From: Lachnospiraceae bacterium | GTDB lineage: Bacteria > Bacillota > Clostridia > Lachnospirales > Lachnospiraceae | Assembly (NCBI GenBank): GCA_024698555.1 | Contig: JAILRI010000102.1 | Coordinates: 1-35,497, forward strand | Direction of reading: 5' to 3' | Length of the DNA stretch: 35,497 nucleotides | Part shown: positions 1-35,497 of the stretch, piece by piece | Layout of the letters: every line of letters begins with the position of its first letter | How positions within the stretch are numbered: position 1 is the stretch's first letter | Notes under the pieces: model-generated | Seen by the model: only the letters and a program-made list of their open reading frames with translations | The model's database searches: none | What the model was told of the DNA's origin: nothing | Program-made: the position numbers and the translations under genes

Positions 1-64
1 AAAGTGCAATATTTGAGCAAGAATGTTTTTCAGTTCAGAACATCGATAAAACAGGGGACCCATT

Positions 65-985
65 ATGATAGAAATACTTAATGGTATCGTTGAAACCGTT
101 GCCTACAACGGTATGAACGGAGTCAGAATACACCACAACAGGGAGGCTGATGATTATCCGATTCACTGGCATACCGCCATGGAGATCATCATGCCCTTTG
201 AAAACACATATGAAGTGACTATCGGAAGCAGCACACTGATAGTAGAACCCGGTGATATCATTATCATCCCGCCCGGAGAGCTTCATATCCTCAAAGCTCC
301 CGATACCGGCTCCAGGCTGATCACGATGGTGGACTACTCCCTGCTGTGCAACTTAAAAAGCATGGATCAGCTGCTTCATACGCTCCATCCGTACTGTCTC
401 ATAAAAAGCAGGAACGGTGACGATCTGGCCGACGAGCTTTCCGCAACGCTAAAGGAACTGCTCCTTGAAATAGAGTCCGAATATTTCAGCGGCACCCCCT
501 TCCGCGAAGCGCGTATATATTCCCTGCTCATCAGCTTTTTCGTTACCATAGGCCGCGAAGCCGGAAACCTCGGGGCTCGTTTCGGCAATTTTACCACAAA
601 CAAGCAGCACGAATATGTAGAAAAATTCATGAACGTCTGCGGATACATCAACGAACACTGCACCGAGGATATCACCGTCGAGGAGCTTGCCGCCCTCGCA
701 GGTTTTTCTAAATTTCATTTTGCCCGGCTGTTCAAGCAGTTTACCAATTCGTCATACTATGAGTATCTGACTCACAAGCGTATAGAACACGCCGAAGCCA
801 TGCTCATTACGCCTGATATCTCCATTACCGAAGTAGCCATGCAGTCCGGTTTCAACTCTCTTTCGACATTCAACCGTGTTTTCAAGAGTGTCAAAGGCTG
901 TACTCCTTCGGAATACAAGGGGCTCAACCGCCAGTACATCAGAGAAACGTCCGATTATGAAGACGGCAGCAGAACCCCCGCGTGA
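65..985 (+). CDS. AraC-family transcriptional regulator (cupin + HTH)
   Basis: A 306-residue DNA-binding regulator with the standard AraC layout. The N-terminal half (about residues 15-95) is a cupin-like sensor, with histidines in the HWHTAMEI stretch and a PGDIIIIPPGELH strand-turn pattern. The C-terminal part (about 200-290) holds the two helix-turn-helix motifs, visible as VEELAALAGFSKFHFARLFK and the ITEVAMQSGF...FNRVFK consensus. The start ATG is preceded by AGGGGA. The gene converges on the family 2 glycoside hydrolase, and its TGA directly abuts that gene's stop codon. AraC regulators beside glycosidases usually respond to a sugar and control the neighbouring gene, so control of the hydrolase is likely but inferred. 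The ligand cannot be read from the sequence. Confidence 0.9.
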   Translation: MIEILNGIVETVAYNGMNGVRIHHNREADDYPIHWHTAMEIIMPFENTYEVTIGSSTLIVEPGDIIIIPPGELHILKAPDTGSRLITMVDYSLLCNLKSMDQLLHTLHPYCLIKSRNGDDLADELSATLKELLLEIESEYFSGTPFREARIYSLLISFFVTIGREAGNLGARFGNFTTNKQHEYVEKFMNVCGYINEHCTEDITVEELAALAGFSKFHFARLFKQFTNSSYYEYLTHKRIEHAEAMLITPDISITEVAMQSGFNSLSTFNRVFKSVKGCTPSEYKGLNRQYIRETSDYEDGSRTPA

Positions 986-3900
986 TCACTCAAACCGGAA
1001 GTATTTCATATCGAAATTGCTTCCGGGAAGGAAAACAAACGCCACTTTAACTGCTTTGCCCGTGTCCGGAACCTCAAACTCCTGTTCAGTATAAATTTCG
1101 CTGCGTTTGAACTCCATGAGCGATGTATCCGCGTTTCCCGCGGCATCGCTTATTTTCAGGTGTACCGAATTATCCGAATGCACGGCTCTGCCGCATATGA
1201 TCAGTTTTTTTGCTCTTCGTCCGTCAAATACCATATCGTCAAATTCAATGGTCACATTATTTCCTATTCCGGTTACGGCCTCATCCGTTACGGTAAATGT
1301 ATCACCATATATTCTTGAATTCTCAGTTGCGTAAACCGTCGCGAACGCTTTGTCGGGTTTTGTAAAGCTGAAGCCCTTGATATGGAATTTATCGCTGGCG
1401 GTAAAATATATATCGGTGATTCCTTTTACCCTCTCAGGCAGTTTATAAGTTTCGGGCTGATAAACATTCCATATGGAAGGCTTACAGTATACCGCGTCAA
1501 GGAGCAGCCTGCTGCCTTCCTCATAAGGACGGCCCTTCCATATTCCGATCCTGTACTCATTGTCATCCAAAGTGAAGATAGGCAATGTTATCTCATCGGA
1601 ACCAAATTCACCGAAATCCAGATTGTTATACCCTATATAGCTCGACACGCCTCTCGGCGTAGCAGCACCCTTCTCATTTCCGTTGCCCACATCCCCTTTC
1701 GAGTCAGTGTACAAAGAACCTGTTATGAAATCATAGGGATCCATATATGCAGTTCCTATACCCTCCGATTCAAATTCGATGGAGGATATGCACTGCATTT
1801 TTTCGGTACCGTTATGTGTCATACACCTTAATCTGAAGCAGCCGTCTCCTTTAGCAGCTACATCGAGATACCCCGAAACCTTTTTGCCGTCAACCGTTTT
1901 TGCTCCGGATTCATCAGGCATAGTAACATCCGCCAGTTTGATCTCTACTCCAAGATCGTTTACAGCACAAGCCGTTACATCGTTAAATGTCGCATTTTCA
2001 GGCTTTATCAAATATCCAGCTCTGATATTTTTTAATTCACGATTCAACTTATTGTCATTTTCATTTCTGATAATTTCAATCTTTCTTATAGGAATATCAT
2101 TATTATCAAATTGTGATTTAATTATTACATCGTCGACACTCTTCCCTTTTTCGACTTTGACTATCGCCAGAAGCTTTCCGGCAAACATTCTGCGGGAATT
2201 AGTTTTGTATTCATCAAAATCGGTGCTGTCACCGTTATCCATTCCGAGCAGGATACCATTCTCTACCGTTATGTTGATCCTGCGGTTGGCATTTTCAACC
2301 ACATTGCCGTTTTTATCAACGGCAGATAATTCATAAAAGATCAGGTCATTTATCACTGTCCGTTCATACTTTATGGTCTCGGCCTCATCGAACGAAGTTC
2401 TCCTGTCCCTGGTCAGTTCCTTTCCGTTCTCATCATAGGCCACAGCCTCTATATAGCCTTCATGATAAGGTATCTGCCAAACAGGGCAAAGGATCTCTCC
2501 TTTTTCGTGGTCTATCTCCTTCTTTCCGGCCGATGCTCCATTCACTATCAGTTCCACGCATGGAGCATTTGACGCTATGCGGACATCTATGATCTGCCCT
2601 TCATTGAAATCCCAGTAGGGAAAAAGATGAACAAATGGTGCTTTTTTTACATCTGTCCACTCCGCTTTGAAGATATAATAAGTATCTTTGAAGAACCCGG
2701 CTGTATCTATCTGTCCAAAATATGAATTCTTGGTATGATAAGGTGTAGGTTCCCCGATATAATCAAATCCCGACCACAGAAACTGACCGGCAGAAAATTT
2801 TCTGTCACGATCGGCTTTGATAACATATTCTACATTCGGAGCGCCCCAGCTTGTGGTACTGTTACCAAGAGCGGAGCATTGCTCATCGTCATCGGACATT
2901 ACGGATACCTTCATGGGAAAATGATATATACCGCGGGACTGTACTGTAGAACAGGTCTCGCTGCCGTATATCATCCAGTCGGGATATTTCTTATGATGTT
3001 CATCATACAGTCTCTCGCCGTAATTATACCCGGCCAGTTTCAGTACATCCGCGCATTTTTGCCCGCCTTCCCATGGCATATAATTACAGCCGAAGGTCGG
3101 ATGCGCGTTCCCCATATAATCATATTTTTTTACGCACTCCATCAGTTCGCGCGTAAGTTCCACCGCTGACTCATCGGCATGACAGTCATATATCTCATTG
3201 CCAATGCTCCACATAATGACCGAAGGACTGTTACGGTCTCTTCTTACCCATGAAGCGATATCCTTTGCGTGATCTTCCTCAAAGAAACGGGCATAATCAT
3301 ATTCAGTTTTCGGGCGCCTCCACATATCAAACGCCTCCGAATCCAAAAGCATGCCCATCTCATCAGCAAGTTCCACAAGCCCCTTCGCAGGCATATTGTG
3401 AGAAGTTCTTATGGCGTTTACTCCCATGCTTTTCAGTTTATATATCTTACGCCGGAATGCGTCCTTATAAAACGCGGCCCCCAGAGCTCCCAGATCATGA
3501 TGCTCACATACACCGTTGATCTTGACCCTGCGTCCGTTCAGCTTAAAGCCATCATTCACAGTAAATTCAATTTCACGCAGACCAAAGCGGTCAGTTACTT
3601 CATCTGCTTTATTGCCATCAACAGTAAGCACGGTTTTAAGCTCATAAAGGTTAGGAGAAGTTATATCCCAAATGACCGGATTTTCAACGGTAAATACGCT
3701 TGTATAAACTCCCGCCTCTGCAGCAGGATCAGTACTTAATCCTTTCATATTTACCGGAGCGTTCAGAGCCATCCGGTCACCATCAGGGATCCCCTCGGGA
3801 ACAAAACCGATGGCTTCGGCACAGGGTCTGCATATACAATATGAGTTTTCCTCTCCGGCCGGAATCAGTTTTATTTCATGATCTATCTGTACTTTCGCGT

Positions 3901-4432
3901 TTTCCGGAATATTTACCGTTTCGATATCAGCTTTGACCCTCCATCCGTCAGCGGTATGATCGGCATGGATATATACGCCGTTTGTAGCGATATGTGCCCT
4001 GCTGACAGTCTTAAAGGTCACATCCCTGAAAATACCCGCTCCGGAATACCAGCGCGTATTGGGTGATTTATGCTGTACCCCGACCGCTATTTCATTGTCA
4101 CCGTTCACCAGAAACGAAGTGATATCAAACTCAAAGCTTGAATACCCGTAATGATTGCTGCCGACATATGTTCCATTGATATATATGGAGCTGTCCATAT
4201 ACACCCCGTCAAAATTTATCAGGTATATTTTTTCTTTTTCCCTGTCTATGTTGAAATGTTTCCTGTACCAGCCCGAAGCATCGCCATACAGATCTTTCGT
4301 ATTAAAGATCAGCCAGTCATGGGGAAGGGCAACCTTTTCCCATCCTTCTGCATTTATCGCCGCGTCATATTCGGTTCGGTACGGCAGCTTTATAAATTCC
4401 CAATTATCGTTAAACAGTTCTTCCTTTCTCAT
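986..4432 (-). CDS. Glycoside hydrolase family 2, beta-galactosidase-like, with long C-terminal extension
   Basis: A 1148-residue glycosidase with no signal peptide, so probably cytoplasmic. Domains in order: GH2 sugar-binding jelly roll (about 1-160), immunoglobulin-like domain (about 165-295), and TIM barrel (about 296-600). The acid/base glutamate is E413 in MWSIGNEIYD and the nucleophile is E492 in YGSETCS. A DUF4982-like Ig domain follows (about 605-670), then another beta domain. The last 350-400 residues look like one or two carbohydrate-binding beta-sandwiches; GITDIYFTA resembles the CBM6 pattern. The chain is longer than E. coli LacZ (1023 residues), and the extension explains the size. 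An RBS (GGAGGT) lies 8-9 bases before the ATG. The family acts on beta-galactosides, but beta-glucuronides and other substrates are also known, so the substrate is uncertain. The adjacent AraC regulator suggests substrate induction. Confidence 0.88.
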   Translation of the reverse strand: MRKEELFNDNWEFIKLPYRTEYDAAINAEGWEKVALPHDWLIFNTKDLYGDASGWYRKHFNIDREKEKIYLINFDGVYMDSSIYINGTYVGSNHYGYSSFEFDITSFLVNGDNEIAVGVQHKSPNTRWYSGAGIFRDVTFKTVSRAHIATNGVYIHADHTADGWRVKADIETVNIPENAKVQIDHEIKLIPAGEENSYCICRPCAEAIGFVPEGIPDGDRMALNAPVNMKGLSTDPAAEAGVYTSVFTVENPVIWDITSPNLYELKTVLTVDGNKADEVTDRFGLREIEFTVNDGFKLNGRRVKINGVCEHHDLGALGAAFYKDAFRRKIYKLKSMGVNAIRTSHNMPAKGLVELADEMGMLLDSEAFDMWRRPKTEYDYARFFEEDHAKDIASWVRRDRNSPSVIMWSIGNEIYDCHADESAVELTRELMECVKKYDYMGNAHPTFGCNYMPWEGGQKCADVLKLAGYNYGERLYDEHHKKYPDWMIYGSETCSTVQSRGIYHFPMKVSVMSDDDEQCSALGNSTTSWGAPNVEYVIKADRDRKFSAGQFLWSGFDYIGEPTPYHTKNSYFGQIDTAGFFKDTYYIFKAEWTDVKKAPFVHLFPYWDFNEGQIIDVRIASNAPCVELIVNGASAGKKEIDHEKGEILCPVWQIPYHEGYIEAVAYDENGKELTRDRRTSFDEAETIKYERTVINDLIFYELSAVDKNGNVVENANRRINITVENGILLGMDNGDSTDFDEYKTNSRRMFAGKLLAIVKVEKGKSVDDVIIKSQFDNNDIPIRKIEIIRNENDNKLNRELKNIRAGYLIKPENATFNDVTACAVNDLGVEIKLADVTMPDESGAKTVDGKKVSGYLDVAAKGDGCFRLRCMTHNGTEKMQCISSIEFESEGIGTAYMDPYDFITGSLYTDSKGDVGNGNEKGAATPRGVSSYIGYNNLDFGEFGSDEITLPIFTLDDNEYRIGIWKGRPYEEGSRLLLDAVYCKPSIWNVYQPETYKLPERVKGITDIYFTASDKFHIKGFSFTKPDKAFATVYATENSRIYGDTFTVTDEAVTGIGNNVTIEFDDMVFDGRRAKKLIICGRAVHSDNSVHLKISDAAGNADTSLMEFKRSEIYTEQEFEVPDTGKAVKVAFVFLPGSNFDMKYFRFE

Positions 4433-4620
4433 ATATCGATACCTCCATACATACTCAGGCTGTTATTGCGCCTCTATCCGGCGCAGGGTCTGTTTAGTTT
4501 GATGACAGTGTCGTAAACCTGTTTCGTTAATATGTAAATATACATGGTACTTGACTAATTGATAATAGTGTACTACTTTAGATATGGTTTTGCCATATCA
4601 TCTGGAGGGAAGTGATCAAA

Positions 4621-5220
4621 ATGAATATTCAATCTGTAAGTGATCTTTTTTCATTGGATTTCTGGATCACTCTTTTTGAGCGTTTTCAGGCTATGGGTCC
4701 GCTCATGCCGATCCTGCTTGCCGCTGTGGAATCCCTGATCCCTCCCCTGCCACTCTTTGCCATCGTAACCATGAATGTAGCCTCACACGGACCGGTAAAA
4801 GGCTTTATCTACAGCTGGGTCGGAACCTGTATAGGCTGTACCTGTGCCTTTCTTTTCTACAGACTGGCATTTATGCGTCTTTTCAAACGTTTCTGCGAAA
4901 AGCATCCCCGAATACTTAAAGCAAGGCTGTGGGTGGAAGAAACCAATACCGTCATGCTGTTCATGCTGGCTCTTATGCCTTTCACGCCTTCGGCCTTTTT
5001 AAATTTCGCTTTCGGTATTTCAGAGTTTCCCATAAAAGTATATCTTCCAACCCTTTTTACCGCCAAGCTTATTATGATAGGCTTACTGGCACTGATCGGC
5101 CAAAGCTTTGTATCCGCGATGAAAAATCCATGGATGATCCTGTTGGGTATTGCTCTGCTGGTCGTTACATATATCCTTTCCAAAAAGGTCTCCAAACATG
5201 GAAAGATCGACAGTATCTAA
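4621..5220 (+). CDS. VTT/DedA-like (TVP38/TMEM64 superfamily) membrane protein
   Basis: About 199 residues, integral membrane. Four or five hydrophobic segments are visible (about residues 25-50, 60-85, 110-135, 145-165, 170-190). The central part has the features of the VTT fold: a glycine-rich segment (YSWVGTCIGCTCAFLFYRL) and a re-entrant region with FTPSAFLNFAFG. Proteins of this superfamily are linked to lipid scrambling or proton-coupled transport in the cytoplasmic membrane. No specific substrate can be given. The start is ambiguous. A GTG at 4612 sits only 3 bases from the GGAGG at 4604, which is too close, while the ATG at 4621 is 12 bases away. I chose the ATG. The gene is divergent from the glycosidase and convergent with thyA, with a 23-base gap and no visible terminator. 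Confidence 0.75.
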   Translation: MNIQSVSDLFSLDFWITLFERFQAMGPLMPILLAAVESLIPPLPLFAIVTMNVASHGPVKGFIYSWVGTCIGCTCAFLFYRLAFMRLFKRFCEKHPRILKARLWVEETNTVMLFMLALMPFTPSAFLNFAFGISEFPIKVYLPTLFTAKLIMIGLLALIGQSFVSAMKNPWMILLGIALLVVTYILSKKVSKHGKIDSI

Positions 5221-5243
5221 TGAAACATTTAACCGGTGTTTCC

Positions 5244-6092
5244 TTAAATGGCAACCGGTATCCCCGTCACCTGCGGACCATACTCATAGTCATCCAGCCT
5301 CACATCATCTTTTGTAAAATCATAAAAACTCTTCTTTTCCGGGTTAAGCCAGAATTTGGGAGCCTGATATGTCGGACGCGTGATCAGTTCCTTTATCATG
5401 TCCACATGACGGTCATATATATGAGCGTCCGCTATCACATGTAAAAACTCGCCTACCTGCATATCGCATTCTCTGGCCAGCATATGTATCAGAACTGCAT
5501 ACTGGCATACATTGGCCGCATTGGCAGCCAGAACATCCTGTGAACGCTGGTTCAGTATCGCGTTCAGTACCAGTTTCCCGCCTTCTTTGGGCTTGGTCAC
5601 ATTAAAGGTCATGCTGTAGGCGCAGGGATAAAGCATCATTTCCGAAAGATCCTGATGTACATAAATATTTGTTATGATACGCCTGGAGAAAGGATTGTTC
5701 TTAAGATCATAAATGACCCTGTCCACCTGATCAAACATTCCTTCTTTATATTTGTGCTTGACACCAAGCTGATAGCCGTATGCTTTACCGATAGTTCCGT
5801 TTTCATCTACCCACTGATCCCATATATGGCTGGAAAGATCAGCCACACGATTGGATTTCTTCTGCCATATCCAGAGTATCTCTTCGGTAAATGTCTTTAT
5901 AGCAACCTTACGCAGAGTGATCGCCGGAAACTCCTTCGACAGATCATACCGGTTGACTACACCGAATTTCTTGATGGTATACGCCGGCGTGCCGTCCTCC
6001 CAGTGCGGGCGGACTTTCTCATCCTCGGTGCTGGTGCCGTTTTCCAGGATATCCCTGCACATATTTATAAATACTTCATCAGCATAGCTCAT
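5244..6092 (-). CDS. thyA: Thymidylate synthase (ThyA type)
   Basis: A 282-residue folate-dependent enzyme that methylates dUMP to dTMP using methylene-tetrahydrofolate, which SHMT (glyA, 18241-19482) generates. Recognisable sites are the substrate-phosphate arginines in SRRII (137-138), the catalytic cysteine C157 in LYPCAYS, the QRSQD phosphate/dUMP segment (182-186), N194, and the HIY pair H224/Y226. The C terminus ends in hydrophobic VAI, as the family requires for closing over the folate. Residues after the catalytic cysteine are AY, where E. coli has HA. The overall pattern (HIWDQW, QLKNNP-like, NPEKKSFYDF) is closer to the Bacillus subtilis ThyA class. It lies downstream of nrdD on the same strand, so the two supply dNTPs together. 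GGAGGA precedes the ATG. Confidence 0.96.
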   Translation of the reverse strand: MSYADEVFINMCRDILENGTSTEDEKVRPHWEDGTPAYTIKKFGVVNRYDLSKEFPAITLRKVAIKTFTEEILWIWQKKSNRVADLSSHIWDQWVDENGTIGKAYGYQLGVKHKYKEGMFDQVDRVIYDLKNNPFSRRIITNIYVHQDLSEMMLYPCAYSMTFNVTKPKEGGKLVLNAILNQRSQDVLAANAANVCQYAVLIHMLARECDMQVGEFLHVIADAHIYDRHVDMIKELITRPTYQAPKFWLNPEKKSFYDFTKDDVRLDDYEYGPQVTGIPVAI

Positions 6093-6132
6093 ATTTATTA
6101 TCCTCCAAAAAACGCTCCCTTAATTGTCTGAA

Positions 6133-6158
6133 AGCGGGGCGGAATTCTCCGCCCCGCT
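6133..6158. other. Strong GC-rich hairpin between nrdD and thyA
   Basis: Bases 6133-6143 and 6148-6158 are perfect reverse complements (11 base pairs, 4-base loop, core CGGGGCGGA). It sits in the 127-base gap after nrdD and before thyA. Neither side has a good U-tract, so it is not a textbook intrinsic terminator. It may attenuate transcription, protect the 3' end of nrdD mRNA, or affect thyA translation. Confidence 0.6.
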
Positions 6159-6219
6159 CCAATTCGGCTTTAATAATTTCGATGTTTTTCCGTCTCATAA
6201 TGACGGCTCATGGGATTTT

Positions 6220-8655
6220 TCAAACAGTTACCAGCTCCGCGTACTTTTTAATGTTGGAAGCATTGGCATACTTTGTTCTTGTTCCTCCTGACTGGACTAC
6301 CAAAGTGGGAGCAGACATGATCCCCCATTCCTTAGCGATTTCAGGTTCTTCCTCCGCGTCTATGATCGTATATTCCTTTCCGTCCAGGTACTGTTTCGCA
6401 AGCCTGCAGTTAGGACAGGTCTTGGTGGTAAAGAGGTACAGACCGTCTGCGGATGTGTCGTGCATTTCTACGGTATCATCGATAACTAGCGGCTCGGTGT
6501 TACGATCCAGACCGCGTGTGATCTCATCGGTCGCGCCTGTATTACAGCAGCCTGCTCCGATAGAGAAGCGGTTCATAAATTTCTCAGGCTTGTACTCGGT
6601 ACGATTCTTATACTCCTGCGACTTGCCTGCATTCCAGTTTTTAACCGGACGGTAATAACCGGTGATCCTGGAGTATACTTCTGCCTCTTCACCGCATATC
6701 GGACATACAAACTGCTCACCGGTCAGATAACCATGATTTTTGCATATCGAATATGTAGGAGACATGGTATAGTAAGGAAGCTTATAATTTTCAGCTATAG
6801 TACGAACCAGTTTGGCGGCGGCCTCCCAGTCCGGAAGCTTTTCACCAAGGAAAGCATGGAATACCGTACCGGAAGTATAAAGAGTCTGCAGTTCATCCTG
6901 AATGTCGAGAGCCGTGAAAATGTCCTCAGTAAACTCTACGGGCAGATGAGAACTGTTGGTGTAATACGGGGTATCACCCTTGGTTCCCGCAGTCTTGATA
7001 TCAGGCCAGCGCTTGCGGTCATGTTTGGCCAGACGGTACGAAGTACTCTCTGCGGGCGTAGCCTCAAGATTGTACAGGTCACCGTACTCCTCCTGATAAT
7101 CGGAGAGCTTATTGCGCATATGATTAAGAACCTTCTTGGTAAACGCCTGAGTCTTGGGATCGGTCAGATCCTTGCCCAGCCAGTTGGCGTTGAGGCCAAC
7201 CTCATTCATTCCGACAAGACCGATAGTCGAAAAATGATTGTTAAATGTTCCGAGATATCTCCTGGTATAGGGATAAAGTCCCTCGTCAAGAAGCTTCGAA
7301 ATGATCTCGCGCTTTACCTTAAGCGATCTTGCAGAAAGATCCATCATACGATCAAGACGTTTGAAGAATTCATCCTCGTTGGCGCTCTGATATGCTATCC
7401 TGGGCATATTGATCGTAACAACTCCTACTGAGCCGGTTGACTCGCCGCTTCCGAAAAAGCCGCCCGACTTCTTACGCAGTTCGCGAAGATCAAGCCTGAG
7501 CCTGCAGCACATGGAACGCACATCCGAAGGTTCCATATCCGAGTTGATATAATTGCTGAAGTACGGTGTTCCATATTTCGCGGTCATTTCGAACAGGAGA
7601 CGGTTGTTCTCGGTATCCGACCAGTCAAAATCCCTTGTAATGGAATACGTGGGGATCGGATACTGGAAACCGCGGCCGTTTGCATCACCCTCGATCATGA
7701 TCTCAAGGAATGCCTTATTGACCATATCCATTTCTTTCTTGCAGTCCTTATAGCAGAAGTCAACTTCTTCACCGCCTATGATGCACGGAAGCTCTGCCAG
7801 GTCATTGGGAACGGTCCAGTCCAGGGTTATATTCGAGAAAGGAGCCTGAGTTCCCCATCTTGAAGGAGTATTCACTCCGTAAACAAAGCACTGTATGCAC
7901 TGCTTGACTTCGTGATAGTCAAGATTATCTATTTTAACAAAAGGAGCGAGATATGTGTCAAATGATGAGAATGCCTGAGCTCCGGCCCACTCATTCTGCA
8001 TGATCCCAAGGAAGTTTACCATCTGGTTGCAGAGCGTCGACAGATGCTTTGCGGGAGATGATGTGATCTTGCCCGGGATACCCCCGAGTCCTTCCTTAAT
8101 GAGCTGTTTGAGAGACCATCCTGCGCAGTAACCGGTCAGCATACTCAGATCATGAATATGGATATCGGCATTACGATGCGCGCTGGCGATCTCATTGTCA
8201 TAGATCTCGCTCAGCCAGTAATTGGCTGTAACGGAACCTGAATTGTGAAGTATCAGGCCGCCCACCGAATAGGTAACGGTGGAATTTTCCTTGACACGCC
8301 AGTCTTCTTCCTTAACATAACTGTTTACTATCTCTTTATAGTCAAGGATCGTAGATTTCATGTTGCGGATCTTTTCACGGTTCTTCCTATAAAGAATGTA
8401 TGCCTTCGCGACCTCAACATATCCCGACTGGTTAAGAACCTCCTCCACACAGTCCTGGATATCTTCCACGCTGACGGTACCATTGGCGATCTTGCTCTGG
8501 AACGCGGACGTAACACGTAAAGCCAGCAGGTCTATAATATCATCATTGTATAAATTATCCGTGGCATTGAACGCTTTTTTGATCGCGCCCGAAATTTTAG
8601 CGAGATCGAACTCGGCGATCTCGCCATCCCTTTTTGTAACAGTAAAGTTTGTCAT
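6220..8655 (-). CDS. nrdD: Anaerobic (class III) ribonucleoside-triphosphate reductase with fused glutaredoxin-like domain
   Basis: An 811-residue glycyl-radical enzyme that reduces ribonucleotides to deoxyribonucleotides without oxygen. An ATP-cone regulatory domain occupies about residues 3-95. The catalytic barrel follows, with the GSVGVVTINMPRI strand near 408-420 and cysteines C383/C384. A zinc-site-like cluster lies at C638, H641, C651 and C654, and the radical glycine is G666 in RITGYYRP. Unusually, residues 737-811 form a glutaredoxin/thioredoxin-like domain with a CPNC redox motif at 747-750, so the chain carries its own likely reductant. The start was set at 8655 because GAGGAGAGG precedes that ATG; the frame is open up to 8733 but lacks an RBS. 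The activase NrdG is not in the window. A promoter with TTGACA and TAAAAT lies just upstream. Confidence 0.95.
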   Translation of the reverse strand: MTNFTVTKRDGEIAEFDLAKISGAIKKAFNATDNLYNDDIIDLLALRVTSAFQSKIANGTVSVEDIQDCVEEVLNQSGYVEVAKAYILYRKNREKIRNMKSTILDYKEIVNSYVKEEDWRVKENSTVTYSVGGLILHNSGSVTANYWLSEIYDNEIASAHRNADIHIHDLSMLTGYCAGWSLKQLIKEGLGGIPGKITSSPAKHLSTLCNQMVNFLGIMQNEWAGAQAFSSFDTYLAPFVKIDNLDYHEVKQCIQCFVYGVNTPSRWGTQAPFSNITLDWTVPNDLAELPCIIGGEEVDFCYKDCKKEMDMVNKAFLEIMIEGDANGRGFQYPIPTYSITRDFDWSDTENNRLLFEMTAKYGTPYFSNYINSDMEPSDVRSMCCRLRLDLRELRKKSGGFFGSGESTGSVGVVTINMPRIAYQSANEDEFFKRLDRMMDLSARSLKVKREIISKLLDEGLYPYTRRYLGTFNNHFSTIGLVGMNEVGLNANWLGKDLTDPKTQAFTKKVLNHMRNKLSDYQEEYGDLYNLEATPAESTSYRLAKHDRKRWPDIKTAGTKGDTPYYTNSSHLPVEFTEDIFTALDIQDELQTLYTSGTVFHAFLGEKLPDWEAAAKLVRTIAENYKLPYYTMSPTYSICKNHGYLTGEQFVCPICGEEAEVYSRITGYYRPVKNWNAGKSQEYKNRTEYKPEKFMNRFSIGAGCCNTGATDEITRGLDRNTEPLVIDDTVEMHDTSADGLYLFTTKTCPNCRLAKQYLDGKEYTIIDAEEEPEIAKEWGIMSAPTLVVQSGGTRTKYANASNIKKYAELVTV

Positions 8656-8704
8656 ACCTCTCCTCGCTTTCGGGTTTCTCCCCCCTGATTGATCTTGTAT
8701 AAAA

Positions 8705-8733
8705 ATTTTAGCAAAAGAAAAAAACATTGTCAA
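8705..8733 (-). promoter_or_regulatory. Sigma-A type promoter of nrdD
   Basis: On the minus strand, TTGACA (8728-8733) and TAAAAT (8705-8710) are separated by 17 bases. The -35 is perfect and the -10 matches 5 of 6. It lies 50 bases upstream of the chosen nrdD start, which also supports rejecting the longer open frame. No convincing NrdR-box pair was seen. Confidence 0.75.
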
Positions 8734-8749
8734 CGGCTGATACTAAATA

Positions 8750-8791
8750 TTCCAAAAAACAAAAATGCAACCACCACATATTGGGGTTGCA
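8750..8791 (-). terminator. Intrinsic terminator after the TPR lipoprotein gene
   Basis: TGCAACC (8766-8772) pairs with GGTTGCA (8785-8791), extended by CCA/TGG inside the stem. On the minus strand it is followed by TTTTTGTTTTTT (8765-8754). It separates the lipoprotein/acyl-CoA synthetase unit from nrdD. Confidence 0.85.
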
Positions 8792-8856
8792 CTATTTTTG
8801 TAGTCGTTTCAAAAAGAATATTCTACAAGATTAGACTCTTGAGTTAAGTGTATTTT

Positions 8857-9783
8857 TCATTCGACCCCGACACGGTTTTTCAGGTACCGCATCTCCTTAA
8901 TGGCAAATCCGTCTTCGGGACAATGGTTAAGATATACACCCAAAAGCTTGTAGGCAAGTTCCATTTTCCCCTGCCGCTCGGCCATCACTATTTTGAATTT
9001 CAGCAAGTCTTCCTCCGGGCATCCGTTTATCGAAGCCTGCTCCATAAACTCTTCAGCCTGTGAAAAATAATATGACGGATCGTGTTCGTACTCTGCATAA
9101 GAGCTTATCTGCGCCGCGTCGAACATGACAGTGATGAGCGGAACATAATCTTTGATATATGCTGAATGACCTTTTGAATAAATGATCATATCATCGGCCA
9201 TTTTAAGCCTCGCGGTATAATCGGAGTTATTCTCATCAAGCCGGTAAAGCTTTAAGTACTCTTCGCCGGCATAGTCTTTCAGTTCGATAAGATTGACCAG
9301 TGCCTTTCTGTATTGCTCCGTATCGTTTCTCTGTGAATAGATATCCGAACGTATCTGAGCCGCCTCGATAAAAAAGGCGCCCGATTCCGTTCCGGCGCCG
9401 AGCAGCTCGGCGATCTCATCACATACTCTTGCCGCGCCCGCAAGATTGTTATCTTTTAGATATGCCTCCAGCATAGCCTTTCTCAGCGCAAGTGTGGTTT
9501 CTTTGTCTGTAATATCTGTCAGAACATGGAGAAACTCATCCACCGCCTCGGGATATCTTTGCAGCCTGAGAAGGTTGTAAGCGTGTCCGATATGAACTTC
9601 AGCCGCATCATCGCCGCTTTCAAGAGCAGAAATAAAGAAGGATTCCGCATCTTCATACTCTGCCCTGCCATACCGTAACGCGGCTTCACTATAGTAGCTT
9701 GCGGCTTCTTCACAGCCGCATAACAAAAAAGAAAAGACAAGCAGGAGTATGGTCACCGCGAATGTTTTCCTGCCTGTCCTCAT
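8857..9783 (-). CDS. TPR-repeat lipoprotein of unknown function
   Basis: About 308 residues. The N terminus has basic residues, a hydrophobic stretch and a lipobox-like LCGC, giving a lipidated cysteine near residue 24. It should therefore be anchored on the outer face of the membrane. The rest is helical and fits tetratricopeptide repeats: A-L-R-Y-G-R-A-E-Y-E-D-A spacing near residues 35-70 and LLRLQRYPEAVDEFL after it. The longest open frame begins at 9798, but GGAGGA sits about 6 bases before the ATG at 9783, so the shorter start is used. It follows the acyl-CoA synthetase gene by 27 bases and is followed by a good terminator, so it is probably the last gene of that transcript. TPR lipoproteins usually scaffold protein complexes; no specific role is supported here. 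Confidence 0.8.
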   Translation of the reverse strand: MRTGRKTFAVTILLLVFSFLLCGCEEAASYYSEAALRYGRAEYEDAESFFISALESGDDAAEVHIGHAYNLLRLQRYPEAVDEFLHVLTDITDKETTLALRKAMLEAYLKDNNLAGAARVCDEIAELLGAGTESGAFFIEAAQIRSDIYSQRNDTEQYRKALVNLIELKDYAGEEYLKLYRLDENNSDYTARLKMADDMIIYSKGHSAYIKDYVPLITVMFDAAQISSYAEYEHDPSYYFSQAEEFMEQASINGCPEEDLLKFKIVMAERQGKMELAYKLLGVYLNHCPEDGFAIKEMRYLKNRVGVE

Positions 9784-9810
9784 CTTCTTATCCTCCATAA
9801 TAAATGCCTG

Positions 9811-11484
9811 TTAAGCCTTCGTCTGTGCCCCGGCATCCTTATTGCGTATCTGGGCACGTTTTATCTTGCCTCCGAGTGTTTTGGGAAGTTCACTCACATA
9901 CTCAACTATTCTCGGATATTTGTAAGGAGCGGTGTTCTTCTTTACATGATTCTGCAATTCCTTGGTAAGCTCATCCGACGGCTCGTATCCCTTAGCCAGA
10001 ACCACGGTAGCCTTTACCACCTGACCTCTCACCGGATCGGGCGCAGCGGTAATGGCACATTCAATAACAGCCGGATGTGTTATGAGCGCGCTCTCTACTT
10101 CAAAAGGTCCGATACGGTATCCGGAGCATTTGATCACGTCATCATGTCTGCCGACGAACCAAAGATGTCCGTCCGAATCTCTCCACGCCACATCCTTAAG
10201 ATTATACGCACCGCTTCCGATAGCCTCCTTCGTAAGCTCCGGACTCTTATAGTAGCCGACAAACAGGCCGACAGGATAGTTTTTATACAGACCGCATATG
10301 GTGATCTCACCTTCCTCACCGTCTTCCGCCTCTTTCCCTTCGGAATTGATGAGCTTGAGATCATATATCGGTGAAGGCTTCCCCATAGAACCGGCCTTGG
10401 GCTCGAACCAGGGGAAATTGGCTGCCAGTACTGTTCCTTCAGACTGTCCGAAGCCTTCGGCAATAGTATGACCGGTAAAATCCCTCCATCTGTTTACAAC
10501 TTCGGGATTTAAGGGCTCACCGGCAGTACACCAGCGTTCAACCGAAGACAGGTCATACGCGCCCACATCCTCCTGAAGCATAAAACGATACATGGTGGGA
10601 GGCGCGCAGAACGTGGTCAGTTTATAATCCTGTATCTTCTGCAGGAGATTGACCGGAATGAATTTCTTCATGTCATAACAGAATACGGTCGCGCCTGCGA
10701 TCCACTGTCCGTAAATCTTTCCCCATCCGAACTTGGCCCATCCCGAATCGGAAACACTCATATGCAGCTTGTTTTCCTGTACGCACTGCCAGTATTTGGC
10801 CGTAACTATATGTCCGAGAGGATGTATATAGTTGTGGCTGACCATTTTGGGCATACCTGTGGTGCCTGATGTAAAATAAAGCTGCATAATATCGGAATTA
10901 TGCGTAGCCTGATCACCTGAAGGACGTTCTAAAACATCGCTCTCCTGGTCCATACCGTCATGAAGGTTCAGCCACCCTTCTCTGTGTCCGTTGGCCAGCA
11001 TAATGTTTTTTACAGTAGGACTCTCGGGAAGCGCGCCCTCTATCTGAGCCACCACAAAATCATCATCGAGAGCAATAAACATCTCTATGCCGGCGGCATT
11101 GGCTCTGTAAACCAGATCATGGGTGGTCAGCTGCAAAGTTCCGGGGATGATGATGACCCCGAGCTTGATCAAAGCCGTGGCGCATATCCAGTATTCATAC
11201 CTGCGGCGCAGTATCATCATAACCACACTGCCTTTTTTAAGCCCCAGCTTTTTGAAATAATTGGCTGCTTTATTTGAAAGCCTGCTTATATCTTCAAAAG
11301 TAAAGGTCCGCTCCTCACCATCATCATCGCACCAGACAAGCGCACGGTTGGAGGGTTTTTCCTTCGCCCATCCGTCCACAATATCCCATCCGAAGTTAAA
11401 ATCATCAGGTACATTAACGGTATAATTCTTTTTAAAGTCCTCGTACGAATCAAATTCTATACGGGGAAGATACTTTTCTAACAT
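9811..11484 (-). CDS. AMP-forming acyl-CoA synthetase (acetyl/medium-chain type)
   Basis: A 557-residue enzyme of the adenylate-forming (ANL) superfamily, which activates a carboxylic acid with ATP and transfers it to CoA. Signatures are the P-loop-like YFTSGTTGMPK, the GFGQSEGT adenine/acyl-site motif, the hinge region WFVGRHDDVIKCSGYRIGP, and the catalytic lysine K540 in GGKIKRA. The whole chain resembles acetyl-CoA-synthetase-like medium-chain ligases rather than long-chain FadD, but the acyl substrate cannot be read. The start at 11484 has AAGAAGG upstream; the longer open frame to 11538 has no RBS. An XRE-cupin regulator lies directly upstream, and the intervening DNA holds a promoter with a palindrome in its spacer, so regulation by that neighbour is likely (inference). 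Confidence 0.9.
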   Translation of the reverse strand: MLEKYLPRIEFDSYEDFKKNYTVNVPDDFNFGWDIVDGWAKEKPSNRALVWCDDDGEERTFTFEDISRLSNKAANYFKKLGLKKGSVVMMILRRRYEYWICATALIKLGVIIIPGTLQLTTHDLVYRANAAGIEMFIALDDDFVVAQIEGALPESPTVKNIMLANGHREGWLNLHDGMDQESDVLERPSGDQATHNSDIMQLYFTSGTTGMPKMVSHNYIHPLGHIVTAKYWQCVQENKLHMSVSDSGWAKFGWGKIYGQWIAGATVFCYDMKKFIPVNLLQKIQDYKLTTFCAPPTMYRFMLQEDVGAYDLSSVERWCTAGEPLNPEVVNRWRDFTGHTIAEGFGQSEGTVLAANFPWFEPKAGSMGKPSPIYDLKLINSEGKEAEDGEEGEITICGLYKNYPVGLFVGYYKSPELTKEAIGSGAYNLKDVAWRDSDGHLWFVGRHDDVIKCSGYRIGPFEVESALITHPAVIECAITAAPDPVRGQVVKATVVLAKGYEPSDELTKELQNHVKKNTAPYKYPRIVEYVSELPKTLGGKIKRAQIRNKDAGAQTKA

Positions 11485-11548
11485 TTTACTGCCTTCTTTC
11501 ACATACCAAAATGGATAAATAAGATAATTCTTACACAATCAGTCTACT

Positions 11549-11588
11549 TGAACATCGTTTTATACAAACTGAACATTGTTCATATCAA
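11549..11588 (-). promoter_or_regulatory. Promoter of the acyl-CoA synthetase gene with embedded operator-like repeats
   Basis: On the minus strand, TTGATA (11583-11588) and TATAAA (11559-11564) are 18 bases apart. The perfect palindrome TGAACATTGTTCA (11570-11582) fills nearly all of the spacer. A second copy, TGAACATCGTT (11549-11559), starts 21 bases away, which is two helical turns. Such placement would let a bound dimer block RNA polymerase. Confidence 0.65.
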
Positions 11589-11599
11589 TAATATCATGG

Positions 11600-12154
11600 T
11601 CAAATTTCCGCGATCATAGTCAGAAATGTTGCGGGTACATCGCTTCCACATCTTTGACCGTGAGGTATATTCGGGTCAAAATAAACGCTGTCCCCCTCAT
11701 CAAGTTCTATTTCCTTGTCGCCGATGACAACGATAACTTTCCCCGACATGCACAGGTTAAACTCCTCTCCCTTATGAGTGACCAATGCCACGGGCTTGTC
11801 CGAAGGATCGATAGTCACCAGCAGCGGCTGCATGATCTTTTTGGTAAATCTGTAGGCAAGATCCTTGAAATAGTAGCCCTTGATCCTGTCGATCACCTTG
11901 CCCTGACCTTTTCTGACAACGTGATATGTAGTAAGATTGGCCGCTTCTCCTGTCAGTATCTCGGCAAAATCCACATTGCAGAACTTGGATATCTGGTAAA
12001 TAACACTGATGGGAATATCCTGTCCCGATGCCTCATATGAAGCATAAAGTTCCGAGTCGATCCCAAGCTCTTTCGCAAATTCCTCCTGCGTGTATCCGCA
12101 GGCGTCACGCAGCCCGGCAATCCTTAACGCAATCTCTTTGATCTCATCATCCAT
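11600..12154 (-). CDS. XRE-family regulator with C-terminal cupin sensor
   Basis: A 184-residue predicted transcription factor. Residues about 8-62 form the Cro/C1-type helix-turn-helix (RIAGLRDACGYTQEEFAKELG, then SYEASGQDIP). Residues about 110-182 form a cupin barrel: HKGEEFNLCMSGKVIVVIGDKEIELDEGDSVYFDPNIPHGQ. GGAGGA stands 7 bases before the ATG at 12154, so the longer frame to 12193 is not used. In many Clostridia, regulators of this build are encoded beside acyl-CoA synthetases and are thought to sense small carboxylic or CoA-linked metabolites. The adjacent synthetase promoter carries a palindromic site that this protein could bind. The ligand is unknown. Confidence 0.88.
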   Translation of the reverse strand: MDDEIKEIALRIAGLRDACGYTQEEFAKELGIDSELYASYEASGQDIPISVIYQISKFCNVDFAEILTGEAANLTTYHVVRKGQGKVIDRIKGYYFKDLAYRFTKKIMQPLLVTIDPSDKPVALVTHKGEEFNLCMSGKVIVVIGDKEIELDEGDSVYFDPNIPHGQRCGSDVPATFLTMIAEI

Positions 12155-12181
12155 AAGTAATCCTCCGTCAATATAAAGAAG

Positions 12182-12210
12182 AGTATATATCAATATCTTT
12201 CAAAAAACAA
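12182..12210 (-). promoter_or_regulatory. Candidate promoter of the XRE-cupin gene
   Basis: On the minus strand, TTGTTT (12205-12210) and TATACT (12182-12187) are spaced by 17 bases, in the 73-base gap after the dihydropyrimidinase-type gene. The -10 is good and the -35 is moderate. No copy of the TGAACAT repeat found at the synthetase promoter is present here. Confidence 0.45.
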
Positions 12211-12227
12211 CCGTAAAAAATATTAAT

Positions 12228-13604
12228 TCAGTTCATGCCATAACAGCAGGATGTTTCGCGGCGGATCAGCCGACCGTATCCGGCCTCACCTGTAAACTCC
12301 CCTTCACGGTACACGATCCTGCCTCTGGAAACTGTCATAACCGGATACCCCGTCAGCTCTTTTCCTTCATAGATCGTGTAGTCCGTTCTCGAATGCATAT
12401 TCTTTTTTGTTATCGTAAAATGCTTTTGCGGATCATACAGAACCAGATCTGCATCTTTTCCGACAGCAACATTTCCCTTCTGACTGCACCCAAACAGCTT
12501 CGATGGATTGTTTGAACAAAGTTCAACTGCCCTTTCAAAGCTGATCATACCTCTGTTCGCCGCATCCAACATATAGGGATACATGTTTTCTATCCCCATA
12601 AGACCATTGGGCGCCTTGGTAAAATCGGAAATACCCCACTCTTTTTCGTAGCTTTGTGAGGGGCAATGGTCGGTCGAAATAACATCTATGGCACCTGACC
12701 GCACTCCATCCCAAAGTTTATCTCTGCTTTGTTCACCTTTCATCGGGGGCGAGCAAATGAACCTGACACCGTCCCCGCGTTTATAAACCTCGTTTGTAAA
12801 CTCCAGATATTGTGGACAGGTTTCGGCATAAACCCTTATTTCCTTTTCCTTGCAGGAGGAAATATATGTCTCGCCGGCCGCATTTCCCAGATGCACTATA
12901 TAGACCGGCGCGCCTGCGGCCAAAGCAAGCTTGACTGCTCTGATATCCGCTTCCTCTTCCGCAGCCTCCGGCCTGGACAGATAGTGATACCATGCACTGT
13001 CCGTTTTCCCCTTTTCGATCAGTTCTTCGCGGTTGACTCTCACCATAGCGTCACTTTCCGCATGAACAGTGATCAGTATCTGATGAGCCGCGGCAGCTTT
13101 AAGCAATTTGTACAGGCTGTAATCATCCAGTCCGAACGCGTATGTCATATATGCCTTTATACTGGTAAAGCCCTGCTTTCTCATTTCCTCCAGCTCGCTC
13201 AGACGTTCCGGGTTTACTTCACTGATCCCTCCGTGAAACGCGTAATCCACACATGCTTTTTCCCTTGCAAGCAGGTATCTGGACTGGATCTCATCGAGCA
13301 TGGATCTGCCGTTTTCCTGCAGTGTATAATCAAATACAGTCGTTATTCCTCCACAGGCTGCCGCTACAGTTCCCGACTCATAATCATCCGCGCTGTATGT
13401 ATCTCCCATCTTCATTTCCAGATGGGTATGCGAGTCGATTCCGCCGGGCAATACGAACAATCCGTCTGCTTCGATAACATTTTCCGCGGTTATCGAAGCG
13501 ATTTCAGGTGATATTTCGGATATAATCCCATCCGTTATACGAACATCACCCTTAAACCGGCCGTCAGGATTAATGACAGTACCGCCTTTGATAATGTAAT
13601 CCAT
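12228..13604 (-). CDS. hydA: Dihydropyrimidinase/hydantoinase-type amidohydrolase
   Basis: A 458-residue cytoplasmic metal-dependent hydrolase of the amidohydrolase superfamily, which opens cyclic amides such as dihydrouracil or hydantoins. The binuclear metal site is complete: H59 and H61 in GIDSHTHLE, K150 (the lysine that becomes carbamylated) in SIKAYMTY, H181 in VHAES, H238 in VHLGNAAG and D312 in STDHCP. The start is the ATG at 13604. A TTG at 13610 extends the open frame but sits on top of the GAGGG RBS. The stop of the upstream glycosyl-hydrolase-like gene is only 15 bases away, so it is probably co-transcribed with the signalling genes. No partner enzymes of pyrimidine catabolism are in the window, so the real substrate remains open. 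Confidence 0.9.
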   Translation of the reverse strand: MDYIIKGGTVINPDGRFKGDVRITDGIISEISPEIASITAENVIEADGLFVLPGGIDSHTHLEMKMGDTYSADDYESGTVAAACGGITTVFDYTLQENGRSMLDEIQSRYLLAREKACVDYAFHGGISEVNPERLSELEEMRKQGFTSIKAYMTYAFGLDDYSLYKLLKAAAAHQILITVHAESDAMVRVNREELIEKGKTDSAWYHYLSRPEAAEEEADIRAVKLALAAGAPVYIVHLGNAAGETYISSCKEKEIRVYAETCPQYLEFTNEVYKRGDGVRFICSPPMKGEQSRDKLWDGVRSGAIDVISTDHCPSQSYEKEWGISDFTKAPNGLMGIENMYPYMLDAANRGMISFERAVELCSNNPSKLFGCSQKGNVAVGKDADLVLYDPQKHFTITKKNMHSRTDYTIYEGKELTGYPVMTVSRGRIVYREGEFTGEAGYGRLIRRETSCCYGMN

Positions 13605-13619
13605 AGACAAACCCTCATT

Positions 13620-14954
13620 CTACTCTTGTAGCAGTGCATCTTTTGTATAGTTTATACCCGCATTCCACAACAGCCACTCATTATATCCCGCGTCATATAC
13701 TGCCTGGATCTGTCCTCTGACTTCATTTTTACCATAGTTCAGATAATGACGCAGCCAGCTGGCTGTAAAGTCCTGAAGCCACGGCCTGACCTCCGCCTTA
13801 TTGCCGGTATCATCGATCATATACAGCACCTTCTGGGAAGCCATCAAAGCCTGATATACCAGTTCATACGGATGGCAGTCCGGATAATCAAGGTTATAAT
13901 ACCCGTCGGCGTAATGTGAAGGGTACACCATGGGACATATATAATCAAGGTACTGGGCCATCTGGAAGTAACTCTGCCCTACTATCCTGGCATCAACAGA
14001 TGAAGTCATGATCGCGCCGTATACATCGCAGGAAACAAAAGCCCCGAGGGGTTTGATCTCTTCACAGATACGTTTTATTCCCGAAGTGATAACTTCTATC
14101 CTGGTCATTTCCTCCGCTTTGGGTCCGAAATTCACATTGGCCATACCCTTATCTGTCGAAAAACGTATGTAGTCGAGGTTGACCTCATCAAAACCTACCG
14201 CGACACACTGTTTGCACACCTCTATCAGATAATCCCAAACCGCGTCTTCATAAGGATTGACCCATGCCAGCCCCGAACGGTCCCTGAACAGCGTTCCGTC
14301 ATTGTTATAGAGAGCCAGCTCCGGTTTTTTCTCCGCAAGAATAGGATCCTTTAAGGTAACCACACGCGCGATAAGATACACCCCATGATCCTTAAGCTTT
14401 TTGACGGTACTTTCGATATTGCCGATGGTCGCCGAACATGCACCGATCTCCTTTGCCACGTCATAGTCCATCTGGTAGGTGATATATCCCGCATCTGACT
14501 TTATATCGATGACCATGGCGTTAAGCTCGGTTTCGTCAACCAGCTCTATGGCATCATTCAATTTTTTATTGATATAAGCAGATGAAACATATATGCCTTT
14601 TGCGTCTACCCTTTCTCTCCTGTCGTCAAAATCCGCCATCCAGACATCATCATCCATGGCATATCCGGTATCGGGAACAGCCTCTTCCTCGGTCTGGGTG
14701 GGAGAATACCAGAATCCGTAAATGCCCGTCTGCGGATTGGACTCATCATCCTCCATGGCCTGAGCCGGAGAACTGTCCCTTTGATCATCCGCGGAAGCGG
14801 TACTTTGTTCCTCCATGATCCTGAAATAATACCTCGTCCCAAAAAAGCCTGCCAGTCCGATAACCACCGCGGCGATCACGGTAACGATAAGTGCGTTTTT
14901 ACGGCGGCGTTTTCTTCTGCGTTCTCCACCGTAGTCTATATACATATCGTTCAT
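13620..14954 (-). CDS. Membrane-anchored glycosyl-hydrolase-like protein (DUF4015 type)
   Basis: A 444-residue protein with a highly basic N terminus (RRRKRRRKN, 12-20) and one transmembrane segment at about 21-41. An acidic, low-complexity linker follows (about 48-110), then an extracytoplasmic TIM-barrel-like domain (about 115-440). The domain contains AMVIDIKSD near its first strand, FDEVNLDYIRF, and YICPMVYPSHYA, which match the putative glycosyl hydrolase family DUF4015 as I remember it. Such proteins probably act on cell-envelope or extracellular polysaccharide, but activity is not proven for the family. Its ATG overlaps the stop of the receiver/HD-GYP gene by four bases (ATGA), so translation is coupled. 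That suggests an envelope function tied to c-di-GMP signalling (inference). Confidence 0.8.
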   Translation of the reverse strand: MNDMYIDYGGERRRKRRRKNALIVTVIAAVVIGLAGFFGTRYYFRIMEEQSTASADDQRDSSPAQAMEDDESNPQTGIYGFWYSPTQTEEEAVPDTGYAMDDDVWMADFDDRRERVDAKGIYVSSAYINKKLNDAIELVDETELNAMVIDIKSDAGYITYQMDYDVAKEIGACSATIGNIESTVKKLKDHGVYLIARVVTLKDPILAEKKPELALYNNDGTLFRDRSGLAWVNPYEDAVWDYLIEVCKQCVAVGFDEVNLDYIRFSTDKGMANVNFGPKAEEMTRIEVITSGIKRICEEIKPLGAFVSCDVYGAIMTSSVDARIVGQSYFQMAQYLDYICPMVYPSHYADGYYNLDYPDCHPYELVYQALMASQKVLYMIDDTGNKAEVRPWLQDFTASWLRHYLNYGKNEVRGQIQAVYDAGYNEWLLWNAGINYTKDALLQE

Positions 14955-16030
14955 TTACTCTTCCTCTGCAGCTGGCCCTCGAGTCTGCCCATTATATCCA
15001 CTATATCGGGATCAAAGCTCTTTCCGGCCTCCTGTTTTATGATCCATAAAGCGGCTTCATGTGAAAATGCCGGCTTATATGCCCTTTCATTGACCAGCGC
15101 GTCATAAGTATCCACTGCTGCCATGATGCGTGCAGCCAATGGTATATCATTGCCGGAAAGGCCTTCCGGATATCCGCCTCCGTCCCACCTCTCATGATGA
15201 TAGCGGGCTATATCCATGGCCATCCTGATAAAGCCGTTATCTTCATCTTCGCTGTAAAAACCTTTAAGCATTTCTACCCCGGCGGTAGTATGTGTCATCA
15301 TGACGCGGTATTCGTCTTCGTCAAGCCGCCTGTCCTTCTGCAGGATCTTGTCCGGTACAGTCATTTTGCCAATATCATGGAGCTGTGACGCAACCTCGAT
15401 CATATTGATAAAATCACTTGTTATCTGTTTTTCATATTTACGGGTAAAAGACAGTCCCATTGCGATCAGACGGCAGTTTTTTGAAACATTTTCAAGATGT
15501 GTGCCGGTCCAGTCATCCTTCTGTGCGGTGAGCTTTCCCAAAGCACGTACCATGTTGAAGCGTTCGGCTTCTATTTTCATCAGCTGGCGCGAAACAAGTG
15601 AGTGCAGTTTTTTGTTGGAACTGGTCAGCTCCTGCTGCATCCTGTACATTCTCAGGTGCATATTGACACGTAAAATCACCTCAACTTTTTCAAAAGGTTT
15701 GGTGATGTAATCCGCTCCCCCGCACTCAAAGCCCTTGATCCTGTCTTCACTCGAAGTCAGACCCGAAACAAATATCACAGGAATGTCTCTGGTCTTCACA
15801 TCTTTTTTCAGTATTCTGCAATACTCATATCCGCTCATATGCGGCATGGTAACATCAAGCAGTATCAGATCCGGCAGTTCAGCCTCCACTGCCATCATCG
15901 CGTGACGCACATTGGAAACCGGGCGTGAAATAAAGCCTGCTTCCCTGATGATATCAGCAAGCGATGCCAGATTCAAATGTACATCATCTATGATAAGAAT
16001 GTTTTCCCGTTCAGTCCTGCCAAATTCCAT
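14951..16030 (-). CDS. Response regulator with HD-GYP output domain
   Basis: A 359-residue two-domain protein. Receiver domain, residues about 9-128: acidic pocket DD at 15-16, phospho-acceptor D59 in LLDVTMP, and K111 in TKPF. HD-GYP domain, about 165-350: metal-binding H218-D219 in LHDIGK, the HHERWDGGGYPEGL loop with GYP at 286-288, and the following IPLAARI. HD-GYP domains hydrolyse cyclic di-GMP, and the key residues are all present, so this should be an active phosphodiesterase controlled by phosphorylation. It follows the histidine kinase by 41 bases and overlaps the next gene by four, so the kinase upstream is the probable partner. Confidence 0.92.
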   Translation of the reverse strand: MEFGRTERENILIIDDVHLNLASLADIIREAGFISRPVSNVRHAMMAVEAELPDLILLDVTMPHMSGYEYCRILKKDVKTRDIPVIFVSGLTSSEDRIKGFECGGADYITKPFEKVEVILRVNMHLRMYRMQQELTSSNKKLHSLVSRQLMKIEAERFNMVRALGKLTAQKDDWTGTHLENVSKNCRLIAMGLSFTRKYEKQITSDFINMIEVASQLHDIGKMTVPDKILQKDRRLDEDEYRVMMTHTTAGVEMLKGFYSEDEDNGFIRMAMDIARYHHERWDGGGYPEGLSGNDIPLAARIMAAVDTYDALVNERAYKPAFSHEAALWIIKQEAGKSFDPDIVDIMGRLEGQLQRKSK

Positions 16031-16071
16031 AACCCCTCATTCCTCCCGGTCCGTCCCTTAATGAATTTCTG

Positions 16072-17547
16072 TCAGTCCTCAACCGTCAGAAGCTCATCCA
16101 TCAAGGCCGCCAGCCTGATAGCCTCCGTATAGTTTTCCTTCCTTACATTGAGCAGCATGGAAAATGCGGTCTTCTTCAGATCCGCTCCCACCTGCGCGGA
16201 CAGGTTTTTGATCGTTTGCGCAAAGCCCTCTGCCTTTTCCCAGGCCCCCAGTCCCAGACATATCTTCAGTTTTTCCAGTTCCTCCAGGATCTGTTGGCGT
16301 ATCTCCGTATCATCTGCCGGCTCTTTCCCCCATTCCGTCCGGTCATCCTGTTCGGGATCCCCTGTCTTTGTATCCGGATTATTCCTCAAAGAAACAAATG
16401 CTCCGTAATCAGCTCCTTTAGTATGATCCGCAGGCTTACCCCTGAGCATCTTCGAATAATCAAAGCTCCCTTCCGGAAAACTCATACTGGCGCCTGCATT
16501 CGCGTCCCGCACTTTAACTGTAAATGAAAATGTACTTCCTTCACCTTTTTGCGAATCAACGTTGATAGTACCGCCCATAAGTCCTATCAGCTGTTTGGTG
16601 ATGGCCAGCCCAAGTCCGGTTCCCCCAAACCGCCGGGTAATGGTTCCGTCAACCTGTGAAAAGCTCTTGAACAGCTTATCCTTTTCATCATCCGAAATAC
16701 CGATCCCGGTATCAATGATAAGGAAAAACAGCTCGATCTCTCCGTTAGGAAGCCTGTTTGCGGTAAGTTCAAGCCCGATATGTCCGGAAGAAGTAAATTT
16801 CACCGCATTGGACAGGAGATTGTTCAGAACCTGCCCCAGTCTTAACTCGTCTGAAATGATCCTGTCCGGTATCGGACCGCTGATATTCACCAGAAGCTTA
16901 ATCCCCTTTTCATTGATCTTGCCCACGTGAAGCGCCAGCGTATCCTTAATTAGTTTTTCCAGTGAAAATTCATTGTTTTCGATATGCATCTTCCCTGCTT
17001 CGATCTTTGAATAATCCAGCAGATCATTAACGATCTTGGACATATTGTCGCAGCAATGAATGATAATGCCTACAGCCTCCTGCTGTTCCAACGTAAGTTC
17101 CGTCGCCTCAAGTCCCTCTGCCATGCCCTTGATCCCATTGATCGGGGTACGCAGCTCATGCGTAATATTGGCCGTAAACTCGTTTTTAAACTTCGTTGCC
17201 GCTTTCGACTCCTCCACAGCCATATTATGTCCGTCGACCGCTCCTTTTCTTTCGGTATCGTCAACCGCAAACACACAGGTAAGACCATCCTGATCAAGCT
17301 TCTTTGAAGTCAGCCTCACCGGATAGCACGTGCCGTTTGAGCGATATGCGAAAGCCTCTGTATCAACATTTTCGTGAAAATCGATCCTGGGATAAACAGT
17401 ATCTATCTCCACGCCATCAAACCCCGGATACCCTGTTTCCAAAAAGGCATTGTGGTTTGCATACAGGATTTTACCCGTATCGTCTGTTATAAAAACAGTT
17501 TCGCTGCTTTCATCAAGAGCTTTTTTGTAAATATCTTCATTAATCAT
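16072..17547 (-). CDS. PAS sensor histidine kinase with degenerate HPt-like C terminus
   Basis: A 491-residue soluble kinase without membrane segments. A PAS domain covers about 5-100 (AGKILYANHNAF-type core, ending in the usual DDTERK). The dimerisation/phosphoacceptor domain carries H130 in NITHELRTPING. The ATPase domain has the N box (LNNLLSNAVKFT), DTGIGI (279-284) and GGTGLGL (308-314), so the kinase should be active. The C-terminal region (about 415-485) resembles a histidine phosphotransfer domain, but the position of the essential histidine is Q444 (FAQTIKNLSAQVGA). It may be a docking or dimerisation remnant. There is no receiver domain in the chain. The start at 17547 has AGAGG upstream; the open frame continues to 17601 without an RBS. 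It is first in the operon with the HD-GYP response regulator. Confidence 0.9.
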   Translation of the reverse strand: MINEDIYKKALDESSETVFITDDTGKILYANHNAFLETGYPGFDGVEIDTVYPRIDFHENVDTEAFAYRSNGTCYPVRLTSKKLDQDGLTCVFAVDDTERKGAVDGHNMAVEESKAATKFKNEFTANITHELRTPINGIKGMAEGLEATELTLEQQEAVGIIIHCCDNMSKIVNDLLDYSKIEAGKMHIENNEFSLEKLIKDTLALHVGKINEKGIKLLVNISGPIPDRIISDELRLGQVLNNLLSNAVKFTSSGHIGLELTANRLPNGEIELFFLIIDTGIGISDDEKDKLFKSFSQVDGTITRRFGGTGLGLAITKQLIGLMGGTINVDSQKGEGSTFSFTVKVRDANAGASMSFPEGSFDYSKMLRGKPADHTKGADYGAFVSLRNNPDTKTGDPEQDDRTEWGKEPADDTEIRQQILEELEKLKICLGLGAWEKAEGFAQTIKNLSAQVGADLKKTAFSMLLNVRKENYTEAIRLAALMDELLTVED

Positions 17548-17605
17548 CTGGTAACCTCTAACAGCCGGTAATGGTACTGTCATGCACAAAGCCATATACA
17601 TTTTT

Positions 17606-17634
17606 ATTTTACCACAGATCGTTCATGCCTGCAA
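17606..17634 (-). promoter_or_regulatory. Promoter of the histidine kinase/HD-GYP operon
   Basis: On the minus strand, TTGCAG (17629-17634) and TAAAAT (17606-17611) are separated by 17 bases, about 60 bases before the chosen kinase start. Its position overlaps the 5' end of the longer open frame's upstream region and supports the shorter start. Confidence 0.6.
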
Positions 17635-17747
17635 CTGCCTGAATTAAATAACGTAGTTACTATCCCACAAAAACGGGCTTTTGGCAGGTTTCCGGCTGTC
17701 GTGGTTGTGATTGGCAATAGTTTACTTCATTTTTATTGATTTTATGC

Positions 17748-17777
17748 TTGACATATTCGCATAATGTGATGTATTAT
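17748..17777 (+). promoter_or_regulatory. Promoter of the small XRE regulator
   Basis: A perfect TTGACA (17748-17753) is followed after 18 bases by TATTAT (17772-17777). The start codon lies 38 bases downstream with AGGGGGT before it. Confidence 0.75.
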
Positions 17778-17814
17778 ATCTATATCGTGAGAGTAGTGGA
17801 AAGGGGGTATACTT

Positions 17815-18159
17815 ATGAATTTTAATGTAAGATTGAAACAACTGCGACAAAAAAATAAACTCACACAAAGTGAACTTGCTGATATTCTTGGTTTAAAGCC
17901 TACTGCCATATCCAATTATGAATCTAAAAGAAACGAGCCTTCCTTTGACAAGCTGATCGCGCTGTCCAAATATTTTGACGTTTCGTGTGATTATCTGCTT
18001 GGTATTTCGGATGCCTATCTTCCCATAGTCGGTGAGGTTCTGGACAAGGATATAGTTGATTTTTTCAACCTTTATCAGCAGCTCAACTCGCAGAGCGTTG
18101 AAGAAGCGCGCAATTACGTAAAGTATCTGATCTATAAGCAGGGACAGGAAAATCCCTGA
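17815..18159 (+). CDS. Small XRE-family transcriptional regulator
   Basis: A 114-residue protein. Residues about 4-60 are a clear Cro/C1-type helix-turn-helix (RLKQLRQKNKLTQSELADILG, then ISNYESKRNEPSFDKLIALSKYFDVSCDYLLG). The tail (about 75-110) is helical and probably mediates dimerisation. It has its own promoter and a terminator behind it, so it is a single-gene unit. It diverges from the histidine kinase operon and converges on glyA. Nothing identifies its targets. Stand-alone regulators like this occur both in chromosomes and as leftovers of mobile elements, but no mobile genes surround it. Confidence 0.9.
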   Translation: MNFNVRLKQLRQKNKLTQSELADILGLKPTAISNYESKRNEPSFDKLIALSKYFDVSCDYLLGISDAYLPIVGEVLDKDIVDFFNLYQQLNSQSVEEARNYVKYLIYKQGQENP

Positions 18160-18186
18160 TCCTTCAGAAAACAACCGCATAACGTA

Positions 18187-18219
18187 AAGCCGCCCGGCAC
18201 TAACCGGACGGTTTTATTT
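18187..18219 (+). terminator. Terminator between the XRE gene and glyA
   Basis: CCG.CCGG (18190-18197) pairs with CCGG.CGG (18204-18211) with one mismatch, extended by AAA/TTT and followed by TTTTATTT on the plus strand. It may also stop glyA transcripts arriving from the other side, though the U-tract there is weaker. Confidence 0.75.
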
Positions 18220-18240
18220 ATGTCATGAAAAAATACTCAT

Positions 18241-19482
18241 TTATTCATTGAGCGGATATGAATCGGTAAGCATCTTTGCAATGGAAAGCGCCTGTGAATG
18301 ATCTCCCTCGGGGTTCTTAAGAACAATACCAATAGCCTCCGCGATCAGCTTCATATCGCTCTCTTTCATACCGCGTGTGGTCACAGCCGCTGTTCCGACC
18401 CTGATACCGCTGGTAACGAAGGTAGACTCGGGATCTCTGGGTACAGCATTTTTGTTGACGGTTATATTTACCTTACCAAGCAATTCCTCGGCAAGCTTGC
18501 CCGTGATCTTCATATTCTGAAGATCCATGAGCATCAGGTGGTTGTCTGTGCCTCCGGAAACAAGATTGAAGCCCTGTTCCATAAGCGCTGCCGCCAAAGC
18601 TTTAGCATTTTTAACTATATTTTCGGCATAGGTTTTGAATTCAGGCTGCAGAGCCTCGCCCAAGCATACAGCCTTTGCTGCGATCACGTGCATAAGGGGT
18701 CCGCCCTGAATGCCCGGGAACACTGCCTTGTTGAATTTATGTTCCTTGGCAAACTCTTCGGAGGACATGATAATACCTCCTCTGGGTCCGCGTAAGGTCT
18801 TATGTATGGTAGCTGTCGTTACATGAGCATAGGGAATGGGACTTTCATGCTGTCCGCCTGCGACCAGTCCGGCAATATGAGCTATATCAGCCATCAGATA
18901 TGCGCCCACTTCGTCAGCGATCTCACGGAAACGCTTAAAATCTATCTTTCTCGGATAAGCGCTCGCGCCGCATATGATGAGCTTGGGTTTGCATTCCTTT
19001 GCTATACGGAGAACCTCGTCATAGTCAATATATCCATCATCATTAACACCGTAAGGAACACAGTTGAAATACATGCCTGAAATATTGGCCGGCGATCCGT
19101 GCGAAAGATGTCCGCCGTCCGCAAGGCTCATGCCCATGTATGTATCCCCAGGCTGAAGCAGTGCCACTTCCACAGCCTGATTGGCCTGGCTGCCCGAATG
19201 AGGCTGAACATTGACATAGGTACAGTTAAACAGTTTCTTAGCTCTTTCTATGGCTATATTCTCAGCCTGATCCACAAACTCGCACCCACCGTAATAACGA
19301 TGTCCCGGATATCCTTCAGCGTATTTGTTGGTCAGCGGGCTGCCCATGGCTGCCATAACTGCCCGTGAAACAAAATTTTCCGAGGCTATCAGCTCGATGT
19401 GAGCATTCTGACGGCCTATCTCACGGGTAATGACCGCTGCTATTTCGGGATCTGCTGCTTTGATCTCATCAAAAGTATACAT
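18241..19482 (-). CDS. glyA: Serine hydroxymethyltransferase
   Basis: A 413-residue PLP enzyme that converts serine plus tetrahydrofolate to glycine plus 5,10-methylene-tetrahydrofolate, the cofactor consumed by thymidylate synthase encoded at 5244-6092. Motifs: ASENFVS near the N terminus, the [13 protein letters not shown] substrate loop, D199 and H202 in [10 protein letters not shown], and the PLP-binding lysine K228 in [11 protein letters not shown]. Length and all catalytic residues are normal for the bacterial family. GGAGGG precedes the ATG. It is flanked by convergent XRE and by the unknown four-gene operon upstream on the same strand, from which a candidate promoter separates it. Confidence 0.98.
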
Positions 19483-19528
19483 AAAAGCCCTCCGTTATAT
19501 TAGTTCGCTATAAAAACCTACATCGCTT

Positions 19529-19557
19529 ATCATAAACTTGCAACGCAAAAAAAGCAA
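19529..19557 (-). promoter_or_regulatory. Candidate promoter of glyA
   Basis: On the minus strand, TTGCTT (19552-19557) and TATGAT (19529-19534) are 17 bases apart, in the 82-base gap before glyA. A short CTTGC/GCAAG inverted repeat overlaps it and might also act as a weak terminator for the upstream operon. Confidence 0.4.
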
Positions 19558-19564
19558 GGGTTAT

Positions 19565-20743
19565 TTAATCGATATCATTCTTTTTTATTATGGCGTCAAT
19601 TGTTTTTCCAAAATCCGAATACTTGCGTTTCAGTCCCTCAATATCGTTCATGGTGCTATCCTGCTGCCTTAAGTTAAAATCCAGTTGGGCGCGCAGCTTA
19701 TTCTTCCGGTTTGTGACCCCGTCCTTAAATTCGGACAGTTCACGCCGGCTCACCAGAACCGACGGCTGATTTACCCATGAATCGGCTTTTTTAAGGCCCA
19801 GACCTTTTAACAGCCTCTCCAGATTGTCTTCATATCCCACCAGAAGCTGGCTGTTCTTCCGGTAACGCTGTTCTTCCTCCCTGTCATGTACAAAACCGCT
19901 CCACTTGTGCTTCAGTTCCTTTGCGGAATTCACGCCGTATTTTTCATAAGAGTACTCAAGCGCATTTGTGGTATTCACATATTTTATCTTGATCTTGTTG
20001 AGCAGAACATTGGCCCTGTTCAGCATATACTCGCTCTGTCGCGCCAGAGTCCTGCACCTTCCGAATTCATAGATGAAATATGCCCCGTATGCCGCTCCTG
20101 CCAGCCCTGTCAGGAAAAACGGTATGGTAAAATCCTTTCCTGTCCTGTCCATCAGCACTATAAGCACTATAAAAATGACCAGTATCAGTCCCGTAACCGC
20201 ATATGTCAGGGAAATAAGAAATTTCTTTTTATCATTGGCCTGATCCCTGTTGTACGTGATCGAACCCTTCTCACCCTCCAGATTGCGCATATCGTCCCTG
20301 ACCAGCGCCAGATAATCCTCCTGATTTTCCAGTTCCCTTATCTTACGGGGGATATCCTTTTCATAAAGCTTCAGAGTCTTTAAGGTTTCTCCCAATATCT
20401 TCCTCTCCCCGGTCTGATACCTCGTCTTTTCCTCATCCAGCCCTATAATCATCCTGGCGGCGTCCGTTACTGCGCCGCGTGTCTCTTCTCCCAGATTTTC
20501 AAGGATCTTTATATCATCAAGGTACGAACACACCTCATCATATTCATATTTTGTCTGATCCTGTCTGACCTTAAGGAACTGCATCTGGTCGGCCATTTCG
20601 TCAGCGAGTTTTTTTACCGACTCTTCGCTTGTCGCTGAAGCGGCATTATTGTACTCGAGAGCTTCTTCCACGGTCATCCACTGATAGATGTTTTCCTGGT
20701 CGTTCGTATTCTGCTTCTTTTTTCGATTTGAAAATAAGCCCAT
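19565..20743 (-). CDS. Coiled-coil protein with two central transmembrane segments, unknown function
   Basis: A 392-residue protein I do not recognise. The N-terminal part (about 35-172) is charged and heptad-rich, consistent with a long coiled coil. Two hydrophobic segments follow at about 175-197 and 205-226, separated by a short charged loop (MDRTGKDF), forming a membrane hairpin. A second helical/coiled-coil region runs from about 230 to 390. Both coiled coils should therefore lie on the same side, probably the cytoplasm. It is the last gene of the four-gene operon starting at 26462, 14 bases after the TPR protein gene, and could anchor the soluble partners to the membrane (inference). 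The RBS is GGGGTT. Confidence 0.75.
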   Translation of the reverse strand: MGLFSNRKKKQNTNDQENIYQWMTVEEALEYNNAASATSEESVKKLADEMADQMQFLKVRQDQTKYEYDEVCSYLDDIKILENLGEETRGAVTDAARMIIGLDEEKTRYQTGERKILGETLKTLKLYEKDIPRKIRELENQEDYLALVRDDMRNLEGEKGSITYNRDQANDKKKFLISLTYAVTGLILVIFIVLIVLMDRTGKDFTIPFFLTGLAGAAYGAYFIYEFGRCRTLARQSEYMLNRANVLLNKIKIKYVNTTNALEYSYEKYGVNSAKELKHKWSGFVHDREEEQRYRKNSQLLVGYEDNLERLLKGLGLKKADSWVNQPSVLVSRRELSEFKDGVTNRKNKLRAQLDFNLRQQDSTMNDIEGLKRKYSDFGKTIDAIIKKNDID

Positions 20744-20757
20744 GGCAAAACCCCGAT

Positions 20758-21594
20758 CTATTCTCCGTTTGCTCTGTATCTGGCTTTCAGGACGCCTATC
20801 ATCTCACCCGACAGCCTGTCAAATTCAGTAGTCAGTCCCTGTTTATACAGAGCTTCAAGCACCTTCATCTCTTCCAGTTCGGCACTGCTTCCGGCTTTTT
20901 CGCCGGCATTTGCTATCTCGGCCTCAACTGTTTTTATCAGTTCGCTGTTATCCAGCAGCCGCATCGCCTCTGCTATATACAGACTCTCATTGTGACCGAG
21001 CTTCAGAGAATACAGATAACACTTGAGGGAATACTTGTTATCGTTGCGCTCATACGCCTCTCTGAACATTCGTGAAGCCTCTGTATACATCCTCGATCTG
21101 ATATAGTATACTCCGATATTGTGAAGAACGTTCCCGTACTCCTCCTGTGAAAGCTTTCCGGCCTCCGGATCGCCCGCGATATTCCTGTAGATCGCAGCAG
21201 CCTCATTAAGCCTGCCTTGTATCATATAACTGTCGGCACGGCGTTTTTTGCGGCGTACGGGGATCATATGCGCCAGTTCGTCCAGCTCGTCGCATATGGC
21301 GGTTATCTCTTCCTTATTGTAGTAATCCGCGCTGCAAAAGATCACGACCAGCCTGCTCTTTATATCATCCCTGGAAAGAACCAGCTCCTCCAAAAGCTTC
21401 CCTCTCTCGGTCAGCCCCAGTTCATCTCTTATGAACAGAGCCATTTCGCGGTCTATCGTATTTTCATCTATGAGATCCAGATCCTCTTTAAGGCAATAGC
21501 AAAGCTCCTCGATCGTGTATACCCTCACGCCCGAGGTCTTCATCACATAAGGCTTTTGCGCGTGCCCGGAGGCACACAGGATCACTCTGCCCAT
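20758..21594 (-). CDS. TPR-containing protein of the Hsp70-like operon, unknown function
   Basis: A 278-residue soluble protein. The N-terminal part (about 1-112) starts with a hydrophobic strand (GRVILCAS) and contains TSGVRVYTIEELCYCL; I do not know this domain. Residues about 118-225 look like two or three tetratricopeptide repeats (YMIQGRLNEAAAIYRNIA, NIGVYYIRSRMYTEASRMFREAY), and a helical tail follows. A TTG at 21618 extends the frame, but the ATG at 21594 overlaps the stop codon of the Hsp70-like gene by one base (TGATG), a typical translational-coupling arrangement, so that start is chosen. TPR domains often bind chaperone-like ATPases, which fits the upstream neighbour (inference). 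Confidence 0.78.
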   Translation of the reverse strand: MGRVILCASGHAQKPYVMKTSGVRVYTIEELCYCLKEDLDLIDENTIDREMALFIRDELGLTERGKLLEELVLSRDDIKSRLVVIFCSADYYNKEEITAICDELDELAHMIPVRRKKRRADSYMIQGRLNEAAAIYRNIAGDPEAGKLSQEEYGNVLHNIGVYYIRSRMYTEASRMFREAYERNDNKYSLKCYLYSLKLGHNESLYIAEAMRLLDNSELIKTVEAEIANAGEKAGSSAELEEMKVLEALYKQGLTTEFDRLSGEMIGVLKARYRANGE

Positions 21595-22853
21595 CAGATC
21601 TTCAACACCTGCTCCCAAATTTGATATCCTGAACTCCGGATCTCACCGAAACCCAGATCCCTGACTGTGATCACGCAAACATCCCTTTTGGGAAACTTAA
21701 GCTCTATCTCCAGCCGGGTCGTCCTGTCCTGTCTTACAGACAGGGTATCAAGCGTCATGATCGCGCATATGAAATCTTTTTTCAGCGCGTTGTGAACAAT
21801 GAAATCAAGCTCATTGGTCTTATCCATGATCACTTCTACTTTTGAGTATGCTCCTTCATACGGTTCCCCGCAGCCCGCCAGCTTTATCTCGTCATAGCCT
21901 CCGTCCTTGTAGACTCTCAACATGATATCGCTGGAAAGTTCTTCCGAATCTATAAAGCGGTATTCTTCCCTGCCGCCGTCAAATGCCAGTTTCGCGGCGT
22001 ATCCCGCTCCTTTCACATACAGGTTCTGACCCCGGAATATCCTGCGCCCGCTGCAGAACTTCTTCAGACTTTCATCAGCCCATGCGCTTTCAAACCCGCA
22101 GCCTGTAAAATACAGGGCAGATATCATCTGCTTCTGAAGCATCATCGCCGCGACATTTTCAAACGCATATATCAGTCTGTCCATCTCCCCGGACGAAAGC
22201 ATATCGAAGCTGATCTCATCGGAAAGGTCGGTACGTTCGACCAATACCGTCAGAGGCCTGGTCTTGCGTCCGAAGCTCAGCTTGTAAAAAACAAATCCGT
22301 CCAGATCAAAATCAAACAGCCCGACGTCATTGATCCATATATCACAGTTCTGCTCGACCACATAATACATAAAGCTTTCCGTATGCCTTATGATCCTTAT
22401 CCTGTCGGCAGGCAGACCGAGAAGCGTAAACGCGGCGTACAGATTCTTCCTCAGGGCATCATTGCATTCCTTCATGGTCAGCACCACACCCCTGATCCTT
22501 TCTGCTCCGGCCTTTTGCCTGACACTAGCGAGCATCCTCCTGAAATATCTTTCCAGCAGAATATCCGCAGGATAATTTCTTCCAAATATCTCCATGCTGC
22601 TGTCATTTGAAGCAAGCTCCACTATATTGTCTATCCTGACAACGGTCTCTCCAGGCGAAGTAAGCGCCGCTTCCTCTCCAAACAGCCAGTCCGACGATCC
22701 CGCTACAGCGCAGAGCATAGTCGGTATCCGGTATTTTAACGGATCCTTTGAAAGGCTGACCGACACATAGCTCCCGCCTGCACTGTAATAGCAGATCTGG
22801 GAGTAATCATTGGCCAGGTCTATCCCAACCAGGACACTCCGTTCATCTTCCAT
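21594..22853 (-). CDS. Hsp70/actin-fold (ASKHA) ATPase-like protein, DUF5716-like
   Basis: A 419-residue protein. The N terminus VGIDLANDYSQICYY is a phosphate-1 motif of the actin/Hsp70/sugar-kinase superfamily. RGVVLTMKECNDALRKNL resembles the Hsp70 segment leading to the catalytic core, and LYFTGCGFESAW matches the adenosine motif position. The phosphate-2 region (IWINDVGLFDFDL) lacks the usual DxGGGT glycines, so nucleotide turnover may be weak or lost. The C-terminal 110 residues (about 305-415) form a beta-rich domain, possibly analogous to a substrate-binding module. From memory it resembles DUF5716 proteins of Lachnospiraceae. It lies 21 bases after the giant first gene and is translationally coupled to the TPR gene. 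Confidence 0.7.
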   Translation of the reverse strand: MEDERSVLVGIDLANDYSQICYYSAGGSYVSVSLSKDPLKYRIPTMLCAVAGSSDWLFGEEAALTSPGETVVRIDNIVELASNDSSMEIFGRNYPADILLERYFRRMLASVRQKAGAERIRGVVLTMKECNDALRKNLYAAFTLLGLPADRIRIIRHTESFMYYVVEQNCDIWINDVGLFDFDLDGFVFYKLSFGRKTRPLTVLVERTDLSDEISFDMLSSGEMDRLIYAFENVAAMMLQKQMISALYFTGCGFESAWADESLKKFCSGRRIFRGQNLYVKGAGYAAKLAFDGGREEYRFIDSEELSSDIMLRVYKDGGYDEIKLAGCGEPYEGAYSKVEVIMDKTNELDFIVHNALKKDFICAIMTLDTLSVRQDRTTRLEIELKFPKRDVCVITVRDLGFGEIRSSGYQIWEQVLKI

Positions 22854-22874
22854 GCGCCGCGCCTCCTTTCCTTA

Positions 22875-25800
22875 CTAAACGATCGCTTTAAAAAGCTGTT
22901 CCGCTATATTGTCATTCTTTATATATCCTTCCAGAAGCCCGAGCATAGTCTTGGCATCGCCCATTTCCCGTGCCGTTATGATCAGGTTCAGCTGGTGGTA
23001 GCCGGTCTCTTCGCTTCCGAGTTCGTCGGGATCGACGCTTATCTCTCCGCTTTCAGTAATAGCGTAGTTATCTTTAGATTCTTCGCTTATGTAATACTGA
23101 AGCGTTTCCCCGCAGAACAGGATGAATTCCTTAACAAATATCCCGTAACCGACATCTTTCATGAGTTCATCCTCATACTTGCCGTTTCCGTCATCATTTA
23201 CACAATAATGTATCTTGACCAGCAAGCTCGGATCTGTATGATACTCAACATAATGTTTGTCGAAAATGCCCTGCGGCAGCTCACATACTCCGGCAAAATC
23301 CCTGAAAAACGGGAGGATCTTTCCTGCCGAGGCAAACTCCTCCAGCTTCCTTTCCACGAACATCTTATCCTGCTCGGTCAGCGTCTGTGCATGCGAATAG
23401 CTCTTGAGCAGAGCCAGCGAACATATCTCGTTGTCATCATACAGTGATTCGTGCCGCATGATATCCAGCATCTCGCCTTCGGTCATCTGGTCGAAGGTCA
23501 GGCATCTGTACGCGTAGTACGATAAATATGCCCTTATCAGCCTTCTGTTGGTACCATGTCCGTAATAATGTTTAAACACGGCATTGGCAAAGCTCATATC
23601 ATTTTGTGTAAACAGTATCTGATACAACAGCCTCTCTTCCAGATAAGCCGTATCCACGTTAGTATCGAGAGCCTGCCGCCAGAGCTTGTACATATATTCA
23701 GAAGGTCCGTCATATTTATCTGCCACATGCTGGGCAATACCGGGTCCGGAATATCTGTGGAATAAAACATACGTACATATGACCGTGAACAGCGGAGTCT
23801 GAATAACTTCATCCTTCGCATCTATCAGCTTGGATGCCAGTTCGGATAAGCGTTTGATATCCACGCCCATAAAACCGTACATCTGCATATTGCGCATGGC
23901 CAAACTGTATAATTCACGCTGTATCATCAATGAGAGCATTCTGGCGCGATCCGTTCTGTTGAACCTGGAAAGATCGAGACTTACCAGAAGCTTTTCCATC
24001 CTGTCGCCTTCCAGATTCTCGTAATAGTATTCTATCAGTTCACGTTTGCAGTCCAGTTCGAACTTTTTCTCCAGATCAGGCAGATATACTATCCTCTTGA
24101 TCAGATCCACGACCATCTGGCCGTCGGCTCTGTACCTTGCCGCCTCCAGAGAATACAGATTGACTCTGGCGTCGTCACTGCAGCGTTCCAGACATACTTT
24201 TAAGAGCTTCTGGTCGGTTATGATCCGCTCCGGATCACCATCTGACCATACCACACGGTTGCCTGCCTGATCCGCGGCAAGGATCACGGCATCATTGGTA
24301 AAGATGTCACAGTACGCGACACCGTCTTTTATCTCAAACGATTCTTCTTTAGATAATTCCTTATGTGATACTATTATTTTAACGGCACCTTCCCATTCCA
24401 CAACTACTTTGTGTTTGAAAACTATACCGGGAAGGGCGCAAATGACGGCGTCATCCAGTTCGTCCGCGTCAAGCAGCGTATTGTATAAAAACGCAAGATC
24501 ATCATCTATTTCACCGCTTAACAGACAGTTTTTCACGAATTCCGAAGCACCGGCCCGAAATGCTTCTCCGGCATGCTCGCGGCTCGTGCGAAATCTGTAT
24601 ATATTTGCATAGAATGAAGCTTTTAAGTGCTCCGGAAGCTGTGCTCCCGATTCAAAATAGGACACCAGTTCCTTGGGCAGCGGTGTCTCAAAGGCGCTTC
24701 CGGCCTGAGAAATACATTTTTCACATATCCCTTTTGGAACAATGCCGTCTCTGATACCGGCTATCAGCCATTGATAAGCCCTCTCACCTTTAATGTCAGC
24801 CAGCATGATGTGCCGGCATAACGCTTCTAAAACTTCCACTGTCCTGAATTGCGCAACTGCCATCTCCAGAACCCTTACATGCAGCAGGGAGCTGTTTTTG
24901 GTATGCATGGCCAGATAAGCGGCGAACCGTATGGCATCCTTGTTGATCAGATCATTTTTCAGACCGTACATAAGTACATGAAGGTCAAATCCGTCATATT
25001 CCTTCATGACGGTAGGTTCCTCATTGACCAGACGGCAGACGCTTGAAAGAACAAAGGGCGAATAACTGCCTGTTACGGAATTTTTGAGCATCCCGTAGCG
25101 GGCCTGCCTTCCCATGCGCATTTTCTCGTCAGCTTCGATGCGCAGCAGTGCAATAATGGCATCCTGGGTACGATCGTAAAGGCCTGTGAGCTGTTCCACC
25201 GTTTGGGCCGGAACCGATACATCCCTTAAGTTCCTCTTTTCCTCGCCCACACCCAGTAATGCAGACATATACAGCTCCAGAGCATATTCCCGCTCGCTGA
25301 AATTCTCTTCTTCCTCACTTAAGAGCTGTAATTCCACCTCAGCCTGGCTCGTTCTTCCCGACAGATACAAAATATAACACTTAAGGAACTGTTCTTTGAA
25401 GCCGATCTGTTTCATATCCCTCAGGTCGTTCAGGAGCTTTTCTTCTTCGTGAATGAAACGGTTCTTGCTGATCCGTCCCATCCGGTAATCCAAAGCCGTC
25501 GTTTCAAGCTTCATTTCCAGATATCGTCTGCGGCGCCTTGAAAGCCTTTCCTTCATGGATTGGGAGCTTCTCTTAAGAACTACCGGAACCATTATCCTCA
25601 CATTTATACCGGTGATCAGAACAGCTGAGTAGCTGGTTCCGCCGTGAGTTTTTGAGACATCCGCTTTCAGTTTCAGCCGGAACTCATTGCCGGAAAAATC
25701 ATCCGACCAGATGATCTTCCGCTCGGGAACGATAAAATCGCTCATGGTCTCTACAGCCAGCTGCAGATATCCCCATGTGTCGCGGGTAAGCACGATCTCG

Positions 25801-26462
25801 CCCTCGTAATTCCCACAGGCAGTCCCATCATCCGATGCACTATCCCACGGGATCTCAAAATTAATGGTCTGAGTCTCACAGCTGACCTTAACCGGCTTTT
25901 TTTTGTGAGCGCTGACCAGAAAATCCTCCAGCGCCAGAGAAACATTGCCCGATTTGAGCAGAGCCGTGCTCAAGGTATCAAATTCGGAGTTATAATATGT
26001 AAGAGTGTTACGGAATTCTTCTGACTTGAACAGATCTCTGGCTTCCGTCCAGTTGCTCTGAGCCAGTGAAGTAAAATGAAACAGATCCGACGCCGGCCCT
26101 ATAGAGGTATGGCAAGCCGGCACCCGGCATTTTGCCTGAAAAGGTATGTCCATTTCACCGTACTCGCTGATAACGGTAAAGCTTCCCTGAACAGTATCGT
26201 TTATATCCAGATAGGTTGCGTCGAAACGGTATCTGATCTCATTTTCTATTCCGTAGAAAGTATTTTTCTCAAATGAAATGAGGCTGTCTGAAGCCACTAC
26301 AAAACCTTTAAAAGGAAGTGTTCCGGTCGAAGACACAACAAAAGAACCCTCCATCGACTTACCTGCTTCCGCCGGGATATTTATACTTGCTATTGAGGTA
26401 AGAAGCTGAGGATTGCTGTAGGAAAAAATGCCTTTCGCGAACCTTTCGATCTTTTCCCGCAT
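22875..26462 (-). CDS. Giant repeat protein, DUF5717-like, unknown function
   Basis: A 1195-residue protein without signal peptide or membrane segments. The first about 120 residues and about 205-310 look like two immunoglobulin-like beta domains (strand patterns SMEGSFVVSS, QGSFTVISEYGEMDIPF, EIVLTRDTWGYLQLAVE). From about 315 to 1000 the chain is almost entirely helical and TPR/HEAT-like. The C-terminal about 200 residues return to mixed beta structure (VKIHYCVNDDGNGKYEDELMKDVGYGIFVKEFILF). The N terminus matches what I remember of DUF5717, a family of unknown function in Lachnospiraceae. AGGGGGC precedes the ATG. It is the first gene of a four-gene operon with its own promoter. A large cytoplasmic scaffold that works with the Hsp70-like protein is plausible but unproven. 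Confidence 0.75.
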   Translation of the reverse strand: MREKIERFAKGIFSYSNPQLLTSIASINIPAEAGKSMEGSFVVSSTGTLPFKGFVVASDSLISFEKNTFYGIENEIRYRFDATYLDINDTVQGSFTVISEYGEMDIPFQAKCRVPACHTSIGPASDLFHFTSLAQSNWTEARDLFKSEEFRNTLTYYNSEFDTLSTALLKSGNVSLALEDFLVSAHKKKPVKVSCETQTINFEIPWDSASDDGTACGNYEGEIVLTRDTWGYLQLAVETMSDFIVPERKIIWSDDFSGNEFRLKLKADVSKTHGGTSYSAVLITGINVRIMVPVVLKRSSQSMKERLSRRRRRYLEMKLETTALDYRMGRISKNRFIHEEEKLLNDLRDMKQIGFKEQFLKCYILYLSGRTSQAEVELQLLSEEEENFSEREYALELYMSALLGVGEEKRNLRDVSVPAQTVEQLTGLYDRTQDAIIALLRIEADEKMRMGRQARYGMLKNSVTGSYSPFVLSSVCRLVNEEPTVMKEYDGFDLHVLMYGLKNDLINKDAIRFAAYLAMHTKNSSLLHVRVLEMAVAQFRTVEVLEALCRHIMLADIKGERAYQWLIAGIRDGIVPKGICEKCISQAGSAFETPLPKELVSYFESGAQLPEHLKASFYANIYRFRTSREHAGEAFRAGASEFVKNCLLSGEIDDDLAFLYNTLLDADELDDAVICALPGIVFKHKVVVEWEGAVKIIVSHKELSKEESFEIKDGVAYCDIFTNDAVILAADQAGNRVVWSDGDPERIITDQKLLKVCLERCSDDARVNLYSLEAARYRADGQMVVDLIKRIVYLPDLEKKFELDCKRELIEYYYENLEGDRMEKLLVSLDLSRFNRTDRARMLSLMIQRELYSLAMRNMQMYGFMGVDIKRLSELASKLIDAKDEVIQTPLFTVICTYVLFHRYSGPGIAQHVADKYDGPSEYMYKLWRQALDTNVDTAYLEERLLYQILFTQNDMSFANAVFKHYYGHGTNRRLIRAYLSYYAYRCLTFDQMTEGEMLDIMRHESLYDDNEICSLALLKSYSHAQTLTEQDKMFVERKLEEFASAGKILPFFRDFAGVCELPQGIFDKHYVEYHTDPSLLVKIHYCVNDDGNGKYEDELMKDVGYGIFVKEFILFCGETLQYYISEESKDNYAITESGEISVDPDELGSEETGYHQLNLIITAREMGDAKTMLGLLEGYIKNDNIAEQLFKAIV

Positions 26463-26509
26463 GTATGCCCCCTTGTGTCCGGTCTGTTTCTTTGATTACA
26501 ATCACAGAC

Positions 26510-26538
26510 AGTATAACATTTTTCTTAAATAAAGGCAA
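26510..26538 (-). promoter_or_regulatory. Promoter of the four-gene operon
   Basis: On the minus strand, TTGCCT (26533-26538) and an extended -10, TGTTATACT (TATACT at 26510-26515), are 17 bases apart. The expected start lies about 40 bases before the first ATG. The leader holds a GTCTGT/ACAGAC inverted repeat (26482-26509 region). Confidence 0.6.
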
Positions 26539-26663
26539 GAAGTCTTAAATTTTCAATTACAATTCTTATTGTTCTGAAAATACACGGAATTTGAATTCAA
26601 CAAAGCATTGGCTACACAATATGTGATGTTATAATTTTTTTACACTTTTTATGAAAAAAGTGC

Positions 26664-26692
26664 TTGACAAATTTATTTTCCTGTGCGATAAT
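26664..26692 (+). promoter_or_regulatory. Strong promoter of the small-RNA candidate
   Basis: A perfect TTGACA (26664-26669) with GATAAT (26687-26692) after 17 bases, on the strand opposite to both flanking gene groups. There is no open reading frame with a ribosome binding site behind it. Instead a terminator follows about 90-130 bases downstream. Confidence 0.75.
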
Positions 26693-26698
26693 CATCTC

Positions 26699-26826
26699 AG
26701 ATAAACAAACCTCATATTTGTTTTACTTGAGTTACTCGTTACTACCCCTCAAATTATGCGGGTAACTCATCCTCCCTTACATCAGAGCGTAGATTCCCCC
26801 AAAGTCTGCGCTCGTTTTCTTTTTTA
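26699..26826 (+). ncRNA. Candidate C-rich trans-acting small RNA (about 127 nt)
   Basis: The unit runs from a strong promoter to a strong intrinsic terminator and codes for nothing visible. Predicted structure: hairpin 1, AAACAAA (26703-26709) with TTTGTTT (26717-26723), loop CCTCAT; hairpin 2, TGAGTTAC (26728-26735) with GTAACTCA (26762-26769), enclosing CCCCTC (26745-26750); an unpaired linker with CCTCCC (26771-26776); then the terminator stem with loop CCCCC (26796-26800). Four CU-rich segments in loops or linkers are the hallmark of Firmicute small RNAs that pair with GGAGG ribosome binding sites (for example the RsaE type and streptococcal csRNAs). Assignment to a known Rfam family could not be tested. 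The targets are unknown. Confidence 0.6.
26785..26826 (+). terminator. Intrinsic terminator of the small-RNA candidate
   Basis: GAGCGTAGATT (26785-26795) pairs with AGTCTGCGCTC (26803-26813): 11 pairs including two G-U. GTTTTCTTTTTT follows immediately. Confidence 0.85.
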
Positions 26827-26845
26827 TCTCTTATATATTATCGTA

Positions 26846-26953
26846 ATCGAGCAGGCTGACTCCTACTCGATCCGACGGGCCATCTCGAAAGCAGAGCTTT
26901 CTCGATGACCGTTCACTCAGCCCTCAGTCTGCAAGCAAGCTTGCACTGAGGGC
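26846..26953. repeat. Three consecutive hairpins in the rplT-sRNA intergenic region
   Basis: Hairpin A: ATCGAG (26846-26851) with CTCGAT (26866-26871), plus AGG/CCT inside. Hairpin B: CATC..GAAAGC (26881-26892) with GCTTTC..GATG (26896-26907), extended outward by ACGG/CCGT (26875-26878, 26909-26912). Hairpin C: GCCCTCAG..TGCAAG (26920-26935) with CTTGCACTGAGGGC (26940-26953), 14 pairs with a two-base bulge and a CAAG loop. None has a U-tract. They lie between the small-RNA terminator and the rplT terminator. They could be a structured RNA, a processed 3' UTR, or palindromic repeat units of the REP kind. No coding sequence is evident. Confidence 0.6.
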
Positions 26954-26971
26954 ATTCGCTTATCGCACAAG

Positions 26972-27007
26972 AAAAGGGGCTGCCGCACTTCCTGGTGCGA
27001 CGGCCCC
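26972..27007 (-). terminator. Intrinsic terminator of the infC-rpmI-rplT operon
   Basis: On the minus strand a 13-pair stem (26976-26988 with 26995-27007, one mismatch and one G-U, core GGGGC...GCCCC) is followed by TTTTCTT. It lies just downstream of the rplT stop. Confidence 0.85.
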
Positions 27008-27021
27008 CATATTTTATATTC

Positions 27022-27378
27022 TTATGCCAGTTTTGCCTTAGCTGCGTCAACCAGACTCTTGAAGCCATCGGGATCCGAAATAGCGATCTCGGAAAGCATC
27101 TTACGGTTGATATCGATATCAGCAAGCTTTAAGCCATACATGAATCTGCTGTAGCTTAAGTCGTTCATCCTGCATGCAGCATTGATACGGGCGATCCACA
27201 GACGGCGGAAATCTCTCTTCTTCTGCTTGCGTCCGGCAAACGCTGATGCAAGTGCTCTCATAACCGCCTGTTTTGCAGTCCTGTACTGCTTCGAACGTGC
27301 GCCTCTGTAACCCTTAGCGAGTTTTAAAATTCTGTTATGCTTTTTCTTGGCGTTTAAGCCGCCTTTAATTCTTGCCAT
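27022..27378 (-). CDS. rplT: 50S ribosomal protein L20
   Basis: A 118-residue basic protein that binds 23S rRNA and is needed early in large-subunit assembly. The characteristic start [29 protein letters not shown] and the central [20 protein letters not shown] segment are both intact, and the length is standard. In Firmicutes L20 also represses its own operon by binding the infC leader mRNA, and a matching leader is present at 28146-28314. It follows rpmI by 27 bases and is the last gene before the operon terminator. Confidence 0.99.
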
Positions 27379-27405
27379 GTCTTAATTCCTCCTATAACGC
27401 CAAAT

Positions 27406-27603
27406 TTAAGCATACGGAAGCATCCTGCGAGTCTGCTTCTCAAGTGCTGAATCAACTGTAGAGGGCTTTCTGAGCCTTCTCTTCATCTTGGAATCCTTCT
27501 TGGTCAGGATGTGGGCCTTTCCACATTTGAACCTTTTGAACTTACCGGTGCCGGTCTTCTTAAAACGTTTAGCAGCGGCCCTGTTTGTCTTCAACTTCGG
27601 CAT
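27406..27603 (-). CDS. rpmI: 50S ribosomal protein L35
   Basis: A 65-residue, very basic large-subunit protein of normal length. It begins [21 protein letters not shown] and contains the conserved [18 protein letters not shown] stretch. It is located between infC and rplT, the conserved bacterial order. GGAGGA precedes the ATG. Confidence 0.99.
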
Positions 27604-27638
27604 AATTCTTTCCTCCTGAATTATTTAAATAATATCAC

Positions 27639-28145
27639 TTACTTCTTTAAAGTCAGGAACATGATCATGTTCCTGCCCTCAAGCTTCGCGGCCTTATCCA
27701 CAACGGCTACATCTTCAAGCATAGCGGCAAACTGATCCAGGATCTCCTTGCCGTTAGCCATATGTGCCATCTCGCGGCCTCTGAACTTGAGCGAAGCCTT
27801 CACCTTATCTCCGTGCTGGAGAAACTTTCGCGCCTGATTTGCTTTGGTGTTCAAATCATTGTCATCAATATTGGGTGACAGACGAATCTCCTTGATTTCG
27901 GTAATCTTCTGTTTCTTTCTCGCTTCCTTTTCACGGCGAGTCTGCTCGTAGCGGAACTTGCCGTAGTCTGCGATCTTGCAGACCGGTGGCGTAGCAGTGG
28001 GCGCTATCTTGATCAGATCAAGCTCCGCCTCCTTAGCCATCATATAAGCGTCCTTCGAGGACATGATACCAAGCTGTTCACCGTTAGCTCCGATAACGCG
28101 AACTTCCCTGTCCCTGATTTGTTCATTAAGTAAATAGTCGCTAAT
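27639..28145 (-). CDS. infC: Translation initiation factor IF-3 (ATT start)
   Basis: A 168-residue factor that binds the 30S subunit, prevents premature 50S joining and checks the start codon. The standard first methionine in frame, at 28064, would remove the conserved N terminus. Reading upstream, the frame continues through the family motif LNEQIRDREVRVIGANGEQLGIM. The only well-placed start is an ATT at 28143-28145, 8 bases after a perfect AGGAGGT (28154-28160). No ATG, GTG or TTG exists in frame between. E. coli infC also starts with AUU, through which IF-3 represses its own synthesis by rejecting the unusual codon. The same autoregulation is likely here (inference from the family). The C-terminal domain includes KVKASLKFRGREMAH. 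Confidence 0.95.
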   Translation of the reverse strand: MSDYLLNEQIRDREVRVIGANGEQLGIMSSKDAYMMAKEAELDLIKIAPTATPPVCKIADYGKFRYEQTRREKEARKKQKITEIKEIRLSPNIDDNDLNTKANQARKFLQHGDKVKASLKFRGREMAHMANGKEILDQFAAMLEDVAVVDKAAKLEGRNMIMFLTLKK

Positions 28146-28314
28146 AGTTTTGCACCTCCTGCTAAAAAATAAAAAAAGGTGGACAGCAAATTATCCACCT
28201 TAAAATCTTAAACACATCTGTAAAAAATGTAAAAACCGATTTCAAAACCCTGCCGCTAAAGTCGCTCGGGGTGAGAGTGGATACTCTGCTTAATGTGCGG
28301 TCTGTGCCACAACT
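28146..28314 (-). promoter_or_regulatory. infC operon leader (L20-leader-type attenuator)
   Basis: The 5' UTR is about 170 bases. It ends in an intrinsic terminator placed directly before the infC ribosome binding site. Leader segment UAUCCACU (28276-28283) can pair with AGUGGAUA-type bases of the terminator's 5' arm (28192-28199, 8 pairs with one G-U), forming an antiterminator that excludes the terminator. This is the layout of the Firmicutes L20 leader, where L20 binding shifts the balance to termination. Whether the L20-binding mimic of 23S rRNA is present was not established. Confidence 0.7.
28162..28200 (-). terminator. Attenuator terminator in the infC leader
   Basis: On the minus strand AGGTGGA (complement of 28194-28200) pairs with TCCACCT (complement of 28177-28183) around a 10-base loop. 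A U-tract of about 14 bases broken by one A follows. It ends immediately before the infC AGGAGGT. Confidence 0.85.
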
Positions 28315-28320
28315 TTGGGT

Positions 28321-28350
28321 ATAATATCACAGATCGCACACAGTTGTCAA
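28321..28350 (-). promoter_or_regulatory. Promoter of the infC-rpmI-rplT operon
   Basis: On the minus strand a perfect TTGACA (28345-28350) is followed after 18 bases by TATTAT (28321-28326). This is a strong housekeeping promoter that places the transcript start near 28314. Confidence 0.8.
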
Positions 28351-28440
28351 GTATTTTTTTATCTTTCATTGATCCGCCTTTTCAAGGAATCACTGATTAA
28401 GTGTTCTCCTCGCGAAACCTGCAGTCACAAAGTGCCATTC

Positions 28441-30219
28441 CTATGCTCTCTGCAGCTCATAAAGCTTCTTGTATATACCGTTTGCAGCCAGCAGTTCCTG
28501 ATGCGTTCCTCTTTCAACCAGTCTTCCTTTATGCATGACCATGATGCAGTCGGCGTGCTGAATGGTTGACAGCCTGTGGGCCACCATGATCGTTGTCCTG
28601 CCACTCATAAGTCTTTCCAGCGCCTCGGTGATCAGGCTTTCAGTCTCGGTATCGATATTGGCGGTCGCTTCATCCATGACCAGGATCTTGGGGTCATACG
28701 CAAGCGTCCGCGCAAAGCTTAACAGCTGTCTTTCACCGGCGCTTAAAGTACTTCCGCGCTCACTTACCGGCTCATCATATTTATGCTCCAGTTTTTCGAT
28801 AAATCTGTCAGCATTTGCGGTGTGAGCCGCCCTCACTATATCATCATCGCTTATGTTTTCATTGCCCAACCTGATATTACCCGCAATATCTCCGGTGAAA
28901 ATGAACACATCCTGCTGCACCTGGCCGATAGCCCTTCTCAATACATCAGTATCCATTTCACGGATATCCGTACCGTCTATCAGGATCCTTCCCTTAGATA
29001 TCTCATAATATCTGCCCACCAGGCTGAGGATAGTCGTTTTCCCCGCGCCGGTCGCTCCGACGAACGCAACCTTCTCGCCGGGTTCTATCACAAAGCTCAC
29101 ATCCTTCAGTATCCAGTCCTCGCCGTTGTAGGCAAACCAGACGTGGTCGAATTCTATCCTTCCCAGGATGTTAGATACACTTGTTCCTTCTTCCGCAGCT
29201 TTGCTGTTGTTTACGATCGCAGGTTTCTCATCAAGCACCGAAAAGATCTTCTCCGCAGACGCGAAGGCCTGCTGCAGCGTCCCTATCTGTTCAGCCAGAT
29301 CCTGTATGGGTTCAAAGAACGAACTGACATACTGTATAAAAATATAAAGGACACCAACCGTAATACCGCTGCCCGCCAAAGCATTCTCGGCAAATACCAG
29401 TCCCGAACCGCCCCAGATGATATTGATCAGGGCTATTATCGACAGCAGATATATACAGGGGCGGAATACCGCATACACCATGATCTCCCTGAAATACGCC
29501 TTAAACAGATCTTCACTTCTCTCACGGAACTCAAGGTTTTTCTCATACTCGCGGTTGAATATCCTGATAAGCTTCATACCTGAAATATGCTCGCTGAGGT
29601 ATGTATTGATAGCGGTAAGCTTTGCTCTGGTTATCCTGTAGCAGGTCCTCGATATCCGCTTGAACAGAAATGTCAGTACCACTATCACGGGCACAAGCGC
29701 AAACGCTCTCAGTGCCAGCCTTGCATTTAACAGCAGCATCACCACGGATAATCCTATGATCTTCACCGCGTTTTTGAGGAGCCTTACCAGTATACCGGAA
29801 AACATATCCGAAAGAGCTTCAACATCATTGGTTACCCTCGTGACCAGCTTGCCTACCGGAGTTACATCAAAGAACCCCAGATGCAGCCCTTCTATATGAG
29901 CGAACAATTCATTTCTTACATTATATATTATAGACTGTCCGGTTTTTCCCAGAAGCCACATCTGTCCAACATACAGGGCAAACATGCATACGAGCGCGGC
30001 CAGATAAGTCAGTCCCAGCTTCTTCACAGCGTCAAAATCAGTGCCGTACGCAAAGCTGTCTATGGCATTACCAAGCAAAGTAGGCGCATACAGCTCCAGG
30101 ACCGTAGTTCCCAGCATCATGATGCTGGCCAGTACCATCTGCCCCGCAAAAGGCTTTGCGTAATGCATCAGTCTTGTGAATACGCTTTGTTCGTTTCCTT
30201 CAATCTTATTATGATCCAT
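28441..30219 (-). CDS. ABC exporter half-transporter, catalytically intact subunit
   Basis: A 592-residue protein with an N-terminal six-helix exporter domain (about 20-330) and an ATPase domain (about 355-590). Walker A is GATGAGKT (388-395), the signature is LSAGE (492-496), and Walker B is ILVMDE with the catalytic glutamate E517. The LSAGERQLL signature and the intact glutamate are typical of the active half of heterodimeric multidrug-type exporters (LmrD/BmrD class). The partner is the upstream 619-residue gene on the same strand, 310 bases away. Substrates could be drugs, lipids or peptides; none can be named from sequence. AGGGGA precedes the ATG. Confidence 0.92.
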   Translation of the reverse strand: MDHNKIEGNEQSVFTRLMHYAKPFAGQMVLASIMMLGTTVLELYAPTLLGNAIDSFAYGTDFDAVKKLGLTYLAALVCMFALYVGQMWLLGKTGQSIIYNVRNELFAHIEGLHLGFFDVTPVGKLVTRVTNDVEALSDMFSGILVRLLKNAVKIIGLSVVMLLLNARLALRAFALVPVIVVLTFLFKRISRTCYRITRAKLTAINTYLSEHISGMKLIRIFNREYEKNLEFRERSEDLFKAYFREIMVYAVFRPCIYLLSIIALINIIWGGSGLVFAENALAGSGITVGVLYIFIQYVSSFFEPIQDLAEQIGTLQQAFASAEKIFSVLDEKPAIVNNSKAAEEGTSVSNILGRIEFDHVWFAYNGEDWILKDVSFVIEPGEKVAFVGATGAGKTTILSLVGRYYEISKGRILIDGTDIREMDTDVLRRAIGQVQQDVFIFTGDIAGNIRLGNENISDDDIVRAAHTANADRFIEKLEHKYDEPVSERGSTLSAGERQLLSFARTLAYDPKILVMDEATANIDTETESLITEALERLMSGRTTIMVAHRLSTIQHADCIMVMHKGRLVERGTHQELLAANGIYKKLYELQRA

Positions 30220-30529
30220 ATTTTATCCCCTGAACTAAAGAACCCGATCCGTCGCAAATCCGTAAACGCCGTCAAAACGCTTATTATAGCGAAAGACATA
30301 TTTGTTTTATCACGGGTAATAATTAAACCCTGATTAAATATGCAAATTGAACTAAATATCTGTCCTGCTATACGCAAATACACTCGTGCAGTTTAAGAAA
30401 ATAAATTGTCAAATAATTTCGAGCGATTACGTGTTTTTTCTTATTTCTACTTTTGTCGACTCAGTGTTTTCTATATGTGTCGATTCCTGATAAAGACCTT
30501 ATTCCGGTAACACATGTATTATTGATCGA
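30220..30529. other. 310-base gap between the two exporter genes
   Basis: No open reading frame with a ribosome binding site was seen on either strand. A perfect -10 (TATAAT, minus strand, 30283-30288) with a poor TGATAA 18 bases upstream could give the 592-residue subunit its own promoter, about 57 bases before its ATG. The -10 lies inside a short palindrome (CGCT/AGCG). The rest is AT-rich with no clear terminator. A gap of this size is unusual between subunits expected in equal amounts. Confidence 0.4.
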
Positions 30530-32389
30530 TCATTCTGCCATCTCTTCCAGCATCTTCTCAAGCTGCTGCTTCTCATACAATCTTGCATAGATACCGTCCT
30601 TCGACATCAGTTCTTCGTGATTTCCGAGTTCCGCTACTTTTCCGTCTTCTATGACCATGATCAGATCGGCATGCTGTATGGTCGAAATACGGTGGGCTAT
30701 GATTATCGTGGTTTTTCCTTTCCGCACTCTCTTCAGGTTATCAAGTATCTGTTCTTCGGTATCGGTGTCAACCGCTGACAAGGCATCGTCAAGGATCAGT
30801 ATCGGCGCGTTCTTCATCAGCGCTCTGGCTATGGATGTCCTCTGCTTCTGGCCTCCGGACATGGTCACGCCGCGCTCTCCGACTATAGTGGCGTATTTTC
30901 TGGGGAATTCCATGATATTATCATGTACACAGGCGTTCTTTGCCGCGTCTGAGACAGCTTCGATGTCCCCGTAGGTTTCATCCACCAGGTCAGCCCTGCG
31001 GTTTAAATTATCATCAAGCAGTTCCATTATCGCGGTCTCGCCGCTTCTTAAGTTTCTGATGGAGAATTTTTCCTTGGGAAGCTCTATCCATTTTCGAACG
31101 CCAAAGGCAATGTTTGCCTGAACAGTGTCAGAAAACAGGAAATTGTCCTGCGGAACATACGCAATAGAGGTTCTGAGGACATCTAAGGGTATTTCACGTA
31201 TATCATGTCCGTCAAAGCTTATAGTGCCTTCCTCTGCCTCATAAAGCCTTACCAGCAGATTGGCTATCGTGGTCTTCCCGCACCCGGTCTTGCCTATGAT
31301 CGCCAGTGTCTGTCCCCTGTTGACATGTACTGAAATGTTTTTCAATACATCACCGTATTCCTTTACGTATGAAAAGCTCAGGTCTTTCAGCTCTATCTCA
31401 CCGTTCAGGGTATCTATACCGCTGTATTTTCCGGTATCAGTTATCTCGGGCTGCTGAAGCATTATCTTCATTACCCTCTTATACGCGGCTCGACCCTGTG
31501 AAAAGGCATTTATACTGTCGCCTGCCGCGATCATCGGCCATACCAGCATTCCGATATACTGGTTAAACGCTACAAACTGAGCCAGGCTTATCTCACCTTT
31601 AAGGAACTGCCATCCCCCGTAAATGATGGTTATAGATCTGCAGATACCTATTATCAGTTCTATGCCGGGTCCGAACAGCATGTTGAGCTTTATGACCCTC
31701 ATAGCCATCTTCCGGTTATTCTCATTGGCTTTTTCAAATTCCCTTTTCTCATGCTCTTCCCTGACAAAAGCCTTTATGACACGTATTCCGGAAAAGCTTT
31801 CCTGGGCTTTATCACTTAACAGGGAAAACGCCTCATTCTTATCCTTATAATGCTTTTCCGCGACGCCGCAGTAATACAGTGCTCCGCACATTATCACCAG
31901 CATAGGCAGGCTTGCTATTACCGTGATCTTTACATTGATGTACGTGACCATCTTCACAATGACCAGAACAGTCATCACAACGGCATCAAATGAAGATATT
32001 ACCGCAGGCCCAATCGCGATGCGCATCGAGGCTATGTCATTGGTAAAATGAGCCATCAGATCGCCTGTTTTATGTGTGTTATAAAACTCCTGGGACATCC
32101 CGGTCAGATGTTCAAACATCTCATCCCGCATAGCCCTTTCTATCCTTCTGGCGGATCCGAAAAGGAACCAGCGCCATCCGAACCTTCCTACAGCCATGCC
32201 CAGTCCGCACAGTAATATCGCCAGACAGCATCTTCCCACATCTTCACGGGTAAATCCGCTTCCGGACAGCCCATCGGTAACCTCGCCGGTAAACTGCGGA
32301 ATATACACGCTGATCAGATCGACCGCAAACAATATCAGTATACCGCATATATACTGCACTCTGTATTTCTTGATATATTTCCAAAGCAT
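30530..32389 (-). CDS. ABC exporter half-transporter, degenerate-site subunit
   Basis: A 619-residue membrane transporter subunit. The transmembrane domain spans about 10-305 and the ATPase domain about 330-600. Walker A is GKTGCGKT (366-373) and the signature is MSGGQKQR (510-517). Walker B is ILILDD, where aspartate D535 replaces the catalytic glutamate. That change marks the degenerate half of heterodimeric exporters of the LmrC/BmrC class. An unusual insertion of about 45 residues (about 431-476) lies between the Q-loop region and the signature, where related proteins have a short link. It pairs with the 592-residue subunit downstream. No regulator gene is adjacent. The RBS is GAGGT, 9-10 bases before the ATG. 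Confidence 0.92.
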   Translation of the reverse strand: MLWKYIKKYRVQYICGILILFAVDLISVYIPQFTGEVTDGLSGSGFTREDVGRCCLAILLCGLGMAVGRFGWRWFLFGSARRIERAMRDEMFEHLTGMSQEFYNTHKTGDLMAHFTNDIASMRIAIGPAVISSFDAVVMTVLVIVKMVTYINVKITVIASLPMLVIMCGALYYCGVAEKHYKDKNEAFSLLSDKAQESFSGIRVIKAFVREEHEKREFEKANENNRKMAMRVIKLNMLFGPGIELIIGICRSITIIYGGWQFLKGEISLAQFVAFNQYIGMLVWPMIAAGDSINAFSQGRAAYKRVMKIMLQQPEITDTGKYSGIDTLNGEIELKDLSFSYVKEYGDVLKNISVHVNRGQTLAIIGKTGCGKTTIANLLVRLYEAEEGTISFDGHDIREIPLDVLRTSIAYVPQDNFLFSDTVQANIAFGVRKWIELPKEKFSIRNLRSGETAIMELLDDNLNRRADLVDETYGDIEAVSDAAKNACVHDNIMEFPRKYATIVGERGVTMSGGQKQRTSIARALMKNAPILILDDALSAVDTDTEEQILDNLKRVRKGKTTIIIAHRISTIQHADLIMVIEDGKVAELGNHEELMSKDGIYARLYEKQQLEKMLEEMAE

Positions 32390-32471
32390 CCGGTATCTAC
32401 CTCTTTCGTCCTCGTCCTGTTAACATCATTAAAGACTGAAGCTGTTGCAGCTTTATGGTTCCATCCTCTGC

Positions 32472-34940
32472 CTATGGTGTGCTGCTCGTACTTACGATCC
32501 GTCCGTCCTCCATATAGAACACCCGGTTACATATCCTTGATATCAGTCTTCTGTCATGGGATATCACTATGAAGGTCAGGTTTCTTTCCTGCTTCAGTTT
32601 CATCAACAGTTCCAGGATCTGTTCCCTGATCGTCACATCCAAAGCGGACACGGGTTCATCAAGAATAATTAACTCTCTATTTAATATTATGCTTACCGCA
32701 ATTGAAACCCGCTGTTTTTCGCCACCTGAAAGCTCTGACACCGTTCTTTCTACCATTGTGTCATCCAGCTCAACTGCTTTCAGGATCTTATTAATCTCCG
32801 CTTTTCTCTCATCTTTACTTAAGTCACGATTTATCTTTAACGGTTCTTCTAGTATCCAGTCAACTGTTTTTGACGGGTTCAGGCTGCTCAACGGATCCTG
32901 AAATACAAACGCCGGTTTCTCGCAGTTGAGCCGGCAGCTCCCGCCGGTATATTTCTGCAGACCTGCGATGCCTTTCACCAGTGTGGTCTTTCCGCATCCT
33001 GATTCTCCTACTATTCCTACACAGTCTCCCTGCATGATATCCATGCAGATATCATGATTGACCTGTTTAAGTTTGAGCTTGCCGAACAGACCGGTCCTTT
33101 CTCTGTAATATACACTATAATCCTTTAGTGACACAAGACATTTTGATGCTTTTTCCGTATTTTTTTCTGGCAAAAATAACTTGTCGGCATACGCGGCCTC
33201 AAGCAATCTCCTTCCATATTCGGTTTCAGGCTTCGAAAAAGTTCCCGAAACCTTCAGCTCCTCCTTTATGATGCCGTCTTTTATAACTATCGCTCTGCCG
33301 CAAACCTGCGCGATCAGTTCGAGATCGTGGGAGATCAGGATTATAGCTGTTTTGTACTTCCTGTTTATATTCCGGAAAATATCGAGTATCACATCTGCTA
33401 TGCCGGCGTCAAGAGCGGTGGTCGGTTCATCGGCAATTATCACCTTTGCTCCGGCTATTACAGCCATAGCGATCATTATCCGCTGCCTCATACCGCCGGA
33501 TAATTCATGCGGATACTTGTTATAGAGTTCATCAGGACTTTTAAGCCCGGTATCAGCCATCGCCGCTATGACCCGTTGCCTCTGTTCTCCGGCACTTAAG
33601 TGAGACGCATGCAGATCCAGCACTTCATCTATCTGTTCCCCAACCGTCTGCAACGGATTCAATGACGTCATCGGTTCCTGAAAGATCATCGATATCTCGC
33701 TTCCGCGGAGCATGCAGTACTCATTTTCCGGAAGATCTGTGATATCTCTCCCCTCATAGTAAATCTTTCCATCCATGATCACGGAAGTCTCAGGCGCTAT
33801 TCCCATAATTGTCAGGGCTGTCATACTCTTTCCCGATCCGGATTCACCTACTATCCCTAGGATCTCGCCATGCTGCAGTGAGAAACTTATCCCCTTTATC
33901 ACCTCATTAATGCCTGAGTCGGAAATAAACCCGACTTTCAGGTTGCGGACATCGATAATGTCCTGCCCACTGTCTTTTTCTTTGTCTTTTTCTTTGTCTT
34001 TTTCTTTGTCTTTTTCTTTGTTTTTTTCTGTTTCCGGAGCTTTTGAAGCTCCTTCGCCGCATAATTCTATTATATTCTGCCGTTGTCCTATGATCCTTCT
34101 TTTTTCTTTTCTGAGGTTAAACGCAGGCGCTCCTGTATTCTCACTTACCAGTGAAATACCGAGTATCATGATCACCATTACGGCGCTGGCGCAAATAACA
34201 TACCACGGCGCTCCCCATATGTACACCTGCGCTTCGGACAGCATCCTGCCCAGACTCGGATCGGGCGGTTCAACTCCCAGCCCTAAAAAGCTCAATCCCG
34301 CCTCAGCGAGAACCGCGTTGTTCAGTCCGACCAGCATTGCAGTAAGCAGCGCTTTGAAGGTATTGGGAAATATATGTAAAAAAATGATCCTCATATCCGA
34401 AGCGCCCATAAGCCTTGCGCTCAGGACATAGTCCCGTTTGCTCTGCTCTATGAATTCGGAACGCATGATCCTGGCGAATGAGGGAATAAACACCAGCGTA
34501 AGAGCGATACAGACATTCAGCATTCCCTTATCCAGGATACTGACCACAACCAGCGCAAGCAGTATACTCGGAAACGAAGCAAGACAGTCGTTCACCCTCA
34601 TAAGTATTTCATCAACCACGCCCCCGTAGAAACCGGTAAGCGCTCCGATAAAAGTCCCTGCCAAAGCACCTGCAGTTACAGTAAAAACAGCTATCAGAAA
34701 AGTGGCTCTCGTCCCCAGGATCACTCTGCAGAAAATGTCCCGTCCAAAATTGTCAGTCCCGAACCAGTGTGCCGGCGACGGAGGTTTAAGGATCACGGAC
34801 GGATCCATAGAATTGACATCATAAGGCATCCAGAAGAAACTCACAAGGACGGGAATACATATCAAAAGGAGTAAAATGATCCCAATTATTAAATGTGTAT
34901 TGTATTTTTTACTCAAAGTATTATCGAGTATCTTTTTCAT
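32472..34940 (-). CDS. Fused oligopeptide-type ABC importer: DppC-like permease + two ATPase domains
   Basis: An 822-residue natural fusion of three normally separate subunits. Residues about 1-270 are a DppC/OppC-type permease, with the coupling motif SARLMGASDMRIIFLHIFPN at 174-193. A charged linker (about 275-325) contains four KEKD repeats. Next is a DppD-like ATPase (about 327-590; Walker A GESGSGKS, LSGGMRQR, ADEPTTALD). Last is a DppF-like ATPase (about 610-822; Walker A GESGCGKT, LSGGEKQR, LDEPVSALD). Both ATPase sites look intact. The first codon of the longest frame is TTG at 34943; the ATG at 34940 is preferred. It follows the DppB-like permease by about 60 bases. Substrate (peptide, nickel or other) is unknown because no binding protein is in the window. 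Confidence 0.9.
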   Translation of the reverse strand: MKKILDNTLSKKYNTHLIIGIILLLLICIPVLVSFFWMPYDVNSMDPSVILKPPSPAHWFGTDNFGRDIFCRVILGTRATFLIAVFTVTAGALAGTFIGALTGFYGGVVDEILMRVNDCLASFPSILLALVVVSILDKGMLNVCIALTLVFIPSFARIMRSEFIEQSKRDYVLSARLMGASDMRIIFLHIFPNTFKALLTAMLVGLNNAVLAEAGLSFLGLGVEPPDPSLGRMLSEAQVYIWGAPWYVICASAVMVIMILGISLVSENTGAPAFNLRKEKRRIIGQRQNIIELCGEGASKAPETEKNKEKDKEKDKEKDKEKDSGQDIIDVRNLKVGFISDSGINEVIKGISFSLQHGEILGIVGESGSGKSMTALTIMGIAPETSVIMDGKIYYEGRDITDLPENEYCMLRGSEISMIFQEPMTSLNPLQTVGEQIDEVLDLHASHLSAGEQRQRVIAAMADTGLKSPDELYNKYPHELSGGMRQRIMIAMAVIAGAKVIIADEPTTALDAGIADVILDIFRNINRKYKTAIILISHDLELIAQVCGRAIVIKDGIIKEELKVSGTFSKPETEYGRRLLEAAYADKLFLPEKNTEKASKCLVSLKDYSVYYRERTGLFGKLKLKQVNHDICMDIMQGDCVGIVGESGCGKTTLVKGIAGLQKYTGGSCRLNCEKPAFVFQDPLSSLNPSKTVDWILEEPLKINRDLSKDERKAEINKILKAVELDDTMVERTVSELSGGEKQRVSIAVSIILNRELIILDEPVSALDVTIREQILELLMKLKQERNLTFIVISHDRRLISRICNRVFYMEDGRIVSTSSTP
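33972..34019 (-). repeat. Coding 12-base tandem repeat (four KEKD units)
   Basis: Four consecutive copies of a 12-base unit (AAAGAAAAAGAC on the coding strand) encode KEKDKEKDKEKDKEKD, residues about 308-323 of the fused transporter, in the linker between permease and first ATPase. Because the unit is a multiple of three, slippage would change linker length without breaking the frame. Confidence 0.9.
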
Positions 34941-35003
34941 CAATCCTTGTATTTCCCTCCTTTCTTGCCAGTCCTTCGTATCTTATGCAACACGTGTTAT
35001 CGT

Positions 35004-35497
35004 TCATGTGATATTTCTCGGGTCCACCAGTTTGTAAGCAATATCTACTATCATGTTTACAAATATCACTGCGGTCGCAATATATATCACGATAGCCTGT
35101 ACAACATTGAAGTCCCTGTTGGCTATCGAAGTAACAAGAAGCCTTCCCATGCCCGGCAGATTAAATACCTGTTCTATCATGATACTTCCCGCCATAACCT
35201 CGGCGACTATCAGCCCGATAAACGTAATAACAGGCATAAGTGAATTTTTGAAAACATGTTTCCACATCACGCCGTCAGTCGTATTTCCTTTTGCCCTTGC
35301 GGTTCTGACATAGTTTTTCCCCAGCTCCGTCTTCACTCTGGTCTTCATAAATCTGACCGTCATAGCTATCTTTGGAAGGGCCACGCTTATCGCAGGGAAG
35401 ACCATGAACCCGATAAAACCCGTCAGATCCCGGGATGGATCCGTATATCCTCCCGGAACGAACCATTTTAATACTATTCCGAACAATATGGTAACCA
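35004..35497 (-). CDS. DppB-like ABC permease, cut by the window edge
   Basis: The C-terminal 164 or so residues of an integral membrane permease; the frame remains open at the right edge, so the start lies outside. The coupling motif YVRTARAKGNTTDGVMWKHVFKNSLMPV and the helix pair around VMAGSIMIEQVFNLPGMGRLLV are typical of the DppB/OppB subunit. It precedes the fused DppC/ATPase protein on the same strand. The first residue that can be read as a start near 35486 is a TTG inside the domain and is not a real start. It completes the transmembrane pair with the fused permease domain; a substrate-binding lipoprotein is expected further upstream, outside the window. Confidence 0.92.
   Translation of the reverse strand, partial: VTILFGIVLKWFVPGGYTDPSRDLTGFIGFMVFPAISVALPKIAMTVRFMKTRVKTELGKNYVRTARAKGNTTDGVMWKHVFKNSLMPVITFIGLIVAEVMAGSIMIEQVFNLPGMGRLLVTSIANRDFNVVQAIVIYIATAVIFVNMIVDIAYKLVDPRNIT

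Follow-up and report, generated by a model that had tools for sequence, protein, structure and literature searches.

A predicted free-standing small RNA gene with conserved C-rich segments, a probable masker of Shine-Dalgarno sites, in a genus of uncultured Lachnospiraceae

The window, a stretch of 35,497 nucleotides of Lachnospiraceae DNA, carries between rplT and a DUF5717 gene a predicted free-standing small RNA (sRNA) gene with conserved C-rich single-stranded segments, an assignment that is well supported by sequence and conservation. The RNA probably acts as an Hfq-independent antisense sRNA, which masks Shine-Dalgarno (SD) sites in trans via redundant C-rich segments. In the mechanism that we propose, its own near-consensus promoter and terminator would produce an sRNA of ~127 nt, both the transcription and its strength being judged from the sequence. 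The RNA is predicted to display three redundant C-rich unpaired segments, situated in the hairpin 2 loop, in the linker and in the loop of the terminator, an arrangement that is partly backed by two-sided changes in the stem. Most likely, these segments would pair in trans with G-rich SD regions, and the pairing would block ribosome binding without Hfq. The features of the locus, in window coordinates, are as follows.

26635..26663, plus strand: A/T-rich stretch directly 5' of the -35 box, putatively UP-element-like
26664..26692, plus strand: promoter TTGACA-17-GATAAT of sigma-70/sigma-A type with TG before the -10 box, from the sequence scan
26699..26826, plus strand: predicted sRNA, ~127 nt, with its start placed ~7 bases past the -10 box and its end at the U tract
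26703..26723, plus strand: predicted hairpin 1 with CCUC in its loop (26710-26716), in the folds of L001-L003 only
26728..26769, plus strand: hairpin 2 with loop CCCCUC (26745-26750); loop kept in 12 of 12 homologues, stem replaced yet paired between clades
26770..26784, plus strand: single-stranded linker with CUCCCUUACAU at 26772-26782, anti-SD-like, identical in 12 of 12 homologues
26785..26826, plus strand: intrinsic terminator with 11-pair stem, loop CCCCCAA (26796-26802) and U tract, from scan and fold
27022..27378, minus strand: neighbouring rplT, ribosomal protein L20 (Pfam PF00453)
22875..26462, minus strand: neighbouring DUF5717 gene (Pfam PF18984 and PF18983)

The original prediction described a near-perfect promoter and a strong terminator, and both descriptions are borne out. 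The -35 box TTGACA (26664-26669) and the -10 box GATAAT (26687-26692) are separated by a 17-base spacer and match the consensus at 11 of 12 positions; the promoter is one of the two best among 19 promoter-like sites listed for 22000-31000, by a criterion loose enough that shuffles of this region yield 12.5 sites. The terminator stem (26785-26813, 11 pairs, followed by the U tract) has the most stem pairs among the 10 sites that a scan of 22000-31000 returned, compared with 7.1 sites expected in shuffles. On the plus strand of 26664-26826, 92 bases lie between GATAAT and the terminator stem.

BLASTN against 40 relatives and the own genome identified clear homologues, with E values of 7e-47 to 2e-9, in 11 further members of the genus; two of them align at full length and nine across the 3' part. 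With the own genome included, the gene is present in 12 of 24 genus genomes. The homologues comprise clade A (L001-L003), clade B (L004-L009) and clade C (L010-L012). The promoter is found in all 12, with TTGACA, a spacer of 17 or 18 bases and a -10 box at most two departures from TATAAT, the weakest being GACAAT in L003, and an A/T-rich upstream stretch similar to 26635..26663 is present in L001-L003. A covariance model constructed from the 12 sequences scores 91-118 bits in these 12 of the 24 genus genomes; since the model was built from those sequences, these hits mainly show the absence of further strong ones. In a sample of 299 genomes of the family, strong matches were obtained only in the sample's two members of the genus. 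A search for the exact pattern in 84,980 species genomes yielded 11 contigs, whose titles all read Lachnospiraceae or uncultured Clostridia. The host genus is apparently one of uncultured Lachnospiraceae of the ruminant gut, because three of the titles point to ruminants (goat omasum, water buffalo reticulum and rumen).

Weak model matches were observed in seven other family genomes (23.9-30.8 bits, strict filters) and, within the genus, in G012, G016, G020 and G021 (19.8-24.5 bits). On reading the flanks by eye, these are interpreted as unrelated stretches or as the terminators of different genes; the least certain of the rejected ones is the G012 match (L058), in which a loosely similar CTCTTATATCAG precedes the stem. 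Two exact 17-mer matches in viral contigs lie in sequence without the rest of the RNA and are taken as chance. We also note a partial second match of 37 bits on contig C117 of G000 (L057:1501-1543, minus strand), which comprises the linker and a terminator-like hairpin with a CCCC loop, and is flanked by a pilin-like gene and by a PIN-domain gene preceded by a small ORF. With neither hairpin 2 nor the U tract, it is perhaps a decayed or shortened paralogue.

The ~127 bases had been predicted to be without coding capacity, and they do appear to be non-coding. The single ATG frame in the window RNA is open past the terminator and has no counterpart in the nine RNAs of clades B and C; the clade A RNAs (L001-L003) contain one or two ATG frames each, short or open and not all alike. 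Because the nine RNAs of clades B and C hold no ATG at all, a coding function of the RNA was rejected.

The fold of 26698-26826 has a predicted energy of -34.0 kcal/mol, compared with -14.8 (sd 3.0) for shuffles (z -6.4), and none of 200 shuffles folds as well; the fold of the opposite strand of 26664-26826 is unremarkable (z -0.35). The four C-rich segments that the original prediction placed in loops or linkers, CCUC, CCCCUC, CCUCCC and CCCCC, are indeed unpaired in the predicted fold. The number of conserved segments is nevertheless three rather than four, because hairpin 1, which carries the CCUC loop, appears only in the predicted folds of clade A and is not conserved; in L010, CCUC is unpaired near the 5' end. 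Each of CCCCUC in loop 2, CUCCCUUACAU in the linker and CCCCAA in the terminator loop is kept in 12 of 12 homologues. Thus the conservation that had been proposed as a test of the gene is observed for the promoter, the stems and three of the C-rich segments, and fails for the fourth.

Every homologue possesses a hairpin of the GAGTT...AACTC type (GACTC in L002) that carries CCCCUC in its loop. In the inner stem, six of eight pairs are changed on both sides between L005 and L010 and two of eight between L010 and L012, and one of eight pairs is broken in L012; these counts rest on a manual alignment of six of the 12 sequences without a shuffle control, because the inner stem could not be aligned between clades with MAFFT. 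In clade B, the predicted fold pairs a 5' AAGGA(AG) with the 3' tail and so closes the whole RNA (L005:1425-1564); this pairing is not predicted in clades A and C.

The stem arm GCGTAGATT and the linker CUCCCUUACAU are invariant in the 12 sequences, which is more than SD pairing needs, and the invariant UUACAU is not accounted for by SD pairing. These features would suit an RNA that acts mainly through protein binding, as a regulator's partner or a sponge; the C-rich segments, UUACAU and the terminator stem would then form its binding site, and the searches with TGTAAGGGAG, ATGTAAGGGAG and AAGGGAGGAT described below found no target of extended complementarity. Such a role is unlikely, however: a search that covered Hfq yielded no candidate protein, and three separated C-rich segments in such positions represent the layout of an mRNA-pairing sRNA (PMC4132741).

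The sRNA gene was predicted to lie on the strand opposite to both neighbours, which is correct for the window, where rplT and the DUF5717 gene are on the minus strand, but not as a general rule. The RNA opposes the DUF5717 gene in clade A and shares its strand in clade C; it lies on the DUF5717 gene's strand in L034, L037 and L042, and in L034 and L042 on that of rplT as well. In clades A and C the RNA adjoins DUF5717, and also rplT where the contig extends that far, as an element working in cis on either neighbour would do. Such a cis role is highly improbable, given that the RNA has its own promoter and terminator, that its orientation to DUF5717 is not the same in clade A as in clade C, and that in the clade B loci holding rplT (L036 and L039) it is ~3 and ~7 kb away from that gene.

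Twelve genus genomes lack a strong match. In nine of them the gap between rplT and DUF5717 is empty of the RNA, as judged by eye, and rplT is followed at short distance by the start of a DUF5717-like protein. In G020 the contig ends after a stretch resembling the approach to the clade C promoter; G014 has a different gene after rplT, and no rplT was obtained for G008. An unrooted rplT tree places the RNA-bearing genomes together with G020 in one group with a support of 0.997; it covers 17 of the 24 genomes (six with the RNA, 10 without and G020 undecided), and the six RNA-bearing genomes outside it have no rplT in the stretch examined. From the empty sites and the tree we infer that a single clade of the genus most likely gained the gene at one site, flanked by the terminator of rplT and the promoter of DUF5717. 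A gain in this clade is likelier than many losses because the family sample contains no strong match elsewhere.

Other elements are present around the locus. Between rplT and the sRNA, clade B has a glycosyl hydrolase family 10 gene (Pfam assignment for the L036 copy) and an ORF whose product shares 28-30% identity with the AraC-type regulator of the window (65-985); these genes are at L036:2134-4476 and L039:4920-7194. Downstream of rplT and on its strand, 26834-26967 (minus) gives a sub-threshold match to Clostridiales-1 RNA (RF01699; 24.5 bits, threshold 48; E 0.0018 when 301 bases are searched), which is not listed at E 0.5 in a 61-kb search. This stretch is palindrome-rich with a GCUUGC loop, and a similar GCTTGC palindrome follows rplT in L073. 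Upstream of infC and rplT, 28165-28297 (minus; L001:3002-3134) resembles the L20 leader (RF00558) below threshold (40.3 bits against 58.7), and a similar sub-threshold leader occurs in L036.

The SD sequences of this genome were described as mostly GGAGG-like, which is only partly right: in a G000 sample of 137 kb, 43 of the 101 genes have GGAGG upstream, with starts chosen partly by SD match, which favours GGAGG-like sites. All four C-rich segments pair better with the starts than with the bodies of these 101 genes (p 5e-6 to 2e-10). Against start regions, the linker scores -9.70 (shuffled mean -8.33, best -10.9), loop 2 scores -8.23 (mean -7.82, best -9.33) and the terminator loop scores -6.95 (mean -6.21, best -8.0), so that the three conserved segments are within the range of their 20 shuffles, whereas the unconserved hairpin-1 loop pairs better than all 20 of its own. 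The start preference is thus largely a matter of C content, since shuffled conserved segments pair about as well. The RNA sequence would suit SD masking, largely through its C content, and an anti-SD action of the C-rich segments is plausible, resting on resemblance to known RNAs and on pairing statistics that shuffles mostly match.

Extended complements of the linker reveal no conserved, co-varying target in the genus genomes searched. TGTAAGGGAG before ATG occurs at five sites outside the sRNA gene in the 12 RNA-bearing genomes compared with 18 in the 12 genomes without the RNA, and ATGTAAGGGAG at nine sites outside the gene in 12 genomes compared with 21 for the backward control. Followed by TG, AAGGGAGGAT is found at five, seven and three sites in G000, G016 and G004, respectively, and precedes an ORF of at least 140 codons at 5/5, 2/7 and 2/3 of them. 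In G000 all five sites lie 3-6 bases before the ORF; the genes are those of a GguA sugar ABC transporter ATPase (above the NCBIfam cut-off), a sugar-type periplasmic binding protein, a flavodoxin, an MscS channel and a DUF2225 protein. The latter counts, with GguA and the periplasmic binding protein among the five, raise the possibility that the RNA is directed at one or a few mRNAs, e.g. sugar ABC transporter genes, rather than at SD sites in general, and the target candidates of NfeR1 (ar14) are mostly ABC transport systems (PMC10746234). Such a narrow antisense role is improbable: few of the sites in G016 and G004 precede ORFs of that size; no gene is shared among the three genomes; neither G016 nor G004 has a GguA match at the cut-off used; and the agreement of GguA with the clade's own linker is mixed.

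The GguA start region carries a AAGGGAGGAT site in G000, G005, G009 and G020, and the clade C linker has itself diverged from the site. The clade's own linker pairs best with the GguA start in G000 and all four clade B genomes, and worst in two clade C genomes and G020; in G001, which is without the RNA, the pairing is as good as in clade B. GguA orthologues were rejected as a conserved, co-varying target on account of this mixed agreement and the equal fit of G001.

SD masking, the reading that we prefer, may extend to the global repression first suggested, and would proceed without Hfq: no Hfq was detected in any of the 24 genus genomes (64-100% complete) by a search that was positive in five of 14 control genomes. 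A bolder form of this reading, which is doubtful though conceivable, is that the RNA is a newly evolved, clade-specific and Hfq-free general tuner of translation, acquired in one branch of a gut genus, in which anti-SD sequences at three redundant sites would have converged on those of LhrC and the cuckoo RNAs, while UUACAU and the terminator stem would form an additional invariant module for a partner. The gene would be an sRNA family absent from Rfam, in Lachnospiraceae where no Hfq was found. Species with and without it at the same site would provide a natural experiment on the origin of an SD-masking RNA rich in C and on its action without Hfq.

In comparison with known sRNAs, the Rfam scan reached no family at gathering threshold for the window or nine loci, and no described Lachnospiraceae or clostridial RNA of similar kind is among the matches listed from the open-licence PMC literature. 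The RsaE/csRNA kind suggested at the outset is supported only in part, by the plausible anti-SD action: RsaE/RoxS gives no Rfam match for 26500-27050 up to E 5, and in our judgement the layout is nearer to LhrC than to RsaE or the csRNAs. The csRNAs of Streptococcus depend on CiaR, whose site is a TTTAAG repeat, whereas no such repeat is visible by eye upstream of the Lachnospiraceae sRNA gene. Their likeness to this RNA lies in an anti-SD sequence unpaired between two stem-loops; they are members of the CiaRH regulon, and CAU, a potential anti-AUG, is present in 53 of 61 (PMC3091779). RsaE/RoxS of Staphylococcus and Bacillus is similar in the UCCC motif that serves target binding, as cited in PMC4132741.

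The ar14/NfeR1/cuckoo RNAs of alpha-proteobacteria resemble this RNA in presenting C-rich anti-SD-like motifs in several unpaired places; theirs are CCUCCUCCC-like, and the stems are highly diverged (PMC10746234 and PMC3927594). Their hosts belong to a different phylum, and their three hairpins carry identical CCUCCUCCC, whereas the segments here vary by place and clade in sequences and folds. The ar14 model (RF02344) scores 30.7-32.9 bits in the clade B loci L033, L036, L039 and L040, below the gathering score of 58.8, and does not appear among the window's matches at E up to 5. LhrC of Listeria shares the placement of C-rich motifs in a hairpin loop, a linker and the terminator loop, and its three C-rich sites were shown to bind an mRNA just upstream of the start codon with Hfq dispensable (PMC4132741); loop 2 of L001-L003, however, reads ACCCCUC, without the exact UCCC. 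The LisRK two-component system controls LhrC. LhrC exists as five near-identical copies, in contrast to one full copy and the partial match on C117 of G000 here, and its model (RF00616) gives 21.8 and 22.1 bits in the window (E 0.72 and 0.34), below the gathering score of 110. Membership in LhrC or ar14 is denied because both gathering scores are missed, and the likeness is one of shared design. We therefore file the RNA as a putative new family among the C-rich, SD-directed sRNAs, which would add a further case of apparently convergent design beside the LhrC, csRNA and ar14 RNAs.
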